Shown: one piece after another, positions 1 to 64,000 of the stretch
Layout of the letters: each line of letters begins with the position of its first letter
Position numbering within the stretch: the first letter of the stretch is position 1
Assembly: GCA_015067255.1 (NCBI GenBank)
Contig: SVMS01000006.1
Span: forward strand, 1 to 64,000
DNA length: 64,000 nt
From: Oscillospiraceae bacterium
Lineage (GTDB): Bacteria; Bacillota; Clostridia; Oscillospirales; SIG519
Reading direction: 5' to 3'
The notes under the pieces: model-generated
The model's database searches: none
Told to the model about the DNA's origin: nothing
Seen by the model: the letters and a program-made list of their open reading frames with translations, nothing else
Position numbers and translations under genes: made by a program

Positions 1-28
1 AATTATAACAGAAATGCCGAATAATATT

Positions 29-57
29 TTGAATTACGCTTGAAAATATGGTATAAT
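29..57 (+). promoter_or_regulatory. Sigma-A type promoter upstream of the Y-family polymerase gene
   Basis: A TTGAAT box (29-34) and a perfect TATAAT box (52-57) are separated by 17 bases. The promoter points at the truncated polymerase gene. A copy of TTCGGCATTA follows at about 63 and again at 82, and the inverse TGCCGAATAAT lies at 15-25. The promoter may therefore belong to a small inserted element rather than to the original gene. Confidence 0.6.
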
Positions 58-97
58 TAAATTATTCGGCATTACTTTACTTTCGGCATTATTCAGG

Positions 98-120
98 AAA
101 AGCCGAATTCGGCTTTTTTT
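98..120 (+). terminator. Perfect palindrome plus T-run directly in front of the polymerase gene
   Basis: GCCGAATTCGGC (102-113) is a perfect 12-base palindrome, extended by AAAA on the left and TTTT on the right and ending in a run of seven T. It has the form of an intrinsic terminator and sits between the promoter and the open frame. It could attenuate transcription or be the edge of an inserted sequence. The sequence upstream of about 119 does not encode the N-terminus expected for this protein family. Confidence 0.5.
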
Positions 121-1582
121 GAAGTCTTTCTACGCCTCTGTGGAATGTGTTGAAAGAGGTCTTGACCCGCTGACAACAAACTTACTTGTTGCCGATGTTT
201 CCAAAACAGAAAAAACTATCTGCCTTGCGGTCACGCCAAGCCTTAAGGCGCACGGAATATCGGGACGTGCAAGGCTGTTTGAAGCAGTCAGTCAGGTTAA
301 GGCTGCCAATGCAAAGAGAAAGGCAAGGCTCAAGGGTGAAGATTTTACAGGCTCCTCCTACGATGACAAGGAGCTTAAGAAAAATCTCTTTCTCGCAATA
401 GATTATATTGCGGCTCCGCCGAGAATGTCTTTATACCGTGAATGCAGTTCAAAAATTGTTGCCACATATTTAAAATATGTTTCCATAGAGGATATTTTTC
501 CCTATAGCATTGATGAGGTCTTCATTGATGCCACTCATTATCTTGACACCTACAAAATGAATGCCCACGATTTTGCCACAATGCTTATAAAGGATGTGCT
601 TGAAACTTACGGTGTAACTGCAACGGCAGGCATAGCTGAAAATATGTATCTGTGTAAGGTTGCTTTGGATATTACAGCAAAACATATTCCCCCTGATAAA
701 GACGGGGTACGAATTGCCTCTCTTGATATGATGAGCTATCGCAGAACCCTTTGGACACATACAGATCTGACTGACTTCTGGATGGTTGGAAGCGCAACGG
801 CAAAAAGACTCAGGAAGCTTGGACTTTATACAATGGGTGATATTGCCCGTTGCTCACTTGACAACGAAGAAATTCTCTATAAAGAGTTTGGCAAAAATGC
901 CGTATTTCTCATTGATCAGGCGTGGGGCTGGGAGCCTGTTGACATTTCGAGCATCAAAGCATACAGACCTGAATTTACAAGCACAAGCTCAGGACAGGTA
1001 TTGACGCGTCCCTACACCTATGATGAAACACGGATTATTATCTTGGAAATGGTTGATAAGATTGTTTTATCGCTTGTTGAAAAGGGTTTAACAACCGACC
1101 AGGTTGTCCTGACCGTTGGATATGATGTTAAAAATCTGACAGATTCAAAACGCAGAGCAGAATATAAAGGAGAAATTACAACAGACCATTACGGCAGACA
1201 GATACCAAAGCATGCCAGAGGCACAGCCAACATGGGCAGGCACACCTCCTCCACAAAGCTTATTACAGAGAAAACTGTAGAATTGTTTGAACGTATTTCA
1301 GACAAAAATCTGCTGATACGCAGACTTACAATTACTGCAAATCATCTGTTGACCGAAAAAGAGGCAGAAGAAGCTGCCGTTTCTGAACAGCTCACTCTTT
1401 TTGAAACTCCCGAAGCTTTATTGCAAAGAGATACAGAAGAAAAACGAGAAAAGCGTATGCAAAAGGCAATGCTTGATATAAAAAACCGCTTTGGACCCAA
1501 TGCAATTATGAAAGCTACAAGCTATCAGGATGCCGCAACCGGCATTGAAAGAAATCAATCAATCGGAGGTCACAAAGGTTAA
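119..1582 (+). CDS. UmuC/DinB-like Y-family DNA polymerase, N-terminus missing
   Basis: This is a translesion DNA polymerase of the Bacillus YqjW/UvrX type, which copies damaged templates. The frame begins LKSFYASVE (first residues), continues through the palm motif SIDEVF (about residue 130), which supplies the second and third acidic ligands, and ends in a little-finger domain. Relatives start M-x(6-12)-C-I-D-[LM]-K/R-SFYASVE, where that Asp binds catalytic metal. Here the residues before LKSF are R-L-F, there is no ATG, and the only start is TTG at 119. The first strand and one catalytic Asp are therefore lost, replaced by a palindrome. The yolD-like gene follows after one base, as in Bacillus yqjW-yqjX. 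The family is certain; activity is doubtful, and the gene may be a pseudogene. Confidence 0.8.
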   Translation: MKSFYASVECVERGLDPLTTNLLVADVSKTEKTICLAVTPSLKAHGISGRARLFEAVSQVKAANAKRKARLKGEDFTGSSYDDKELKKNLFLAIDYIAAPPRMSLYRECSSKIVATYLKYVSIEDIFPYSIDEVFIDATHYLDTYKMNAHDFATMLIKDVLETYGVTATAGIAENMYLCKVALDITAKHIPPDKDGVRIASLDMMSYRRTLWTHTDLTDFWMVGSATAKRLRKLGLYTMGDIARCSLDNEEILYKEFGKNAVFLIDQAWGWEPVDISSIKAYRPEFTSTSSGQVLTRPYTYDETRIIILEMVDKIVLSLVEKGLTTDQVVLTVGYDVKNLTDSKRRAEYKGEITTDHYGRQIPKHARGTANMGRHTSSTKLITEKTVELFERISDKNLLIRRLTITANHLLTEKEAEEAAVSEQLTLFETPEALLQRDTEEKREKRMQKAMLDIKNRFGPNAIMKATSYQDAATGIERNQSIGGHKG

Positions 1583-1583
1583 T

Positions 1584-2021
1584 ATGACTAAAAAGTTTCC
1601 ATATGAAGATATTATCAATATTCCGCGCCACGTTTCCCCAAAATACTCACAGCCGACAATGATGGACCGTGCAGCACGCTTTCATCCCTTTGCGGCTATT
1701 GACGGATATGAGGAAATGGTGCTTGAAGAAGCCCGTGTTACCGAGGATTATATCGAGCTTGAGGAAGGAACTTTGGCTTTGCTCAATAAAAAGCTGAATA
1801 TTATTCAGAATTTTATTGACAAAAAACCGACGGTTAAAATAACCTATTTTGAACCTGACGATAAAAAATCGGGTGGCGCTTATATCAATATAACGGGTAC
1901 AGTTAAGTGTATTGATAAATATAAACAGCTTATCATCATGAGCGATGGCAAGAAAATCAAAATCAAGGATATTTATAATATTGAGAGTGATTTGTTTTAT
2001 TCCCAAGGTTTAGAAGATTAA
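1584..2021 (+). CDS. YolD-like protein
   Basis: A 145-residue protein with the YolD-family layout: an N-terminal motif around SQPTMMDRAARFHPFAAIDGY, then a five-strand small barrel (about residues 85-140) with TVKITYFEP and GTVKCIDKYKQLIIMSDG. YolD proteins are encoded next to Y-family polymerases in Firmicutes and are thought to act as UmuD-like partners; the mechanism is not settled. The start is the ATG at 1584, one base past the polymerase stop, with AAAGG five bases upstream. A longer in-frame reading into the polymerase gene has no matching ribosome site. If the polymerase is dead, this gene is probably an orphan. Confidence 0.8.
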   Translation: MTKKFPYEDIINIPRHVSPKYSQPTMMDRAARFHPFAAIDGYEEMVLEEARVTEDYIELEEGTLALLNKKLNIIQNFIDKKPTVKITYFEPDDKKSGGAYINITGTVKCIDKYKQLIIMSDGKKIKIKDIYNIESDLFYSQGLED

Positions 2022-2096
2022 CTTTTAATTTCAGTGAATGTATCAGCCTTTAATTGACAATAATAATTACAAAATTATTGTCATGGGGGCTTTGTT

Positions 2097-2870
2097 ATGC
2101 AATTCGGCAAGGTTGAAATCTGCGGGGTAAATACTTCCAAATTAAAGGTTCTTTCAAACGAAGAAAAGAAACAGCTTCTTTTGAAAATAAAGCAAGGAGA
2201 CACTTTGGCAAGAGAAGAATTTGTAAACGGCAATTTAAAGCTTGTTTTATCTGTAGTTCAGAAATTTGCAGGCCGTGGCGAAAGTATGGACGATTTGTTT
2301 CAGGTGGGCTGTATCGGGCTTATAAAGGCAATAGACAATTTTGATTTATCCCAAAACGTGTTTTTTTCAACCTATGCAGTACCGATGATTATAGGTGAAA
2401 TACGCAGATATTTAAGGGATAACAACACAATAAGAGTAAGCCGTTCAATGAGAGATACCGCCTATAAGGCTCTGTGCGTTAAAGAAAAAATGACAAATGC
2501 AAATTTCAAGGAGCCGACTGTTGAGGAAATTGCAAGGGAACTGGACCTTCCCAGAGAGGAAATAATTATAGCTTTAGACTCTATTGTGGACCCCGTTTCC
2601 CTGTATGACCCTGTTTACAATGACGGAAGCGATGCAATTTACGTTATGGACCAGATAAAAAGCACAGCCGAAAATGACGATAACTGGCTTGATGAAATAA
2701 CAATCAAAGAAGCTATAGATTCTTTGGGAGAAAGAGAAAAAAGAATTTTAAATCTTCGCTTTTTCAAAGGGCTTACGCAGACAGAGGTTGCCAAAGAAAT
2801 AGGAATTTCTCAGGCGCAGGTCAGCCGTCTTGAGAAAAATGCTATAGATAAAATAAAAGAAAACAGATAA
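2097..2870 (+). CDS. sigG: RNA polymerase sigma-G factor, late forespore
   Basis: A sporulation sigma factor that directs late forespore genes after engulfment. The 257 residues align along their whole length with Bacillus SigG (about 260). The N-terminal KVEICGVNTSKL block is typical of SigG and separates it from SigF. Region 2 carries DDLFQVGCIGL and FSTYAVPMIIGEIRRYLRD; region 4 ends in a helix-turn-helix with TQTEVAKEIGISQAQVSRLEK. A GGGGG ribosome site lies nine bases before the ATG. In Bacillus, sigG follows sigE; here neither spoIIGA nor sigE is adjacent. It shows that the organism makes endospores. Confidence 0.95.
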   Translation: MQFGKVEICGVNTSKLKVLSNEEKKQLLLKIKQGDTLAREEFVNGNLKLVLSVVQKFAGRGESMDDLFQVGCIGLIKAIDNFDLSQNVFFSTYAVPMIIGEIRRYLRDNNTIRVSRSMRDTAYKALCVKEKMTNANFKEPTVEEIARELDLPREEIIIALDSIVDPVSLYDPVYNDGSDAIYVMDQIKSTAENDDNWLDEITIKEAIDSLGEREKRILNLRFFKGLTQTEVAKEIGISQAQVSRLEKNAIDKIKENR

Positions 2871-2876
2871 ACTTTT

Positions 2877-2997
2877 GAGGCACTCTTCCTTACGAAGAGT
2901 GCCTCAGCTATATTCGCCTTACGGCGAGCGATATTGCTTCGCAGTGATATTATGCTTCGCATAGCTATATTGTCCTTCGGACAGCTAAGGGCGAAAT
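2877..2997 (+). repeat. Hairpin array A (GATAT-spaced mini-palindromes)
   Basis: A strong 12-bp hairpin (GAGGCACTCTTC, loop CTTAC, 2877-2905) just after sigG is followed by four short hairpins with unrelated stems: TCGCC/GGCGA, TGC/GCA, TATGC/GCATA and TGTCC/GGACA. Their loops are TTAC or TTC. Spacers are GCTATAT, GCGATAT, GTGATAT, GCTATAT, all of the form G-C/T-T/G-ATAT. The first hairpin may stop sigG transcription, although no T-run follows. All spacers are in one orientation, unlike arrays B, C and D. Confidence 0.8.
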
Positions 2998-3100
2998 TGG
3001 CTTGTTATGTGCTTTTTTTAAATCCCTTTTTGTTGCTTTTGCACTTTTTTTGTGTTGGAATTTTATACAAAACATATAGTATGTATTTTTAACAAATCTA

Positions 3101-3129
3101 TTGAAAATTTTGAAGATTTGTTGTATAAT
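3101..3129 (+). promoter_or_regulatory. Sigma-A promoter for the EF-G-like gene
   Basis: TTGAAA (3101-3106), a 17-base spacer and TATAAT (3124-3129), 44 bases before the chosen start codon. It indicates vegetative expression independent of sigG upstream. Confidence 0.75.
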
Positions 3130-3172
3130 TAATTGGTAAACTTTATTATACCCATATGAAAGGATGAACACT

Positions 3173-5242
3173 ATGAAATTCTACCCCACCGAAAAAATCA
3201 GAAATGTTGCCCTGTTGGGACAGGGACACAGCGGAAAGACCGCTTTTGCAGAAGCTATGTTGTATATTACTAAAGCAACAGACAGATTGGGAAAGGTTGC
3301 CGACGGAACAACCGCTTCCGATTTTGATTCTGAAGAAATAAACAGAAAAATTTCTATTTCCACATCTGTAATTCCCGTTGAGCATGACGGATATAAAATC
3401 AACTTTTTGGACACTCCCGGATATTTTGATTTTGAGGGTGAGGTAATCGAGGGCGTTCGCCCTGCAGACAGCGCAATTATCGTTGTTTCAGGAAAATCGG
3501 GTATTGCCGTAGGTACCGATAAGGCTGTTAAGCTTACCGATATAAAGCATATCCCGAAAGCCTTCTTCATCTCAAAGCTTGACGAAGAAAACGCTGACTA
3601 TTTTAAAATTTTACAAAGCCTTAAGGATAAATACGGCGTACACGTATGCGCTTTGAATATTCCCTTGATTGAAAACGGAGTTATTAAGGGTATTCTTAAT
3701 GTTGTTGATATGATAGCCAGAGTTTATGACGAAAAGGGCAACAGAATAGTTGTAAACGTGCCCGACTCTTTAAAAGCCTTAGCCGAAGAGTACCGTGCCG
3801 CATTGGACGAGGCTATTGCCGAAACCGATGACGAGCTAATGGAAAAATTCTTCGCAGGCGAGAAATTTACCGATGAGGAAACTAAAAAGGGCGTGCGTTT
3901 AGGCATAAGCACAGGAACTCTTATTCCCGTTTTATGCGGCTCTTCTTCAACCTTTGTCGGCTTAGGCTCTGCTCTTGAAGCTATAACTGAGTTTTTCCCC
4001 GACCCCTCCATTTACACAGAGAGAGCTATGGCGGCAGCTCAGCAGCTTGAAATTGATGTTGAAACCGATTCTCCCACAAGCCTTTTGGTTTTCAAAACAG
4101 TTGCCGACCCATTTGTAGGAAAAATGTCCTACTTTAAGGTTGTAAGCGGAAATGCTACATCAGGTCAGTCCCTTTATAATTCAAGAACGGGAAATATTGA
4201 AAAATTAGGCCATATTTTCTACGTAAGAGGTAAAAAACAGGTAGAAACAGATAAAATAGGCGCAGGTGATATCGGCGTTGTAACAAAGCTTTCCGAAACA
4301 ATTACAGGAGATACTCTTTGCGATCCTGCAAGAAAGCTTACCTTTAAGGGCCTTAAATTCCCCACTCCCTGTCTTTCAATGGCAGTTGTTCCCGCCGCTA
4401 AGGGCGACGAGGAAAAAATCTCCGCAGGTATGAAAAAGCTTGCAGAAGAGGATTTGACCTTTACTCTTAAAAATAATACCGAAACAAAACAGATGGTTAT
4501 TACCGGAATGGGCGAAATGCATATAGACGTGCTTGTTTCAAAGCTTAAGAACAAATTCGGTACAGGCGTATCTCTGATAGCTCCTAAGGTTGCATACAGA
4601 GAGGCAATCCGTAAAAAAGTAAAGGTAGAGGGCAAGCACAAGAAGCAATCGGGCGGTCACGGTCAGTACGGTCACGTCTGGATTGAATTTGAGCCCTGTA
4701 TGGAAAACGAAGGCCTTACCTTTGAAGAGAAGATTTTCGGTGGCTCAGTGCCTAAGAATTTCCACCCTGCAGTTGAAAAGGGATTACAGGAATGTATGTC
4801 AAAGGGTGTTTTGGCAGGCTATCCCGTTGTAAATCTTAAGGCTACTTTGGTAGACGGCTCATATCACGATGTTGACTCTTCGGAAATGGCGTTTAAGGTT
4901 GCTGCTTCCCTTGCCTTCAAGGCAGGACTTACAGCCGCAAATCCCGTACTCTTAGAGCCGATAGGAAACCTTTCAGTTATCGTTCCCGACAGCCTTATGG
5001 GTGACGTTATAGGCGACCTTAACAAGCGTAGAGGTCACGTTATGGGAATGAGCCCCACCAACGAGGGCACTCAGATAATAGAGGCTCAGGTTCCTATGTC
5101 AGAGATGCACGATTACGCAATTGATTTGCGCTCTATGACAAGAGGCGCAGGAAGCTTTACCTTTGAGTTTGCTTGCTATCAGGACGCTCCTGCAAACGTT
5201 GCGCAAAAGGTTATAGCAGAATCACAAAAAGAACAGGAATAA
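3173..5242 (+). CDS. Elongation factor G-like GTPase (EF-G paralogue)
   Basis: A translational GTPase with the full EF-G domain order over 689 residues. G1 is GQGHSGKT (residues 16-23) and G3 is DTPG (80-83). G4 reads SKLD where canonical EF-G has NKxD, so it belongs to the divergent EF-G-like group found beside a normal fusA in many Firmicutes. Domain IV has the HKKQSGGHGQYGHV segment and the C-terminal domain ends TRGAGSFTFEF. The cellular role of these paralogues is not established; I would not call it the main translocase. The start was set at the ATG at 3173: AAAGG lies about ten bases before it, whereas the ATG at 3164 touches that site. A strong promoter precedes it and a terminator follows. 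Confidence 0.88.
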   Translation: MKFYPTEKIRNVALLGQGHSGKTAFAEAMLYITKATDRLGKVADGTTASDFDSEEINRKISISTSVIPVEHDGYKINFLDTPGYFDFEGEVIEGVRPADSAIIVVSGKSGIAVGTDKAVKLTDIKHIPKAFFISKLDEENADYFKILQSLKDKYGVHVCALNIPLIENGVIKGILNVVDMIARVYDEKGNRIVVNVPDSLKALAEEYRAALDEAIAETDDELMEKFFAGEKFTDEETKKGVRLGISTGTLIPVLCGSSSTFVGLGSALEAITEFFPDPSIYTERAMAAAQQLEIDVETDSPTSLLVFKTVADPFVGKMSYFKVVSGNATSGQSLYNSRTGNIEKLGHIFYVRGKKQVETDKIGAGDIGVVTKLSETITGDTLCDPARKLTFKGLKFPTPCLSMAVVPAAKGDEEKISAGMKKLAEEDLTFTLKNNTETKQMVITGMGEMHIDVLVSKLKNKFGTGVSLIAPKVAYREAIRKKVKVEGKHKKQSGGHGQYGHVWIEFEPCMENEGLTFEEKIFGGSVPKNFHPAVEKGLQECMSKGVLAGYPVVNLKATLVDGSYHDVDSSEMAFKVAASLAFKAGLTAANPVLLEPIGNLSVIVPDSLMGDVIGDLNKRRGHVMGMSPTNEGTQIIEAQVPMSEMHDYAIDLRSMTRGAGSFTFEFACYQDAPANVAQKVIAESQKEQE

Positions 5243-5259
5243 AAAAGAATACAAAAAAT

Positions 5260-5294
5260 GCGAGTGCAGTGTTACATACTGCACTCGCTTTATT
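5260..5294 (+). terminator. Intrinsic terminator after the EF-G-like gene
   Basis: GCGAGTGCAG (5260-5269) pairs perfectly with CTGCACTCGC (5279-5288) and is followed by TTTATTTT. Confidence 0.9.
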
Positions 5295-5323
5295 TTGTAA
5301 AGATAACAAAGTTCATAAGTTTA

Positions 5324-5632
5324 TCACTTTTTCATTTTCTTTGCTACAGAAATGAGAACTTTCAAATCATCTTCTGAAAAATATTTCACTGTATCATTAA
5401 GTTCGTGAATAAGTATAGGCTCATTGATTTCGGTATCAAAAAATTCTTTTGGGGTAACACCTAAATACTCGCAAATTGAAAGGAATTCAGAAACCGAAGG
5501 AAGATTACGTCCCGAAGAAATACTTTGAATATAGTTTTTACTCCGTCCCAAATCGGTACTCATTTTATATTCGGAAACATTTTTTCTAATTCTCAAAACA
5601 GAAATTCTTTCTCTGATGAAAGAAGCATCCAT
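5324..5632 (-). CDS. XRE-family helix-turn-helix regulator
   Basis: A 102-residue DNA-binding protein of the Cro/C1 type. The helix-turn-helix lies at about residues 20-45 (EYKMSTDLGRSKNYIQSISS), followed by the usual SVSEFLSICEYLGVTPKEFF helix pair. The C-terminal tail is acidic, then lysine-rich, and has no further known domain. The ATG at 5632 is preferred over an in-frame GTG nine bases upstream, because that GTG lies inside the ribosome site GAGGTGA. It is transcribed away from the following lipoprotein gene. Its target is not evident, and nothing nearby identifies it as phage-derived. Confidence 0.85.
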   Translation of the reverse strand: MDASFIRERISVLRIRKNVSEYKMSTDLGRSKNYIQSISSGRNLPSVSEFLSICEYLGVTPKEFFDTEINEPILIHELNDTVKYFSEDDLKVLISVAKKMKK

Positions 5633-5777
5633 ACTTATCACCTCACGATAATATTTTATACTATTTTAAAAGGGAATATTCCCATTTCGCCTACTGATTT
5701 ATATTGCATTTTCCCATTTAAAATGTTATTATGATTATAATATAGCTATTTTTGGTGTTATCGGATGGTGCGAGAAT

Positions 5778-6439
5778 ATGAAAAAAGTATATGTTTTATT
5801 TTTATATATTATTATTTTGTTTTTGCTGACAGGATGTTATTCGGGATTGAAATCAGAGACAGCAAAAGGAAATCAAAAACAAGAAACAAAAAATATCTTT
5901 TATATCAAGCCCGATAAAACAGAATTACAAAAATTGTTATACAAAGCTAAAAAATTGATAAAAACAAATTTACAACTAAGTCTGCTAAAAAATTAAAAAT
6001 TGTAATTTTTTCTGTAACACAAACCATAAACAATCAGATTTCCACACAAAACGATATTAATATAGCTTACAAAACATTACAATCTGCAGTTGATAATATG
6101 GTCAAAGCAACAAAAGGAATTTATCAAATAAATTGTTCTCTTGACTGTATATCAATAAATCACGTGGGTGATGATTGGATAGAAGAAATTACATACAACG
6201 AAAAGTCAATTGAAGATGGAGATATAATAATTGCATCTCTAAAGGACGATATTACAATCATAGGAAAAGTAATAGAAAATGATAATATTCCTGATTATGG
6301 CAGCAGTTCAGTAACTATATCAGTTTCAGGAGGCGAAAAAACAACGCAGTTTTATGTGAAAGAAAACAGAGGAAGATACGCAGGCAATTCAGCTGTTTGG
6401 GAATTAAACTGTTCTGTTAAACTTTTAGAAAGAGTGTAA
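5778..6439 (+). pseudogene. FIVAR-domain lipoprotein, interrupted by a frameshift
   Basis: The first part (5778-5996) has a lipoprotein signal peptide ending in the lipobox LTGC, then a Lys/Gln-rich linker. After LYKAKK the frame runs to a stop, but one frame over the protein continues as KIDKNKFTTKSAKKL, then ISTQNDINIAYKTLQSAVD. That is the pattern of a FIVAR domain (surface and carbohydrate-linked proteins). It then runs through a small beta-rich C-terminal domain (GDDWIEEITYNEKSIEDGD, GSSSVTISVSGGEK) to 6439. Adding one base to the A6 run at 5949-5954 restores a continuous product of about 220 residues. The cause may be mutation, slippage or a sequencing error. The intact form would be an exported, membrane-anchored protein of unknown role. 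Confidence 0.75.
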
Positions 6440-6527
6440 GAACCTGACCCGCCTACGCATTAAAAATGCGTGGCAGGTACCCCAGAACCTTGTTGTTCTC
6501 ACAATAAGAACCTGACCCGCCTACGCA
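6438..6527. repeat. Two copies of a 22-base direct repeat
   Basis: AAGAACCTGACCCGCCTACG followed by CA occurs at 6438-6459 and again, identical, at 6506-6527. Between them, TGCGTGGCAGGT (6468-6479) is a partial inverse copy. The GC-rich repeats stand out in AT-rich surroundings. The 328 bases between the lipoprotein and the surface-protein gene hold only this repeat and the hairpins listed next; I see no gene. Confidence 0.8.
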
Positions 6528-6642
6528 GAGAATATATTTTTGATAACTCTTTAAAAATATTGTGCACCATTGAGTCAAAACTACCGTGATTACCAACAGA
6601 GAATTTGTTAAGAAATAAAATAACTTCTGATAAATAATACAA

Positions 6643-6677
6643 GGACACAGAATAATGTTGTTCGGTGTCCCTTTTTT
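6643..6677 (+). terminator. Intrinsic terminator, rightward
   Basis: GGACACAGAA (6643-6652) pairs with TTCGGTGTCC (6661-6670) with one mismatch and is followed by C and six T. It is the likely end of the lipoprotein transcript. A further 10-bp inverted repeat, TATAACGAAA (6679-6688) and TTTCGTTATA (6710-6719), lies just beyond. Confidence 0.75.
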
Positions 6678-6722
6678 ATATAACGAAAACCATACGACTA
6701 TTGCAGAGCTTTCGTTATACAA

Positions 6723-6753
6723 AAAGGGAAGGTTCAGATTGAACCTTCCCTTT
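6723..6753 (-). terminator. Terminator of the surface-protein gene (bidirectional form)
   Basis: AAAGGGAAGGTTCA (6723-6736) and TGAACCTTCCCTTT (6740-6753) form a perfect 14-bp stem with a three-base loop, flanked by A-runs and T-runs. It lies 15 bases past the stop of the leftward surface-protein gene. Confidence 0.9.
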
Positions 6754-6767
6754 AATTTTTATTTGGC

Positions 6768-9700
6768 TTATTCTTCTCTATATTTCTTTATACCGTAGAA
6801 AAGGGTTGCTGTGAGGCAGCTTGTGCTTATGAAGAAAAGAGCAATTAACAAATTCATATAATTTGTTGAGTCAACTCCTGTGTCAGGGCTTGTAGCAGGA
6901 GCTTCGGGAGTGTAAACATTTTCAAAGACTATTTCGGAAATTTCATCGGTGCTGTTTTCTTTTGTGATAACAGTTTTTGTTACAACGAGCTTTCCTGTTG
7001 TGTTGTCTTCAACTGTGAGTTCAACAATGTATTTTGTCTTATCATAGGTTATGTTTTTAACAGCTGTATTTTCTTCATAAACTACGTATCTATATGTGCC
7101 TGCAGCGTCAATAACGAACTTGTCAAATACAATATTTCCGTTTTTGTCATTGGTTGCTGTTGCTATTGTTTTGCCCTGTTCGTCTTTAAGAGTAAATTTG
7201 AATTCTCCGCCAACAAAGCTGTAGGCATTGTCCTTAGGTGATGTAACCTTTTTAACAGCGCTGAACTCAATATCATTAGTTGACTGTACGGAGTAGGTGT
7301 TTGAGAAATCAAGGGTTATTTTGTCAGTATTCTGATTGTTGATATTAAGCTTTATTTTAGCATTTGCGCTGTCGTCGGTTGCAACTATAACAACATCATA
7401 GTCGTTGGTGTCATAAGCTACACCGGGGATATTGCCCTGTACCTCGCTTACCTTGAATTTATAAGTACCTGCTTTGTTTACCTTTACAATGTGGGAAGCC
7501 AACTGACCTTTTGCATTTATAGTTTTTGTTGCTGTGTCAGTGCTGCCGTTGTCAAGCTGGAATTCGATTTCACCATTTGCAATAGCTTGCTTGGTTTCAT
7601 CGTCAAGCGCGCTTATTGTGAAGTCAAAGGAGTCGGTAGCTAACCATTCATTATTTTGACGTCCTGTAAAGCTTTTGCTTATTTCAATTTGCGCCTCGGC
7701 AGCTTCGGGATTATATCTGTTTATGATATCGTCGCCGCCGACAAACTGAGTAAGAACAGCTGTAAGATTGCCGTTTCTGTCGTCTGTTACTCTGTAGGTA
7801 GCAACAATTTCCTGAGTGCTGTAGGTGATGCCTGCAACCTTGTTTGCATCGTCAGGGATAATTTCCTTAACAGAAACAATGTAGGTGCCTGCCTTTGAGA
7901 ATGTAATTGCATCAAAAATGATGTTGCCGTTAGCCGCATTGGAAACGATTGTTGCAGAAGGAAGAGTCATTCCGTCAGAGGGATTTGCAGAAACTGCCTT
8001 CAATTCAAATTGGAATTCGTTGTCCTGTAAGGGCTTGCTTCTGTCACCTGAAATAATCTTGTTGATTAAAGGTAATGTAGCAGTTGTGGGGTCGGGAGTA
8101 TATGTGTTAGCAAAGACAATATCAGAAACCTCTGACCAGGTAGAGCCGTCTGAAATTTCTTTTTTGGTGGAGGTAATAATAAGACTGCCGTCTAAATTGT
8201 CTTCAACAATTACTGTAAGACGATACTTAGATTGGTCATATACTGTGCCTTTTACTTTTTCAACAGGAATAAACTCTGAAATATAGTATTCATATGTGCC
8301 TTCTTTGTCATAGGTATCATCTTCGATAAATGAGATAGCGCCTGAATATACGCCGTTATTTCCTGTTACATCTTTTGTATGGGTAACAAGACCTTGGTTG
8401 ATTATTGTGCCGTTATAGTATTTTTCAACGTTAAAATAGAACTCGCCTTCCAAAAGTGTTTTGCCGGTAAGCTCTTTTGCACCGCTAAGACTTACAGGAT
8501 TTCCGCTGAAGGTTGAAGAATAAACATTTGTAAATTCAGCAGCATTTTTGCCGTTGCTATATGTGGTAGATGCAATTTCAAGATTTCCGTCTTTATCGGC
8601 ATCGTCAACAATTATAGTAACAGTAATTACGCTGTCATCATATTCAACTGCTAAAGAATTGCCCTGAGTCTCGGAAACGGTAAATACATAAGTGCCCGCT
8701 TTTTTGAAGGTGACGTCTTCAAAGGCAAAGGCTTTTGCAACATTATCCTTAGCATCTGTTACTGTTGCAACGTTTGAATTTGCAGGGATAACAACTATGC
8801 CGTCTCTTATAGCGTTGCCTGTTGAAGCGTTAGAGCCAAGAACAAATTCAAAGCTTTCATTATTCTTCATATCTCTGCCGATAAGAGTTTTTGTACCGTT
8901 AATATCGGCAGTAACAGGAGTGGGAGTATATACGTTTTCAAAAACTGCAACTCGCTGGTCATTGGAATACATTGGAGATACATTCAGCTCGTGGCTGTTG
9001 GGGTCAATAGAAACTACAACATCAACAGTATATATTGTGTCATCATAGGTCATTCCGTTAACTCTGTCTGCGACATCGGGAATAACTTCACTCATCTGAT
9101 ATCTGAAGGTTATAGAGTCAGCGCCCTGGGGAATAACGTCTTGAGCAAAGCTTACAGCGGGGAAGGTTATGTTGTGGCCTTCGTTAGATGTTGTTACAAA
9201 TCTATCTGCTGTAGGCATGGGAACACTTGAAATGCTGTTGGGAACTACCATATTGTTTTCCACAACGCCTATAGCTTCAAGCTTAAATTCAAACATACCT
9301 GAAACAAGAGGATTTTGTCCTGAATTATCGGTATAATTTTTAGTTGCTACAGGAACACGTGTTACCGCATTTGCAACATAAGTGTTGACAAAGACAATAG
9401 CGTCCTCAGCTTCCTGACCGGCATTCATAACAATTTCATTGTTGACATATGTAAATAGAGGATTTGCGCTATCGTCATATAGCTTTTGAATTTCAGCATC
9501 AGCGCTCATTGTGCCGTCTCCGTTATCGGTTACAGTAACTACAAGACGGTATAACGCTCTGGAATAGGATATTCCGGGGAGATAAGCATCATTTTCGGGT
9601 TCTTGTTCCGCAATAGTATAACGGTATACGCCCGGAGCTGTAAATTCAATAGTGCCAAAATCAAAGGTTGCAGCATCGTCGCCGTTAACGGTTGTGTTAG

Positions 9701-12605
9701 GCTGATTTACTGTTATGCCGTTTACAGCATCATACCCATCAGGAAGAGGCGCATTGTTATAGGGTCGGATTAAGAAGGTGAAGGAGTCTGTACCAACCTG
9801 CCAATTACGTCCTGTAAGCACCTTTGTTCCGCCTAAATCATTGTTTACGGGAAAGGTTATAGGAGTAACGTTATATGTATTGGTAAATTCAGCAACAGCT
9901 GTACTGCCGTTTTGAATTGTGCCTGTTGCGCCTTCAGAGTAGGATGTAAAGCCTGCAACAGCTGTTTCAGTTACCTGATAGGTAGTGTTGGGAGGTAAGC
10001 TGAAAATAGTAGCAGTCTGAGAGTCCTTAAGATATACTTTGGGGTTAGCTGCAGAAACTGTACCTGTGCTTGCTACCGCACCGTCGGCATTGGATATAGT
10101 GTAATCATAGGTGCCGCCATTTACATTAGAGCCATTAAGGTCAATTGTAAATTCAAAGGTTGCATCGGGAGCAGTAGTACCGTTGGAAGCATTAACTGTT
10201 TTTGAAATTTTAAGATTTCCGCCTGCAGCCAAGGACAATACACCGTTATTTCCTAAATAGATTACAAATTTGCCTTCATAGGGGTCGGTGCTTCCGGGAG
10301 CGTGCTCAAAGGTGGGAGCATAAAAATCCTCGGCGGTTTGTGTGATATTTTGTACTTTTGTGCCTTCAAACTTAAGAATTCTGTTAAGACGGGGTGAGCC
10401 TGCCGATCTGTAGAGATAACCGTCTGCACCTGTTTTAATTTCAGTTCTCTTAAGCTGTGCGCCTGTACGGGCTATTGCCGCTACTTCCGTTGAGTTACCG
10501 TGATAGTATTCGTCTTTATAATAATATACGGTATCATCGTCTAAGCCTTCGCTTGCAGGTACCTGATTTTTGAATTCAGAGTCCTTATAAATGGGCATAT
10601 CCTCAAGGATATAGTAGAAGCCGTTTGTGTGAGAAGGCTCAAATTCTACTGTAGCATCGCCCACTGTAGAGCCGTTTACTGTTTTTGAATTGGAGTAAAG
10701 GCTGCTGTAGAAATTTATATTTCCGTCAGCGGTAGTATTCTGAGCAAGATATTCTGCTGAAATTTTTGATTTATCTATGTAATAGGAGCCGTCATCAGCT
10801 TGCTTTACTATTTCTGACTGAAGACCTATTGAATAGATAATTCTTGCAGGGAAAGCGCCGTTGTTTGTGTGAGTTTTTACGCTACCATCCTCGTTGAGAA
10901 CAACGGAGTTTACACGAAGAGGAATAACTGCAGCGGGAATTTTAATTGTAATAACTTCATTTCCGGAAGCTTCCTTTTCAACAGTGATGATGATATTGTT
11001 CAGCTCCTGCTGTCCGTAAACAGCATTGTTAACACTACCGGAAAATGTATATGTAGTTGTATTTCCGTTTGTAGCTACATTTTTTGCGGTGAATTTCTGA
11101 CCTGCATATATGATAGCTTTTACATCTTTAACCTCCATATATTCGCCGATAGGGTCAGTGTAAGTGATGTATCCGTCTGTCAAGGGGTTGTCGCCTTTGA
11201 TTTCGGTGGGAACCTGAGGAGAGGAGATGTTGATATTTGCAACAATCTCATCAAAAACAGTTGTAATTGCAGAGGCATTGTCTGCATCATAATAATCGTC
11301 TACATAATTATATCCGTCAACAGCGTCTACATCGTAGCCTGTAGTGGGGTGAGTTAAATAATAGTTTTTATCAGTACTGCTAAAGAAGCCGCTTGTTCCT
11401 ACATTGATATTCAATGTACCTGTGTTGTTGTTAGCTGTATATGAAGACCAATAATTTTTTATTGTAGTCTTCATAGTGTTGCTTGTGTTGTCATTCCAAT
11501 AGGTGCCTGGGTCAAGAGTCATATAAGCAAGATTTTTCTGGCTTCCGCTGAGATTTGTAATACCCATACCTACTGTATAAACAGTTGTAGCAAAGCTTGT
11601 ATTGGCTACACCGTAATTACGGTCAATGGCTTTCTTCATATAAGAGCCTGTCAATATAGCCTTCATACCGTTGCCTGCATATGCGTCGTCGCCGGGGCCG
11701 TCATCGTCATTGTTAGAGGGAGCCCACCAGCTTCTTGAATCTGAAGAAAAGGTGGGAGCACCGTCAGAAAGAAGAATAACGGAAGGAGTTCTCTGAATAT
11801 TTGTACCGTTGATATTTGCTTTTGTAGAAGTTTCATTCGCAAGCAAATTCATACCTTGGTAAAGGCCCATTTGAATATTTGTACCGCCGGAAACAGAGGT
11901 ATTCTTTTCAATTGTACCGGAAGCAGTGCCGATGGCTCTTGTATACAGCGTAGCGTTATTGCTGCTGCCTGTTTCTCCGCTTAAAGTAAAATAAGAAACG
12001 TTTGAGGCTGTTTTTGTGTAGCGGTCAAGAGGAAGCAGGGTTTGCGCTGTGCTGCTGAAGGCTACAACTGCAACACGGTTATAGGGGTTCATTTCCATAA
12101 GAGAGTCTATGGCAGTATTAGCCGCCTGAACAGCGTTATAAATACGGCTTTTATTATTATCCATATTACTGCTTTGGTTACTCATTGAACCGGAAATGTC
12201 CAGAATAAGAACTACGTCTACAGGAGAATGGGATTGACCTGAAACTGACATAGAGGTTGCAAGAGCAGAATAAGCAACAAGAAAATCTTCGCCGAGATTA
12301 TCTCCTGCATTTAATGTAATTGTTTCTTGTCCGCCGCCGAAGGTATCAAAGGTAACATCGTCGGTATATACAGACCTGTCAGTCCATACTCTTCCTGCGT
12401 ATTCGGTGGAAGCATTGTCACCTAAGGATTCAGAATACTTTGTGGAAGTATCACGGTCTGAAACAGCATTTCCTGCGCCGCCTGCATATTCGTTGCCCGT
12501 AGCAGCAAAGGAAATCATAACAGAGGGCATAATTACTTCTAACATCAAAGTAATTGATAGTAAAACTGAAAATAAAGTTTTAGTAAGCTTATTTTTAATT
12601 GTCAT
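6768..12605 (-). CDS. Giant von Willebrand A / pilin-isopeptide-repeat surface protein with sorting tail
   Basis: A 1945-residue secreted, probably wall-anchored adhesin. In order: signal peptide (about 1-35); a von Willebrand A domain from about residue 130 with an intact metal site DISGSMS (135-141); a connecting region to about 790; then eight FctA/Spy0128-type pilin repeats starting near residues 797, 922, 1086, 1231, 1371, 1511, 1635 and 1778. Each repeat opens with a Lys-bearing strand such as GTKVLTG and closes FxNxY (EFTNTY, FENVY), the Lys-Asn pair known to form internal isopeptide bonds in this family. The tail is SPDTG, a hydrophobic span and KKYREE, a variant sorting signal. The start has AAAGGAG upstream. 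It lies 21 bases after a tetR gene, probably in one transcript. No sortase or pilin operon partner is in view. Confidence 0.9.
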   Translation of the reverse strand: MTIKNKLTKTLFSVLLSITLMLEVIMPSVMISFAATGNEYAGGAGNAVSDRDTSTKYSESLGDNASTEYAGRVWTDRSVYTDDVTFDTFGGGQETITLNAGDNLGEDFLVAYSALATSMSVSGQSHSPVDVVLILDISGSMSNQSSNMDNNKSRIYNAVQAANTAIDSLMEMNPYNRVAVVAFSSTAQTLLPLDRYTKTASNVSYFTLSGETGSSNNATLYTRAIGTASGTIEKNTSVSGGTNIQMGLYQGMNLLANETSTKANINGTNIQRTPSVILLSDGAPTFSSDSRSWWAPSNNDDDGPGDDAYAGNGMKAILTGSYMKKAIDRNYGVANTSFATTVYTVGMGITNLSGSQKNLAYMTLDPGTYWNDNTSNTMKTTIKNYWSSYTANNNTGTLNINVGTSGFFSSTDKNYYLTHPTTGYDVDAVDGYNYVDDYYDADNASAITTVFDEIVANINISSPQVPTEIKGDNPLTDGYITYTDPIGEYMEVKDVKAIIYAGQKFTAKNVATNGNTTTYTFSGSVNNAVYGQQELNNIIITVEKEASGNEVITIKIPAAVIPLRVNSVVLNEDGSVKTHTNNGAFPARIIYSIGLQSEIVKQADDGSYYIDKSKISAEYLAQNTTADGNINFYSSLYSNSKTVNGSTVGDATVEFEPSHTNGFYYILEDMPIYKDSEFKNQVPASEGLDDDTVYYYKDEYYHGNSTEVAAIARTGAQLKRTEIKTGADGYLYRSAGSPRLNRILKFEGTKVQNITQTAEDFYAPTFEHAPGSTDPYEGKFVIYLGNNGVLSLAAGGNLKISKTVNASNGTTAPDATFEFTIDLNGSNVNGGTYDYTISNADGAVASTGTVSAANPKVYLKDSQTATIFSLPPNTTYQVTETAVAGFTSYSEGATGTIQNGSTAVAEFTNTYNVTPITFPVNNDLGGTKVLTGRNWQVGTDSFTFLIRPYNNAPLPDGYDAVNGITVNQPNTTVNGDDAATFDFGTIEFTAPGVYRYTIAEQEPENDAYLPGISYSRALYRLVVTVTDNGDGTMSADAEIQKLYDDSANPLFTYVNNEIVMNAGQEAEDAIVFVNTYVANAVTRVPVATKNYTDNSGQNPLVSGMFEFKLEAIGVVENNMVVPNSISSVPMPTADRFVTTSNEGHNITFPAVSFAQDVIPQGADSITFRYQMSEVIPDVADRVNGMTYDDTIYTVDVVVSIDPNSHELNVSPMYSNDQRVAVFENVYTPTPVTADINGTKTLIGRDMKNNESFEFVLGSNASTGNAIRDGIVVIPANSNVATVTDAKDNVAKAFAFEDVTFKKAGTYVFTVSETQGNSLAVEYDDSVITVTIIVDDADKDGNLEIASTTYSNGKNAAEFTNVYSSTFSGNPVSLSGAKELTGKTLLEGEFYFNVEKYYNGTIINQGLVTHTKDVTGNNGVYSGAISFIEDDTYDKEGTYEYYISEFIPVEKVKGTVYDQSKYRLTVIVEDNLDGSLIITSTKKEISDGSTWSEVSDIVFANTYTPDPTTATLPLINKIISGDRSKPLQDNEFQFELKAVSANPSDGMTLPSATIVSNAANGNIIFDAITFSKAGTYIVSVKEIIPDDANKVAGITYSTQEIVATYRVTDDRNGNLTAVLTQFVGGDDIINRYNPEAAEAQIEISKSFTGRQNNEWLATDSFDFTISALDDETKQAIANGEIEFQLDNGSTDTATKTINAKGQLASHIVKVNKAGTYKFKVSEVQGNIPGVAYDTNDYDVVIVATDDSANAKIKLNINNQNTDKITLDFSNTYSVQSTNDIEFSAVKKVTSPKDNAYSFVGGEFKFTLKDEQGKTIATATNDKNGNIVFDKFVIDAAGTYRYVVYEENTAVKNITYDKTKYIVELTVEDNTTGKLVVTKTVITKENSTDEISEIVFENVYTPEAPATSPDTGVDSTNYMNLLIALFFISTSCLTATLFYGIKKYREE

Positions 12606-12626
12606 AAAAAAGGCTCCTTTCTTGTT

Positions 12627-13307
12627 TTATATTTTCTTTTCAAAAAAGTTCATTATAGAATCAATAGCTTGTTGAGCTAAAGTCGGATAGTCAAACTGTG
12701 AAACAAAATCAATTGCCTCTTGAATTTTTTCATCAGGCACATGATAAAGAATAAAGGTTGTTTCAAGAAAACGCTTTATTTTTCGTTCCATAGTGAAATA
12801 CATATTACAGGGAACTGACAAAAAGCCTCGCATAATTCCGCCCGAAGCAATCTCCAATTCAAAAAAGTCCTTGGTTTCAAGATGGGGAAGATGCTCTTTG
12901 AAAATAGTTTCCAGCTTAGCTGTTATAGTATGCTGAATAATCTCCGTAGTTTTGGGGAGAGAATATGACGCATTATAAAGCTCTCTGATATGCTCGCTTG
13001 ACTCTGCTATATGTAACTGTAAGGTTGTTTCAGCCGCATAAAATAATATAGGGTCGTCAGTTGTATCCTTGAGCAGATTTTCAGCAAAGGAAAACTGAAA
13101 TTCTAAAACATATGCCACAAGCTCGGCTAAAATTTCCTCTTTGCTTTTCATCTCATAAAAAATAGTGCTTGCTGAAACATTGGAGTCCTTGGAAATTTCT
13201 TTTATTGATGTGTTAGCAAATCCTTGCATTAAGAAAAGCTTAGCTGCGCTGTGCAATATTTGTCTTCTCAGCTCAGCGGCTTCCTGTGGGGATTTGATAT
13301 TTGCCAT
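12627..13307 (-). CDS. TetR-family transcriptional regulator
   Basis: A 226-residue regulator. The N-terminal helix-turn-helix spans about residues 20-57 (KLFLMQGFANTSIKEISKDS, then NVSASTIFYEMKSKEEIL), the classic TetR layout. The remaining all-helical part is the ligand and dimer domain and does not identify a ligand. The gene is read just before the giant adhesin gene with a 21-base gap and no terminator, so it probably controls its own operon and thus display of the adhesin; that is inference. GGAAGTGATG precedes the ATG. Confidence 0.88.
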   Translation of the reverse strand: MANIKSPQEAAELRRQILHSAAKLFLMQGFANTSIKEISKDSNVSASTIFYEMKSKEEILAELVAYVLEFQFSFAENLLKDTTDDPILFYAAETTLQLHIAESSEHIRELYNASYSLPKTTEIIQHTITAKLETIFKEHLPHLETKDFFELEIASGGIMRGFLSVPCNMYFTMERKIKRFLETTFILYHVPDEKIQEAIDFVSQFDYPTLAQQAIDSIMNFFEKKI

Positions 13308-13367
13308 ATTAACATCACTTCCTTGTTAATTTAAAGTCAAATTAAAGTGCAATCTAAATTATAATTT

Positions 13368-13397
13368 ATTCTAACATTCAGAGCAACTTTTTGTCAA
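13368..13397 (-). promoter_or_regulatory. Promoter of the tetR-adhesin operon
   Basis: On the minus strand, TTGACA (13397-13392), an 18-base spacer and TAGAAT (13373-13368). Downstream, near 13331-13346, lies the imperfect inverted repeat AATTTGACTTTAAATT, which could be the TetR operator. That assignment is only a guess. Confidence 0.6.
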
Positions 13398-13467
13398 CTT
13401 TTTTTTAAAAACTTTTTCAACAAAGAAATGAATAGATTTTTGGTAAAAATCACTAAAGACGCAAAAA

Positions 13468-13495
13468 TAAAGCACGATATTAAATTCGTGCTTTA
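13468..13495 (-). terminator. Terminator after the uroporphyrinogen-decarboxylase-like gene
   Basis: TAAAGCACGA (13468-13477) pairs perfectly with TCGTGCTTTA (13486-13495). Read leftward it is followed by TTTTTG. Confidence 0.85.
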
Positions 13496-13543
13496 TTGTA
13501 ACATTTTCAATTGTAAAAATTTGTTGAATTTTATTGCAGACTA

Positions 13544-14653
13544 TTAATCTATTTTAATTCCGTACATCTGAGCGTAGCTGCGAGCGCTTGCCATATCGTT
13601 TGCATCAAAATATCTCGTATCAAAATAGAGCTGACCTAACTTGTTTTTTGCAATATCAATAGCAGAGCCGTCGGGCTTTTGATTGCAGGATATCAGCTTT
13701 TTGCCCGAGTCTAAAATCTTTTGCAACAATTCGTCCCAATTTCGCAAGGAGGGCTCGCCTGCACCGGGAACCCATTGAATTGCTTTGATTGCATCTATGC
13801 TGAGTAAATGCTCAAGGTGAGGAATTTCACCTATACCGTCCATATGATAAAGGGCATTGGGAATACGCTGTGCAGATGAAGCAAGCTCGTCCTTGACGAA
13901 TTTTTCAAACATATCCGTGCTTATCATATAGGAAAAATCGCTCTGTAAAATATAGCTTGGCTTTTCGGCAAACATATTGAACCAATGAGAATATCCCTTT
14001 GCTTCGGGAGCTATAAAAGCATTGATTTTGTCAAAATATTCAAACCACGCTTTGTTTATTTCCTTTACACAACGTAAAACCTCTTCGGGCTCGTCATATA
14101 AATCCATCAAAAGATTTTCGGAGCCTCTGAAGCTGGAAAGAATATCAAGAGTACCTCCGATATCTATCATTCCCACTACGACGCTACCTCTCCATTTTTC
14201 CATAGCGGCTTCGTAAACGTTGAGTACACGGCGAAGATAAGGATTGTTTTCATCTACCTCAAAATGCAATTCCTGTATGGGAATATCTTTTTTGGGCGGG
14301 TCAAACCAAACGGTATCCTCAGCCATTACGGGTGTACAGCCTAAAAATGCCGCAATAGTTCCGGGACCGAAGGAGGTCATAGGGAAAAAGGGAAAAGCAT
14401 CACCGTACCAACGCAGAGTAGAGAGATACCAATCGTGAGCGTCTACAAGTTCCTGAGGTGAAATAGAAAAATCCCACGCAGTAGAAAAAGCTATCTGCGG
14501 AGCATTTGACGGCTTTCGTGAAGATGGATTGTTGCAGGTAATAATGGGCACTATCGGACGTTCAAGCTTATTATCCCACCAATCACGGTAGGTCTGACGA
14601 AGCTTTTCGTACTGTTCATCGGAAAAATTGATTGAAGAAGATGAGTTTGACAT
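13544..14653 (-). CDS. Uroporphyrinogen decarboxylase (URO-D)-like protein
   Basis: A 369-residue cytoplasmic protein of the URO-D/MtaA superfamily, a TIM-barrel fold used by haem-pathway decarboxylases and by many corrinoid-dependent methyltransferases. Visible features are an N-terminal YRDWWDNKLERP segment and a late ALYHMDGIGEIPHLEHLL segment typical of the uncharacterised Clostridia branch. No other haem gene or corrinoid protein is nearby, so true uroporphyrinogen decarboxylation is unlikely. The substrate is unknown. AGGTG precedes the ATG. It is read in the same direction as the PutP-like symporter upstream, but a hairpin terminator separates them. Confidence 0.75.
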   Translation of the reverse strand: MSNSSSSINFSDEQYEKLRQTYRDWWDNKLERPIVPIITCNNPSSRKPSNAPQIAFSTAWDFSISPQELVDAHDWYLSTLRWYGDAFPFFPMTSFGPGTIAAFLGCTPVMAEDTVWFDPPKKDIPIQELHFEVDENNPYLRRVLNVYEAAMEKWRGSVVVGMIDIGGTLDILSSFRGSENLLMDLYDEPEEVLRCVKEINKAWFEYFDKINAFIAPEAKGYSHWFNMFAEKPSYILQSDFSYMISTDMFEKFVKDELASSAQRIPNALYHMDGIGEIPHLEHLLSIDAIKAIQWVPGAGEPSLRNWDELLQKILDSGKKLISCNQKPDGSAIDIAKNKLGQLYFDTRYFDANDMASARSYAQMYGIKID

Positions 14654-14691
14654 AAAAACACCTGCTTTTTCAATAGATGTATTAAAGAAAG

Positions 14692-14720
14692 GGCTGTAAA
14701 AAACAAAGTTTTTTACAGCC
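14692..14720 (-). terminator. Terminator after the symporter gene
   Basis: GGCTGTAAAAAAC (14692-14704) pairs perfectly with GTTTTTTACAGCC (14708-14720) around a three-base loop. Nearly the same hairpin recurs at 16613-16644, so it may belong to a dispersed repeat family. Confidence 0.8.
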
Positions 14721-14733
14721 GCTTTTAAATAAA

Positions 14734-16278
14734 TTAATCGTCTATACTATTGTCGGTTGCTTTTTCGAAAATAGCCACAACTTCGTCGGAAGGCTTTTTG
14801 TCGAGTAATGTGAAAATAACAGTACAGATAGCGCCTGCAATAAAGCCGGGTACTATTTCATAAACCTGAGTATTTACGATAACAGCATCTGTAACGGTAC
14901 TTGTAAAGAGGATAAGCCATGCGATATCAACAACAGCACCGCCGATAATTCCTGCAACTGCACCTTTATATGTAAGACGCTTCCAGAAGAGAGAAAGAAT
15001 TACAACAGGACCGAAAGCAGCGCCGAATAAGCCCCAAGCGTTTTCAACCATAGCCATAATGTTTGAAGCCCAGGAATCAGCTTTTCCTAAACCGCTTGCC
15101 GCAATAGCAAAGCCTATAAGAGTAACGATAGCAACAACAAGACGGCCTACCCAAAGCATTTCCTTATCTCCTGCCTTGTTCTTACGAAAAATAGGATTGT
15201 AAAGGTCGCTTGTAAAGGAGGAGGAAGCAACTAAAAGCTGACTGTCAGCAGTGGACATAGCCGCAGCGATAATTGCAGAAAGCATAAGACCGGCAATAAA
15301 TCCGGGGAATATGTTTAAAACAACCTCGATGAATACACGGCTTTGAGAGCCTGCAGGTAAAAGCATCTGAGCTAAAGCAGAGCCGTCCTTTAAAAGATAG
15401 GTACGTCCAAGCCAAGCTATAACAATTGCAGCACCTAAGGTTAAAACAAGCCATACAATAGCAACTGTTGCTGATTTCTTAATAAGCTTTGAGCTTTTAA
15501 TACCCATAAAGCGAACTAAGATATGGGGCATTCCGAAATAGCCCAGTCCCCAGCCAAGACCTGAAACGATATCTGTCCAGGAAGCTGTAAAAGGATTGTT
15601 TCCGAAAGGAGCAACACCTTCAGCAAAAGCGGTTGCATAGGAAGCATCAAAGTTTCCGAACGTAACCATAAAAATAGGTGTAGCAAGAAGAGCTATAAGC
15701 ATTAAAATACCTTGGAAAAAGTCTGTCCAGCAAACAGCCTTATAGCCGCCCAAAAATGTATATGCAAGAACCAATACTGCAAATAAAAGCATAGCAAGCA
15801 TCTGGTGGTTGGCAAACCAAGGAATAACTGTGCCGAAAACAGCGGCGCCTGCATTGAAAGCAGAGGCAACATAAACTGTAAAGCTGATTAAAAAGATAAT
15901 AGCGCATATAACCTTAAGCGCAGGGTTAGTAGTTGCGAAACGGTTTGTCAAATACTGAGGTAAGGTTATAGCATCGTTTGAAGCCTTTGTAAAACGGCGC
16001 AGACGGCGGGCAACAAAAATCCAGTTAGCTATTGTACCCAAAGCCAAGCCGATACCAATCCAGGCTTTACCTAAACCAAAAGCTATAATACTTCCGGGGA
16101 AGCCCATTAAAAGCCAACCGCTCATATCTGAAGCCTGTGCGCTCATAGCGGTTACCCAAGGGCCCATTGATCTGTTTCCTAAAAAATAATCCTTTTCACC
16201 ACTGCCCTTGGAGGTGGCAAAGAAAAAGATACCTATTCCAAGCACAATGAGAAAGTAAAGAATAAATGCAATTGTCAT
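14734..16278 (-). CDS. Sodium:solute symporter, PutP (Na+/proline) type
   Basis: A 514-residue integral membrane transporter of the SSS family with about 13 membrane helices. The family hallmarks are present: GNRSMGPWVTAMSAQASDMS near the N-terminus, SGWLLMGFPGSIIAFGLGKAW, LPQYLTNRF, and a conserved AMSTADSQLLVASS in helix 8 that supplies Na+-coordinating Ser/Thr residues. Overall similarity is to PutP, so Na+-coupled proline uptake is the best guess, but substrate assignment within this family is unreliable. GGGAG lies seven bases before the ATG. It stands alone, with a terminator behind it and 1 kb of repeat-rich DNA ahead of it. Confidence 0.88.
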   Translation of the reverse strand: MTIAFILYFLIVLGIGIFFFATSKGSGEKDYFLGNRSMGPWVTAMSAQASDMSGWLLMGFPGSIIAFGLGKAWIGIGLALGTIANWIFVARRLRRFTKASNDAITLPQYLTNRFATTNPALKVICAIIFLISFTVYVASAFNAGAAVFGTVIPWFANHQMLAMLLFAVLVLAYTFLGGYKAVCWTDFFQGILMLIALLATPIFMVTFGNFDASYATAFAEGVAPFGNNPFTASWTDIVSGLGWGLGYFGMPHILVRFMGIKSSKLIKKSATVAIVWLVLTLGAAIVIAWLGRTYLLKDGSALAQMLLPAGSQSRVFIEVVLNIFPGFIAGLMLSAIIAAAMSTADSQLLVASSSFTSDLYNPIFRKNKAGDKEMLWVGRLVVAIVTLIGFAIAASGLGKADSWASNIMAMVENAWGLFGAAFGPVVILSLFWKRLTYKGAVAGIIGGAVVDIAWLILFTSTVTDAVIVNTQVYEIVPGFIAGAICTVIFTLLDKKPSDEVVAIFEKATDNSIDD

Positions 16279-16499
16279 TTTATTTCTCCCTTTACAATAT
16301 TAATTCATTAAAGTATATCATAAATTTGGCAATAAAGCAAGGAATAATTTAAAAAAGAAAAAGGGGATGTAAAAAAGCGCAGAGCGCATAAAACAACTAA
16401 ATAAAAGGATTATCTACTATTATCTTCTGAAAGAAAGAACAAAAATTAACAGAAAAACATTTTTTAGATAATTCTTTTAATAAATATACGTTTTATGCT

Positions 16500-16804
16500 A
16501 TCTGCCAATTTCGCCCTCGACGTGCTCCTGTACGCCGTCGGGTAACCGACAACAAATACTTGTTGTCGCGAAATTGACAGATTCTGCTTGATTTTCCTAT
16601 CCCCTAAAAAGAGAGCTGTAAAAAACGAAAGTTTTTTACAGCTCACAGGGTGTCGAAAAACCTTTCGACACCCTGATAGACTGTCCAAAAAGAGTGCAGA
16701 TTTCGTCAATCCGTTCTCGTCGGCGTACGGTGGTACGGTAGAGAGCGGATTGGCGGAAAGCAGAAAAAATTAATTAAATTCCGCATTTTTATGCGGAATT
16801 TTCC
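16500..16804. repeat. Composite foldback element made of nested hairpins
   Basis: Outer arms ATCTGCCAATTTCGC (16500-16514) and GCGAAATTGACAGAT (16568-16582) pair at 14 of 15 positions around the inner hairpin CGACAACAA/TTGTTGTCG (16547-16568). Then come perfect hairpins GAGCTGTAAAAAAC/GTTTTTTACAGCTC (16613-16644) and CAGGGTGTCGAAA/TTTCGACACCCTG (16646-16675). A less regular block with CAATCCG...CGGATTG follows, then AATTCCGCAT/ATGCGGAATT (16777-16800) with a T-rich tail. I find no convincing gene anywhere between 16279 and 17277; apparent open frames here are readings through palindromes. This looks like a palindrome-rich non-autonomous repeat. Confidence 0.7.
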
Positions 16805-16919
16805 TTAAAACAAAAATATAGAAAAAGAGAAAAACTCCTTTCCTATATCATTTTTAAGAATTAGCTTTAATTATTTATGTTTTTCTTTTTCTGCGGTCTG
16901 TGCCTTTTTCGACAGTCTG

Positions 16920-16950
16920 AAAGCAAGAACGGTTTCGTTCTTGCTTTTTT
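16920..16950 (+). terminator. Strong hairpin with T-run
   Basis: AAAGCAAGAACG (16920-16931), loop GTTT, CGTTCTTGCTTT (16936-16947), then more T. It has terminator form, but there is no gene immediately to its left on this strand. It borders hairpin array D. Confidence 0.75.
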
Positions 16951-16951
16951 A

Positions 16952-17090
16952 ATGAATTGCAATCTACGATTGCATGAATTGAAAGTAAATACTTTCATGA
17001 ATTACCTACGGCATAAATTGTGCCCAAGGGCACATTATTGCAATTCAATTCATGGCGTAAGCCAATTTATGATGCAAAGCATCAATTCAT
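16952..17090. repeat. Hairpin array D (ATGAATT-spaced, palindromic as a whole)
   Basis: The spacer ATGAATT occurs at 16952, 16974 and 16997. In the right arm the inverse spacer appears as AATTCAT at 17047, AATTTAT (one change) at 17064 and AATTCAT at 17084. Between spacers are short hairpins of unrelated sequence: GCAATC/GATTGC, GAAAGTA/TACTTTC, GTGCCC/GGGCAC, GGC/GCC and GATGC/GCATC, with two- to four-base loops. The architecture matches arrays B and C, with a different spacer. Confidence 0.8.
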
Positions 17091-17277
17091 TTCCCAAAAT
17101 CAATATTTTTTTCATTTTGGGGAAATAGAGCTTGTTTATATCAAACCTCTGCTTAATACTTTTTCAAAAGCTTTAGTTTTTCTTCAAATAATACTTTATT
17201 AAGTTGATTTTAAAGAATAAAAAATATTCAATAGATGTAAACGGCGGAGCCGCACCCTTTTTTCTTTTAGGCGGGAT

Positions 17278-18507
17278 TTATACCGCCGCTATTATGTCGC
17301 AGCAGTATAAAAACACCGATGCGCTCCAGCCCATCATTGTAGGCATTTCGTATTCGTCGGTTACGTCTAAGGTACCTGTTACACAGTTGTATTTTTCCCA
17401 TAGACCGCCTGTTTTTTCAAAATTATTTACAGTTGCATTTATATATTTTGATGCAAGCTCTTTTGCTTTTTCTTCTTGCTTACTGTTCAAAAGAGCTTCT
17501 ATTGCAAAAAAGTGAAGAGGGGGCCACGCATTTGGAAATTCCCACTGCAGCGGTCTTTCACCCTTGTTCTGACACGCCGCTATTCCGTGGGGATAGTAAA
17601 GAGCATCGAAAACTGTTTTTATAATAGACTGCGAGTTTTTCTCAACGTCAATATTTGCCCATAAAGGATAAAGCATAGCTACGCTGATAACATCGGAAAG
17701 AGTGTTTGTTTTATAATTATAGTCATAAAAACAGCCAGTTTTACTGTTAAAGCAATATTTATACATTAGCTCCTTGCGTTTGTTTCTTCTGTTTTCCCAA
17801 AGAGCTTCCGTTTTGGTGTTGAGCTCCTTTGAAAAATATAGCATATTGCTTTCAAATTTATAAAGAATACTGTTTAAATCTATGGGGATATAGTCAGCGC
17901 CCTTGCCGTTGTAGCGACAACAGAAATCCCAACCGCTTTCAGCCTCGGCAAGATAATTTTTTGCCATATCTATAAGGTTATCGGGCCTCTCAAGCTTTAA
18001 GCGTTCAAGCATATATTCGCCGAAAACAATAAGATAATCGTCGTCTGAGGAGTGATAATATCTGTTAAGTCCTGTGGGGGTCATTCTTTCAGTTTGCCAG
18101 AAGCTATATTCCTTTTCCAATATAGAATATGCTCTTTCAAGCCATTTTTTGTCCCCGTAAGTCTTATATAAATCCAAAACAGCTTCCGATAGAAGAGGGG
18201 GCTGACTTCTTTTCATTCCTATATGGGAATTGTCGTTGCCTACGTGCCCGAATTTTTCCACCTGATAAAGCATATTTTCAACGTTTTTGAGAGCCTGCTC
18301 AGACTCGTTGCTTTTGATAAGTCCTATATTTATAAAATAAGTGTCCCAATAAAACTGAGTTTTGCAAAAAAATCCGTTCATAGACGGAGTTGAAAAGGGA
18401 TAGGGCAACGGATAAATTTCTTTTTCGTCAACCTCTCCGTCAAAAAGACAGTTTTCCCAATTTTTATATATGTAATTTTTTACTTTGTCTATTGAAATTT
18501 TGTCCAT
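17278..18507 (-). CDS. GH37 (trehalase)-like (alpha/alpha)6 glycosidase
   Basis: A 409-residue cytoplasmic enzyme without a signal peptide. Trehalase-family signatures are visible: FYWDTYF near residue 50 (family WDxY), QWEFPNAWPPLHFFAIEALL around 310 (family QWDxPxGWxP) and a C-terminal DVTDEYEMPTMMGWSASVFL in place of GGGGEY-Q-GFGWTNGV. It is shorter than true trehalases (about 500 or more), and its partner genes are uronate and rhamnose enzymes, so the substrate is probably a pectin-derived oligosaccharide rather than trehalose (inference). The start is the ATG at 18507. The TGAGG six bases before it overlaps the stop of the GH4 gene, pointing to coupled translation; an in-frame TTG at 18519 has no ribosome site. 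Confidence 0.75.
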   Translation of the reverse strand: MDKISIDKVKNYIYKNWENCLFDGEVDEKEIYPLPYPFSTPSMNGFFCKTQFYWDTYFINIGLIKSNESEQALKNVENMLYQVEKFGHVGNDNSHIGMKRSQPPLLSEAVLDLYKTYGDKKWLERAYSILEKEYSFWQTERMTPTGLNRYYHSSDDDYLIVFGEYMLERLKLERPDNLIDMAKNYLAEAESGWDFCCRYNGKGADYIPIDLNSILYKFESNMLYFSKELNTKTEALWENRRNKRKELMYKYCFNSKTGCFYDYNYKTNTLSDVISVAMLYPLWANIDVEKNSQSIIKTVFDALYYPHGIAACQNKGERPLQWEFPNAWPPLHFFAIEALLNSKQEEKAKELASKYINATVNNFEKTGGLWEKYNCVTGTLDVTDEYEMPTMMGWSASVFLYCCDIIAAV

Positions 18508-18515
18508 ATTAAGCC

Positions 18516-19901
18516 TCAATTAAATTTAATATATTTTTTGGTGTTATCTATCATTTTATCAAAAAGCGTCTTTGCGTCTGAAAGACTGAGGGTTACCTGC
18601 GGGTCATTGCAAAATGCCTTGAAGGCATCATAGGGTCTTGCGTTGACTGCGGCATCTACAACGGTTTCCTGATTGTATACGTGTCTTGCAATAAGACCTA
18701 AAACAGAGTCGGGAAGCTTGGGAGCACTTATAGGAATTATCTGATTGTTTCTGAATACCGCATTTGTTTCCACTACGGCATCTAAGGGTAATTCCTTTAT
18801 CTGATTTTTATTTGGCAGATTTACATTTGTAACAAGGTCGCCTAAGCCTACAAGAGCTTTTATCTGCCTTACTCCCTCTTCGCCTGTGGGAGTTATTGTA
18901 AGCTCCTTTTCGTTTCTTACATATTTTTGTGTTTCCTCAAGCTTTTCCTTTAAGGACTGCTTACGCCATTGGGCAGTAGTTATTGAAAAATGCCATTCTT
19001 TAATTGTTTCAAGGTCTTTTAAATACCAATATCTCGGTGCAAATTCAGCTAAGTGACGGTCTCCCGCCGCCGCCATTACGCCGTATCTCTTATAAAGGTC
19101 AAATTTTACTCGCTCGTGGGAAACAAAGGTGTTGCTCAGCCATAAGTCCTGCTCCTTTTCCCAATATCCGCTTTCGTAATGCTTTTCAACGAATTTATCG
19201 TAAATTTCCATTAAGTCAATATTCTGATAGCGAGCGCTGTTTATCCAGGTAAAATGGTTTATTCCCGAAACGCTTACCTTGATTTCTTTTCTGTCAACCT
19301 TTTCCATTCCCGTAAATTCACTTAAGGCGTTGGAAAGAAGCTCCTGCGCTCCGAAAACCTCGTGACAGCACCCGAAAGCCTTTATCTGCGGGAAAACTTT
19401 ATAAAGGGTGCGTACGCACATAGTCATAGGATTTGTATAGTTTATAACAAAGGCTTCGGGACAAAACTCCTTTATAGCTTCTGCAATTTCCATATACATA
19501 GGCACAGTTCTTAAGGCTCTTAAAATACCGCCGGGACCCACAGTATCGCCTACGGACTGATAAATGCCGTATTTCTGAGGCTCTTCAAGGTCGGAAGCCA
19601 TTTCGTCAAAGGTGCCGGGTAAAATGGAGATAATAACAAAATCGGCACCTGTCAAAGCCTCCTTCAAAGAGGTAACAGCCTTATAAACCCAATTGCTCTG
19701 AGCATTTTCAAGAGTTGAAATTTTATTACCTATAATTTCATTGTCATAGGCTGCCTGCATATCTATATCATAAAGCTTTACTGTGCCGCAAAGGCTTTTT
19801 TCCAAAGCTAAATCGCTCATAAGACCTCTTGCCCAGCCTCTTGAACCGCCGCCTATATAGGCTATATTTATACCCTCTGCAAAATCCTTGTAAATTTTCA
19901 T
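18516..19901 (-). CDS. GH4 family glycosidase, probable alpha-galacturonidase (LplD-like)
   Basis: A 461-residue NAD+- and Mn2+-dependent glycosidase of family GH4. The N-terminus has the Rossmann motif NIAYIGGGSRGW. Further on are INYTNPMTM, the metal-binding Cys in CHEVFG (about residue 190) and SGINHFTW. The CHEV type of Cys motif and overall similarity fit LplD of Bacillus, shown to be an alpha-galacturonidase, rather than a phospho-beta-glucosidase. It would release galacturonate for UxaC, encoded divergently. AAGGAG precedes the ATG. The gene is driven by a consensus promoter with a LacI-type operator in its leader, and the GH37-like gene follows directly. Confidence 0.85.
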   Translation of the reverse strand: MKIYKDFAEGINIAYIGGGSRGWARGLMSDLALEKSLCGTVKLYDIDMQAAYDNEIIGNKISTLENAQSNWVYKAVTSLKEALTGADFVIISILPGTFDEMASDLEEPQKYGIYQSVGDTVGPGGILRALRTVPMYMEIAEAIKEFCPEAFVINYTNPMTMCVRTLYKVFPQIKAFGCCHEVFGAQELLSNALSEFTGMEKVDRKEIKVSVSGINHFTWINSARYQNIDLMEIYDKFVEKHYESGYWEKEQDLWLSNTFVSHERVKFDLYKRYGVMAAAGDRHLAEFAPRYWYLKDLETIKEWHFSITTAQWRKQSLKEKLEETQKYVRNEKELTITPTGEEGVRQIKALVGLGDLVTNVNLPNKNQIKELPLDAVVETNAVFRNNQIIPISAPKLPDSVLGLIARHVYNQETVVDAAVNARPYDAFKAFCNDPQVTLSLSDAKTLFDKMIDNTKKYIKFN

Positions 19902-19918
19902 ACTATTTTCTCCTTTTT

Positions 19919-19932
19919 TGTAACCGCTTACA
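19919..19932. promoter_or_regulatory. LacI/GalR-family operator O1
   Basis: TGTAACCGCTTACA is a near-palindrome of the LacI-family consensus TGTAANCGNTTACA. It lies just before the ribosome site of the GH4 gene, about 25-38 bases into its predicted transcript. A second copy lies about 124 bp away. The LacI gene at 21473 is the obvious reader. Confidence 0.85.
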
Positions 19933-19963
19933 ATATTGCAAAATTACACAAGCTAATAAGCCT

Positions 19964-19992
19964 ATTATATCCATATAATATATATTTGTCAA
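19964..19992 (-). promoter_or_regulatory. Perfect consensus promoter for the GH4-GH37 transcript
   Basis: On the minus strand TTGACA (19992-19987), exactly 17 bases, TATAAT (19969-19964). A fully consensus promoter implies high expression when the operator downstream is free. Confidence 0.88.
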
Positions 19993-20013
19993 TATATTTT
20001 TTCTTGATATCTC

Positions 20014-20042
20014 TTGACAAAAGGGTAAATATGCTTTATCAT
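20014..20042 (+). promoter_or_regulatory. Promoter of the uxaC operon
   Basis: TTGACA (20014-20019), 17 bases, TATCAT (20037-20042). Operator O2 begins on the next base, so a bound repressor would cover the transcription start. Confidence 0.88.
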
Positions 20043-20056
20043 AGTAAGCGGTTACA
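20043..20056. promoter_or_regulatory. LacI/GalR-family operator O2
   Basis: AGTAAGCGGTTACA matches the inverse of O1 at 13 of 14 positions. It abuts the -10 box of the uxaC promoter, a classic repression position. Confidence 0.85.
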
Positions 20057-20081
20057 TTGTTTTTTGAAAGGAAAAGGCTAT

Positions 20082-21476
20082 ATGATAATAGGCGAAAAAT
20101 TTTTACTGAAAAATGAAACTGCTTTCAAGCTTTATCAAAGCTTTGCAAAGGATATGCCTATCATTGATTATCATTGTCATATCAGTCCCGAGCAGATTTA
20201 TCAAAATGCTCATTTTGAAAATCTCACTCAAATATGGCTTTACGGGGACCATTATAAGTGGCGTCAGATGCGCCTTTTCGGAATAGATGAAAAATATATT
20301 ACAGGGGGCGCAGGCGATTACGAAAAGCTGTATCAGTTTGCCGCAATTTTGCCTAAGCTTATCGGCAACCCCTTATACCATTGGTGCCATTTAGAGCTTA
20401 AGCGTTATTTTGATATTGATTTGGAGCTTAATTGCGAAAATCTGCCTGAGATTTGGGAGATAACCTGTCAGAAGCTAAAGACCTTAGGCGTGCGGGACAT
20501 AATTAAAAAATCGAATGTCTATGCTATATGTACTACCGACGACCCCGTTGACAGCCTTGAATATCACAGTCTTATAAAAAATGACTCAAGCTTTGATGTA
20601 AAGGTTTTGCCTGCTTTTCGTCCCGATAAAGCAATTAATATTGATAAGGACGGCTTTTTCTCTTATATTGAAAGGCTTTCCCTTTGCACAGGGATAAAAA
20701 TAAACTGTCTTTCAGCTTTGGAAAAGGCTCTTTTAAGCCGTCTTGATTATTTTTGCAAAATGGGCTGTGTTGCCGCCGACTGCGGTATTGAATACATACC
20801 CTTTGAAAAAGCAGATTATTCAAAGGTTGATAAAATATTTAAAAATGCCATTTCGGGCAAAAAGCCCTCTTTACAGGAAAGCGATATTTTTAAAACTCAT
20901 ATTTTGCTGTTCCTTTCAAGAAACTATGCAAAAAGAAACATTGTTTCCGAGCTTCATTACGGCGTTGAACGTAATGTAAATTCCAATATGTTTGACCTTT
21001 TAGGAGCTGATACGGGATATGATACTGTTTTGTCTGATAGTGTTTCCCGTCTTGCTGAGCTTTTCAACGAGCTTGACAAGAGGGAAGAACTTCCCAAAAC
21101 AATAGTTTATTCCATAAATCCCAACGATAATTTAATGATAAATACTGTCTGCGGTGCTTTCAGTGAGAGAAGCGTTAAAGGTAAGCTGCAGCAGGGCAGT
21201 GCCTGGTGGTTTAACGATACAAAGGAAGGTATGGAGGCTCAGCTTAAGGCTATGGCATCTGTTTACGGCATTGACTGTTTTATAGGTATGCTGACTGACA
21301 GCCGAAGCTTTTTATCCTATACAAGACACGAATATTTCAGAAGAATTTTATGTAATTATTTCGGGTGTCTCATTGAAGAGGGTGAATATCCCCTCAACGC
21401 TTCAATAGGTGATATTATCAAAAACATATGCTTTGAAAATGCCAAAAAATATTTCTGTTTAGGTGAAAACAAATGA
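20082..21476 (+). CDS. uxaC: Glucuronate/galacturonate isomerase
   Basis: Uronate isomerase, which converts D-glucuronate to D-fructuronate and D-galacturonate to D-tagaturonate in the cytoplasm. It has 464 residues (E. coli 470). The amidohydrolase-type metal motif DYHCHISPEQI is at about residues 28-38, followed by the family blocks IWLYGDHYKWRQMRLFG and YAICTTDDPVDSLEYH, and C-terminal GSAWWFNDTKEGMEAQL. The start is the ATG at 20082, preceded by GAAAGG; an earlier in-frame start at 19986 would lie upstream of the promoter. It is the first gene of the rightward operon; the lacI gene overlaps its stop by four bases (ATGA). Confidence 0.95.
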   Translation: MIIGEKFLLKNETAFKLYQSFAKDMPIIDYHCHISPEQIYQNAHFENLTQIWLYGDHYKWRQMRLFGIDEKYITGGAGDYEKLYQFAAILPKLIGNPLYHWCHLELKRYFDIDLELNCENLPEIWEITCQKLKTLGVRDIIKKSNVYAICTTDDPVDSLEYHSLIKNDSSFDVKVLPAFRPDKAINIDKDGFFSYIERLSLCTGIKINCLSALEKALLSRLDYFCKMGCVAADCGIEYIPFEKADYSKVDKIFKNAISGKKPSLQESDIFKTHILLFLSRNYAKRNIVSELHYGVERNVNSNMFDLLGADTGYDTVLSDSVSRLAELFNELDKREELPKTIVYSINPNDNLMINTVCGAFSERSVKGKLQQGSAWWFNDTKEGMEAQLKAMASVYGIDCFIGMLTDSRSFLSYTRHEYFRRILCNYFGCLIEEGEYPLNASIGDIIKNICFENAKKYFCLGENK

Positions 21477-22459
21477 ACATATACGATATTGCAAGGCTTG
21501 CCGGTGTTTCCACAGCTACGGTATCAAGAGCCATAAGCGGAAAAAACATCAGCGAGAAAACAAGAAAGAAAATTCTTGAAATAATTGAAAAGGAAAATTT
21601 CCGTCCCAACTCCTTTGCACAGGGCTTAAATCAGACAAGCGTCAAAATCGTTGGTATTCTTATTTCGGAAATTGACGATTTATATTATGCCAAGGCGGTT
21701 TCAGTGCTTGAAAAACAGCTCAAGCTCAACAATTACGATATGATTTTATACTGCACGGGAACTGACCTTTCAACAACCTCTCAATACATAAGTCAGATGA
21801 TATACAGAAATGTAGACGCTATTTTTATAATAGGCTCGAAATTTCATTCTCAGCAAAAGGCTGTATCAAAGCTTTTAAAAAATACCGATATTCCTACAAT
21901 AACGATAAACTTAGAAACAAATGAGGATTATATCTACAATGTAATTTCCGATGAGTTTGAAGCCTTTAAAAATGCGGTAGCCTTTTTAAATCAAAAAGGG
22001 CACGATAGCTTTCTTTATATGTATGATACCGACTCTGCAAGCGGATTAAATAAGCTTAACGGCTTTAAAAAAGGAATTGACAAATGTCAGCTTGATATAA
22101 AAAATCAGCATATTTTAAAATGCAAGAGAAATATAGAAAGTGCAAAGCAGACAGCTCTTGACATTTTAAAGAAAAACCCAAAAATAACAGCGGTTATCTG
22201 CTCTGCCGATGAAATTGCCGCAGGTGTTGTAAAGGCGGCTAAGGAGCTTGACATTTCAATTCCCAAGGATTTGGCGGTAATAGGCTGTGATAACTCCGTT
22301 ATTTCCGATTGCTCAACTCCTGCAATAACCTCTATTGACAACAGGGTGGGCACTCTTTGTGAAATCGGAGTAAATCTTTTTAATTCTTTAGTTGACAAAA
22401 AAACAATGGCTCAGAAAAATGTTGTGCCCTGTGAAATTATCGAAAAACAAACTACCTAA
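21473..22459 (+). CDS. LacI/GalR-family repressor of the uronate-rhamnose locus
   Basis: A 328-residue regulator. Helix-turn-helix and hinge occupy residues 1-55 (NIYDIARLAGVSTATVSRAI), followed by a periplasmic-binding-protein-like sugar domain ending IPKDLAVIGCDNSVISDCST. It overlaps uxaC by four bases (ATGA), so the two are translated together. The two operators in the divergent promoter region upstream fit the binding consensus of this family, making this the likely autoregulated repressor of both arms. The inducer is probably a uronate or an early breakdown product (inference); an ExuR-like role is plausible. Confidence 0.92.
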   Translation: MNIYDIARLAGVSTATVSRAISGKNISEKTRKKILEIIEKENFRPNSFAQGLNQTSVKIVGILISEIDDLYYAKAVSVLEKQLKLNNYDMILYCTGTDLSTTSQYISQMIYRNVDAIFIIGSKFHSQQKAVSKLLKNTDIPTITINLETNEDYIYNVISDEFEAFKNAVAFLNQKGHDSFLYMYDTDSASGLNKLNGFKKGIDKCQLDIKNQHILKCKRNIESAKQTALDILKKNPKITAVICSADEIAAGVVKAAKELDISIPKDLAVIGCDNSVISDCSTPAITSIDNRVGTLCEIGVNLFNSLVDKKTMAQKNVVPCEIIEKQTT

Positions 22460-22471
22460 GGATGTGAAAAA

Positions 22472-23527
22472 ATGGCAAGAAATTTTAAGCCCACAGTATA
22501 TTGGGACAGTATAGCTTCTGAGCATATCCCGAAAATGAGCTTTGAAAGCTGTAATGAAAGCTTTGAAGGCTGGCATAAAAAAGCTCTTGAAAAATTAAAA
22601 GCTCTTATGGGAGAGCTTCCCGAAAAGGTGCCTTTAAATGCTGAAATTGAATTTAAGCAAGAGGACAACGGCATTATAAGAGAAAGAGTTGTTATAGATA
22701 CAGAAAAATATATGTCGATGCCTATGTACGTTATTTATCCTAAGGATATAAAGCCCGACAAAAGCACTCCTGCCATTCTCTGCTGTCACGGACACGGGCT
22801 TTTCGGTAAGGACTGCGTTGCGGGAATACGCTCTGACGAAGCTCATATAGCTGATATAGAGTCCCAGAATTACAATTACGGCGAGCTTATGGCACGCCAC
22901 GGGTATATCACCTTCTGTCCCGATTTGAGAGGCTTCGGGGAAAGAAACGACAGAATAGACCCATTCCCCGGCAGAGATGCCTGCAACATAAACTTTATAA
23001 AAGGCGCTCTTTTTGACAGCTATACCTTAGCTTTAAACATATTTGATATGATGCGCTGTATTGACTATATGCAGGAGAGAGCCGAGGTAAATGCAGATAA
23101 GATAGGAATTATGGGTCTTAGCTACGGCGGCACAATTACAACCTTTACTGCGGCTCTTGACGAAAGAATTAAAGCTGCCGACATTATCTGCTATGTAAAT
23201 TCCTTTGAAAAATTTGCAATAAACAGAGCTAATTTCTGCGGTGCGCAAATTCTTCCCGGGCTTTATAATTATCTTGATGTTTCGGATATTGCAGGTCTTA
23301 TTGCGCCCCGTCCTTTACTTATTGAAATGGGACTTTATGACGATTGCTTTTATATCGAAGATACAAAGGCAGGCTTTGAAAAGGTTGAAAAAATATATAC
23401 TGCTGCAAATGCAAGGGAAAAGCTTTTTGATGATGTATGTCCTGTAAAGCACGCATTTTGCAATAACAAGGCGTATTCATTCTTTGATAATTGCTTTAAC
23501 TTTAACAAAAAGGAGTCAATTAAATGA
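22472..23527 (+). CDS. Alpha/beta hydrolase, probable sugar esterase
   Basis: A 351-residue cytoplasmic alpha/beta hydrolase related to acetyl-xylan-esterase and dienelactone-hydrolase type enzymes. The oxyanion segment CCHGHGLFG is near residue 107, the nucleophile elbow GLSYGG near 215, the acid in MGLYDDCF near 288 and the His in VKHAF near 326. The triad is therefore complete. There is no signal peptide, so it would act on imported oligosaccharides. Between uronate and rhamnose genes, removal of acetyl or methyl groups from pectin fragments is a sensible guess. It begins 12 bases after lacI and ends in a four-base overlap with the next gene. Confidence 0.75.
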   Translation: MARNFKPTVYWDSIASEHIPKMSFESCNESFEGWHKKALEKLKALMGELPEKVPLNAEIEFKQEDNGIIRERVVIDTEKYMSMPMYVIYPKDIKPDKSTPAILCCHGHGLFGKDCVAGIRSDEAHIADIESQNYNYGELMARHGYITFCPDLRGFGERNDRIDPFPGRDACNINFIKGALFDSYTLALNIFDMMRCIDYMQERAEVNADKIGIMGLSYGGTITTFTAALDERIKAADIICYVNSFEKFAINRANFCGAQILPGLYNYLDVSDIAGLIAPRPLLIEMGLYDDCFYIEDTKAGFEKVEKIYTAANAREKLFDDVCPVKHAFCNNKAYSFFDNCFNFNKKESIK

Positions 23528-24663
23528 ATATAGGAATTATAGGAACAGGCAGACGCTCAGCGGCATATGTTGAGCTAATAAACTCAAATAAATATGAAAA
23601 TGTAAAAATAACTGCCCTTGCAGACAGTAAAAGTGAAAATCTTGAAGGCTGTAAAAATCTTTATTTTAAAGATAAAGAGGTTTCCTGCTACGATAATTAC
23701 ATTGACCTTTTAAATGACAAAAATGTAGATGCAATAATAATTTGCACTCCCGACACAACACACAGAGAAATAGCAATAAATGCAATAAAATACGATAAGC
23801 ATATTCTTTTGGAAAAGCCTATTGCCACCACAGCGGAGGATGCAAAGGCAATCTATTTTGCCTGCAAGGATTACAAAAAGACTATCTGCTTAGGCTTTGT
23901 TTTAAGATATACTCAGTTTTACAGAAAAATAAAGAGCATTATAGATAACGGAGATATCGGAGAGGTTATTTCCATAGAGGCAAAGGAAATGCTCAACTAC
24001 ACTCACGCCAGCAGCTTTTACCGCAGATGGCACCGTGACAGCTCTACAAACGGCGGTCTTTTAAATGCAAAATGCAGTCACGATTTGGATATACTTTGCT
24101 GGCTTGCAGGAAAAAACCCCGAATATGTAAGCTCCTTTGGCGGCTGTACTCATTTTGTGGAAAATGAAAAGGCTTCCGACATCTGTGATAACTGCAAAAT
24201 TAAAGATAGCTGTATTTATGATTACAATACTATTGATTACGGCTGTCTTGCACCGGTTGACAATAATTGTGTATACAACTGCAAAAAGGATATAATTGAC
24301 CATCAGGTTTTAAATATTCAGTTTGGAAATAACGTAACGGCAAGCTTTACTCTTTCTCTTTTAAGCGCTTATGAAAACAGAAGCATTATGATTTTCGGCA
24401 CAAAGGGAACTATAAGCGGAGATTTCAATGCACGCACCATAACAGTTAAGGATTTACGTCCTGACAGTGCAATTACTTATCATTTGCCCGAGCAACAATG
24501 GGGACATAACGGCGGAGACAGCGGAATAATGGCAGATTTCATAAAATCAGCTTGCTCCGATAAGCCCATAAACGACGTAAAGTCAGGATATTTAAGCTCA
24601 ATACTTGCCCTTAATGCAGACATAAGCAGAAAAACAAAAAAGATTGTTCCTATTGAACTGTAA
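23524..24663 (+). CDS. Gfo/Idh/MocA-family oxidoreductase
   Basis: A 379-residue NAD(P)-dependent sugar oxidoreductase. The N-terminal Rossmann motif is GIIGTGRRS (residues 4-12) and the catalytic EKPIATT block lies around residue 98. The C-terminal domain has an unusual cysteine cluster (CDNCKIKDSC, about residues 220-230) common in a subgroup of these enzymes. Substrates in this family vary widely and cannot be read from sequence; oxidation of a rhamnose, uronate or amino-sugar derivative would fit. AAAGGAG precedes the ATG, which overlaps the esterase stop. Confidence 0.82.
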   Translation: MNIGIIGTGRRSAAYVELINSNKYENVKITALADSKSENLEGCKNLYFKDKEVSCYDNYIDLLNDKNVDAIIICTPDTTHREIAINAIKYDKHILLEKPIATTAEDAKAIYFACKDYKKTICLGFVLRYTQFYRKIKSIIDNGDIGEVISIEAKEMLNYTHASSFYRRWHRDSSTNGGLLNAKCSHDLDILCWLAGKNPEYVSSFGGCTHFVENEKASDICDNCKIKDSCIYDYNTIDYGCLAPVDNNCVYNCKKDIIDHQVLNIQFGNNVTASFTLSLLSAYENRSIMIFGTKGTISGDFNARTITVKDLRPDSAITYHLPEQQWGHNGGDSGIMADFIKSACSDKPINDVKSGYLSSILALNADISRKTKKIVPIEL

Positions 24664-24672
24664 GGTGATAAT

Positions 24673-27204
24673 ATGTCAAAGATATCAAATGTTAAAGTAA
24701 ACGGCTTTGTCAAGCCTGTGGGCATTGACAGTAACCCCGTTTTCTCCTGGAATATCACAAGCAACGAGCAAAGCGTTTATCAAAAAAAATACCGCATTTC
24801 AGTATCTTCAAGCAAGAAAAATGACGGGGATATGTGGGACAGCGGTTTTGTTGAAAGTCCCCTGTCTGTTGCCATAGAATACGGCGGGAAGACGCTTTCA
24901 AGCGTTAAAAAGTATTATTTTAAGATAGAGCTTTGTCTGTCTACAGGCGAGCTTTTAAACGCTGTATCGAGCTTTGTAACTGCCGCTATGAGTGAGGATT
25001 GCTGGCAGGCAAGGTGGATAACAGGCGAAAATCTTTTAGTGAGAGATTTTGAGCTTTCCAAAAAAATAAGCTCAGCCTATCTTTTATGCACAGGCCTTGC
25101 TTATTACAGGCTTTATATAAATTCAAGGCTCAATTCCGATACAGGTCTTATCCCCTCATATACAGCCTATGACAAGCGTATTGAATATCAGTGCTACGAT
25201 ATAAAAAATGAGCTTAATGAGGGCAAAAACACCTTGGGTATTCTCTTGGGTACACAGTACAAAAGAGATTTTGACGGCAGCTATGAGAACTATTTTCTCA
25301 ACAGATACTATGCTGAAATTCCCAAAGCCTTTTATCAGCTTCATATAACCTATTGCGACGGCACAGAAGAGGTTATTTTTTCAGACGGAAGTGAAAGAAG
25401 CTACAGAGGTCCTGTAGTTTACAGCAGTCTTTACGACGGCGAAACCTTTGACTCAAGAATTGAATGGCTTGACAAGCTTTCCCCCGACTGTAAGGAGAAA
25501 TTTACTCAGACTACGGTGCTTTCAAATGTAAAGCTTCAAAGATGTGTTCAACAGCTTGAAAGCGTAAAAGAAATTAAAAAGGCTTCTCCCGTAAGCATAA
25601 GTGAACGTGATAACGGTGATTATATAGTAGATTTCGGAAAAAATGTTGCGGGCAGAGTAAAAATTAAAATAAAGAACTGCAAACGTGATGAAAAAGTAGT
25701 TATAACCCACGCAGAGCTTTTGAATGAGGACGGCACTCTTAACAGAGAAAATCTCAGAACTGCTCTTTGTAGCGATACCTTTATCTGTAACGGAAGCGAG
25801 TATGTCTATGAGCCTTATTTCATTTACAGAGGCTTCAGATATGTCTGTGTAAGCGGATATTCAGATATCCTTAACCCCGAGGATATCTGTCAGGTAGAAA
25901 TCCGAAACGCCGTTGAGGATACAGGCTATTTTTCATCTTCTTCAAGGCTTATAAATAAAATACATAATGCTATGAAGCTGACTCTTTCAAATAATATGCA
26001 CAGTATTCCCACAGACTGCTGTCAGAGAGATGAACGTCAGGGCTGGCTTGGGGACGGTCAGGTGGCGGCAAGCTCCTGTATTCATAACTTTAATATGCAG
26101 AACTTTTACCGCAAATGGCTTGACGATATAAGTGATATTCAAAACAAAGAAACAGGCGCAATAGAATATATGAATGCCCCCCGTTTCAGCGGCGGAGAAT
26201 GTCTTTCCTGGACTTGCGCCTATGCCGTTTTGGTTTACTATATGTATAAATTTTATGCTGATATACCCTGTGTAAAAAAACATTTTAAAGATTTACAGAA
26301 GTTTTGTGAGTATTTGCAGACACGTGAGGACGAGCAAGGTCTTTTAACTCTCGAGGGCTTGGGAGATTGGCTCGGAATTGCATACACCGATGAAAAGTAT
26401 ATAAGAGATGCTCTCTATTATGATATCATTGTCAAGATGTCAGAAATGGCAGAGGCTTTAGGGGACACAAAATCGGCAAAGAAATATACTGACAAGGCAG
26501 AAAAAATCAAAAAAGCATATAACGATAATTATTACTATACCTATTGGGGACTTCATCCCACCGGCTATTACGGGGATTGCTACCGTGTCGGCCAGCTTCC
26601 CAATGCCCTTGCCCTTGCCTTTGATATGGTGGATGAGAGCCAATATAACGATGTAAAAGAAAAGCTTTTATTGGAAATAAATTCTGTAAGAGGCTCAACT
26701 CAGCTCACTACGGGACTTGTAGGTACAAAGTATCTCTTTGATGCTCTTTTGAAAATTGATGCTTCCAAAACTGCCTTTGATTTATTTAACCGCCGTGATT
26801 TTCCCTCCTGGAGCTTTATGCTTGAAAAGGGCGCTACTACCATATGGGAGCGCTGGCAGTATATGACGGGCAACGAAATGAATTCCCACTGTCATACACC
26901 CTTGGCGGCGGCAGACGAATGGCTCTATAAAGGAATAGGAGGCTTCAGGGACAGCTTTTATGATAAAGACAATATAAGAGTTTTTGAAATTTGTCCTGCC
27001 TTTGAGCTTGATTTGAAGAAGGTCAGAATGTATCAGAAAACCCCTTGGGGAACGCTTGATATTAAATGGAGCAAAAATGCCGATAATCAAGTTGCTTTAG
27101 AGCTTAATATTCCTGCAAACACTAAGGCAAAGCTTTTAATAAACGGAAAAGCTACGCTTCTTGAAAACGGAATACACAGCTTTAGCTTTAAAAAGGGTGA
27201 ATAA
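24673..27204 (+). CDS. Alpha-L-rhamnosidase, GH78
   Basis: An 843-residue intracellular rhamnosidase that removes alpha-linked L-rhamnose, for example from rhamnogalacturonan oligomers. Domain order: N-terminal fibronectin-like domain (1-105); the GH78 N-domain from WQARWITGE; a beta-sandwich; then the (alpha/alpha)6 catalytic domain with the signature DCCQRDERQGWLGDGQ near residue 450, containing the catalytic acid in DERxGW; and a C-terminal beta domain. Family members usually have DCPQRDER, so one position (Cys for Pro) is unusual. There is no signal peptide. It ends three bases before the predicted nagA start. Confidence 0.93.
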   Translation: MSKISNVKVNGFVKPVGIDSNPVFSWNITSNEQSVYQKKYRISVSSSKKNDGDMWDSGFVESPLSVAIEYGGKTLSSVKKYYFKIELCLSTGELLNAVSSFVTAAMSEDCWQARWITGENLLVRDFELSKKISSAYLLCTGLAYYRLYINSRLNSDTGLIPSYTAYDKRIEYQCYDIKNELNEGKNTLGILLGTQYKRDFDGSYENYFLNRYYAEIPKAFYQLHITYCDGTEEVIFSDGSERSYRGPVVYSSLYDGETFDSRIEWLDKLSPDCKEKFTQTTVLSNVKLQRCVQQLESVKEIKKASPVSISERDNGDYIVDFGKNVAGRVKIKIKNCKRDEKVVITHAELLNEDGTLNRENLRTALCSDTFICNGSEYVYEPYFIYRGFRYVCVSGYSDILNPEDICQVEIRNAVEDTGYFSSSSRLINKIHNAMKLTLSNNMHSIPTDCCQRDERQGWLGDGQVAASSCIHNFNMQNFYRKWLDDISDIQNKETGAIEYMNAPRFSGGECLSWTCAYAVLVYYMYKFYADIPCVKKHFKDLQKFCEYLQTREDEQGLLTLEGLGDWLGIAYTDEKYIRDALYYDIIVKMSEMAEALGDTKSAKKYTDKAEKIKKAYNDNYYYTYWGLHPTGYYGDCYRVGQLPNALALAFDMVDESQYNDVKEKLLLEINSVRGSTQLTTGLVGTKYLFDALLKIDASKTAFDLFNRRDFPSWSFMLEKGATTIWERWQYMTGNEMNSHCHTPLAAADEWLYKGIGGFRDSFYDKDNIRVFEICPAFELDLKKVRMYQKTPWGTLDIKWSKNADNQVALELNIPANTKAKLLINGKATLLENGIHSFSFKKGE

Positions 27205-27206
27205 AA

Positions 27207-28394
27207 ATAAAAAGTATAATTATAAACGGCATACTTATAAGTAATGCCAAGGAGCAAAACGGGCTTGCCCTTATTTTTGAAAATTCAAAAATTCATTCTG
27301 TTGTACTACAAAACAGCGTAAAGCTTTCTGAGCTTGAAAATATAATTGATGCTAAAGGAAATTATGTCAGCGCAGGCTTTATTGAGCTTCACAGCCACGG
27401 AATTAACGGCTACGATTTTATGGATAACGATAGGGAGGGCATAAAAAAAGCCCTTTTGGACTATGCTCGCTTCGGTGTTACGGGAATTTTTCCCACAACC
27501 TTAAGCTGTCCTTTTTCGGAGCTTGAAGCTGTTATAGAGGGTTTAACAAAGGCAAGCAAAGAGAATTACGACGGCGCTGAGATTTTAGGACTTCACCTTG
27601 AAGGCCCCTACTTTTCAAAGGAGCAGTGCGGCGCACAGGCTCCCGACGTGCTTTGCAATCCCTCTGATAAAAAATACAAAGAATTTATAGAAAAATATCC
27701 CCTTATAAAAAGGTGGGATTTAGCTCCCGAGCTTGACGGCGCTTATGAAATGGCAGAGTATATGAGTAAAAAAGGAGTTGTCAGTGCAGTAGCCCATACC
27801 GACGCTTCCTTTACAAAAACAACAGAGGCTTTTGACCACGCAACAATAGCTACCCATTTATATTCGGGTATGTCTAATGTAAGACGGGTAGACGGTTTTC
27901 GTCAAGGCGGTGCAGTAGAGGCTTGTCTTTTGGATAAAAGAGTATTTACAGAAGCAATATGCGACGGTATTCATCTTCCCCCTGAGCTTTTAAAACTCAT
28001 TTACAAAATAAAAGGAAGCAAAAAAATGTGCCTTGTTACAGATTCTATGCGAGGTGCGGCTATGCCCGAGGGCAGTAAATGTATGTTAGGACACAAAAAA
28101 AGAGGAACTGAGGTTGTAGTTTCTAACGGTGTAGCGTGGCTTCCCGACAAAAGCTCCTTTGCAGGAAGCGTTGCCACCTTTGATGTGCTTTTGAGAACAG
28201 CTCAAAAAATCGGTATTCCCATAGAAAAGGCTGTGCAAATGGCAACCGAAGCTCCTGCAAAAGCTATGAAGCTTAAAAACAAGGGCTTTTTAAAGCAAGG
28301 TTTTGACGCCGACATTGTAATTTTTGATAAAAATATAAATATTCTTCAGACAATATGTAACGGTAATATAGCATATAAAAAGGAAGGTAAATAA
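27207..28394 (+). CDS. nagA: N-acetylglucosamine-6-phosphate deacetylase, non-canonical ATA start
   Basis: An amidohydrolase that removes acetate from GlcNAc-6-phosphate or a related sugar phosphate. The frame is open from 27201 and reads KSIIINGILISN, GFIELHSHGINGYDFMD (metal His motif), LGLHLEGPYFS, VAHTDAS and LVTDSM, so the whole NagA N-terminus is encoded. However, there is no ATG, GTG or TTG before residue 72. The triplet in start position, 27207-27209, is ATA, seven bases after AGGGTGA, where an ATG would be expected. Either an ATG has mutated, ATA is used weakly, or the base call is wrong. The length would be 395 residues, normal for NagA. nagB follows after one base. Its place in a uronate operon is unusual. 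Confidence 0.82.
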   Translation: MKSIIINGILISNAKEQNGLALIFENSKIHSVVLQNSVKLSELENIIDAKGNYVSAGFIELHSHGINGYDFMDNDREGIKKALLDYARFGVTGIFPTTLSCPFSELEAVIEGLTKASKENYDGAEILGLHLEGPYFSKEQCGAQAPDVLCNPSDKKYKEFIEKYPLIKRWDLAPELDGAYEMAEYMSKKGVVSAVAHTDASFTKTTEAFDHATIATHLYSGMSNVRRVDGFRQGGAVEACLLDKRVFTEAICDGIHLPPELLKLIYKIKGSKKMCLVTDSMRGAAMPEGSKCMLGHKKRGTEVVVSNGVAWLPDKSSFAGSVATFDVLLRTAQKIGIPIEKAVQMATEAPAKAMKLKNKGFLKQGFDADIVIFDKNINILQTICNGNIAYKKEGK

Positions 28395-28395
28395 A

Positions 28396-29138
28396 ATGAA
28401 AATCAACTTAAGTAAAACCCCCGCAGAATTAGGAGAAAACGCAGCAACACTTACAGCAGAGCTTTTAAACAAAGCAATAAACGAAAACGGCTCAGCAAGA
28501 CTTGTTCTTTCGACAGGAGCTTCCCAGTTTGAAACAATAGGAGCACTTATTAAAAAGGATATTGACTGGTCAAAGGTTGAAGTTTTCCATTTAGACGAAT
28601 ATATCGACTTAAGCATTGAGCATCCTCAAGCTTCAGAAAATACATAAAGGAGCGCTTCGGTGATTTTGTAAATGCAAAGGCGATAAACTACGTTGTTACA
28701 GAGGGCGACATTGAAGAAAACATCAAAAAGCTTACCGAGGAATTCAGAAAAGCGCCCATTGACGTTGCTTTGATAGGCATCGGCGAAAATGCTCATATTG
28801 CTTTTAACGACCCCCCTGCAGATTTTGAAAACAAAAACGCCTATATAGTTGTAAACTTAGATGACAAGTGCAGAAATCAACAGCTGGGTGAGGGTTGGTT
28901 TGAAAATATCGACCAAGTGCCTAAGCAGGCAGTTTCTATGACTGTTTTTGAAATTATGAACAGTAAAAACATTATTTCAGCAGTACCTCATAAGGTAAAG
29001 GCAAAGGCTATAAAGGACACTCTTGAAAACGAGCTTACACCATATATCCCTGCAACTATGCTAAAGCAGCATAATAGCTTCTATCTTTTTGTTGATGAAA
29101 ATTCTGCAAGTCAGGTAGACATAGAAAAATATATGTAA
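28396..29138 (+). pseudogene. nagB: Glucosamine-6-phosphate deaminase gene with a one-base frameshift
   Basis: The first frame (28396-28647) encodes the NagB N-terminus with LVLSTGASQFETI and the family motif FHLDEYIDL, then turns to nonsense after EHP. One frame over, the protein continues at once as SFRKYIKERFGDF, ALIGIGENAHIAFNDPPADF and VPKQAVSMT to the stop at 29138. NagB proteins read HPASFRKYL here, so a single base is missing at 28627-28629. The site is not an obvious slippery sequence. The restored product would be about 246 residues, normal for NagB. NagB turns GlcN-6-phosphate into fructose-6-phosphate and ammonia. It follows nagA directly. Decay and sequencing error are both possible. 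Confidence 0.85.
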
Positions 29139-29155
29139 TAGAAGGAACTTTATAA

Positions 29156-30502
29156 ATGAAAATTCTGCAATTCGGAGAGGGCAATTTCTTAAGAGCTTTT
29201 GTTGACTATATGATTGATTTTTCCAACGAAAAGCTAAGCTTAGACAACAAGGTTACTATTGTAAAGCCGATAGAATACGGCTCTCTTGATGCTTTTAAAG
29301 AACAAAATTGTCAGTATACTCTTATTACAAGAGGAATGACAGATGGTCAAAAAATAGATTTTGCAAGAAAAATAACCTGTGTTGACAAGGCAATAGGCGC
29401 TTATGAGGATTTTGATGAGCTTTTAAGCCTTGCCAAAGATTGTGAATATAAAATAGTTATTTCCAATACTACCGAGGCAGGAATTGCAATAACTGAAGAG
29501 GACAGCTTTGAGGAAAATCCCCCCAAAAGCTATCCTGCAAAGCTTACCCGTTTCCTCTATGAGAGATTTTGCACTGTAGGGGGAGAAATGTATATTCTGC
29601 CCTGCGAGCTTATAGAAAATAACGGACAGGCTCTTGAGAAATGCGTTATGGAAACGGCAAAGCGTTGGAAGCTTTGTCAGGAGTTTTTAAGTTGGCTGTC
29701 TGAAAGCTGTTATTTTTGCACCACCTTGGTTGACAGAATAGTTACAGGCTTTAATAAAGAGCTTTCAGAACAGTATAAGGATAAGCTTCTTGATATCGGC
29801 GAGCCCTTTGCCCTTTGGGTAATTGAGGATAAGGGAGATATCAGAAAGCTTTTGCCTCTTGATAAGGCAGGGCTTGACGTTGTATTTACTGATGACGTAA
29901 CCCCTTACCGTGAGAGAAAAGTGCGTATTCTCAACGGCGCGCATACTTCAACAGTGCTTGCTGCATATTTAGCAGGTAAAACGATAGTGCGTGAATGTAT
30001 TCAGGACAGCGTAATTTTAAAATATATGAAAAAATGTATTTTAGACGAGGTTATTCCTACATTGTCCTTAGATAAAGAGGATTGTATGAATTTTGCAAAA
30101 AGCGTTTTTGAACGCTTTGAAAATCCTTTTATTGACCATAGCCTTCTTTCCATATCTTTAAATTCGGTTTCAAAGTGGAAATCAAGACTTCTTGGCTCAT
30201 TTAAGGATTATTATAAAAAATTCAATACGCTTCCCCCTGTTATAACCTTCTCCTTTGCCGCTATGATTGCCTTTTATTCAAAGGTTGAAGAGGTAAAGGA
30301 CGATAAGGCGGTTTTAGAGTTTTTTGAAGCAAATAAAGCTGATAGCAATTTTGTGGAAAAGCTATGCCAAAGAGCAGATTTTTGGGGCGAGGATTTATCT
30401 CTCTATCCCGATTTTTGCAAAACGGTACAGGAAAATTTAAAATTGATTGAAGAAAAGGGAATGTACGAGGCTATGCGTCTTGCGGTGGATAAAAATGCTT
30501 AA
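29156..30502 (+). CDS. uxaB: Tagaturonate reductase (altronate oxidoreductase)
   Basis: A 448-residue NADH-dependent reductase of the mannitol-dehydrogenase superfamily that converts D-tagaturonate to D-altronate. The N-terminus ILQFGEGNFLRAFVDYMID is the UxaB signature and nucleotide-binding start. Further blocks are SNTTEAGI, PCELIENNG and VRILNGAHTST (about residue 260), the conserved substrate loop. UxaB rather than UxuB (fructuronate reductase) is favoured by the FGEGNFLRAF start and by the altronate dehydratase gene that follows. GAAGGA precedes the ATG. Its end overlaps uxaA by eight bases. Confidence 0.92.
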   Translation: MKILQFGEGNFLRAFVDYMIDFSNEKLSLDNKVTIVKPIEYGSLDAFKEQNCQYTLITRGMTDGQKIDFARKITCVDKAIGAYEDFDELLSLAKDCEYKIVISNTTEAGIAITEEDSFEENPPKSYPAKLTRFLYERFCTVGGEMYILPCELIENNGQALEKCVMETAKRWKLCQEFLSWLSESCYFCTTLVDRIVTGFNKELSEQYKDKLLDIGEPFALWVIEDKGDIRKLLPLDKAGLDVVFTDDVTPYRERKVRILNGAHTSTVLAAYLAGKTIVRECIQDSVILKYMKKCILDEVIPTLSLDKEDCMNFAKSVFERFENPFIDHSLLSISLNSVSKWKSRLLGSFKDYYKKFNTLPPVITFSFAAMIAFYSKVEEVKDDKAVLEFFEANKADSNFVEKLCQRADFWGEDLSLYPDFCKTVQENLKLIEEKGMYEAMRLAVDKNA

Positions 30503-31886
30503 AATTTCCGAAAAGGATAACGTTGCCGTAATAACAAACGGCGAAAAAAGAGGACATAAGCTTGCGTTGACAGATATCAAAAAGGGCGAAAAAATAATTA
30601 AATACGGATATCCAATAGGCTGTGCAACGCAGGATATAAAAGAGGGAGAATGGGTACATTCTCACAATATGAAAACAGCTTTAGGGGACATTATTGATTA
30701 TACATATACTCCTGAAGAAGCTAAGGTTTTCAGCACTCAGAAAGATACCTTTATGGGTTATGAGCGTTTTGACGGCTCAGTAGGTATAAGAAACGAAATA
30801 TGGATAATTGCCACAGTTGGCTGTGTTTCGGATAACGCTAAAAAAATAGCGGCTCTTACCGATACCTACGCTTTTACTCATCCTTACGGCTGTTCTCAGT
30901 TAGGTGATGACCACTTAAACACTCAAAAGGCGCTGTGCGGACTTATAAAGCATCCCAACGCAGGCGGTGTGCTTGTGTTAGGGCTTGGCTGTGAAAACAA
31001 CCGTATACAAGAGCTAAAAAAAGAGCTTGGACAATACGATACAGAGCGAGTATTTTTCTTAGAGGCTCAGAGTGTAGAGGACGAAATTGAAGAAGGCGTA
31101 AAGATAGTAAACAAGCTCAAAGAGCTTATCAAAAAAGATGTACGCACTAAGCAGCCCCTTGAAAAGCTTATAATAGGCTTGAAGTGCGGCGGCTCTGACG
31201 GCTTTTCGGGAATTACTGCAAATCCTCTTGTAGGAGCTTTTTCTGATATGGTTATTGAAAAAGGCGCAAGCACAATACTTACCGAAGTTCCCGAGATGTT
31301 CGGCGCAGAAACAATACTTATGAACCGTTGCAACAGCAAAGAAATATTTGACAAAACGGTTGATATGATAAACAGCTTTAAAAACTACTATAAATCAAAT
31401 AATCAGCCTATCTATGAAAATCCATCTCCCGGAAACAAGGACGGCGGAATTACAACTCTTGAGGAAAAATCCTTGGGCTGTACCCAAAAAAGCGGTTTTG
31501 CACCTGTTGTTGACGTGCTGTCCTACGCTCAACCCTTAAAAATAAGAGGTCTTAATCTTCTCAATGCGCCGGGTAACGATTTGGTTGCATCTACTGCCCT
31601 TGCAGTATCGGGAGCACAGATAGTTCTCTTTACCACAGGCAGAGGAACTCCCTTTGGCTGTCCTGTTCCCACAGTGAAAATTTCTACCAATACTCCTCTT
31701 TTTGACAAAAAGAGTAACTGGATAGACTATAATGCGGGAGTTCTTCTTGATAATCCCGACATAAATACTCTGGCAGAGGATTTTTATAGCTTTATAAAAA
31801 ATATAGTAAACGGAGAACAAAAAGCCAAAAACGAAATAAACGGATACCGTGAAATTTCAATATTCAAAACAGGGGTAACTCTGTAA
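30495..31886 (+). CDS. uxaA: Altronate dehydratase
   Basis: An iron-dependent dehydratase converting D-altronate to 2-keto-3-deoxygluconate, the last uronate step present in this window. The 463 residues hold the N-terminal SAF domain (about 1-80, VHSHNMKTAL) and the catalytic domain with GYERFDGSVGIRNEIWI, HPYGCSQLGDD, GLGCENN and LKCGGSDGFSGITANP. The start is the ATG at 30495, which overlaps uxaB and has GGTGGA upstream; longer in-frame readings lie wholly inside uxaB. It is the last gene of the operon. KdgK and KdgA, needed to finish the pathway, are not in view. Confidence 0.93.
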   Translation: MLKISEKDNVAVITNGEKRGHKLALTDIKKGEKIIKYGYPIGCATQDIKEGEWVHSHNMKTALGDIIDYTYTPEEAKVFSTQKDTFMGYERFDGSVGIRNEIWIIATVGCVSDNAKKIAALTDTYAFTHPYGCSQLGDDHLNTQKALCGLIKHPNAGGVLVLGLGCENNRIQELKKELGQYDTERVFFLEAQSVEDEIEEGVKIVNKLKELIKKDVRTKQPLEKLIIGLKCGGSDGFSGITANPLVGAFSDMVIEKGASTILTEVPEMFGAETILMNRCNSKEIFDKTVDMINSFKNYYKSNNQPIYENPSPGNKDGGITTLEEKSLGCTQKSGFAPVVDVLSYAQPLKIRGLNLLNAPGNDLVASTALAVSGAQIVLFTTGRGTPFGCPVPTVKISTNTPLFDKKSNWIDYNAGVLLDNPDINTLAEDFYSFIKNIVNGEQKAKNEINGYREISIFKTGVTL

Positions 31887-31910
31887 AAAACTTATATATT
31901 TGCTCAAACG

Positions 31911-31939
31911 TTGAAACTTTAAAGGGGTTATGATATAAT
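31911..31939 (+). promoter_or_regulatory. Promoter of the DUF4303-like gene
   Basis: TTGAAA (31911-31916), 17 bases, TATAAT (31934-31939), followed by a strong ribosome site GGAGG at 31961. Confidence 0.8.
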
Positions 31940-31972
31940 AAAATAAAATCACTTCGTATAGGAGGTTATAAT

Positions 31973-32536
31973 ATGATTGATATTGAAAAAATGTTGTATG
32001 ACAAGGTCAAATCTGAAATGTCGAATTGGGATGAGGACGGCATTTATGCTATTTCGTTCTTCGTTTATTCTAATGAAGTATACGAGTATAAGGATTTTAC
32101 AAATGTTTCGATCTGGGCTATCAGTTATAACACCGAGGCAGATTGCGAAGGAGCAGGTCCCCTTGATGAAGAAAGATGGAACTATGCTTTTTGGAGACAG
32201 GACGAAGCAAGTATAATTGATGTTGATGAGCCTGATGAATACACAGAAGCGTTGTATCAATGGTATGAGGAACAGGGTATAGAAAATATAGGCTTCGAAT
32301 GTGCGGAAAATAGGTATGTTCCTGTGGGTCATTATGAATTGATTGATATTGCAGCCAATGTTGCAAGGAAGCTGCAAGAAGAGGGTTTTATTGCAAAGCA
32401 ATTCAAAAAAACACTTCCCATTATAATTCACGGACTTGAATGTGACTTGTATGAAATTGAAGCAACAAAAAAAGCAAACCCCAACGGAGAGGCAGATACA
32501 TATATCAAAGCAATGAAAGAAATGGGAGCATTTTAA
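31973..32536 (+). CDS. DUF4303-like protein
   Basis: A 187-residue acidic cytoplasmic protein. It resembles DUF4303 proteins: an N-terminal helix, the strand ISFFVYSNEVYEYKDFTNVS (about 26-45), a middle segment DEERWNYAFWRQDE, and a helical C-terminus with TLPIIIHGLECDLYEIEATKKANP. Some DUF4303 genes lie in toxin-immunity neighbourhoods, but no toxin gene is adjacent here and no function can be assigned. It has its own promoter, a strong ribosome site and its own terminator, so it is a single-gene transcript. Confidence 0.7.
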   Translation: MIDIEKMLYDKVKSEMSNWDEDGIYAISFFVYSNEVYEYKDFTNVSIWAISYNTEADCEGAGPLDEERWNYAFWRQDEASIIDVDEPDEYTEALYQWYEEQGIENIGFECAENRYVPVGHYELIDIAANVARKLQEEGFIAKQFKKTLPIIIHGLECDLYEIEATKKANPNGEADTYIKAMKEMGAF

Positions 32537-32599
32537 TTATTTGCTGTTTATTTAATTACAATTAGTATTTTATATCAAAATAATTACATATTGGATACA

Positions 32600-32632
32600 A
32601 AAAGGACTATGATTTTTTGTCATAGTCCTTTT
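32600..32632. terminator. Bidirectional terminator between convergent genes
   Basis: AAAAGGACTATGA and TCATAGTCCTTTT form a perfect 13-bp stem around TTTTTTG. It serves the DUF4303-like gene on the left and the YgjV-like gene on the right. Confidence 0.92.
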
Positions 32633-32652
32633 AAAGTGCTTATTACAAGAGC

Positions 32653-33195
32653 TTATTTCTTTTTTATATCGTATCTGACAATTCCGATTGCTATTGAGCA
32701 AAGAGTTAAAATTTCACATATTGTTGCGCCTACAGCTACGTTTATAATGTTATATATAAGCCAGGAGGGTGAGCTGATAAGTCCAAAGCCTCTGATAGCC
32801 TTTGCGCTTTGAAGACGGTAGCTGATAGTTGTTGCTGTCATACCGATAATCGGGAGAAATTCTATTATCATATTAAACAGGCTTATTTCTTTATTAAATA
32901 CGGTAAAGGTAAGAATATAAGAAATAACATAAAGAGATATGAAAAAGATAAGCCATAATATATTGTCAGCCTTTAGCTTTTTCTTATTCATAAAAACAAC
33001 AGAGCGAAACATCGCAATAGTATTCATTATTCCGCCAACCGTTGCTCCCAGCATAAAAAAGTTCATAGAGAAAAAGAGAGAGCCGAGAAACTGAATAATC
33101 ATAGCTCCCTTTGCAGTCTTTTGCTGATAAGAGAGAATATTGAATATCATAGCGATAATTCCAAGCGCCTGCGCAAATATTTCAAAAGTAGTCAT
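32653..33195 (-). CDS. YgjV-like integral membrane protein
   Basis: A 180-residue membrane protein with about six hydrophobic helices and few charged residues. The N-terminal ALGIIAMIFNILSYQQKTAK and later FLGSLFFSMNFFMLGATVGG are typical of the YgjV (inner-membrane) family, whose function is unknown. The start is the ATG at 33195 with GGAGG nine bases upstream; an in-frame TTG at 33216 lies before that ribosome site. It is divergent from the SpoIIM-like gene and convergent with the DUF4303-like gene. Confidence 0.78.
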   Translation of the reverse strand: MTTFEIFAQALGIIAMIFNILSYQQKTAKGAMIIQFLGSLFFSMNFFMLGATVGGIMNTIAMFRSVVFMNKKKLKADNILWLIFFISLYVISYILTFTVFNKEISLFNMIIEFLPIIGMTATTISYRLQSAKAIRGFGLISSPSWLIYNIINVAVGATICEILTLCSIAIGIVRYDIKKK

Positions 33196-33254
33196 TATGT
33201 ATTGCCTCCGATTCAAATGGCATTATAGCATAAAAGACATATATTGTAAAGATT

Positions 33255-33287
33255 AAAAGAGAAGGTTCAAGCTGAGCCTTCTCTTTT
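33255..33287. terminator. Perfect hairpin in a divergent intergenic region
   Basis: AAAAGAGAAGGTTCA (33255-33269) and TGAGCCTTCTCTTTT (33273-33287) form a long stem with one mismatch and a three-base loop, in the style of the terminator at 6723. It lies upstream of both neighbouring genes, so it ends neither; it may be a leader attenuator or the trace of a lost gene. Confidence 0.6.
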
Positions 33288-33392
33288 AATGCGCCAAAGG
33301 CAGTATTTACACAATTACAGATTGAAATTCATTTTTTTATTCCTTGGGAATATACTTATATTAAGTGAAAAGTATGCAGGAGGAATACAAAA

Positions 33393-34019
33393 ATGTTAAT
33401 GAAAATAAAAAAAAGCATTATATCTTTTTCTTTTGTTAAATTGGCAAAGCAAAATGCAAGCTATATATTTTTAGGACTTATTTTTTTTATAGGCCTTTGT
33501 GTCGGTGCTTTTTGCGTAAGACTTACAGGCTACAGCACTCAGATAACGCTGCTCGATGCTTTTACCTCTGTAATTTACATAAGGGCGGAATACGGATTTT
33601 TAAAGGTATTCTCTGCATCGTTAATTACTGAGCTTTTTTATTATATTATTATTTTCATATTCGGGCTTTCGGTGGCAGGAATTGCCGTTTCCTGCGCTGT
33701 TGTTGCCTTTAAAGGCTTTTGCATCGGCTTTTTTATCGGCTTTGTTTCAAGCGTTTTCGGTCTGTCGGGCGTTTGCGCTCTGCTTCTTGCGGTAATTCCC
33801 GGTATGCTGTTATCTCTTCTTTTGCTTCTTATTTTTTGCGAGCACGCTCTTCAGTTTTCTTACTACGTAATAATTTCAAATAAGGTCTCATCCCAATATG
33901 AGCGCCCCACCGTAAAAGGCTTTTACAAAAAAGGGATTGCGCTCTTTTCTATTTCTTCCATCGGCATAATCTATCAGACTCTTGTCTGCCCGTCGGTTAT
34001 AAAGCTTATGTTAGGGTAG
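33393..34019 (+). CDS. spoIIM: SpoIIM-like (DUF95) sporulation membrane protein
   Basis: A 208-residue protein with about five membrane helices, the length and layout of stage II sporulation protein M (Bacillus 214). SpoIIM works with SpoIID and SpoIIP to thin peptidoglycan during engulfment. An early helix IFLGLIFFIGLCVGAFCV, a central AVVAFKGFCIGFFIGFVSSVFG and a C-terminal KGFYKKGIALFSISSIG match the family. AGGAGG precedes the ATG. SpoIID and SpoIIP are not adjacent. The last two codons and the TAG stop lie within the left end of the inverted-repeat element that follows, so the native C-terminus may have been altered. Confidence 0.75.
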   Translation: MLMKIKKSIISFSFVKLAKQNASYIFLGLIFFIGLCVGAFCVRLTGYSTQITLLDAFTSVIYIRAEYGFLKVFSASLITELFYYIIIFIFGLSVAGIAVSCAVVAFKGFCIGFFIGFVSSVFGLSGVCALLLAVIPGMLLSLLLLLIFCEHALQFSYYVIISNKVSSQYERPTVKGFYKKGIALFSISSIGIIYQTLVCPSVIKLMLG

Positions 34020-34203
34020 AACAAACAATCCGAACCCGTTTTAAAAAGGCGGATTTTCGTTCATCCTGCGTTAAAATACTCGTTAATCCATTGAGGATTA
34101 ACTCCGTTTTTGCCTTGTCTTACCAAAAATCCTCTCTTTTTAAAATCTTCGACCTCAAAGCGAAAAGATTTTGAGGCGTGTTCTGATTATTTGTTCTACC
34201 CTA
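34012..34203. mobile_element. 192-bp inverted-repeat element (MITE-like) between convergent genes
   Basis: TAGGGTAGAACAAA occurs at both ends as perfect inverted copies (34012-34025 and 34190-34203). The match extends to 27 bases with 24 identities. Inside are smaller hairpins GTTAATCC/GGATTAAC and CCTCAAA/TTTGAGG. No coding capacity and no clear target duplication are seen. The element supplies the stop codons of both flanking genes: TAG at 34017-34019 for the SpoIIM-like gene and TAG at 34203-34201 for the M50 gene. It may also serve as a bidirectional terminator. Confidence 0.75.
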
Positions 34204-34854
34204 GGGTAAAATATTTAAAATAAGCCGTGCCAAAAGAATAAAAGGGGTTAAAACTGCATCTGTCAAAAAGCCTAAAACTCTATCAAAAATTCCCGTAAGC
34301 ATTAAAATTATAAGAATAATAAAAGAATATCTTTCATAAAACATTACCTTTTGAAAAACGCTGTTTGGGAAAAAGTATAAAAGAAGACGTGAGCCGTCCA
34401 AGGGCGGAAAAGGAAGCATATTAAAAATTGCCAGTACCACGTTAAAATACAAAAACATATGGAAAAACTGAGAAAAATATTCTATAGGTATATATTTTAA
34501 AGAGATTACCCACAACGGCACTGCAATAAGAGCTAAAATCAGGTTGGAGGCAGGGCCTGCTATACTTGTCAGCATCATATCTCTTTTGGGATTTTTAAAG
34601 CTCATACAGCCCACAGGCACAGCCTTTGCCCAACCAAAGCCGAAAACCAAAAAGCAAAGTGTTCCCACAAGGTCAAGATGCTTTAAGGGATTTAAAGAAA
34701 GTCTGCCTCTTTCCTTTGCTGTATTGTCCCCTAATTTATAGGCGACAAAGGCGTGGGAAAATTCGTGTATGGGGAAAGAAATCAAAGCTATGGGTATTAC
34801 ATATATAAGCTTATAAAAAAGCTCATAGAAAAAAGAATAATCTCCTGTAAGCAT
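34201..34854 (-). CDS. Site-2 (M50) family zinc metalloprotease, YwhC-like
   Basis: A 217-residue membrane protease of the short M50 type. The zinc motif HEFSH (residues 30-34) is in the first membrane helix, and the third ligand is in FPPLDGSRLL near residue 150. About five to six hydrophobic segments are present. The protein is too short for a PDZ domain, so it belongs with YwhC/Rip3-like enzymes rather than RseP. The substrate is unknown. It starts 14 bases after uvrC in the same direction. Its stop codon lies in the terminal repeat of the 192-bp element. Confidence 0.88.
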   Translation of the reverse strand: MLTGDYSFFYELFYKLIYVIPIALISFPIHEFSHAFVAYKLGDNTAKERGRLSLNPLKHLDLVGTLCFLVFGFGWAKAVPVGCMSFKNPKRDMMLTSIAGPASNLILALIAVPLWVISLKYIPIEYFSQFFHMFLYFNVVLAIFNMLPFPPLDGSRLLLYFFPNSVFQKVMFYERYSFIILIILMLTGIFDRVLGFLTDAVLTPFILLARLILNILP

Positions 34855-34868
34855 TTCAAATTACTCCT

Positions 34869-36671
34869 TTACTGTCTGAAAAAATCATATATTTTCTGAG
34901 CTAAATCTCTGTTTATGCCCTTTACATTTAAAAGCTCTTCCACACTTGCCTCACGTACTTTCTTTACAGACTTAAAATGCTGCAATACGGCAAGTGCTTT
35001 TTTATTTCCTATACCCTCAATCTGAGTAAGCTCAAAGCTTTTAACGTTTTTTGAACGGCGCTGCTTGTGAAAATCTATTGCAAAGCGGTGTACCTCATTT
35101 TGCATAAGACTTGCCATAATAAAGGCTTCGGGATTTGGCTGCAATAAAATTTCCGACATATCCTCTCTGACAAGAGATTTTGTTCTGTGGCGCTTATCCT
35201 TTTTAAGTCCGATAACGTTTATTTTAAGCCCCGCAGCCTTAAGCACTTCTATAATTGCGCCAACCTGCGCCTGTCCTCCGTCTGCTATAATAAGCTCAGG
35301 CAAATCCCCAAAGGAGCCGTCAGTATGGGAAAGACGCCTTGTAACTGCCTCTTTCATAGCTCCGCAGTCATCACCTGCTAAGGCAGAATTGATTATAAAT
35401 CTGCGATAGAGCTTTTTTTCGGGCTTACCGTCAACAAAAACTGCCATTCCGCAAACGGTATCGCTTCCCGCTGTCTGAGAAATATCGTAAATTTCAATTT
35501 TAGAGGGCACTTTAGGCAGTGCCGCAATATGTGAAAGCTCTGTAAGACGTCTTGAAATTTTATCGGTATGACCGTTATGCTCCAAAAGATATTCCTTTGC
35601 ATTTTCATTGGCACGCTGCAGAAGCTTTTTGCCTGCCGAAGCCTTAGGCATTACAATTTCAAGCTTTCTTTTGGACAGATGCTCAAGATACTGCTTTAAA
35701 AGCTCCCTATCCTCAAGCTCTGTATCAAGATAAATAACCTTGGGAATATCACTTTCCTGCTCATAAAACCTTGTCAAAAACTCAAAAAGAGTATTGGAAG
35801 AGGGTTGCAGAGCATCAAAAACATAATTGAAGCTACCAAGCATTTTTCCGCCACGCACTCTTATAAGAGAAACACAAATGCTTTTGTCGTCATTTACAAG
35901 AGCTACTGCATCGGCATTTACCTTTTGGTCATTTATAATAGTCTGCTTATCGGCTATATTTTCTATTGCTTTAAGAGTATCTCTGTAATATGCCGCTTTT
36001 TCATAATCTGTACGCTCCGACGCTTCAATCATATATTTTTTTATGCTTTGAGATGCTTCTGCCGTTTTGCCTGCAAAAAAGTCGGTTACGTTTTTAATAA
36101 TTTGTCTGTACTCCTGCTTATCTATCTGCCCGCTGCAAACGCCCATACATTTCCCTATGTGATTATTAAGACAGGGCTTTGATTTGGTGAAGCTTGAACA
36201 GGTGGGGAGCTTATAGGCTTTATTTACCGCATTTACAAGGTACAGCGTTTGTGTTTTAGAGCCAAAGGGCCCGAAATATTTTGCGTTTTTATCATCCCTT
36301 CTGTAAGCCATTGTAACTCTCGGGAAATCTGATTTTATATCAATTTTTATAAAGGGGTATCCCTTATCGTCTTTAAGTAAAATATTGTATTTGGGTTTGT
36401 TTTCTTTGATAAGATTATTTTCAAGAAGCAAGGCTTCCAGCTCGTTACCTGCTATTATTATTTCAAAATCGTATATAACAGACACCAAAGCATAGGTCTT
36501 TTCATTGTGGCGCTCTACCGAATTGAAATAGCTGTAAACTCTGTTTTTGAGAAATTTTGCTTTGCCGATATATATTATATTTGAGTCCTTATCAAGCATC
36601 TTGTAGACTCCCGCCTTCATAGGAAGTCCCAAAGCTTTCTGACGCAGATACTCAAGCCTTGAATTGTTCAT
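34869..36671 (-). CDS. uvrC: Excinuclease ABC subunit C
   Basis: The nuclease subunit of nucleotide excision repair, making both cuts around a lesion marked by UvrA/UvrB. The 600 residues hold a GIY-YIG domain (about 13-95, GVYKMLDKDSNIIYIGKAK), a Cys-bearing segment CLNNHIGKCMGVC, a UVR motif near 200, an RNase H-like domain (IADGGQAQVGA) and C-terminal helix-hairpin-helix motifs (IEGIGNKKALAVLQHF). The start is the ATG at 36671 with GGAAAGGAG upstream; the frame stays open further upstream only because it reads through hairpin array B. Confidence 0.95.
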   Translation of the reverse strand: MNNSRLEYLRQKALGLPMKAGVYKMLDKDSNIIYIGKAKFLKNRVYSYFNSVERHNEKTYALVSVIYDFEIIIAGNELEALLLENNLIKENKPKYNILLKDDKGYPFIKIDIKSDFPRVTMAYRRDDKNAKYFGPFGSKTQTLYLVNAVNKAYKLPTCSSFTKSKPCLNNHIGKCMGVCSGQIDKQEYRQIIKNVTDFFAGKTAEASQSIKKYMIEASERTDYEKAAYYRDTLKAIENIADKQTIINDQKVNADAVALVNDDKSICVSLIRVRGGKMLGSFNYVFDALQPSSNTLFEFLTRFYEQESDIPKVIYLDTELEDRELLKQYLEHLSKRKLEIVMPKASAGKKLLQRANENAKEYLLEHNGHTDKISRRLTELSHIAALPKVPSKIEIYDISQTAGSDTVCGMAVFVDGKPEKKLYRRFIINSALAGDDCGAMKEAVTRRLSHTDGSFGDLPELIIADGGQAQVGAIIEVLKAAGLKINVIGLKKDKRHRTKSLVREDMSEILLQPNPEAFIMASLMQNEVHRFAIDFHKQRRSKNVKSFELTQIEGIGNKKALAVLQHFKSVKKVREASVEELLNVKGINRDLAQKIYDFFRQ

Positions 36672-36690
36672 AGCCTTACTCCTTTCCCTA

Positions 36691-36864
36691 TGCGGCAAAG
36701 TCTTGCCGCAATTATATTCGTGCTTCGCCCGAGCGATATATCTTCGATGCGATATGCGGCAAGCCGCGCGATATACGGCTACGCCGTGAGAAAAGACACG
36801 AATATAATATCGCTTTTGCTTTTTTAGCAAAAATATCGCTGCAAACGGCAGTTTGCAATATCAC
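36691..36864. repeat. Hairpin array B (GCGATAT left arm, ATATCGC right arm)
   Basis: It begins with the hairpin TGCGGCAA/TTGCCGCA (36691-36710). The spacer GCGATAT occurs at 36733, 36749 and 36768. After a centre framed by ATTATATTCGTG (36711-36722) and its inverse CACGAATATAAT (36797-36808), the spacer is reversed: ATATCGC at 36807 and 36833, ATATCAC at 36858. Hairpins between spacers have unrelated stems: ATC/GAT, GCGGC/GCCGC, ACGGC/GCCGT, TTTTGC/GCAAAA and TGCAAAC/GTTTGCA. It lies between ptsH and uvrC, just upstream of the uvrC ribosome site. Confidence 0.82.
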
Positions 36865-36886
36865 TTGTAATATTCCCCTAAAAATC

Positions 36887-36920
36887 AACGGAGACAACTT
36901 GTTTGCAAAGTGTCTCCGTT
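36887..36920 (-). terminator. Terminator of ptsH
   Basis: AACGGAGACA (36887-36896) pairs perfectly with TGTCTCCGTT (36911-36920) and is followed, reading leftward, by GATTTTTAG. Confidence 0.8.
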
Positions 36921-36953
36921 TTGGGAATCCCATTATTTCATCTTTTATTTAGA

Positions 36954-37217
36954 TTAGTCAGCAAAATTCTTCTCAATAAGATTGATAAGAGAATCTACCG
37001 CAACAACCTCGTCAGCTCCGTCAGCGATGATTGTTATCTCTGTGTCCTTAGTAATGCCAAGGGACAAAATTCCCAAAAGACTTTTTGCATTAACTCTGCT
37101 GTTGTCCTTATCTACCCAGATAGAAGCCTTAAATTCATTTGCTTTTTGGATAAAGAAGGTTGCCGGACGGGCGTGCAGACCTACTATGTTCTTAACTACT
37201 ACATTTTTTGAAACCAT
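36954..37217 (-). CDS. ptsH: Phosphocarrier protein HPr
   Basis: The small phosphocarrier of the PTS, 88 residues. His15 in GLHARPA accepts phosphate from enzyme I, and Ser46 in NAKSLLGIL is the HPr-kinase site used for carbon catabolite control in Firmicutes. Both are intact, so it is a true HPr rather than Crh. The ATG at 37217 has GGAGG eight bases upstream; an earlier in-frame start at 37247 is not supported. It is a single-gene transcript with its own promoter and terminator, not joined to ptsI. Confidence 0.94.
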   Translation of the reverse strand: MVSKNVVVKNIVGLHARPATFFIQKANEFKASIWVDKDNSRVNAKSLLGILSLGITKDTEITIIADGADEVVAVDSLINLIEKNFAD

Positions 37218-37232
37218 ATTTTTACCCTCCGT

Positions 37233-37339
37233 TATATCAATATGCAATCTGTCAAAACAAACTGCACCTCTTTTATTCTACTATTATGATATATTTTAAG
37301 CATAAAAAAGTCAATTATTAAAGTATATCAATATGCAAT
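37233..37339. repeat. 16-base direct repeats flanking the ptsH promoter
   Basis: TATATCAATATGCAAT occurs identically at 37233-37248 (leader) and 37324-37339 (just upstream of the -35 box). Spacing is 91 bases. They could be binding sites for a regulator or leftovers of a small duplication. No cre-like site is evident. Confidence 0.75.
37286..37314 (-). promoter_or_regulatory. Promoter of ptsH
   Basis: On the minus strand TTGACT (37314-37309), 17 bases, TATCAT (37291-37286). A leader of about 60 bases follows. Confidence 0.8.
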
Positions 37340-37480
37340 AAAATAATCCAATTTTTAGTTGAATTTTAACAAAAGAAATTTTGCATATTTTTTGTCAACA
37401 AATAGCTTAATATCAGCATTTTCGAGGTTATTAAAATATGATTTTTTGTTAATTTTATTGTTGAATAAGGAATAATGAAC

Positions 37481-37506
37481 GCCCACAACGCAAAAGCGCT
37501 GTGGGC
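37481..37506 (-). terminator. Hairpin after the GH106 gene
   Basis: GCCCACAACGC (37481-37491) pairs with GCGCTGTGGGC (37496-37506) with one mismatch around AAAA. The T-run is weak. It is the only candidate stop for the long leftward transcript ending at GH106. Confidence 0.5.
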
Positions 37507-37512
37507 TATTAT

Positions 37513-40422
37513 TTATATGAGCTTAATCTCCTCAATGCCGAATTTTACAAAGGCATAGTCCTCGCTGTAAGCTTCACTCTGGCAGTCTTTCCAGCTATCC
37601 TTCATACTGAAGGTTGTAGGTCCTACAAACAAAGGCTCAGGTTCATTCTTTGTGTGGAAGGGTCCAAAATGGTTTCTGCCTCCGCTTGAAAGCGTTATTG
37701 TTATTTTGTTTGTGCCTACCTTGAGGAATTTGCTTATATCAAGCTCATCCTCAAGCATTATAACGCCTGCATTTTCAGAGTTTACCTCTATCTGTGCCGC
37801 TGCATATCTACCCTTAAGCTTTAAACGGTAATCTTTTCTTGTAAGCTCAAAGGGATTTAATTCAAGTCTTATATCCCCTGCAAAGAATACAAAGCCTTGG
37901 GTATTTATACTCTTGCAGTCCAAATCCTTTTTAGTGTCTGTTATTGCAAAATTATCCTCTGCAATATATACAAGCTCGTTTAATTTCTGCTGAACAGATG
38001 TAACTGCAAAATCACCCTTAAGACAAATGGGCTCAGGCTCTGTATCATAGGTCAGACAGTTTATAACGCTTTCGGTTACGTCGGGCATATCAAATAGAGT
38101 ATAATACACCTTTTCAGCCTGGGAATAGTCTATTTCAAGAGTTATTTCGTTTGTACCTTCAGAAACATAGGGCAAAATATCGTGGCGGAAAACTCTTTCG
38201 CCGTCATCCTTAAGCTGATGTGTAATAGCTATTTTCTCTTTGTTTATCCAAAGATTATTTATATTTGTCTTTTCTGTTTCAAGATACAGGCTTTGGGGAA
38301 TATTGTCTATAGAAAAGCTGTATTTTAAAAATACCGTTGTATTTTTTCTCTGCTTTAAAAGATAGTCAGCTATTCCGTATATTGAATAGCGTTGGCTGTA
38401 TTCCTTGTTATCAAAGGAATAGCTTGCCTTGTCAAGCACAAGACTGTTTTCGGTAAAATCAAGCACCTTACAGTCTGTAGAAAGACGTATTTCTTCTTTT
38501 TGAGTGTCCTCTTGCTTGCTTAAAGGCTCTGCACTGTCATCAAGCTTTAAAATATAAGATTGACCGGGGGCAAATTTCAGCGTAATCTCTATAAAATCGT
38601 TGCCTTTACTGTAATATACGGGGCTTTCCTTTTCGTTTTCTATATCGTATAATATAGCGCCGCCTGCTTTTATTTTGTAAGTAACTGTTTGCTCTGCGTT
38701 TTCAGAGATGTTGACAGCATACAAAAACTCTCCCCATGATGAGCTTCTGAAGGTAGAACGCACCTGAGTATTTACATCGTTTGTAAATATCTTTTCGCTC
38801 TTAAGCTCTTCGAAAGTACAGTTGCTCTTGAGAAAATCAAGCTGAGTCTTTTTGCCGTTTACATACTGCGGACATTGACCGTCAAGATAAATTCTTCCGC
38901 CGCCCTTTACAAAGGCTTCTAAGAGCTTAACTGTTGATAAGTCAAGACCCTGCATATTGGGGATAACTATTTTTTTATAGCTGCATTTTCCTAAGGTAAG
39001 AACGCCGTTTTCTACGCTTCCGTACTTTTCGAGTAAGCTTTCGTCTATATAATGATGTCCTATATTAGCAGCGCCCAATCTTTCAACCAACGATGCAAAA
39101 GCGCCTTCCAAAGCTTCAACGGATTTATAGTCTTCCCCACGCTTATAGGTGAGATATGCCGAATGAATAGGATGTATAACCGCAACCTCTGCAAGCTCAT
39201 TACTTTTAGCAAGAAGCATTCCCAATTTTGAGAAATAGTCAGAAAAAATTCTGAAATGCTTAAACCAAGGATTACTCTGAGCAAAAAATGCAGGATAATC
39301 GTATTTTCTGCTTCCTCTTATGGAATAGGGTGTCAGATGTGTACAAAGCAGATTTACTCCGTTTACATATTGCCATTCAAGTATTCTCTTTAATTCTTTG
39401 GGGGTAACGTCCCAGCCTGCGCCTGCAAAAATTTCTGTAAGCACCTTTTCTTTTCCAAGCTGCATAGCAACTGAGGATACCTGACGGGGTGTAGTTTCGT
39501 GGGAAACATATCTGCCAAGCCAATCACAGCCGGGAATATGCTCATACTCATAAAAGGGCATAACACCTGCACAGCACCACATCTGAGTAGACATAAGCTG
39601 TTCTTCAATAGCGTGGCCTGTAAGCTGACAGTTGTGCTCCTCACACCAGTCATATATCTGCTTTCCAAAGGATTTTGCAAACTGCTTATTCATTAAGCGC
39701 CAATATTTAAAGCGAGTTTCATAGGACTGCTCGCAATCAATAAAAAGCGCACCTAAGGTATCTAAAAGCTCTTGTCCATACTCTTTCTTATATAGCTCCA
39801 AAATAACGGGTGAATACGCAGTATCCCATCTGAAATACTGAGGCTCATCGGTAAAAAATCCAACTAATTTATTGCCGAATTGACTGCCAAATCTCTCGTA
39901 ATATTTTTCGTGAGTTTCTTTTATAAACTTTGCTACAATTTCTTCGTTTAAAATATCTACAACGGATGAGTTTGTCTTATCATAAACGCAGATATATTCA
40001 GCACTGCCGTTATCAGAGGTAACTCTTTTAATATTATTGTTATCAAGAACGTATACCCCAAGAGCCTGTGCATCAAAGCTGTTTTTGGTTTCGCAGACAA
40101 TATAATGGGCAAAGTTCTGACTGTCCTCCAACAGCTTCATACCTGCAAAGCCGCTGGGCCAACCGTTTTCGTCATAGCACCAGGCGTCCATTGAGCATTT
40201 TTCAGCCTCGTCCATACATACCTTTATAGCTTCAAACCATTCGTCGCTTAAATACTCGGTAACAAGACCGCTGCGTGCGTGCATAAAGAAGCCGCCCATT
40301 CCTGCTTCCTTCATCATTCTTACCTGTCTTTTAAGCTCCTCGGGACAAAGCTTATCGTTCCAACTCCAGAAAGGAATGGGGCGGTATTTGTTTAATTCTT
40401 TTTCGTCAAATATTTTACTCAC
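37513..40422 (-). CDS. GH106-like glycoside hydrolase, probable alpha-L-rhamnosidase
   Basis: A 969-residue intracellular enzyme without a signal peptide. The N-terminus RPIPFWSWNDKL, KRQVRMMKEAGMGGFFMHAR and CYDENGWPSGFAG matches the GH106 family (alpha-L-rhamnosidases acting on rhamnogalacturonan). The TIM barrel runs to about residue 440; a Rossmann-like beta-galactosidase-trimerisation-type domain follows (VAVIHPIHSAYLTY, ILKGGGRIYLDG-type strand), then beta-sandwich domains to the end. GTG start, with AAAGGGTGA upstream. Hairpin array C separates it from the GH31 gene, so it may be transcribed with it or separately. The exact linkage specificity cannot be read from sequence. Confidence 0.8.
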   Translation of the reverse strand: MSKIFDEKELNKYRPIPFWSWNDKLCPEELKRQVRMMKEAGMGGFFMHARSGLVTEYLSDEWFEAIKVCMDEAEKCSMDAWCYDENGWPSGFAGMKLLEDSQNFAHYIVCETKNSFDAQALGVYVLDNNNIKRVTSDNGSAEYICVYDKTNSSVVDILNEEIVAKFIKETHEKYYERFGSQFGNKLVGFFTDEPQYFRWDTAYSPVILELYKKEYGQELLDTLGALFIDCEQSYETRFKYWRLMNKQFAKSFGKQIYDWCEEHNCQLTGHAIEEQLMSTQMWCCAGVMPFYEYEHIPGCDWLGRYVSHETTPRQVSSVAMQLGKEKVLTEIFAGAGWDVTPKELKRILEWQYVNGVNLLCTHLTPYSIRGSRKYDYPAFFAQSNPWFKHFRIFSDYFSKLGMLLAKSNELAEVAVIHPIHSAYLTYKRGEDYKSVEALEGAFASLVERLGAANIGHHYIDESLLEKYGSVENGVLTLGKCSYKKIVIPNMQGLDLSTVKLLEAFVKGGGRIYLDGQCPQYVNGKKTQLDFLKSNCTFEELKSEKIFTNDVNTQVRSTFRSSSWGEFLYAVNISENAEQTVTYKIKAGGAILYDIENEKESPVYYSKGNDFIEITLKFAPGQSYILKLDDSAEPLSKQEDTQKEEIRLSTDCKVLDFTENSLVLDKASYSFDNKEYSQRYSIYGIADYLLKQRKNTTVFLKYSFSIDNIPQSLYLETEKTNINNLWINKEKIAITHQLKDDGERVFRHDILPYVSEGTNEITLEIDYSQAEKVYYTLFDMPDVTESVINCLTYDTEPEPICLKGDFAVTSVQQKLNELVYIAEDNFAITDTKKDLDCKSINTQGFVFFAGDIRLELNPFELTRKDYRLKLKGRYAAAQIEVNSENAGVIMLEDELDISKFLKVGTNKITITLSSGGRNHFGPFHTKNEPEPLFVGPTTFSMKDSWKDCQSEAYSEDYAFVKFGIEEIKLI

Positions 40423-40461
40423 AAAATCACCCTTTTGATTTTTTACAAAAACCCCGCATCA

Positions 40462-40666
40462 GCGTGTTATCCTTAACGGAAAACACGCAGCGATATAAAT
40501 TCCTTGCGTAATTTGCGATATTCCCTACGGGAGCGATATAAGGCTACGCCTTGCGATATGCAAAAGCGTGAGGGGGAATTTATATCATATCGCGTTGGAG
40601 CGAGGCGACAACATATCGCACGAGCAAAGCGAGTATATCGCGTTTGCGTGGCAAACATATCGCCTA
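40462..40666. repeat. Hairpin array C (four GCGATAT then four ATATCGC)
   Basis: The first hairpin is GCGTGTT/AACACGC (40462-40488). GCGATAT occurs at 40490, 40515, 40533 and 40553; its reverse complement ATATCGC at 40587, 40613, 40635 and 40657. Stems between spacers are unrelated, for example TCCC/GGGA, AAGGC/GCCTT, GTTTGC/GCAAAC; loops are often TAC. Around the turning point, GATATAAATTCC (40492-40503) pairs with GGAATTTATATC (40575-40586). Two right-arm units are imperfect hairpins. The array fills the 329 bases between two glycosidase genes; I see nothing else there. Confidence 0.85.
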
Positions 40667-40751
40667 ACAAAAAAGAGAGGACATTTCGGTTTGTATACTG
40701 ATTTGTACTCTCTTTCTGCTTATTATCATTATATTATTTTCTATCTCTGTG

Positions 40752-42290
40752 TCAATCGTTTACTTTTCTGTATATAGGTAATACGTCAAGGGGAGCGTCT
40801 ACTGTTAAGGTTTGTCCGCCCTTTATTATTTCACCGCTGCGGCTCTTCCAATTGCCCTCAGGGAATTTGATTTCTCTTGTTATTTTGCCCTTTTCCATAA
40901 CGGGAGCAACAAGAATATTGTCGCCAAGCATAAACTGGTCAATAACCTTTTCAAAGCCTTGATTGGGGAAAACATATTCCATATATCTTACAACAGGCTC
41001 ACCTGTTTTTCTTGCGTGCTCTGTCAAGGCTAAAATATCCTCTATATATTCCATACGCACCCAGGAAATATCACGGCAAAGACCGTTGTGATACTCGTCA
41101 AGAACTCTCCAGGGAGAGATTGAAAACTGAGTCATAGGCATAAGCGCCGCACACTGAGCGTATCTTACGAAAAGCTCCTGGTCAAGCTTGTCCTGGTCCT
41201 CTAAGAAGTCGGTAAACTGACCGCCGCCAATCATATCGGGGCAGGTATAGGCATATCCTAAAATGCCCTGTGCAAGCTGACAGGGAACAAGTGCCGCTAC
41301 ACCGTTGTCAGTCCAGGAATGGTTTTTATCTCTTAATCTGTGTACAAGCTCAAGTCCTGCCGCCTTCCAGCAAGCACGGTACTCGTTATACTTAAATCTT
41401 AAGCCGAATTTTGCCCACGCTTCGCTCTGTCCGTTACTGTCTGTCTTAGCGTAGATAACATCGTCATCAGAATAGAAATGGCCGTCGCCTGCATCAAGCT
41501 TAAAACCGTCTATACCGTATTTATCCATAAGATATTTATGCTGTTGATAGTACCATTCGGCAACTTCGGGATTTGTAATATCTACAACAGAGGAGAAGCC
41601 GTCCCACCATTGTTTTATGGAGGGAAGTCCCCACTTGTTCATAATAAGATAGCCTTTACTCCACGCATAGCGGAATTCTGCAGTGTCTGCAGAGATAAAA
41701 GGACAAGTCCAGAGCATAACCTTATAACCCATAGCGTGAAGCTCGTCAACCATAGCCTTAGGGTCTGTAAACTTTGATGTAGAAAACTCGAATTTTCCGT
41801 AATAGTCATTCCAACCGCAGTCAATCATAAAGACGCCCTTGGTGGGATAGCCCTCTTCCTTTATTTTCTTGGCGTAGTTGATAATTCCCTCTTGATTTTG
41901 GTTATACATAAGCTCAATCCAGGAATTGTACTGTATTCCGTCAAAAAATTCCTTAGGGGGAGCAACCTTTGAGGTGGGGAAAAATCTTTGAGATGCTAAA
42001 AGATATGTCTCTCTTAAATTACTTCCGCCTTCAAAAATCTGAGGCTTTTCCTTTATGCCTGTAATTACAAGCTCGTCCTTTTCGATTTTATATGTATATG
42101 CGCTTTCGCCCCAGATGTATCTTCCCTTATTTGATACAAGCAACGGAGATGCCTGATTATATGTGTTGTTAGGGTCAAGATTTCTGGAAATCTCGCTGTT
42201 TTCGCAAAAAGGCGCTTTTATACCGTCGTCACTGCAGCCTCCCCACCAACATTCATTTTCAAGCAGTTTTATATTCATTGTATATTCCAT
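40752..42290 (-). CDS. GH31 family alpha-glycosidase
   Basis: A 512-residue cytoplasmic retaining alpha-glycosidase. The GH31 catalytic barrel is clear: GVFMIDCGWNDYYGKFEFS, MLWTCPFIS, the nucleophile Asp in DGFKLDAGDG (near residue 270), the acid/base Asp in CPDMIGGG (near 350) and RYAQCAALMPMTQFS. GH31 includes alpha-glucosidases, alpha-xylosidases, alpha-galactosidases and sulfoquinovosidases; the N-terminal domain is short and the specificity unknown. The ATG at 42290 has GGAGG upstream and lies 11 bases after the DUF5696 gene, so the two are one transcript. Confidence 0.88.
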   Translation of the reverse strand: MEYTMNIKLLENECWWGGCSDDGIKAPFCENSEISRNLDPNNTYNQASPLLVSNKGRYIWGESAYTYKIEKDELVITGIKEKPQIFEGGSNLRETYLLASQRFFPTSKVAPPKEFFDGIQYNSWIELMYNQNQEGIINYAKKIKEEGYPTKGVFMIDCGWNDYYGKFEFSTSKFTDPKAMVDELHAMGYKVMLWTCPFISADTAEFRYAWSKGYLIMNKWGLPSIKQWWDGFSSVVDITNPEVAEWYYQQHKYLMDKYGIDGFKLDAGDGHFYSDDDVIYAKTDSNGQSEAWAKFGLRFKYNEYRACWKAAGLELVHRLRDKNHSWTDNGVAALVPCQLAQGILGYAYTCPDMIGGGQFTDFLEDQDKLDQELFVRYAQCAALMPMTQFSISPWRVLDEYHNGLCRDISWVRMEYIEDILALTEHARKTGEPVVRYMEYVFPNQGFEKVIDQFMLGDNILVAPVMEKGKITREIKFPEGNWKSRSGEIIKGGQTLTVDAPLDVLPIYRKVND

Positions 42291-42301
42291 AATGTCCTCC
42301 G

Positions 42302-44530
42302 CTATATTATTTTGCAATCTTTAGCTTTTATAGTAATTGAGTCTATTTCTTCGTCCTTGTCCCCAAAGTTTACATATATAACCTTGCCGTTTTCAAAGGT
42401 TGTCTTGGTTATATTTCCAAAGACCTCGTATTTGTCAATAAAGACGTTTTGTAAACCGTTGTGCAGCTCTGAGAATTTCTTCTGTTTCTCTGTTATATCG
42501 CTGAAATCCTCGTAATAACAGTTGTAAAGGAAATTCAAATCAGTTTCACGGATTTTACTGTTGTTTTGTCCCACAACGGAATATTTCAAAAGTGTTCCCG
42601 TTGCAATAGCTCTCAAAAATTCCTCTTGAGTATTTTCTGCGAAATTGAGAGATTTTCCGCTTATCTCCAACAAGCCGTGCATAACTATCTGATAGAAAGG
42701 AACTGATTTATATTCAATATCAAAGCCCGAAGATATCGTGGGAATGTCTGTAACGTGGTCCACAGCCTTAGCTGTATATATATTGCCTCCGAAAGCCATA
42801 CTGTAAAGCTTGTCAGCAGTTAAGACAGCCTTTGTCATATTTTCTGCATTGTCTTTTCTGTCGCAATATTTTTTTGTGTTGTAATCGGTGTAAAGGCTCT
42901 CTCCCAAAGATTCAAAGGCAATTCCTATATTTTTCTTTGCGGCAGATTTAATAAAGTCTTGAGTGTATTTAGCCGCCTTTGAGGGCGCAAGATAATAAGC
43001 GTTGCTCTTTACCTTTTCGCCTGTGCTTAGCATATATGTATTAAAACGTGCTGTCTGACGGTCAAGGCTTGTAGCTGTATTTAAAAAAGTAAACATAAAC
43101 AACGGATTTTTATAAGCTATTGTAGGCTCAAAAACCGTAGCTATATTTGTGTTAAGCTCCTGTGCCTTTTGGCTTAGCTTTTTGAAGCCGCCCATTCCGC
43201 CGACCTTACCGTCAAAGCTTAAGCTCTTATCGTAAATGTCCTGATATCCGCCTTTATCAAAGCCGTATAAAATCGTATTGACCTCATAATCGCCCTTTAC
43301 TGCTTCTAAAATTCTTATAACATCATCAAAGGTTGTAGCAGTAACCTTTTTATCTATCATAAAGCCTAAAAAGCTTTCTTTTATTTTTGTCAATCCGTAA
43401 AACTGTAAATTGAGAGATGGATTTGCTTTTTTATCACTAAGCTTTTTAAAGCCGTTTTTCAAAAGATAATTGCGGTATGTTTTTGCTATACCGTTATAGT
43501 CGGTGTCCTCAGTTGAAAAACAAAACTTAACCTTGGGATTTTCTTTAAGAGTTTCATCTCTTATTAAGAATATATCTCTTGCATTCCAGTCCTTATCCGA
43601 AAGAGAAGCGTTGTCAGTCTGTCTGTAAATAAATTTAGTGTATACATTTGCATACTGAGAGGATTTTCCTGCAGGATTTGCCACTATGTAAGCGTTGTAA
43701 TCTCCGCTTTCAACAATGGCGGTGATAGCCGAGGTTCCCAATGAAGCGGCGTAAACGGGTAAATTTATTTTTTCATTTACCGTTGTCTGCTTAACGAGAT
43801 TTTTGGTCATATCTCTGCCGTAAATCATTTCCTCGTAAGTGTTTGCGTTGCTGTTATCCCCCGAAAAATCAACCAGCATACCGCTTCCGTCGGGAATAAC
43901 CAGATAACCCTCGCTTCCCATTTTTCCGGAAACCATATACGGCATAAGAGAAATATCAAAAATTTTCATTGTACCGTATTCGTTGATTTTATCATACAGT
44001 ATTTCAACAATCAGAGAGTCATCCTCTAACTGATATCTCACGGGAATAATAAACTGCTCACTTTTACGTGAGAAATCGTATTCTATCTGAACTCCGCTTC
44101 CGTCCTTGTACTTACGTATTTTATACGTTCCTCTTTTAACGGAAGAAACCTGACTGCTTACTGTGTATTTATTGCTTTTGTCATCACAGAAGGAAACAAG
44201 CAAAGCCGACGTCATATCGTTGATAGTTCCGCCGCTGCCCTGCGCAATAGTGTCGCTTGCGTAATCCATAGGGATAGAGCTCCACATATGCCCTGTCTGT
44301 TTATCTTTTATTGTGATACAGGTTCTGTTTTCAAGGTTTATATACATTTCAAGCTTATCGTTCTGAGCGTAAAGCTCTCCGATACCCTCTGTATTTTCCT
44401 CTATTTCAGAATCAAGCTGTTCTTCCTCTGTTGCCGGTGTCTCTTCGTTTTGTGCATATATAAATGCACTTGAGGATAAAAACACAAGCAATAGAGCTAA
44501 AAACAGTACTAATGCTTTTCTTTTAATCAT
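42302..44530 (-). CDS. Secreted DUF5696-type protein
   Basis: A 742-residue exported protein. A signal peptide (about 1-26, ending FIYAQ) is followed by an acidic Glu/Thr-rich linker, a beta-rich domain (about 60-370, LVIPDGSGMLVDFSGD, YGRDMT) and a probable TIM-barrel-like part (about 375-640, ILYGFDKGGYQDIYDK, GIAFESLGESLYTDYN). It has no lipobox, no membrane anchor and no recognised catalytic motif. Proteins of this type occur in Firmicutes beside sugar ABC transporters. A glycoside-hydrolase-like role is possible but unproven. It follows the Yip1 gene by 16 bases. Confidence 0.7.
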   Translation of the reverse strand: MIKRKALVLFLALLLVFLSSSAFIYAQNEETPATEEEQLDSEIEENTEGIGELYAQNDKLEMYINLENRTCITIKDKQTGHMWSSIPMDYASDTIAQGSGGTINDMTSALLVSFCDDKSNKYTVSSQVSSVKRGTYKIRKYKDGSGVQIEYDFSRKSEQFIIPVRYQLEDDSLIVEILYDKINEYGTMKIFDISLMPYMVSGKMGSEGYLVIPDGSGMLVDFSGDNSNANTYEEMIYGRDMTKNLVKQTTVNEKINLPVYAASLGTSAITAIVESGDYNAYIVANPAGKSSQYANVYTKFIYRQTDNASLSDKDWNARDIFLIRDETLKENPKVKFCFSTEDTDYNGIAKTYRNYLLKNGFKKLSDKKANPSLNLQFYGLTKIKESFLGFMIDKKVTATTFDDVIRILEAVKGDYEVNTILYGFDKGGYQDIYDKSLSFDGKVGGMGGFKKLSQKAQELNTNIATVFEPTIAYKNPLFMFTFLNTATSLDRQTARFNTYMLSTGEKVKSNAYYLAPSKAAKYTQDFIKSAAKKNIGIAFESLGESLYTDYNTKKYCDRKDNAENMTKAVLTADKLYSMAFGGNIYTAKAVDHVTDIPTISSGFDIEYKSVPFYQIVMHGLLEISGKSLNFAENTQEEFLRAIATGTLLKYSVVGQNNSKIRETDLNFLYNCYYEDFSDITEKQKKFSELHNGLQNVFIDKYEVFGNITKTTFENGKVIYVNFGDKDEEIDSITIKAKDCKII

Positions 44531-44546
44531 ATTATCGTACCTTCCG

Positions 44547-45248
44547 CTAACTTCTCAATACAACCTCAAAAGCTATTGTCTTAACAAAGGAGAATATTTG
44601 CTGTGCTATGCTTATAAAAAGCAGTGCAATAAACAAAATAAAAATCATCATAACTACCGTTATAAGTGAAGACGCTATGGTTTTCATCAAGGTAAATTGA
44701 TGTATTGTTATAAACGCACACAAAGCAATAAATCCAATCCATACGACAATCAGAGTGTCAAACAGGGTGTAAAACATAGCTTCGTCTATACAAATGAAAT
44801 TTGTAAGTAATACTACAAGAGGTGTAAATATTATTCTTGGAAGCATCGCATAATTGGTAGCAATCCATATGTGGCTGAATTTTCCTTCACCGTCAAAAAG
44901 AGTGGTGGTTGCCCAGTTTGTAATGCACCATAAAACGATTATCATATTGGACTTTAAAAACTCTGCAAATATGTTAAAGTCCTCCGGCCTGTTCATATTA
45001 AATATAAAGCCTACTCCGGAGTAAGATATCAGCTGAACAACAAAATTAAGAATAAACAAAACAGAAGCTATCAAAACAGAGCCCTTATTGCTGAATCTTA
45101 TTTCGTTAAATACCTTTATAGGATGAAGCATTGACCTGAAAGCGTAATAAAGCTTCATTCTGTCAAGATTTCTCCAACGCAGCTTATCCCAATCGTATTC
45201 CTTGAAAGATGTTATTAAGCTTGATTTTACTTTACCTATATAGCTCAT
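44547..45248 (-). CDS. Yip1-family membrane protein
   Basis: A 233-residue integral membrane protein with five predicted helices. The segment LHPIKVFNEIRFSNKGSVLI before the first helix is typical of bacterial Yip1-domain proteins, whose function is unknown. Its start overlaps the end of the NHL-protein gene by four bases (ATGA), so the two are translated together and probably work together at the membrane. It sits inside a sugar-transport operon, which suggests an accessory role in uptake or sensing (inference). Confidence 0.75.
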   Translation of the reverse strand: MSYIGKVKSSLITSFKEYDWDKLRWRNLDRMKLYYAFRSMLHPIKVFNEIRFSNKGSVLIASVLFILNFVVQLISYSGVGFIFNMNRPEDFNIFAEFLKSNMIIVLWCITNWATTTLFDGEGKFSHIWIATNYAMLPRIIFTPLVVLLTNFICIDEAMFYTLFDTLIVVWIGFIALCAFITIHQFTLMKTIASSLITVVMMIFILFIALLFISIAQQIFSFVKTIAFEVVLRS

Positions 45249-46720
45249 ATCTCATCTTCCCTTCCTTTTATCAGCCATGCTCTGAACTTACTTAAGAATA
45301 TTTTTAGTGCAATTATAACTATTATAGCTCCTGCCAATAAAATAAGCAGATTATCTCTTATAAACTCCTTGCGGTATTCCTTGAAAGCATCGGAATAGCC
45401 CTGTCTGTCATTTGCTTTTTTCAAATAGTCAAGAGCTTTTTTGTATTCACCCTTTTGTAAATACGCTTTTCCTATGCTCTTGTAGGCAAGAGATAAATTG
45501 TTGTTCTCCTTGAGGATTTCTTCAAAGCCTTCGATTGTTTCCTCGTATAAGCCCTCGCTGTAATAGGTTAACATTCCCTTGAGCTTATTCATATATTCGG
45601 TAGGCTCTATAACTGTAATGTTGTTTTTCTCAGCATCTAAAATCAAATATTTGCCGTTTACCATATCTATTGCGGTAGGATTTAAAAAGTCGCCCTTTTT
45701 ATTGCTTTTTGTTCCGTAAACGGTTATTAAATCGTTGTCCTTGCTGTATTCGAAAAAGCGGCATCTCTCATTGTCGAGCAATACCATATTTCCGTCCTCG
45801 CCCACAAAAACGTCAACAAAAGAGTTGTCTACCTTTATACCCTTTGACCACTCTACGTCAATATCACCGTAATTGTTCTTTGAGTAATATGTATTGTAAG
45901 AATTTATCTTGAGTACATTGTTGCCCAAGGCATTGAGCTTCTTTGCCTCGTCAATGGAATTGTCGGTTTTTAAGGTGGTGGTATATATAAAGTTGTCCTT
46001 ATCAATATAAAGATTTGAATACTCGGTAGGAATTTCACGCTTTGAAGACTCTCTTTGCTCCTTTGTGAAAATTTTCTTCCACAAATTGTCAGCAAGCACC
46101 TGAACTGTTACCTCAATTCTGTTGCTTCCGTAGAAGTTGAGGAAATCTCCGTCATTGTTGTAATAAATAAGGCCCTGATAAAGACCGAAGGCTACAACGT
46201 AAACACCGCCCGCACTGTCCAGTGCAACCTTGTAGGGCTTAAATACAAAGTCCTCTGTAAGTACGTTTGTATCGGGCTTTTTATACTCTGTTATAACATT
46301 TGCGTCCATATCGGATTTTATAACACGTGCATTTCCGCTGTCACAAATATACAGATATCCGTCCTTGCTGACGTATACGCCGTAAGGCTCAAGCAGGGTT
46401 GGAATTTCTGTGTTCTTAAATTCCTTTATCTCTTTTTTATACTGCAAATTTTCATCGAGTATAACTATTCTGTTATTTCCCGTATCTGCAATATAAATAT
46501 TTTTATCTCCGTCAACAAAAAGGTCCTGAGGAGTCTTTAAGCTGTCAATTCCCAAATCCTTGCCGCTGTATACACCGCTTAAGGAATATCCGTTAGGGGC
46601 AGGAACTGCGCTTCCGTAATCGTTATATAAATAATTGTCTGTTTCCTGTGCGAAAACGCTTGTGGAACACAGTAAAGCCATTGTCAGCACAAGAACAATT
46701 ATGCGCTTCATTTTTTTCAA
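45245..46720 (-). CDS. Exported NHL-repeat beta-propeller with TPR and C-terminal membrane anchor
   Basis: A 491-residue protein: signal peptide (about 1-24); about six NHL repeats (40-370), e.g. TPQDLFVDGDKNIYIADTGN and EPYGVYVSKDGYLYICDSGN; a TPR-like helical hairpin region (about 385-450, LAYKSIGKAYLQKGEYKKAL); and a membrane helix (about 457-476) followed by a basic tail. The propeller and TPR would thus face outward, tethered to the membrane. NHL propellers bind partners or glycans; no ligand is known here. The TTG start at 46720 has GGGGGG seven bases upstream; the ATG at 46711 would be too far from it. Confidence 0.8.
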   Translation of the reverse strand: MKKMKRIIVLVLTMALLCSTSVFAQETDNYLYNDYGSAVPAPNGYSLSGVYSGKDLGIDSLKTPQDLFVDGDKNIYIADTGNNRIVILDENLQYKKEIKEFKNTEIPTLLEPYGVYVSKDGYLYICDSGNARVIKSDMDANVITEYKKPDTNVLTEDFVFKPYKVALDSAGGVYVVAFGLYQGLIYYNNDGDFLNFYGSNRIEVTVQVLADNLWKKIFTKEQRESSKREIPTEYSNLYIDKDNFIYTTTLKTDNSIDEAKKLNALGNNVLKINSYNTYYSKNNYGDIDVEWSKGIKVDNSFVDVFVGEDGNMVLLDNERCRFFEYSKDNDLITVYGTKSNKKGDFLNPTAIDMVNGKYLILDAEKNNITVIEPTEYMNKLKGMLTYYSEGLYEETIEGFEEILKENNNLSLAYKSIGKAYLQKGEYKKALDYLKKANDRQGYSDAFKEYRKEFIRDNLLILLAGAIIVIIALKIFLSKFRAWLIKGREDEI

Positions 46721-46736
46721 AACATATCCCCCCTGC

Positions 46737-47594
46737 TTATCCCTTAAGTCCCGAATATGCCATTGTCTGTATAACAGATTTCTGACTCAAAAGGAAAATT
46801 GCTATCGGCGGTATCATTACGACAACCGAAACAGCAGAAGCAATTCCGGCCTTTGCTATACCCGAGGTGCTTATCTGCGACAGCGCCAGAGGCAGCATTT
46901 TCATATTTTCACTGTAAATAAACTGTACGCCTGTTGTGTTCCATATTCCCTGGAAGGTGAAGATAACAAGAGTCAGCCACGCAGGCTTAACCATAGGCAT
47001 AACAAGCTTCCAGAAAACCTTGTATTCCGAGCATCCGTCTATAGTTGCAGATTCCAGTATTTCGTTGGGAATGGTAGACATAAACTGTGTCATAAGGAAA
47101 ACACCGAAGGAGCCTGCTAATGCAGGGAAAATAAGAGCAAAGTAGGTGTCAACCATTTTGAATTTAGAAATTATAATGTATTGGGGAATAGCGGTAACCT
47201 CAGGTCTGAACAAAATTGCCGCTATAATAATCTGCATAATCAAAGCCTTACCCTTGAAGTTGAACTTTGAAAGAGGATATGCCGCAAGGGAAGCTATAAT
47301 TATGTAAACAACCGTAGTAACAACAGCAACAAAAACGCTGTTGAATAAATATCTTTCAAAAGGCACAAGAGAATTAAGCTGTACTGTAAATAAGGACAGA
47401 TAATTTTCTACTGTGGGATTGATAACGAAAAATCTCGGCGGATACAAAAACAACTCATTGATAGGTTTAAATGAATTGATAACGGAATAAATAATAGGAA
47501 TAGCTGTAAATATGCCGAAAAGGAGCAAAAACAGTAAAACAAGCATATTTCCGCCTAAAGAACGGCTAACCTTTTTAGTACGCAATAATTTCAT
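46737..47594 (-). CDS. Carbohydrate ABC transporter permease (MalG/LplC type)
   Basis: A 285-residue inner-membrane component of a CUT1-family sugar importer, with six predicted helices. The cytoplasmic EAA loop that docks on the ATPase reads ESATIDGCSEYKVFWKLVMPMVKP (in order around residue 195). It partners the permease gene just upstream and the large binding protein before that. The start is the ATG at 47594 with AGGAG eight bases upstream, rather than a longer frame starting at 47648. No ATPase is nearby; a shared MsmX-like ATPase is the usual solution in Firmicutes. Confidence 0.92.
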   Translation of the reverse strand: MKLLRTKKVSRSLGGNMLVLLFLLLFGIFTAIPIIYSVINSFKPINELFLYPPRFFVINPTVENYLSLFTVQLNSLVPFERYLFNSVFVAVVTTVVYIIIASLAAYPLSKFNFKGKALIMQIIIAAILFRPEVTAIPQYIIISKFKMVDTYFALIFPALAGSFGVFLMTQFMSTIPNEILESATIDGCSEYKVFWKLVMPMVKPAWLTLVIFTFQGIWNTTGVQFIYSENMKMLPLALSQISTSGIAKAGIASAVSVVVMIPPIAIFLLSQKSVIQTMAYSGLKG

Positions 47595-47674
47595 TTGAAA
47601 TTCTCCTAAATATACGACCTTGCATTTGCAAATTGATATTGCAGGCAAGCACCGCTGTTTTTTTAATGTTCGCT

Positions 47675-48562
47675 TTAGCTTCCAACCTTGCTCAGCATCT
47701 TGCTTATAAGCTTCCAGGTTGCAAACATAAAAACAAAAAGAACAACTGCAACAGCTGATGCATATCCCATTTCAATTCTTACGTATCCGTAGTCGTAAAT
47801 ATGTAAAACCATAGTATGTGTCGAATAGTCGGTGCTGGGGAAGCCTGTCAGGGACATACACTGATAACCCACTGCAAAAGCACCTGAAACTGAAAGTACA
47901 GCGCCTATTAAAAGCTGAGGAATCATCTGAGGTAATGTGATATACCACATTTCTTGCCAACGGTTTCTGACACCGTCAAGGGCTCCCGCTTCAAAAAGCT
48001 CGGGATTAAGACTTTTAAAGCCCGCAACAAAGGCAAGGAAGCCTGCGCCCATACTCATCCAAAGCACAACTATAATGCAGACATATATGTTGATTTTAGG
48101 GTCTGTGAGCCAATAAATCGGCTCTTTTATTATTCCCAGCTCCAACAGCTGACTGTTGAGTAAGCCAACAGAGTCGCTGCTGAAAATAAACATCCATATA
48201 AAGTATACGTTTCCTGCTATTGAGGGGGAATAAAACAGGAAGGTAAGCCAGGAGCTTGTAAACTTTGACATATCGCTTATAAACCAAGCAATTACAAAGC
48301 TCAGAAGATAGCCCAGCGGTCCTGTAATAATACCTAAAAGCAGCGTATTTTTTAATGCTATAAGAAATACATCGTCCTCCAGCATAAGCCTGAGATAATT
48401 GGCAACTCCCGTAAAACGAGGTGTTTCAAGCATATTATAATATGTAAAGCTCAGCACAAATGAAGCCAGAATAGGAATTACCGTAAACACAAGAAATACG
48501 ATAAGCCACGGCGCCATCATTGTATAGCTGATAATATTTAATCTTTTGCTGTTATTATTCAT
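47675..48562 (-). CDS. Carbohydrate ABC transporter permease (MalF/LplB type)
   Basis: A 295-residue permease with six membrane helices and an EAA loop, EAGALDGVRNRWQEMWYITL, followed by PQMIP, around residue 190. It forms the heterodimer with the MalG-type permease that follows. AGGTGA precedes the ATG. It begins 10 bases after the stop of the 964-residue binding protein, so the three genes form one importer unit (binding protein, MalF, MalG). Confidence 0.92.
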   Translation of the reverse strand: MNNNSKRLNIISYTMMAPWLIVFLVFTVIPILASFVLSFTYYNMLETPRFTGVANYLRLMLEDDVFLIALKNTLLLGIITGPLGYLLSFVIAWFISDMSKFTSSWLTFLFYSPSIAGNVYFIWMFIFSSDSVGLLNSQLLELGIIKEPIYWLTDPKINIYVCIIVVLWMSMGAGFLAFVAGFKSLNPELFEAGALDGVRNRWQEMWYITLPQMIPQLLIGAVLSVSGAFAVGYQCMSLTGFPSTDYSTHTMVLHIYDYGYVRIEMGYASAVAVVLFVFMFATWKLISKMLSKVGS

Positions 48563-48572
48563 CTTTTTTCAC

Positions 48573-51467
48573 CTATTCTAAGCCAAATTCCTGACGCTTA
48601 CGCTTAAGCTCATTATTCATATCCGACGCATATTTATTAAGCACTTCACGGTTGTTGTAATAGTAATAAACAACCTTTCTGAAAGCGTTTGTTAAATTAC
48701 GGGTGATATAATAGCTTGCCGGTGTCTGATAAATATCGGAAATGCTCTCTCTTGCATCAGTGAGGTTTTTCATTTCGCTCTGCGACCACTTCAAAGCATC
48801 AAAGGCTTCCATATTGGCAGTGTTATATCTTGCAGAGGTGCCGAGAATTGTTTCAATTTCATTTCCGAAACGGGTTTGTATGGAAGCGCTTGTCCACCAG
48901 TCAATAAACTGGATTGCTTCCTTTTGTCTTTTACTTGCCTTGGGGATAATTGCCGAAGAGCCTGTACAGGACTGAGCTCTGTTTATTCCGTTTTCGGTTT
49001 CTACACCGGGAACAGGCACCATTTCCCAAAGATTTCTTATTTCGGGCGCCGCAACAGAAAGCTGATTATACATTGTAAAGGAGATAATGCCCATAGGCAT
49101 TTCACCTGTTCTGAAACGGTTGAAGAAATCAAAAGCCAAGGGTAATTCATATTGCTTGTAAAGGTCTGTCCATATGCTGAATGCCTTTACAGCTTCTTTT
49201 GTTGTAAGAGTAACCTCTGATAAAGCCTCGTTGTAAATGTTTCCGCCGTTCTGAAGCAGAAGCATTTCAAAGATTGACTGATTTTCGGGTATTCCCACCT
49301 GCATATTCTTTTTCTGCAACTTTGAAACTACATCATAAAACTCTTCCCAGGTGGATGGAGGAACAAGTCCCTGCTCTTCAAAAATATCTTTTCTGTAGAA
49401 AAGCATATTATAGCCCTGTGTTTCGGGCACACCGTATACTCCGCCGTTATATATGTTTGCTATCATAGCAGAGGGGTGAAATCTTTCTTTTATTTCTTCG
49501 TATTCTTCAAATTGAGATATATCTGTCAATGCGCCTCTCATTGCAAGGTTTATAGGCATACCCTTAGGCACGAAAAGAGCCACGTCGGGATAGTTTCCGC
49601 CTACGATTGCCTGCAGGAGAGTGTCTGAGGTGTTAACCAACGAAAGATTTACCTTAAGTCCTGTTTTGTTGGTAAGGTCCTCGTCTATAATTCTTTTGAG
49701 AAGCTCTGCCTGGTCACGACCTGAGGAAATTCCCGTTGTCATCATATCGTTTACGCTTACCCAGATTTTTAAAGGACTTTGATTTTTTTCATCGTAAGCA
49801 TTACCGATAGAGGTATAGTCCTCAAAGAAAGAGAATACAAAGGACTGAAATCTGTAAACTAATTTTTCTATAATGTTTGCTTTAAAGGTATTTGCCTTTG
49901 ACCCGTCGGGAAGCACCTGAATATAGTCAAGCATCAAGGGCTGCTCCTTAAGTCTTAAAAGAAGCTCTGCAAGTCCGCTGATGTTTTGCTTGAATCTGTC
50001 AAGTCTGCTTGCCTCTGAGGTAATGTTATGAGTATCCTCTATGAAGCTGTCAAGCTGTCTTATAAGGTCATAGAAGAAGGCTGCCTCAGTACCCGATGAG
50101 CCTGCACGGTTTTCGATAATCTCAAGCTCGTCTACAAGTGTTTTATGAGCGCTTTTCAAGCTGTCTACAAGACCGTCAATTTCATCGTCCAAAAGATAAT
50201 CTCTGTAAGGGTCGGGTGATATTCCCGTTACCATTACTATTTTTCTGTATATTTCATTTAGCTCTCCTACTGCGCTTTCAATAACACGAAGAGTTCTCGC
50301 ATATTCGCCCAGCTTTGCTTCAAGCTTTATAATATGCTCGCCCTCGGTGAGATAAAATTTATAGGGAGCTCCGTTTTCGTCCTTTAAGGTATCTGTTTTC
50401 CAGTTAAGGCTGTATCCGAATTCAACCTCGTTAAGCTCGTCAAACAAAACCTTATCGTCAACAGTTATTTTGCGTATTGAGGTAAGACCTCTTTTTGAAT
50501 TCTGACAATATTTAAAGGAAATATTGTAAAGTCCTGCCTTTTCTACCTTAACCTTATAGCTTACCCAGTCGCCGCAGTCCTTCCAGGTGGAAGAGCCGCC
50601 AACGATATTAAGCTTTATTTTTGCAGGGTCAGAGGGGCTTATATCGGGGCTTGAACGGTCAAAGCTGGGGTAAATTCTTGCAGTTGAGCGAAGGAAGGGC
50701 TTTTCAGCTTCAATAATAATGGGAGAAGCCTCGGGCACTTTTTTATCGCTTATGCTTTTGAGATATTCTTCATATGAAGGGGCTTTTTTATCTGCATTTA
50801 AAATAACGCTTTTAACTGCAAAGCTTTCCTTTAAGCTTTTAATTGTAATTAAGTTTTCGCCCGCCTCTAATTTAAGTAAAAAGGCTTCGTCAAAATATCC
50901 CTCTTTATCACGCAAGCCTTCAGTACATAAAGCCTGTACCTCTTTTTGCAGAGGAAGCTGTTCGTTGCCTCTGTTATCCTTTTCAAATCTTTCAACATCT
51001 TCTGCAAGGTCATATTGCCAGAGCTTAGGCAAGAATATTCTTTCAGCCTCTGTAAAAGGAATTTTTGAATTAACCAAAAGAGAAATTTCTATATCTGCGC
51101 CTGTACTTTCATAGGAATAATACTGCATTGATATAGGATAAAGCGCCGTTTTTTCAACGTTTACTTTAAATGTTATTTCAGAGCCCTCTTTAACAAGGGG
51201 AAGCCCTTTGTCATCTGAGATATCCGCAAAATCGGTATGCTCATTTGCAATATTTTCTTTTCCAAGGCTAAGAGTGCCGTCAAACACTTCAATATTGCTG
51301 TTTGCGTCAAAATACTGCTGATAGTTTATATTTTTTTGCTCTGCATTTTCTGTACTGTCAGGCGTTGTGCTTTTTGTTATAGTTCCGCCCGTTTCGGCAA
51401 AAACAAAAAGGCTTGACAAAAGAAGCAATGCAAGAACAAAGCATAATATTTTTTTAAAGCCTGTCAA
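48573..51467 (-). CDS. Large multidomain ABC solute-binding protein with N-terminal carbohydrate-binding-like domains
   Basis: A 964-residue exported protein, more than twice the normal length of a binding protein. Order: signal peptide ending VFAE (about 1-26, no lipobox Cys); a beta-sandwich (about 55-230, EGSEITFKVNVEKTALYPIS); a second, CBM-like sandwich (about 245-400, IIIEAEKPFLRSTARIYPSF and CGDWVSYKVKVEKAGLY); a helical region (about 405-545); then a full extracellular binding-protein domain (about 560-960, YPDVALFVPKG, GVPETQGYNMLFYRKDIF). Without a lipid anchor it must be held by another contact, perhaps the NHL/Yip1 proteins (inference). TTG start, preceded by GGGAGGG. Confidence 0.85.
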   Translation of the reverse strand: MTGFKKILCFVLALLLLSSLFVFAETGGTITKSTTPDSTENAEQKNINYQQYFDANSNIEVFDGTLSLGKENIANEHTDFADISDDKGLPLVKEGSEITFKVNVEKTALYPISMQYYSYESTGADIEISLLVNSKIPFTEAERIFLPKLWQYDLAEDVERFEKDNRGNEQLPLQKEVQALCTEGLRDKEGYFDEAFLLKLEAGENLITIKSLKESFAVKSVILNADKKAPSYEEYLKSISDKKVPEASPIIIEAEKPFLRSTARIYPSFDRSSPDISPSDPAKIKLNIVGGSSTWKDCGDWVSYKVKVEKAGLYNISFKYCQNSKRGLTSIRKITVDDKVLFDELNEVEFGYSLNWKTDTLKDENGAPYKFYLTEGEHIIKLEAKLGEYARTLRVIESAVGELNEIYRKIVMVTGISPDPYRDYLLDDEIDGLVDSLKSAHKTLVDELEIIENRAGSSGTEAAFFYDLIRQLDSFIEDTHNITSEASRLDRFKQNISGLAELLLRLKEQPLMLDYIQVLPDGSKANTFKANIIEKLVYRFQSFVFSFFEDYTSIGNAYDEKNQSPLKIWVSVNDMMTTGISSGRDQAELLKRIIDEDLTNKTGLKVNLSLVNTSDTLLQAIVGGNYPDVALFVPKGMPINLAMRGALTDISQFEEYEEIKERFHPSAMIANIYNGGVYGVPETQGYNMLFYRKDIFEEQGLVPPSTWEEFYDVVSKLQKKNMQVGIPENQSIFEMLLLQNGGNIYNEALSEVTLTTKEAVKAFSIWTDLYKQYELPLAFDFFNRFRTGEMPMGIISFTMYNQLSVAAPEIRNLWEMVPVPGVETENGINRAQSCTGSSAIIPKASKRQKEAIQFIDWWTSASIQTRFGNEIETILGTSARYNTANMEAFDALKWSQSEMKNLTDARESISDIYQTPASYYITRNLTNAFRKVVYYYYNNREVLNKYASDMNNELKRKRQEFGLE

Positions 51468-51486
51468 AATTATCCCTCCCGGATTA

Positions 51487-52461
51487 TTATCCTACAATAC
51501 CTGAATTTTCTACACCTTGTATGAATTTTCTCTGTAAAATTACATAGAGAAGAAGCGGAGGCAGTATTACCAGCAGACAAAATGCCTGTTGCATAACAAC
51601 TACTTGATACGGGTCGTATGACAAGGTGTGCATTGTCAGCTCCAACAGACCCTTAAGACCCGAAAGCTTTGTGGATACTGTGGGGAAGCCTGCGCCTAAA
51701 TAGATAGAGGTCAGATAATAATCGTTCCAGTACCATACAAAAGAGAACAAGAAAATCATAACGATTAAGTTTCTTGCGTTGGGAAGCATAATTCTGAAAA
51801 AGGTCTTTATTCCGCCGCAGCCGTCAACAAGAGCTGCGTTTTCAAGCTCTATGGGAAGACCTTTAAAATATTGCATAAAGAGCAAAATGAAAAGGCCCGA
51901 ACGAATACCCATACCGAATAAAGCATTGATAAGGAAGGACAAGGGCTGTCCCAACAAAGAAAAGCCGAAGCCTGTTCCTGTAAGCATAGTTTTAATGCCC
52001 ATTATGTCAAAATCTCTGTAATTGAGATATGTGGGCAAGGATACCATCTGGGGAGGAACAACAATTGTAAATATAACGATTATGAGCATAATGGCCTTAC
52101 CCTTGAACTTATATCTTGCAAAGCCGTAGCCGACAAAGGCGGAAATAAACAGCTCTATCACAGAACAGGAAAGGCTTAAAAACAAAGTGTTCATCAAAGC
52201 TCCTGTATAGTCTGTAATTTCCATAACAAGCTTAAAGTTTTCCAAGGTAAAGTGTCTTGGTATCCAGACTATTGAAGGGTCATATACGTCTGCAGTAGTT
52301 CTGAATGCCATACTTATCATATATAAAATGGGATATATAATGATAAAGACCATAAACACTAAAAATATAAATCTGAAAATTTTATAGCAAATATCAAGCA
52401 GATAAAATAACGGTGAGGAATTAACAATTCCGTCTCTGCTGATTTTCTTATCCTTTGGCAT
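51487..52461 (-). CDS. Carbohydrate ABC transporter permease (MalG type), second importer
   Basis: A 324-residue permease with six membrane helices and an EAA loop ENAALVDGCGGIKTFFRIML around residue 240. The TTADVYDPSIVWIPRHFTLENF segment after the first helix is typical of CUT1 permeases for complex oligosaccharides (LplC/YtcP-like). The ATG at 52461 has GAGGAG upstream, better than a start at 52524. It pairs with the MalF-type gene directly upstream and probably with the lipoprotein binding protein at 58507, leaving the large binding protein to the other pair. Confidence 0.9.
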   Translation of the reverse strand: MPKDKKISRDGIVNSSPLFYLLDICYKIFRFIFLVFMVFIIIYPILYMISMAFRTTADVYDPSIVWIPRHFTLENFKLVMEITDYTGALMNTLFLSLSCSVIELFISAFVGYGFARYKFKGKAIMLIIVIFTIVVPPQMVSLPTYLNYRDFDIMGIKTMLTGTGFGFSLLGQPLSFLINALFGMGIRSGLFILLFMQYFKGLPIELENAALVDGCGGIKTFFRIMLPNARNLIVMIFLFSFVWYWNDYYLTSIYLGAGFPTVSTKLSGLKGLLELTMHTLSYDPYQVVVMQQAFCLLVILPPLLLYVILQRKFIQGVENSGIVG

Positions 52462-52531
52462 ATATTTTTTCTCCTCTTGAGTATATATGATGGCTCGATG
52501 CAAGGCATCGGCACTAACTTTCAAAATTCAA

Positions 52532-53422
52532 TTATTTGTTGTAGTGTATCTTTCTGCCAAAGAGCAGATAAACTATTCCTACAAACAGCATAACCGTAAT
52601 AAAGTAAATCCAGAACAGCGACGACATATATGAGAGTTGGAAGTTTTTATAGCCTGTATCTACAATATATTTCATTACGGTATTGTCATAAGAGGTAAAC
52701 AAATCAATAACTGTATAAATAAGAGAAACCAAAATATAAGGTGAAATCATGGGAAAGGTAATTTTCCAGAAGGATTCCCAGCTTGTTGAGCCTTCCACCG
52801 CCGCAACCTCGTAATAAACGCTGGGGATAGCCAAAAGACCTACAAGGAAAATAATTACCTGCAGACCGCTTTGCCATACAAGGTCCATTATGTTACTGAT
52901 AAGTGTTGAAAGGAAATTAACAACACTTTGCGGAACGTCGCTCTGTAAAAGAAGATTGGTAAGCAATGCGGGATTAAAGAGGTTTGAGGTTGAATCTCCG
53001 CCTCTTGCAATTTCGCTTAAGCTTTGCTTGATAATAGACGTAACAATGCCCGTTGCCAGAATAAAGGGAAGGAAAAACATAGCACGCATAAAGGTACGTC
53101 CTATAAATTTCTGATTGAGAATTATGGCAACGAATAAGCTGAAAAATACTATGCAAGGCGCCAAAAGCACCATTTTTTGAATTGTTTCGGTAAAAAGCCT
53201 GAGAAAGTCTGCGTCCTCTACAAAGGGCTTAATGTAGTTTGCAAAAAAAATTTCCAAAGGACCGACAAAAAGACCGCCCTCAGCAAATTTAACATCACTG
53301 AAGGAATATCTTATCGTTGTAATAAGCGGATAAAGGAAAAATACAATTATTCCGATTATCCACGGACTTACAAAAAACAAGCCCATAAAGGATTTTTTAT
53401 TTTCTAATGTTAACCTACGCAT
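52532..53422 (-). CDS. Carbohydrate ABC transporter permease (MalF type), second importer
   Basis: A 296-residue permease; six helices, N-terminal FMGLFFVSPWIIGIIVFFLYP typical of CUT1 MalF-type subunits, and an EAA loop EVAAVEGSTSWESFWKITFP near residue 210. AGAGGATA precedes the ATG. A hairpin terminator lies between the preceding lipoprotein gene and this one, so transcription from upstream is probably reduced here rather than stopped; no clear promoter is visible in the 97-base gap. Confidence 0.9.
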   Translation of the reverse strand: MRRLTLENKKSFMGLFFVSPWIIGIIVFFLYPLITTIRYSFSDVKFAEGGLFVGPLEIFFANYIKPFVEDADFLRLFTETIQKMVLLAPCIVFFSLFVAIILNQKFIGRTFMRAMFFLPFILATGIVTSIIKQSLSEIARGGDSTSNLFNPALLTNLLLQSDVPQSVVNFLSTLISNIMDLVWQSGLQVIIFLVGLLAIPSVYYEVAAVEGSTSWESFWKITFPMISPYILVSLIYTVIDLFTSYDNTVMKYIVDTGYKNFQLSYMSSLFWIYFITVMLFVGIVYLLFGRKIHYNK

Positions 53423-53471
53423 ATGTATATCCTCTTAAAATCAAAATTTACGCCTTTTATTTTCTATCTTA

Positions 53472-53503
53472 TTTGCCGGTATAATCAAAGTTATACCGGC
53501 AAA
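53472..53503 (-). terminator. Hairpin between the lipoprotein and permease genes
   Basis: TTTGCCGGTATAA (53472-53484) and TTATACCGGCAAA (53491-53503) form a perfect 13-bp stem. Reading leftward the following bases are T-poor, so it may be a partial terminator or an RNA-stability hairpin that sets different levels for surface proteins and permeases. Confidence 0.65.
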
Positions 53504-53519
53504 TAAATATACTATTTGT

Positions 53520-55049
53520 TTAATTGTCGCTAATATCTACAGAAAGTTTTACATATTGGAAATATGTTGTGGGAGTTCCGGGGCCAAAAGTACCGCCGAT
53601 ATAGAACTCGTCCTTATCTATTTCTACGCAGGATGTAAAGTTCTTGTTGTAGAATACGGGATAATGCAAATAGCCGTCAGTGTGCTTTCCTGACTGAACG
53701 TTATAAATTGTAAGCGGGTCGCCCCAGGTTACAAGGTCTCTTGATGCTCTTAGCATAATTGAAAGACCCTGACTTGTCCACGCCTCTTCAACGCCGAGAT
53801 AATAGGGAGTTCCCTTAACCTTGGCAACGCTGAAGCGTACAATCTGGTCATTTATAATGATTGAGCTTTTTCCGCCTTTTTTATAGAACATATCTCTGCT
53901 GTTCTTGTCAAAGTTCTTGGGTAATGCATCCTCTTCCCATTTGCCTGAGAAATATGTTTTGAAGCTTCCGGGCTTACCTAATTCGGAAATAGGAGAACGG
54001 GCAACCTTAAGGCCTGCCTGTCTGCCTGCCTCGGAGTTGGTTTTAGAGGTATCAAGATAGTAAATATAAACGTATTCACCGTCGGAAAAGCCTGTGGGAT
54101 GACGAAGTCCCTGAGATGCCTGCTCACCCTTTGAGTTGAGATAACCTGCAGAGGGCCATATAACAGGACCTAAGTCGCCATCGTTAAAGGTTTTTGTTCC
54201 AACATCCTTTGACGGAAGCACTGCCATACTTGTAAATGCAAAGTATGTGCCTGAGCTTTCCTTGTAAACGCCGTCAGGACCTGCGCCGTCATACTCGTCT
54301 TGGCTGTAAACCTTATCTAAAGGAAATACAGTATTGTTGTAGTATACGGGGCCTGTACCCAAATCAAAGCGCTCATTCTTATTTTCGCAGTGCATAATTG
54401 CAAGAAGGTGCTCTTCCTTACCCGCCGGCTTAACAGTCAGCGTGTTGAAAATACCGTAGTAATTACGCATCCAATAAGGCTCGTTTGCTATTGTTTCGGG
54501 CTTCCAGGTCTGCTGTCCGAAGTTTACGATTGAAGAAGATGACATAGTCTTCTTAGAGCTTGTATTAAAAACATTGCTTGTGGACTTGAGAGTTTTGCCC
54601 GAATTAAATTCAGCCATACCTGTCCAGCTTGTAGCTAAGAATGCCTTCACCTTTCCGTTAACCATCTGTAAATACGGAGGCATCTCAATATAATAGCCCA
54701 TTTGCTTAACCTGAGCAGCAATAGGCTCGTTGTTTTTAATGTCAATTGTTCTGCTTGCAAGCTTTACCTTGGGAGCATTTGTATAAGTAATATTGATATC
54801 TATATCATCATCCCCTATATCTCCTGAAGGCTTGGACGAACTTGCAGAAGGCTTGGAAGAGCTTGGTGTACTGCTGCTTTCGTCCTTTGAAGCAGAGTCA
54901 GACGAAATGTCTGACTCTGTATTCACCTGTGAAGAGCTTTCCTCTTGCAAGGAGCTGCTTGAAGGGTCTGCCTCTTTCCCATTGTTACAGGAAGAAAGAG
55001 AAAACACTGCAACCAATGCAAGAAATAATGCTGTAATTCTAAATTTCAT
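53520..55049 (-). CDS. Lipoprotein with a GH43-like beta-propeller domain
   Basis: A 509-residue membrane-anchored surface protein. The signal peptide ends in the lipobox LSSC (Cys21), followed by a Ser-rich linker (about 30-75) and a globular domain (about 90-505) with repeated propeller-like blades: SDGEYVYIYYLD, GLKVARSPISELGKPGSFKT, SIMLRASRDLVTWGDPLTIY, DEFYIGGTFGPGTPTTYF. The same blades occur at the N-terminal end of the dockerin protein at the right edge. The fold resembles GH43/GH62-type five-bladed propellers, but I cannot place the catalytic acids, so it may only bind glycan. It starts one base after the repeat protein's stop. Confidence 0.72.
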   Translation of the reverse strand: MKFRITALFLALVAVFSLSSCNNGKEADPSSSSLQEESSSQVNTESDISSDSASKDESSSTPSSSKPSASSSKPSGDIGDDDIDINITYTNAPKVKLASRTIDIKNNEPIAAQVKQMGYYIEMPPYLQMVNGKVKAFLATSWTGMAEFNSGKTLKSTSNVFNTSSKKTMSSSSIVNFGQQTWKPETIANEPYWMRNYYGIFNTLTVKPAGKEEHLLAIMHCENKNERFDLGTGPVYYNNTVFPLDKVYSQDEYDGAGPDGVYKESSGTYFAFTSMAVLPSKDVGTKTFNDGDLGPVIWPSAGYLNSKGEQASQGLRHPTGFSDGEYVYIYYLDTSKTNSEAGRQAGLKVARSPISELGKPGSFKTYFSGKWEEDALPKNFDKNSRDMFYKKGGKSSIIINDQIVRFSVAKVKGTPYYLGVEEAWTSQGLSIMLRASRDLVTWGDPLTIYNVQSGKHTDGYLHYPVFYNKNFTSCVEIDKDEFYIGGTFGPGTPTTYFQYVKLSVDISDN

Positions 55050-55050
55050 A

Positions 55051-58000
55051 CTATTTCTTTCCTTTAGCTGTTCTTACTGTTAAGCATCCAATCATAATCA
55101 TAGACGCCATAAGTAATGTTACAAAAATCAAAAGTGTTGTATCGCTTGTGTCGGGTACTTTTACATCGGAAATCTTGTAATTTCCTTCGGAGAGGAAGTA
55201 TTCTCCGCCCATTGTAATTTCAAAGCTTACATATCCGCCTTCAACTGTTAAGCCCTGCTTAACAACCTCAGCGTCCTCAGTTAAGAAGTCGTAAAGGTAA
55301 GCGTTTATCTCTGTGTCATCCTCAAGACCTGTATATATTCTGAGAATTGCTTTTTCTGCGGGGAGTTCATCCTCAACTGTTGTAATAAAAGTAGTTTCAA
55401 AGGGGTCAAAGCCTGTAAGCTCAACTATAGCATCCTGGAAGAAGCTTCCGTTAAGCAGGATATTTGTTTCAAAATCGTCTTCCGTATTTGTTATATCCTT
55501 ACCGTTTATAGTCCAGCTGTAAAGAACCTTTTCTCCGTCTGTAACCTCAACTATAATATTCTGGTCCTCACCCTGAAGAGCTTCGAAAATTACAGAAGAA
55601 ATTTCATAGGGAGATGTAGATGTAATAACAATGTCATTATCTGTATTGTTGATTTCATCAAGTATTTTATCAATGGTTATTTCATCCGAACCGGGCTTTG
55701 TCAATGTTCCGACAGAAGCGCATTCTCTGTCCTCCCAATCAGCAGGAAGGAAATCGGTTGCTTCTGTGTTGAATGCTCTTGTATACGCCATTATATCGTC
55801 AAGATACGCAGCTCCGCTTTCTCCGCCGATGTACTCTATATATGCATAAAATGCAGGACTGAAGGATGAATCAGCCATTGATACATCAAAATCGGGAGAA
55901 GGATGTGTTACTACAAGAGAGTCAAAGGGAAGCTGAATATAGCCTTCCCAATCATAAGGCAACTGAATATCAACGCCGTTAACTGCAACATATTTCCAGT
56001 TTGTTTCGCCGCCGCTGATAACCTTTACATAGCTGCCGTCCTTAAGACCGAGAACTGCAAAATCAGAGCCCTTATTGCCTTCAAAGCCTGGCTTGAAGCC
56101 TAAAGTATCTGTTGCGCTTGTTGCGTTCTTGCCGGGTGTTTTAACATATACTATTATACCGGACATATCAGTTACAGGACCATACTGCTGTATGGGTGCT
56201 TTGAAAGCGCATTCTCCGCCGTCTGCCCAGGTAAGAAGTCCGTCAGGATACTCAAATTTAGCAGATACTCCGCCAATTCCTGCAAAATCGTCGGAAGCAA
56301 CAGCTGTACCTACTATGCCGTCAAAGTACCACTGTCCGTTAGGCTTCTGAGCCCAAGCGCCCTTTCTGGGTGTGCTTGAAACTGCAGCTGCTCCGAGAAG
56401 GTCTGTGTCCTTTGCAAACTTGTCAAAATCTTCAAGCATATAAAGACCTGTTGTAACCTCGGGAGCTCCGGGAAGCTCTATTGAGGGAGCAAAGCCTGTA
56501 GAACCGTCATCGGGACCGATTACGCCGACAATTCTGTCGATATACATACTTACATTTTGCTGAGGCTCGTGAGTCTCAATAAAGATGTATTCGATTTTGC
56601 TCTTGTCAAGCTCGGGACCGGGGTTTGAAGGATTCTTAGTCATTCCGTCTAAAGGAATGTTGTATGCAATCAATTTATTACGGGCATCGAAGAACCAAGT
56701 CATATTCTTCTGACCTGAAGAATAGTCATTGTCAATGTATGCGCCTAAATCAGCATCATAAATTTTACCTAAGTTGTTACAGTAATAAGCATATCCGTCA
56801 GTGGTGTAAACGCCGAAACGGGAAACCGCCTGTCCGCCCATATGTCCCTGAGGAGTACACTTTTCACCGTATTTGATAAACATAATAACTGTGCTGAGAT
56901 TTTCAGCATCAATCTGGCTTACGTCTACCTTGAAGAACTTAAATCTCCATTGGTCGTTTACTGTACCTGTAATCTTAAGAGATTTTGTACCGTCAACCTT
57001 AAATTCTTCAGTGATTTCAGCAGTAGCATCAGCAGTAGCCTCATCGTCAAACAAATTGTGGCCCTTGAAGGCATCTTCCGCAGAAATGTTTTCGAAGTCC
57101 TGTATAACTGCAAAGTTATTGTTTGAGCCGCCGTTTCCGCCGTCGCCATTACCGCCGTCGCCGCTTCCGCCTTCACCTGTAAAGCCTAAAGAGTTATCGT
57201 AGTCGCCCTGAACGCCGACAATTCTGTCAACATAAAGGCTCTGACCGCTCTTGGGCTCGTGGGTATACATAATAAAGGAAGTAATCTTTGTTTTGTCAAA
57301 GTTTGAGTCAATGGGAACAACAACTGCAATTTCTTTGCTGTTTGCAGGGCTGAACCAAATCATATTGCCGTTTCCTGCAGAATAGTCATAGTCGATAAAA
57401 TTGCCTGAAGCAACGTCATATATCTTTCCGATGCTGTTGGAAAGCTTTTCCTGTCCGTCTGCAAGAACGCCGAACTGAGCAACTACCTGAGTTCCGCTTT
57501 CCTGAGTACAGCTTGCAGGCAATTTAAGGAATGCAATAATTGTACTCATTCTGGAAAGGTCAATATTTGCTGTATTAAGATTTACAGAGAAAACGCCCCA
57601 ATCGCTGTTATTCTTTGTAACCTTAAGGGATTTTGTGCCGTCAAAAGCATATTCGGTAGAAATAGCAGCATTGTAAGCAGGAGATTTATGAGCTCCGAAG
57701 GCTTCCCCTGCAGTAGTGTTTTCAAAGTCCTGTAATACCTTGAAGCCGTCAGGACCAAAGCTTCCACCACCGCCGTTTCCACCGCCGTTTCCGCCGCCGT
57801 TTCCGCCGCTGTTACCGCCTTCACCTACAAAGCCTAAAGAGTTATCGAATGCACCTTCAACACCGACAATTCTGTCAATATAAAGGCTCTGACCGCTCTT
57901 GGGCTCGTGGGTATACATAAAGAAAGATGTAATCTTTGTTTTGTCAAAGGTGCCGTCAATGGGAACAACAACTGCAATTTCCTTGCTGTTTGCAGGGCTG

Positions 58001-58491
58001 AACCAAATGGTGTCGCCGCCCTGTCCGTAGGAGTAGTCATTGTCAATAAATGCTCCTGTAGAAGCATCGTATATTTTTCCCAGACTGTTTGAATATTTCT
58101 CTGCGCCGTCTGCAAGCACACCAAATCTGGCAACTGCCTGAGCTCCGCTTTCCTGAGTACAGGTTGCAGGCATTTTAAGGAACGCAATAATTGTACTCAT
58201 TTGAGAAAGGTCAATATCTGATGTATCAAGATTGATTGAGAAAACAGACCAGCCACTATCACTCTTTGTAATTTTAAGAGATTTTGTACCGTCTGCCGAA
58301 TAGTCTGTGGAAATAGCCGCATTGTAGTTAGGAGATTTGTGTGCTCCGAAGGCATCTTCTACAGTGGTGTTTTCAAAGTCCTGTAAAACTACAAAGCGAG
58401 GTCCGTTCTGTGCAATAGCTGTTAAAAAGGAGCAGGTGGAGAAAATTAAAAGTATAGCAAGAACTAAAGTCAATATCTTCTTGGTTTTCAT
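55051..58491 (-). CDS. Surface protein with three ~200-residue DFEN modules, Gly-rich linkers and a sorting-like tail
   Basis: A 1146-residue exported protein. After a signal peptide (about 1-28) come three copies of one module starting near residues 31, 249 and 460. Each opens VLQDFENTT or similar and has DGTKSLKITK, STIIAFLK, FGVLADG, and a closing YIDRIVGV. Gly/Asn-rich linkers (e.g. GGNGGGNGGGNGGGG) separate them. A fourth, divergent copy (LYMLEDFDKF) starts near 684, followed by beta-rich domains. The tail VPDTS, a hydrophobic helix and KGKK looks like a variant sorting signal or a simple membrane anchor. The module looks like a beta-sandwich carbohydrate-binding domain of the CBM11/CBM22 style (fold guess only). 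It lies between two transport-linked lipoproteins in one operon. Confidence 0.8.
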   Translation of the reverse strand: MKTKKILTLVLAILLIFSTCSFLTAIAQNGPRFVVLQDFENTTVEDAFGAHKSPNYNAAISTDYSADGTKSLKITKSDSGWSVFSINLDTSDIDLSQMSTIIAFLKMPATCTQESGAQAVARFGVLADGAEKYSNSLGKIYDASTGAFIDNDYSYGQGGDTIWFSPANSKEIAVVVPIDGTFDKTKITSFFMYTHEPKSGQSLYIDRIVGVEGAFDNSLGFVGEGGNSGGNGGGNGGGNGGGGSFGPDGFKVLQDFENTTAGEAFGAHKSPAYNAAISTEYAFDGTKSLKVTKNNSDWGVFSVNLNTANIDLSRMSTIIAFLKLPASCTQESGTQVVAQFGVLADGQEKLSNSIGKIYDVASGNFIDYDYSAGNGNMIWFSPANSKEIAVVVPIDSNFDKTKITSFIMYTHEPKSGQSLYVDRIVGVQGDYDNSLGFTGEGGSGDGGNGDGGNGGSNNNFAVIQDFENISAEDAFKGHNLFDDEATADATAEITEEFKVDGTKSLKITGTVNDQWRFKFFKVDVSQIDAENLSTVIMFIKYGEKCTPQGHMGGQAVSRFGVYTTDGYAYYCNNLGKIYDADLGAYIDNDYSSGQKNMTWFFDARNKLIAYNIPLDGMTKNPSNPGPELDKSKIEYIFIETHEPQQNVSMYIDRIVGVIGPDDGSTGFAPSIELPGAPEVTTGLYMLEDFDKFAKDTDLLGAAAVSSTPRKGAWAQKPNGQWYFDGIVGTAVASDDFAGIGGVSAKFEYPDGLLTWADGGECAFKAPIQQYGPVTDMSGIIVYVKTPGKNATSATDTLGFKPGFEGNKGSDFAVLGLKDGSYVKVISGGETNWKYVAVNGVDIQLPYDWEGYIQLPFDSLVVTHPSPDFDVSMADSSFSPAFYAYIEYIGGESGAAYLDDIMAYTRAFNTEATDFLPADWEDRECASVGTLTKPGSDEITIDKILDEINNTDNDIVITSTSPYEISSVIFEALQGEDQNIIVEVTDGEKVLYSWTINGKDITNTEDDFETNILLNGSFFQDAIVELTGFDPFETTFITTVEDELPAEKAILRIYTGLEDDTEINAYLYDFLTEDAEVVKQGLTVEGGYVSFEITMGGEYFLSEGNYKISDVKVPDTSDTTLLIFVTLLMASMIMIGCLTVRTAKGKK

Positions 58492-58506
58492 ATTTTTCTC
58501 CCCTTA

Positions 58507-59973
58507 TTATTTGTTTTTCAATGTCTGCTCTATCTCATATTCAATAATAGGCTTAGCAGAAGCAACAGCGTTTACAGCTGTTTTATTCTCTGTATAAATG
58601 AGATTCCAGAGCTCAGGCCACTGCTTGTCATACCAGTTGCCAAGACCGTTGATAAATGAGAATACCTTCTCATTGGATTTTACAGCCTCTTTATAGATAG
58701 CAAGATTTTTATCTGTTATCATTTTATTTCTCTGAGAAATAGCATAGGTTGTATTTTTGTTTGCATCGCTGAATACAGCGCCGTAATAGATATAAGCCAT
58801 AGCACCCTTAGGATTCTTTGCTCCTACGGGAACACCCCAAGCCTGAGTAATTGCAGGGTTGTAGTGCTTTGAATTTTTATCTACCTTAGGCATGGGAACC
58901 ATACCGATTTCAAAAGCTGTATGCTTTGATTCGTCGGGTACTGCATAGCCGGGTCTTTCAGCCATAAATGCTACCTTCTGAGCGTTGAATAGAGCGTTGA
59001 AGCTGTTCATCGCTGCAGTTGAGGTTGATTTATCCTCGTGTATCATTTTTCTGAGCATTTCAAGACCTGCAATTTCAGCAGCTTTGTCAAGAGTTATATC
59101 AATAGTACCGTCTTTATTTAAAACAATTCCTCTGCCGCCTGCTGCATAAACGAATGCATCGTGTATCCAGGAAGCATAGCCCCAAACCTCTGTCTGACCG
59201 TCCTTTTGCTTGGTTAAAGCTTTAGCGTATTCACGGAACTTATCAAAGGTCCACTCGCCTCTTTTGTAAACTTCATAGGGGTCAGCAGCGCCGTCAAGAC
59301 CTGCATTTTCAAGCAAGTTCTTGTTGTAGTGAAGCATAATTGTATCATAAGCTTCTGTGTTTACAGCGTAAGTCTTGCCCTTCCATTTGTAGTTGTTAAG
59401 AATTGTCTTATCCCAGAAGGGAGCGTTTGCATCAATGTAAGAGTCAATAGGCTGTAATATATCTGTTGCAGCGTATTTGATAAAGTGCTGGTCAAAGCAA
59501 ACTGCCAAATCAGGAGGATTTCCTGCAGCAACCATTTCAAGTATCTTTACCTGCCAGTCAGCCCAGCTGTAGATTTCAACTGTTACTTTACATTCGTATT
59601 TCTTCTCGAATTGCTTTATCATAAGCTTTGTTATTGTAGCAGGCTCTTCAAAAGCAATAACTCTTACAGTTGTTCCTTTTAAATCAGCATACAAATCCTC
59701 TGATTTGTCAGAAACCTCTACGTCTGTAACAACTGAATTTGTAGGTGCCTGAGAGGACTCTTCAGTATCGTCAGACGATTCTCCGCCGGTTACGGCGGAG
59801 TCTTCGTCTTCTAAAAGGTCATCATCGTCAGTAGTGTTATTTCCTGTGTTGTTGTCTATATCATCACTTATGCCGCTGCTTGTGCCTGTGCTATCCTTAG
59901 GAGTGTTTTTGCAAGCAGTAAGGAAAGTAAGTGATAATACAACAACTAATATTATAGCTATTATTCTTTTCAT
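58507..59973 (-). CDS. ABC transporter solute-binding lipoprotein (CUT1 type)
   Basis: A 488-residue binding protein. The signal peptide ends LTAC (lipid-bound Cys21), followed by an acidic, disordered linker (about 25-85, rich in Asp, Ser and Thr), then a type-1 extracellular binding domain: IKQFEKKYECKVTVEIYSWADW, NPPDLAVCFDQHF, GWGYASWIHDAFVY-like core (VWGYASWIHDAF) and FMAERPGYAVPDE. The ATG at 59973 has GGAGG five bases upstream. It lies between the repeat protein and the dockerin protein and probably feeds the permease pair at 52532/51487. The ligand is presumably a pectin-type oligosaccharide (inference). Confidence 0.9.
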   Translation of the reverse strand: MKRIIAIILVVVLSLTFLTACKNTPKDSTGTSSGISDDIDNNTGNNTTDDDDLLEDEDSAVTGGESSDDTEESSQAPTNSVVTDVEVSDKSEDLYADLKGTTVRVIAFEEPATITKLMIKQFEKKYECKVTVEIYSWADWQVKILEMVAAGNPPDLAVCFDQHFIKYAATDILQPIDSYIDANAPFWDKTILNNYKWKGKTYAVNTEAYDTIMLHYNKNLLENAGLDGAADPYEVYKRGEWTFDKFREYAKALTKQKDGQTEVWGYASWIHDAFVYAAGGRGIVLNKDGTIDITLDKAAEIAGLEMLRKMIHEDKSTSTAAMNSFNALFNAQKVAFMAERPGYAVPDESKHTAFEIGMVPMPKVDKNSKHYNPAITQAWGVPVGAKNPKGAMAYIYYGAVFSDANKNTTYAISQRNKMITDKNLAIYKEAVKSNEKVFSFINGLGNWYDKQWPELWNLIYTENKTAVNAVASAKPIIEYEIEQTLKNK

Positions 59974-60004
59974 ATGTTCCTCCAATGTAAACAATTAGGG
60001 GTAA

Positions 60005-63000
60005 TTAGGCTTTAAAAAGCTCTTTCTTGAAGTTCAACAAATCAATGATTGAAACATAACCGTCTGAATCAGAATCACAAGCTGTCTTGAACAGACCGTC
60101 AAGATTGATTTTGTTTAAGAGGTCGTTTCTCATCTGGATAAGGTCAAGTACGTTTGCTTCACCGTCGCCTGTAACGTCGCCTTCAATAAGAACGCTGTAG
60201 GTTTTCTCTTCGCCGTCAACTGTAAAGGTAACTGTTGCGCCTGTACCAACCTTGGAGTCTACTGTGTTTTCAAACTGTACGTTTGCATTGTTTGCAGCCT
60301 TCATTTCTTTAAGAAGGTCAGCTACTGTTGTGTTAGCATCAATATTTGTAATAACGTCATTTTCAACCTCAAAGCCGTTAAAGAGAACTGCAGGAGGAAC
60401 TTCTTCGTTGAATTCGCCCTGAACACCGATAATTCTGTCAACGTAAAGTGCCTGATTTTCCATAGGCTCGTGAGAATACATAAATACTGATGTAATCTTT
60501 GTCTTGTCAAAGTCATCTCCCAAGGGAATGATAACTGCAATCTCTCTGTTGTTTGCAGGGTTGAACCAAATCATATTGCCGCCCTGTCCCTGAGAGTAAT
60601 CCCAATCAATATAAGCGCCGGTTGCAACATCAAATATCTTGCCAAGCTTTGTTGAATATCTTTCGCCCTCTGCGAGTACACCAAACTGAGCAACTATCTG
60701 GTCGCCGCCGTTCTGTGTGCAGGTTTCGGGAAGCTTGAGATACATAATAACTGTGCTTAACTTAGTAAGGTCAAGTCTTGATGTGTTAAGATTTACGGAG
60801 AATACGCCCCAGTTGCCGTCAGTGCTTGTAACCTTAAGGGATTTCTCGCCGTCAGCTGCATACTCGCTTGTGATTTCACCTGAGTATGTAGGAGATCTAT
60901 GTGTGCCGAATACTTCGTTGGTTGTTGTGTTTTCAAAATCCTGAAGCATTACGTATTTGGAATCGTCAATAACCTTTGCAAAATCTGTTGAGCCGTCAAA
61001 CTCGCCAACTATACCAACAATTCTGTCAATGTAGATAGCCTTATCTGCAATAGGCTCTGCAGATGCCATAAATACGGAGGTAATTGCAGACTTGTCAAGC
61101 TCGCCGTGGGTTGCAATATCGTCTGCTTTTATTTCATCAAGAGGAATAACAATACCTATTTCTTTGTCATATCCGGGTGTTACCCAAATACCGTACTTGT
61201 TGCCGAATGAATAGTCGGTAGAAAGCATCTGTCCTGCCTTAACGTCATAAATCTGACCAACGTTATTGGAGTGGTACGGATTTCCGTTTGCAACTACACC
61301 GAACTGTGCAACAAGCTGAGAGCCGTTTTCCTGAGCGCATACATCGGGAGTCTTGATAAACATAATAACTGCGCTCATCTTAGATGTGTCTATCTTGCTG
61401 AAATCAGCATTAACTGTAAGATATGCCCATCCGCCTTCGGTCTTTGTAACCTTAAGGGATTTTTTGCCGTCAACGCTGTATTCCTTGGAGATTTCTGTTT
61501 CGTATGTAGCGCCCCAGCAAGGACCTAATACTTTATCGGGATCAGCGTTTTCGAAGTCTTCAAGAACAACAAAGTTCTTTTCTTCTTCGGGCTCATCGGG
61601 AACTTCGGGAACCTCGGGCTCTTCTTCACTGGGAACGAAGCCTAATGAACCGTCAAATGCGCCTTCAACAGCAACGATTCTGTCAATGTAAATAGCCTTG
61701 TCTGCAACAGGCTCTGCGGATTCCATAAATACAGCTGTGATTCCTGACTTGTCAAGAGTTCCGTCCTCAGCCTTGATTTCGTCTAAGGGAACGATAACAG
61801 CTATTTCTTGGTTTGTTCCGGGAGTCATCCAGATACCGTATTTGTTTCCGAAGGAATAGTCAGTTTCAAGCATTACACCTGACTTAACATCGTATAACTG
61901 TCCAACATTGTTGGAATGATAGGGATTGCCGTTAGAAACTACACCGAACTGTGCAACAAGCTGGTCGCCGCCGTTTTGTGCGCATACATCGGGAGTCTTA
62001 AGGAAGAAGATAAGTGTGCTTAGGTTTTTAGCCTTTATCTTGCTGATATCAATGTTGATGTTAAGATATCCCCACTCACCTGTAGCCTTTGTAACCTTAA
62101 GGGATTTTGTTCCGTCAACTGCATAGTCTGTGGATATCTCTGTGTTGTAGGTAGTGCCCCAAGAGGGTCCTAAGATGTTTTCTGTTGTTACGTTTTCAAA
62201 GTCCTCAAGAACTGTGAACTTAGTTTCTATAGCAGGAACAAAGCCTAAGGAGTTGTCATACGCGTTTTCAACGCCGACAATTCTGTCAACATAGATAGCC
62301 TCACCTGCCATAGGATCGTGAGTATACATATATACTGATGTAATCTTTGTCTTGTCAAAATCGTTTCCTACAGGTATAACAACTGCGATTTCTCTGTTGC
62401 TTGCAGGAGTGGTTATCCACATTGTATTGCCTGTTCCGGAGGAATAGTCATTGTCAATAAATGAATTGCTTGCAACGTCAAATATCTCGCCAAGTCCTGT
62501 TGATTGTCTCTCTCCGTCTGCAAGTACACCCATCTGTGCAACTACCTGGTCCCCGCCGTTTTGTGTACATGTTTCAGGAAGCTTTAGATACATAATAATT
62601 GTGCTGAGTTTGGAAAGGTTAATCTTTGATGTATCAAGATTTACAGAGAATACACCCCATGACTCGTCGCTTTTTGTAACCTTAAGTGATTTTGAGCCGT
62701 CAATTGAATACTCGTCTGTAATTTCTGCAGAATATACAGCAGATTTATGTGCTCCGAAAGCGTTTTCAACAGTTGTATTTTCAAAGTCCTGTAAAACTAC
62801 GAATTTAGTTTCGCCGGGAGCAACGAAGCCTGTAGAGCCGTCGTATTTACCTTCAACACCCACAATTCTGTCAACATAGATAGCTTCTCCTGCCATAGGA
62901 TCGTGAGTACTCATAAATACTGATGTGATTGTTGTTTTGTCATAGCCCATTCCTACAGGGATAACAACTGCAATTTCCTTGTCGTTGAGATTGCTTATCC

Positions 63001-64000
63001 ACATCTGATTTTTGTTGCCGTAAGAATAGTCATTGTCAATAAATGAGTTGCTTGCAGAGTCAAATATCTTGCCCAAGTCGTTTGAAGCGTACTCTTTTCC
63101 GCCTGCAATTACACCCATCTTTGTAACTATCTGTGTTCCATCTCCCTGAGTACAGGTTTCGGGAAGCTTGAGATACATAATGATTGTGCTAAGATTGGAA
63201 AGGTTAATTTTTGATGTATCAAGATTTACGGAGAATAGGCTCCACTCACTGTCGCTCTTTGTAACCTTAAGTGATTTTTCGCCGTCAACTGAATACTCGT
63301 CAGTAATTTCTGCAGAGTATGCGGGAGATTTGTAATCCCCGAAAGCCTGTTCAACTGTTGTGTTTTCGAAATCCTGTAATACTACAAATTTTGTTTCTGC
63401 ATATGTAAGGTCGATAGTCCATCTCTTGATAGACATCTCTTCGGGCTCGTAGGGTTTGTTTGCGCAGTACAGATAGAACTGCTGACCAACTGTAGCATTT
63501 TCTTTTGTTCCGCAGTCGATAATTGTTGTATACTGCCAGCCTGTTCCTACCTCTATATCATCTCTGTAGTTGGAAGCGGGCTCGTTAACAACGTCTGAAT
63601 GCCAATCCCAAGTAACGCCGTCCTTGGATTCCCAAAGCTTAACGTATGTGTTAGCGCCTTCCCAGGTCATCCAGGATGTAGCAGGAAATATGTGCCTGTG
63701 TATTCGCTGTAAGCAGCGTTTGCATGAGTAATACCTGTTACTGCATTACCGTAGGAATCCTTAAGAGCAGAAGCTACGCCGCCCATAGCAGGCTGGTCCC
63801 AAGTATTGTTATAATACTTGTTCCAATTGGTAACTGTGCCTTCCTTTGCTGCTGCCAAAACGTCTGCCAAAGGAGCTCTTGCAGCTGCAATCTGTCCCTC
63901 TGCTGTATATTCGGTAAAGTAAATGTAGAAATATCCGTCTTTAACTATATAAGGACAGCCCTGAATAAATCCGCCGGAAAGGTCAGGGTCGCCGTAAGGA
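60005..64000 (-). pseudogene. Dockerin protein: GH43-like propeller, five DFEN modules, type I dockerin; frameshifted and cut by the window edge
   Basis: The gene enters from beyond 64000. The visible N-terminal part has propeller blades (GGFIQGCPYIVKDGYFYIYF, AAARAPLADVLAAAKEG) like the lipoprotein at 53520. Near 63686 one base is missing: the frame reads TGTYF then runs to a stop, while one frame over it continues PATSWMTWEGANTY. Five modules starting near 63400, 62810, 62222, 61585 and 60960 match those at 55051, two of them split by an Ala/Pro/Glu linker (EVPEVPDEPEEE). After a short domain (TVADLLKEMKAAN) a type I dockerin closes the protein, with two calcium loops DVTGDGEANVLDL and DSDSDGYVSIIDLLNF. 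It should dock on a cohesin scaffold. The frameshift may be a sequence error; otherwise the gene is broken. Confidence 0.8.

Follow-up and report, generated by a model that had tools for sequence, protein, structure and literature searches.

Results

Anatomy of array D

The window, a 64,000-nucleotide stretch of DNA, is a section of contig C6 of an Oscillospiraceae genome (1.84 Mb in 54 contigs), and within it the feature that we call array D is flanked by a symporter-like gene and a trehalase-like gene and overlaps neither (Table 1). Read letter by letter, array D has the order S1-hp1-S2-hp2-S3-hp3-S4-hp4-X'-S'1-hp5-S'2-hp6-S'3, in which the inserts between the 7-nt spacers (hereafter tags) are short hairpins, perfect or nearly so. 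The initial annotation had named six spacers here, and direct reading confirmed the positions of all of them; what it had overlooked was a further left spacer, ATAAATT, and the joint X', which lies immediately 5' of S'1. X' is the exact reverse complement of X, which consists of the suffix of S1 and the 5' arm of hp1, and it could displace the local pairing of hp1.

Single-strand folding of the region 16940-17100 gave z = -4.9 as RNA and z = -5.6 as DNA, with 0 of 200 shuffles equally stable, and Rfam returned 0 matches at gathering score across the window. A terminator-like hairpin, also found next to several other copies, adjoins array D, and a second dispersed hairpin abuts its right end. 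The motif TTTTTCGACAGTCTGAAAGC is dispersed and precedes terminator-like hairpins, both in the window and in L060 (near 1500), and it also occurs in another family of the order.

Table 1. Array D, its surroundings and the other arrays of the window (window coordinates)
Feature	Position	Strand	Basis or remark
Half-array, single orientation	2907-2990		degenerate tags GCTATAT, GCGATAT, GTGATAT, GCTATAT plus hairpins
Symporter-like gene	14734-16278	-	
Motif TTTTTCGACAGTCTGAAAGC	16904-16919		dispersed
Terminator-like hairpin AAAGCAAGAACG..CGTTCTTGCTTTTTTA	16920..16951	.	adjoins array D; also next to several other copies
Array D	16952-17090		read letter by letter
Left half, S1-hp1-S2-hp2-S3-hp3-S4	16952..17019	+	hairpins also in other copies
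S1 ATGAATT	16952-16958	+	direct reading
X GAATTGCAAT (S1 suffix and 5' arm of hp1)	16954..16963	+	exact reverse complement of X'
hp1	16959-16973	+	direct reading
S2 ATGAATT	16974-16980	+	direct reading
hp2	16981-16996	+	direct reading
S3 ATGAATT	16997-17003	+	direct reading
hp3	17004-17012	+	direct reading
S4 ATAAATT	17013-17019	+	direct reading
hp4 GTGCCC..GGGCAC (17020-17033) and 3-nt linker	17020..17036	+	direct reading, copies
X' ATTGCAATTC	17037..17046	+	exact reverse complement of 16954-16963
Right half, S'1-hp5-S'2-hp6-S'3	17047..17090	+	direct reading
S'1 AATTCAT	17047-17053	+	direct reading
hp5	17054-17063	+	direct reading
S'2 AATTTAT	17064-17070	+	direct reading
hp6	17071-17083	+	direct reading
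S'3 AATTCAT	17084-17090	+	direct reading
Second dispersed hairpin TTTCCCAAAATC..	17090..17125	.	abuts right end of array D
Trehalase-like gene	17278-18519	-	
Shorter GCGATAT-family array	36733..36862	.	design as array D
Complete GCGATAT-family element	40460..40663	+	outer hairpin hp0, S1-hp1 ... X' (GGAATTTATATC) S'1 ... S'4; same family as mobile copies in G015

Arrays in the source genome and their tags

We scanned the source genome for any 7-mer present in at least four copies at a spacing of 13-45 nt with at least two palindromic inserts, and this identified 20 arrays in 519,352 nt. As a control, an equal amount of sequence was resampled three times from an order-1 Markov model (1.56 Mb in total), and this gave 0 arrays. 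Array D contains only three exact ATGAATT copies in a run and therefore falls outside the 20; it was recovered at a three-copy threshold. The initial annotation had held that its reading would fail if arbitrary spacers produced flipped series as often. All 7-mers were allowed in the scan and only eight gave arrays (ATATCGC 6, AATTCAT 5, ATTTAGC 3 and ATATCGA 2, with ATATCAT, ATATCAC, ATGTAAT and ATGAAAT 1 each). Orientation changed once in 11 of the 20 arrays, twice in four and not at all in five. That refutation therefore fails, and the suggestion of more than one family in the same genome is supported. The flip of orientation is part of the design without being universal: some copies are lone halves, and others have their halves reversed or in permuted order. 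All 20 are intergenic, save for overlaps with short or over-extended ORFs, 14 lie on contig C9, and arrays often stand 40-100 bp from the adjacent gene. Arrays also generate spurious small ORFs.

Written in the direction of the left half, the tags mostly fit RYGAWWT, which is a summary made by hand and not a fitted motif: GCGATAT, TCGATAT, GTGATAT, ATGATAT, ATGAATT, ATGAAAT, GTGAAAT and ATGATTT fit it or are one base off, and GCTAAAT, GGTAAAT and ATGTAAT fit loosely. The array families therefore look like variants of one tag, and the spacer of array D is not the entirely different one that it had been taken for.

A shared architecture with a conserved joint

The canonical element, which is found in several families of the order, reads S1-hp1-S2-hp2-S3-hp3-S4-hp4-linker-X'-S'1-hp5-S'2-hp6-S'3-hp7-S'4. 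We parsed 29 canonical arrays, of which 22 have four left tags and seven have three left spacers. X' was scorable, defined as a match of at least 8 bp, in 19 of the 22 (L005, L137 and L176 fell under 8 bp), and in 19 of these 19 its unique best partner was the outermost tag and hairpin arm; the scoring took the best-matching orientation, which raises scores and does not favor the outermost arm. The X arm varies across families and genomes (AAATCC, AAATTCC, CCGTTCC, GCC, GCAACC), indicating that X and X' change together. Because hp1 can either pair locally or cede its first arm to X', the element has two potentially competing folds. The proposal that architecture rather than sequence is conserved is supported by this joint, whose pairing is kept while its sequence drifts.

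Hairpin loops and the probable folding strand

Inserts from the window and the sampled genomes were pooled into a set of 213 (175 distinct). The contig stretches with a generic pattern, at least 120 in number and for the most part due to chance or to repeats in coding sequence that lack palindromic inserts, were all excluded from the stem and loop statistics. Related copies were treated as independent here, as in our other counts of stems, loops and mismatches. Of the 213 inserts, 177 had a perfect stem of 3 bp or more anchored at the insert ends, compared with about 5 expected from shuffles, and all four Watson-Crick pair types were used at every stem position. In 237 inserts, loops read on the S' strand were GNA in 47 of 83 3-nt cases and GNNA in 37 of 76 4-nt cases, and the S strand of the same inserts gave one GNA and one GNNA. 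Loop polarity follows the tag, so the inversion of one half relative to the other is a property of the DNA, as it is for transposon ends.

RNA tetraloops would favor GNRA, and here GNRA was not preferred (18 GNRA versus 19 GNYA loops); GNA and GNNA loops without a GNRA preference thus favor folded DNA over RNA. Such loops, when closed by G-C pairs, make extraordinarily stable DNA mini-hairpins, according to an excerpt of PMC4686876. G·T pairs on the S strand numbered 3 of 1014 and were rarer than A·C (3 versus 13, p = 0.02, from copies that are not independent), a small asymmetry that points weakly to the S' strand.

Dispersed copies of array D

A BLAST search with array D against its own genome gave 30 matches, neighboring hairpins included. 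The left module (four tags and four hairpins) recurs with 96% identity over 99 bp at C9:46413, in other surroundings, and with 86-89% identity at four other places on C9. The hairpins had been described as unrelated; the same hairpins occur in the same order in other copies, and hp1 is tied to X'. By its anatomy and its dispersed copies (up to 96% identical), array D belongs to the same superfamily as the other arrays, and we infer that it has itself moved.

Array D and the copy at C9:22.2 kb have the left module first and the right module second, and the order is reversed at C9:46.4, 7.7 and 13.9 kb. This swap looks like circular permutation, although deletion from tandem copies would produce it too. 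ATGAATT modules in both orders are seen among the copies in the window (16952-17090) and in L002, L003, L005 and L007, and where the order is swapped, the T-rich joint is similar to what the ends of array D would form if joined, as expected from a circular intermediate. Among 12 aligned ATGAATT modules, 94.5% of stem cells were paired, above all 500 shuffles, with seven double-change cells. Covariation was modest: both sides changed in 3 of 20 pairs, which is unexceptional (46 of 500 shuffles), and additional types of pair were fewer than in the shuffles.

GCGATAT elements adjoin or interrupt ATGAATT modules (L007; L010:5358-5541), a placement that suggests nested insertion. The elements at L010:4276-4460, L010:5358-5541 and L009:6258-6445 share a nearly identical half with GCGATAT/ATATCGC tags and differ in the half that it is joined to, which has ATATCGA tags in some and ATATCGC tags in others, their halves having been swapped as modules. 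Half-arrays around a putative cysE-like ORF at L141 resembled a composite element, a reading that we set aside because more half-arrays adjoin it.

Insertion into terminators in G015

In G015, from another family of the order, a tail search recovered nine near-identical GCGATAT elements with defined ends (TTAGCGC...ACAATAC), and the six copies that we compared are 261-290 bp long. When exact arms were checked, the flanks of eight of the nine were mutually perfect complements over 8-18 bp, in a sequence that changes from locus to locus. These eight lie between the two halves of a terminator stem that has an A tract and a T tract on its outer sides; L284 is the lone exception. Five own-pair scores in the six-copy flank comparison (11-18) beat every mismatched pairing of the respective left flank, and copies L292, L294 and L295 also have complementary flanks on inspection. 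At the murA site, the congener G039 has an intact terminator with the array absent, and the array was not detected in the eight family loci examined, G039 included, out of 20 among the matches listed. The split terminator stems in eight of nine copies show that the GCGATAT subfamily of G015 inserts into the loops of intrinsic terminators; selection for the least harmful sites, instead of targeting, could account for this placement.

The nine left flanks end differently, and no fixed tetra- or pentanucleotide was found 5' of the left end. Outside the G015 subfamily, flank complementarity was not above that of mismatched pairs in 58 arrays, and direct repeats expected of target duplication were not above mismatched pairs in 60 arrays, except at L304, with 18 bp, and in L074, where the copies are in tandem. 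A complementary flank pair was not found by eye at array D, nor did array D and the ATGAATT copies yield an empty site, an excision product or a target duplication. The tail search for an autonomous parent in G015, G039, G000 and G019 returned gene-free copies only; one match in G000 was rejected as a parent because it looks like coding sequence and chance.

Spread among genomes and phages

Of 196 genomes sampled from the class, 19 had GCGATAT runs, and four of these (G176, G071, G068 and G115) we judged by eye to be chance; a reversed control pattern gave no such genome. Similarity to the ATGAATT array was present in seven, and to the GCGATAT array in 10, of the 39 sampled genomes of the order, the source genome included in both counts. 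Some gut Clostridia carry dozens of arrays per genome, and clear arrays among the matches listed came mostly from Clostridia MAGs, with one record labeled Synergistes. Among 78 viral contigs with the pattern, clear arrays were found only in L304 (1428-1571, 4352-4522) and L343 (5008-5077, 7057-7126, 10041-10159), two phage contigs on which they sit between genes for terminase, portal and capsid proteins. A direct repeat of 18 bp borders the L304 array at 4352, and viral contig L358 carries a half-array-like run. Searches of the phage collection matched neither the GCGATAT array nor array D, and the plasmid collection likewise held no match to the GCGATAT array.

Contig C9 (G000) holds dnaA, gyrA, gyrB and a recF-like gene. 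It gave 13 array calls over 55 kb, one of which (ATAAAAC) looks like chance, and the source genome outside C9 gave 10 in 464 kb, array D included and some chance-like. Arrays near these genes on C9 (L009-L011) are about tenfold denser than in other sampled stretches. The dnaA regions of 12 other genomes gave 13 raw calls in 365 kb, nine of them counted as real and seven of these on a 12-kb dnaA contig of G027, and other stretches gave three raw calls in 316 kb; the other 11 genomes showed little or no excess. A link to oriC was therefore rejected as not general, the excess being concentrated in G027.

Candidate enzymes

A nuclease or recombinase partner had been suggested for the arrays. We checked for Y1 and IS110 transposases, and neither tracks the arrays. 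Y1 (PF01797) occurs in 18 of 39 genomes and its presence did not follow array abundance: G003, G023, G027, G028 and G031 have many GATAT runs and no Y1 match, and G008, G034, G036 and G037 have Y1 and few runs. Likewise, IS110 (PF01548), above cut-off in seven of 39 genomes, did not follow abundance and was above cut-off in none of the array-rich G000, G003, G015, G019, G023 and G027. Both Y1/RAYT and IS110 were rejected as movers on these grounds.

Discussion

Array D is probably a copy of a non-coding mobile element of ~140-290 bp that belongs to a superfamily in gut Clostridia and some phages, and our best reading of this superfamily is that its members are non-autonomous mobile elements, similar to REPINs and MITEs but new in their architecture. 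Its members combine a common anatomy, pairing kept amid sequence change, dispersal within a genome and, for the GCGATAT elements of G015, insertion into terminator loops. Each element consists of two inverted half-arrays of tag-and-hairpin units, with a tag of roughly RYGAWWT, a stem of 3-8 bp and a loop of mostly 3-4 nt, and of a conserved joint X' that can pair with the outermost tag and hairpin. The working form may be single-stranded DNA folded into a hairpin array on the S' strand, for instance as lagging-strand template or as an excised circle, and an enzyme acting in trans would read the tag-hairpin repeats at both ends; array D itself may have moved by this folded-strand route. An element that lands next to or within a terminator, and that brings along or adjoins a terminator-like hairpin, would do the host little harm.

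Several known systems share parts of this description. MITEs, such as the P. gingivalis MITE with a minisatellite, and the pneumococcal BOX and RUP elements are short, gene-free, multi-copy and modular, BOX having repeated inner modules. The arrays are likewise short, ORF-free and dispersed in many copies; unlike MITEs, they are generally without target-site duplication, no autonomous parent turned up in the four genomes searched, and their ends are hairpin arrays instead of simple terminal repeats. Insertion into pre-existing sites was seen for the G015 copies only, not for the ATGAATT arrays. In integron attC sites, which have R''/L''/L'/R' boxes and go with an integrase, structure is conserved over sequence and one strand is folded; we noticed no L and R boxes in the arrays, and layout and size differ. 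Group IIC introns and hairpin-targeting IS elements pick terminator or palindrome targets; the arrays, in contrast, are under 300 bp, have no intron RNA match or gene and lie inside the terminator loop. The fixed target tetra- or pentanucleotide of IS200/IS605-type ends was not found at the nine G015 sites, IS110 transposase was above cut-off in none of the array-rich genomes G000, G003, G015, G019, G023 and G027, and CRISPR arrays differ in having repeats of 24-48 nt and unique, non-palindromic spacers, whereas here the repeats are 7 nt and the inserts palindromic.

We consider it unlikely that the arrays are instead RNA or transcript-end structures that serve the host (a 3'-UTR stabilizer, a terminator cluster or a regulatory RNA) and are held in place by selection. 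Since the two halves run in opposite orientations, no transcript has all units in one sense, and the lack of GNRA preference (18 versus 19), the rarity of G·T pairs on the S strand (3 of 1014), the absence of an Rfam family at gathering score and the scatter of copies to unrelated sites and phages all stand against a role that would otherwise suit the intergenic position, often 40-100 bp from a neighboring gene, the strong fold and the adjoining terminator-like hairpins.

Less likely still, the arrays could be a product of mutation, with template switching at quasi-palindromes making and perfecting hairpins and tags without selection or an enzyme. Quasi-palindrome correction yields perfect palindromes of unrelated sequence, as this account expects, and half-arrays, reversed pairs and permuted orders are indeed seen; it leaves unexplained the fixed tag, the 4+4 layout, the tie of X' to the outermost hairpin, the choice of loops and the nine near-identical copies at separate sites. 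Template switching of this kind may well add to the perfection of the stems.

REP and REPIN sequences are akin in spirit to the mobile elements that we favor. Excerpts of PMC3733652 and PMC6006769 define them by a tag, GTAG/GTGG or CGTC, that stands at the base of a palindrome 20-40 bp long, and an excerpt of PMC3116915 describes REPINs as inverted doublets forming hairpins in single-stranded DNA or mRNA. Like REP, BIME and REPIN sequences with their RAYTs, the arrays are small intergenic palindromes, form inverted doublets, are non-autonomous and fall into per-genome families, with folded single-stranded DNA proposed as the moving form. They differ in having three to four different hairpins per half that share one 7-nt tag while hairpin sequence is free, in keeping a long-range X/X' pair and in lacking a GTAG-type foot and Y1 tracking. 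Inverted pairing of units is present, a REP tag is not, and Y1 is missing from the array-rich G003, G023, G027, G028 and G031. Despite palindromic, intergenic, inverted doublets in per-genome families and a single-strand logic as in the excerpts of PMC3116915 and PMC6006769, it is highly improbable that the arrays are REPs or REPINs in the strict sense, with a RAYT or another Y1 transposase as their mover, since no GTAG/GTGG/CGTC tag stands beside the hairpins, Y1 presence does not match run abundance in 39 genomes and a conserved tetranucleotide is absent beside the left end at the nine G015 sites.

No description of such arrays was found in the literature searched, which omitted most subscription papers and all preprints, and none of the repeat or RNA families known from these sources accounts for them; the group is widespread and apparently undescribed. 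Going beyond REPIN/MITE-like elements, a tentative and rather doubtful extension is that the arrays form a separate class of mobile DNA common to bacteria and phages, one that would move as a folded single strand, be recognized by a series of tagged, ultra-stable DNA mini-hairpins at each end instead of by fixed end sequences, use X/X' as a two-state switch between local hp1 and long-range closure, be moved by a putative new enzyme and be aimed at hairpin loops. If this were true, a circular intermediate would have left its trace in the ATGAATT copies with circularly permuted order. The arrays are a clean natural case in which the folding of a nucleic acid is conserved while its sequence is free, and they point to which DNA strand folds. 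They may shape transcript ends, and they offer a route to a new DNA-handling enzyme that reads structure, not sequence.

What the first reader, a model, noticed from the sequence alone, without database searches (positions are those of the whole stretch)
40462..40666. Array C: variable hairpins on constant spacers, with spacer orientation reversed at mid-array
Four GCGATAT spacers are followed by four ATATCGC spacers, each separating a short hairpin of different sequence with a small loop (often TAC or TTC). The turning point is itself an inverted repeat. This is a constant-spacer, variable-palindrome layout, roughly the inverse of a CRISPR, and the whole array could fold into one long branched structure. 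It fills the gap between two glycosidase genes in an otherwise tightly packed gene train. I know of no named element with this design. It could be an RNA-stability or termination device, a growing repeat made by a polymerase or transposase, or a protein-binding array.
Basis: partly seen in the sequence, partly recalled or inferred. Interest (0 to 1): 0.8.

Follow-up and report, generated by a model that had tools for sequence, protein, structure and literature searches.

The report
Mobile mirrored hairpin array
The odd string of hairpins between two sugar-cutting genes is a stripped-down copy of a small mobile DNA element of gut bacteria, whose full versions carry the gene for a protein of unknown function (the '23S rRNA intervening sequence' protein); the type of that protein matches the 7-letter linker of its array, so a 15-year-old orphan RNA family (Gut-1) and an orphan protein family appear to be two parts of one system.

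Summary
Array C is four GCGATAT linkers, four ATATCGC linkers and position-specific hairpins (window 40462-40721 with its two end hairpins). The own genome has 51 such linker pairs in 13 places; the reversed pattern has none. Copies of 70-98% identity with abrupt edges occur among unrelated genes in this genome, its relatives and phages. Across 32 distinct copies every hairpin keeps its pairing through double changes, and the first linker plus hairpin-1 arm covaries with the centre. It is not nameless. Rfam Gut-1 (RF01706) matches half of it below cut-off (36.9 of 50 bits). Strong Gut-1 hits prove to be halves of the same mirrored 8-linker element with GTGAAAT linkers. Full elements carry a 23S_rRNA_IVP gene (PF05635) directly after the array. 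IVP genes occur in 30/32 Gut-1-positive and 4/17 Gut-1-negative genomes (p = 8e-7); RAYT and reverse transcriptase show no association. The IVP tree follows the linker class (12 changes for 12 classes; shuffled at least 17), not the host family. A phage copy has empty-site relatives and an 18-bp flanking duplication. Verdict: a gene-less copy of an IVP-linked mobile hairpin-array element. Dispersal and the IVP link are shown; that IVP binds the array and drives its movement is inferred.

The parts
40461..40721 (+). Whole dispersed unit: end hairpin H0 + mirrored array + end hairpin H8
   Evidence: Aligns at 86% to L104:2426-2685 and 80% to L048; similarity stops abruptly at both ends on the window side, flanking genes unrelated
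40462..40489 (.). H0 end hairpin (GCGTGTTATCC..GGAAAACACGC) followed by A; CA precedes the first linker in most copies
   Evidence: Inverted repeat 40462-40472/40478-40488, 91%; a hairpin stands here in nearly all copies
40490..40559 (+). Left half: linkers GCGATAT at 40490, 40515, 40533, 40553 with hairpins H1 (40497-40514), H2 (40522-40532), H3 (40540-40552)
   Evidence: Gut-1 match 40488-40564, 36.9 bits, E 6e-6, full model length
40492..40503 (+). 5' strand of long-range stem P1 (GATATAAATTCC: linker-1 tail + H1 5' arm)
   Evidence: 12/12 complementary to 40575-40586; covariation over 30 elements, lost when slid by 1-3 bases
40560..40586 (+). Centre: degenerate hairpin H4 and the 3' strand of P1 (GGAATTTATATC, 40575-40586)
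40587..40663 (+). Right half: linkers ATATCGC at 40587, 40613, 40635, 40657 with hairpins H5 (40594-40612), H6 (40620-40634), H7 (40642-40656); loop motif on the opposite strand from the left half
40664..40721 (-). H8: terminator-like hairpin (AGAGAG..CTCTCT with a T-run on the - strand) that ends the unit and lies 3' of the GH31 gene
   Evidence: Inverted repeat 40665-40690/40697-40722; conserved in L104 and L048
36733..36866 (.). Second array of the same design (GCGATAT x3, ATATCGC x2, ATATCAC), start of its inverted-repeat stem at about 36715
   Evidence: aligns to L138 at 77%
37513..40422 (-). Flanking gene, GH106 alpha-L-rhamnosidase-like
   Evidence: Pfam PF17132, E 3.8e-18
40752..42317 (-). 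Flanking gene, GH31 glycoside hydrolase
   Evidence: Pfam PF01055 and PF21365

Best explanation
Array C is a gene-less (non-autonomous) copy of a small mobile element of gut Clostridia (Oscillospiraceae-type hosts). The full element is: end hairpin H0, four linkers with hairpins H1-H4, four reversed linkers with hairpins H5-H7, often a promoter, then a gene for a four-helix-bundle protein of the 23S rRNA IVP family (PF05635). Shown here: the anatomy, its conservation by compensatory change, dispersal with sharp edges, an occupied versus an empty site in phages, physical linkage to IVP genes, co-occurrence with IVP but not with RAYT or RT, and an IVP tree that follows the linker class rather than the host. 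Inferred: IVP is the factor that recognises the linker/hairpin array of its own class, on DNA or RNA, and helps it spread; gene-less copies such as Array C would be served in trans. Landing sites are mostly just 3' of genes and of strong terminators (tRNA genes, gene ends), probably because insertion there does least harm or because hairpin DNA at terminators is the target. DNA is preferred over RNA as the acting form (about 60:40): most linked IVP genes start from their own promoter behind the array, so the array is not their leader; the loops on one strand are the C(GNA)G and C(GNNA)G kinds that make unusually stable DNA hairpins; and many copies lie behind a terminator.
For: Pattern count 51 vs 0 reversed. 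Copies 69-98% identical with edges at the array in the own genome, 80-86% in a related MAG. Covariation of H1-H7 and P1. Strand-specific loops, 96/152 vs 0/152 and 79/163 vs 1/163. IVP gene directly after the array in G129, L112, L194, L070 (GCGATAT) and in Gut-1 types. IVP present in 30/32 vs 4/17 genomes, p = 8e-7; Y1 and RT p = 1. Strict mirrored array upstream of 26/56 IVP genes vs 22/267 control ORFs taken mostly from array-rich loci. IVP tree: 12 changes for 12 linker classes, shuffled mean 19.8, minimum 17; host family 17 vs shuffled 17.6. Phage L447: 248 nt with array where relatives have 16-131 nt, 1 of 38; 18-bp duplication CCCGGCTAAGCGAGCCGC on both sides. Three arrays 27-28 nt behind stop codons in phage L527, 0 of 30 relatives.
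Against: No movement was observed directly. Flanking duplications are not consistent over copies. IVP has no known catalytic activity, so another enzyme may be needed. The own genome's four IVPs include none of the GCGATAT clade, though the assembly is a draft. About half of the IVP genes lack a strict array, and one IVP clade goes with simple tandem repeats instead. The linker-IVP match could mean only that they travel together, not that one binds the other. Strand asymmetry of loops could also serve an RNA.
Confidence: 0.66

Rival explanations
1. A host-useful RNA device (structured 3' region, back-up terminator or mRNA/tRNA 3'-end protector; 'Gut-1 sRNA'), spread by ordinary duplication and kept by selection at gene 3' ends.
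For: The H0/H1 end sits next to a gene or tRNA 3' end in 30/41 GCGATAT copies, orientation about 26:6. Hairpins and P1 covary. RNA fold z-score about -4 to -4.6. Gut-1 was curated as an RNA.
Against: Copies lie behind complete terminators of tRNA genes. They are present in phage late genes and absent in close relatives. The IVP link and linker-IVP co-phylogeny are unexplained. Position is not conserved. Folding probability of the trunk is only 0.3-0.55.
Confidence: 0.16
2. An operator or decoy array for IVP: IVP binds the linkers to regulate its own gene, and the arrays themselves do not move.
For: Array directly upstream of the IVP promoter in 16/25 linked cases; linker class follows IVP clade.
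Against: Gene-less copies are the majority here (13 of 13 in the own genome) and are dispersed with sharp edges. An empty site exists.
Confidence: 0.1
3. A REP/REPIN-like repeat moved by a RAYT (Y1) transposase, or a retro-element moved by a group II-type reverse transcriptase that targets terminators.
For: A fixed tag at the foot of variable hairpins resembles REPs; a terminator-side location resembles group IIC introns (general knowledge).
Against: Y1 present in 11/28 array-rich vs 7/17 array-poor genomes, RT in 9/28 vs 6/17, both p = 1; both absent from genomes with more than 20 copies, such as G003, G010, G023 and G142.
Confidence: 0.05
4. Chance or base composition.
For: None found.
Against: 51 vs 0 reversed pattern; 73% vs 2% stems; covariation.
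Confidence: 0.01

Closest known systems
Gut-1 RNA (Rfam RF01706)
   Same: Constant ~7-nt linkers between variable hairpins with covariation; strong Gut-1 hits are halves of a mirrored 8-linker element with the same H1-centre complementarity
   Different: Linker GTGAAAT instead of GCGATAT; Array C is below the Gut-1 cut-off; Rfam models only one half, and the paper calls it a human-gut-only noncoding RNA (PMC2864571)
23S rRNA intervening sequences (IVS) with S23/IVP gene
   Same: Same protein family (PF05635); a selfish hairpin-forming element; the Coxiella IVS even has tandem heptamer repeats before its S23p gene (PMC4990558)
   Different: Array C is intergenic, not in rRNA; it has no IVP gene itself; mirrored hairpin array instead of one terminal stem; RNase III excision not tested
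REP / BIME / REPIN with RAYT (GTAG- and CGTC-tagged repeats, PMC3733652)
   Same: Short fixed tag at the foot of variable hairpins, inverted arrangement, intergenic, near gene 3' ends
   Different: Different tag; no association with Y1 transposase genes
MITEs and other non-autonomous elements
   Same: Small, no ORF, dispersed, inverted repeats (P1, mirrored linkers), one clear target duplication in a phage
   Different: No parental transposase found; target duplication not consistent
CRISPR arrays
   Same: Alternation of constant and variable units
   Different: Constant unit is 7 nt, variable units are hairpins conserved by position, array mirrored and fixed at eight linkers

Membership tests
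Gut-1 RNA (RF01706) | Score at or above the gathering threshold (50 bits) | tested here: not met
   36.9 bits in the window; no Gut-1 hit over the cut-off in 15 related loci
Gut-1 RNA (RF01706) | Hairpins separated by constant linkers, with covariation | tested here: met
   Full-length alignment to the model; covariation
Gut-1 RNA (RF01706) | Linker GUGAAAU | tested here: not met
   Linker is GCGATAT
IVP-linked hairpin-array element (proposed here) | Mirrored 4+4 linkers with hairpins and H1-centre (P1) complementarity | tested here: met
IVP-linked hairpin-array element (proposed here) | IVP (PF05635) gene directly after the array | tested here: not met
   Absent in Array C (gene-less copy); met for the GCGATAT class at G129 (L383), L112, L194, L070
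IVP-linked hairpin-array element (proposed here) | IVP clade matches linker class | tested here: met
   for the class as a whole
REP/REPIN-RAYT | GTAG/CGTC-type tag | tested here: not met
   Tag is GCGATAT
REP/REPIN-RAYT | RAYT (Y1_Tnp) helper in the genome | tested here: not met
   No association, absent from many array-rich genomes; the own genome does hold 3 Y1 genes
MITE | Target site duplication | tested here: inconclusive
   18 bp in phage L219/L447; none in most copies
MITE | Related autonomous transposon | tested here: inconclusive
   IVP-bearing full copies exist, but IVP is not a known transposase
Group II intron / retro-element | Reverse transcriptase helper | tested here: not met
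   RVT_1 9/28 vs 6/17, p = 1
rRNA intervening sequence (IVS) | Insertion in 23S rRNA, excised by RNase III | tested here: not met
   Lies between GH106 and GH31 genes; RNase III cleavage not testable here
Intrinsic terminator | Single GC hairpin followed by a U-run | tested here: not met
   Only the end hairpin H8 has this form; the array hairpins have no U-run
CRISPR | Long direct repeats of one orientation with unique spacers | tested here: not met

The most novel reading that the evidence does not exclude
IVP-linked hairpin arrays are a separate class of mobile element: the small four-helix-bundle IVP recognises a class-specific 7-nt linker repeated eight times in a mirrored, branching DNA structure and thereby moves it, in cis and in trans, to the 3' sides of genes and terminators. 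Gut-1 'RNA', rRNA intervening sequences and the gene-less arrays of gut Clostridia would all be products of this one system.
Probability: 0.4. Interest if true: 0.9.

Novelty: new variant of a known kind. Interest (0 to 1): 0.8.

Why it matters
It joins two orphans, an Rfam noncoding-RNA family known only as half of the structure and a protein family (23S rRNA IVP) with no known function, into one testable unit. The linker-IVP match gives an immediate binding experiment with built-in specificity controls: IVP of class A against arrays of classes A, B and C. If IVP drives movement, it would be a transposition-like process without a known transposase. It would also explain a large part of the repetitive intergenic DNA, and the assembly breaks, of gut Clostridia genomes.

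Tried and rejected
Chance: rejected. A free-standing Gut-1 member: below cut-off. One long trunk of four linker pairs with side hairpins ('tree') as the only structure: only partly favoured by folding (0.3-0.55), and linker-1 variants (GCTATAT, GCGAGAT, GTTATAT) are matched by the centre, not by linker 8. RAYT or RT helper: no association. General target duplication: not found beyond a few cases. Clean empty chromosomal site: G019/G143 share only one flank; G075/G129 keep the array at one site but differ in the IVP part, and carry different elements behind the same tRNA-Tyr terminator; the clean case came from phages. Searching for linker text in papers gave only primer noise. A phylum-wide search with the exact H1 unit found nothing outside the own genome, but few same-order genomes were in that sample, so spread rests. 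Phage-record search with the array: no match.

Full report
What is in the window. Between a GH31 gene (40752-42317, -) and a GH106 gene (37513-40422, -) lie four copies of GCGATAT followed by four of ATATCGC, with a different hairpin in each interval. The GCGATAT count in the window is 18 against 6.5 expected, and no shuffle reaches it. In the whole genome (1.84 Mb draft) the pair GCGATAT-N5-35-GCGATAT occurs 51 times in 13 places; the pattern read backwards, not complemented, occurs 0 times. A second array lies at 36733-36866.

Anatomy. Comparing copies gives a fixed plan: end hairpin H0, then linker 1, H1, linker 2, H2, linker 3, H3, linker 4, H4 + centre, linker 5, H5, linker 6, H6, linker 7, H7, linker 8, then often a terminator-like end hairpin H8. 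The layout >>>><<<< is the commonest among hairpin arrays from GTDB genomes, while series of the same 7-mer without hairpins (mostly coding repeats) nearly all run in one direction only. The hairpins are not random: each position has its own family of sequences. In 315 distinct segments 73% have a stem of at least 4 bp against 2% after shuffling. The centre ends in a perfect complement of the linker-1 tail plus the H1 5' arm (12 of 12 in the window), called P1 here.

Selection or templating on structure. In 32 non-redundant elements H1, H2, H3, H5, H6 and H7 pair in 85-98% of cells against 45-73% when partners are re-dealt, with 33-71 double changes per hairpin against 6-19. P1 pairs in 93% against 81%, with 38 double changes against 8; sliding the partner by 1-3 bases destroys it. 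Linker-1 variants GCTATAT, GCGAGAT and GTTATAT are matched in the centre (AATATA, ATCTC, AATATA) and not in linker 8, so linker 1 partners the centre. H1 and P1 compete for the same arm, and all three copies of that arm change together. The elements were collected by their linker, so linker constancy in this set is no evidence in itself.

Strand asymmetry. Loops of the type YTN(N)CG stand on the + strand in 96/152 left-half hairpins and 1/163 right-half hairpins; on the - strand the numbers are 0/152 and 79/163. The complementary loops are C(GNA)G, C(GNNA)G and GNRA. From general knowledge these make unusually stable DNA hairpins (and GNRA also RNA ones).

A dispersed unit. Window 40462-40718 aligns to L104 at 86% and to L048 at 80%, both in another Oscillospiraceae MAG (SIG689), with unrelated genes around and abrupt edges on the window side; the unit includes H0 and H8. 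Twelve copies of the own genome align to each other at 69-98% with edges near the array. In genome G111 ten near-identical half elements sit at different places with one sharp left edge, and several lie at contig ends, as unresolved repeats do. In phage contigs a GCGATAT element stands between a head gene ending ..EKIYPG-stop and the capsid gene: 248 nt there, against 16-131 nt in the related phages measured; 1 of 38 distinct phages compared has the array. The 18-bp sequence CCCGGCTAAGCGAGCCGC stands on both sides of it. Another phage has three arrays, each 27-28 nt behind a stop codon, and none of 30 relatives has one beside the same gene. In chromosomes I found no consistent duplication. The phage gene names are my reading of the sequence and were not run against a family library.

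Where it lands. The H0/H1 end faces the 3' end of a gene in 30 of 41 GCGATAT copies (p = 0.004). In same-direction settings the arrangement 'gene 3' end - H1 ... H7 - next gene' outnumbers the reverse about 26 to 6 (simple ORF calls, one tRNA case re-oriented by eye). Gut-1 type elements stand directly behind tRNA genes (one behind tmRNA) and their terminators.

Known relatives. Rfam finds Gut-1 (RF01706) at 40488-40564 with 36.9 bits, below the cut-off of 50; 15 other loci with such arrays also give no hit over the cut-off. Gut-1 was described in 2010 as a noncoding RNA candidate seen only in human gut sequences (PMC2864571); no later paper in the held library names it. In 147 genomes of the order Gut-1 is found in 63, up to 29 copies each, 22 in the own genome. 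The strongest hits are halves of a mirrored 8-linker element with GTGAAAT/ATTTCAC linkers and the same P1 logic; other classes have GTGATAT, GTGATGT, GTGAAG, TCGATAT, TGAATTG and others.

The protein. In genome G129 the orthologue of a G075 array (97% flanks) is followed at once by a 122-aa ORF, which is 23S_rRNA_IVP (PF05635, E 1.9e-21) with solved relative 2rld. The same gene follows GCGATAT arrays in L112, L194 and L070 and Gut-1 type arrays in L337, L428, L430, L432 and L433. IVP genes are present in 30 of 32 Gut-1-positive genomes and 4 of 17 Gut-1-negative ones (p = 8e-7). Y1 transposase (11/28 vs 7/17) and reverse transcriptase (9/28 vs 6/17) show no association. A strict mirrored array stands upstream of 26 of 56 IVP genes, against 22 of 267 other ORFs drawn mostly from array-bearing loci, which biases the control upwards. 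In 16 of 25 linked cases a sigma-70-like promoter lies between array and start codon, so there the array is not the leader of the IVP message; in the GCGATAT class the gene follows after 14-15 nt in L112 and L194.

Linker class follows the IVP lineage. On an IVP tree of about 50 proteins the 29 with a known linker class need 12 changes for 12 classes (minimum 11); shuffled labels need at least 17 (mean 19.8, 500 shuffles). Host family needs 17 against a shuffled mean of 17.6. One genome (G129) holds IVPs of three classes, each in its own clade. Linker classes were assigned by eye from the upstream arrays. So array and protein stay together across hosts.

How it most likely works. Shown: a conserved structured unit, dispersed, linked to and co-evolving with IVP, found at gene ends and behind terminators, inserted in phages relative to empty sites. 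Inferred: IVP binds its class of array and promotes movement, using a host nuclease or polymerase; Array C is a gene-less copy. The own genome has four IVPs (C2, C3, C19, C32), none in the GCGATAT clade, so its arrays may now be stranded, or the gene was lost or missed in the draft. Rivals are an RNA device at gene 3' ends and an operator array for IVP; neither explains both the dispersal and the co-phylogeny.

Relation to rRNA intervening sequences. The Coxiella IVS is called a selfish element, encodes an S23p/IVP protein of no known function, and has tandem heptamer repeats (GACAGAT) before that gene, in varying number between strains (PMC4990558). Heptamer-like units before IVP genes may therefore be general; this is a lead, not a test.

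Noticed in passing
window 16954-17090: Another constant-linker hairpin array (AATTCATG/CATGAATT linkers); the same linker type stands directly before an IVP gene in L409.
   Followed up: partly
L444 (G075:C32) versus L432 (G129:C5): Sister genomes share the same tRNA-Tyr and terminator (..GCTTTTCAACTAA), then diverge at one base: GTGAAAT element plus IVP in one, a GTGAAG/GTGAAAT hybrid without IVP in the other. An apparent exchange site.
   Followed up: partly
L433 (G129:C4) and L443 (G075:C10): Repeated 5' fragments of a tRNA gene (GGGGCGTTAGCGCAGTTGGG..) precede the intact tRNA at an element site, as if insertions had repeatedly cut into and restored the gene.
   Followed up: no
L219:4319-4351 and 4523-4546: In the phage copy the H0 5' arm is the host sequence GCGAGCCGC and its 3' arm is the inverse copy, while the host sequence is also repeated behind the element: looks like snap-back synthesis at insertion.
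   Followed up: partly
L204:5848-6100 (G075:C4): A gene end (CDRFKK-stop) is repeated behind the array with only synonymous differences.
   Followed up: no
L183:5277-5461 and 6377-6543 (own genome C9): Hybrid arrays: one half with GCGATAT, the other with TCGATAT linkers, so halves are exchanged between classes.
   Followed up: partly
L386-L390, L410, L425, L429: Other IVP clades go with simple tandem repeats on both sides (ATTATTC, GCATTCTGCA.., AGATAA) instead of hairpin arrays.
   Followed up: partly
L353:1503 versus L353:1852 (G111:C97): The same half array stands behind two different terminator hairpins, so H0 is exchangeable.
   Followed up: no
L093:468-1134 (Sporolactobacillus putidus): 34 ATATCGC copies in one direction without hairpin spacing: an unrelated tandem repeat.
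   Followed up: no
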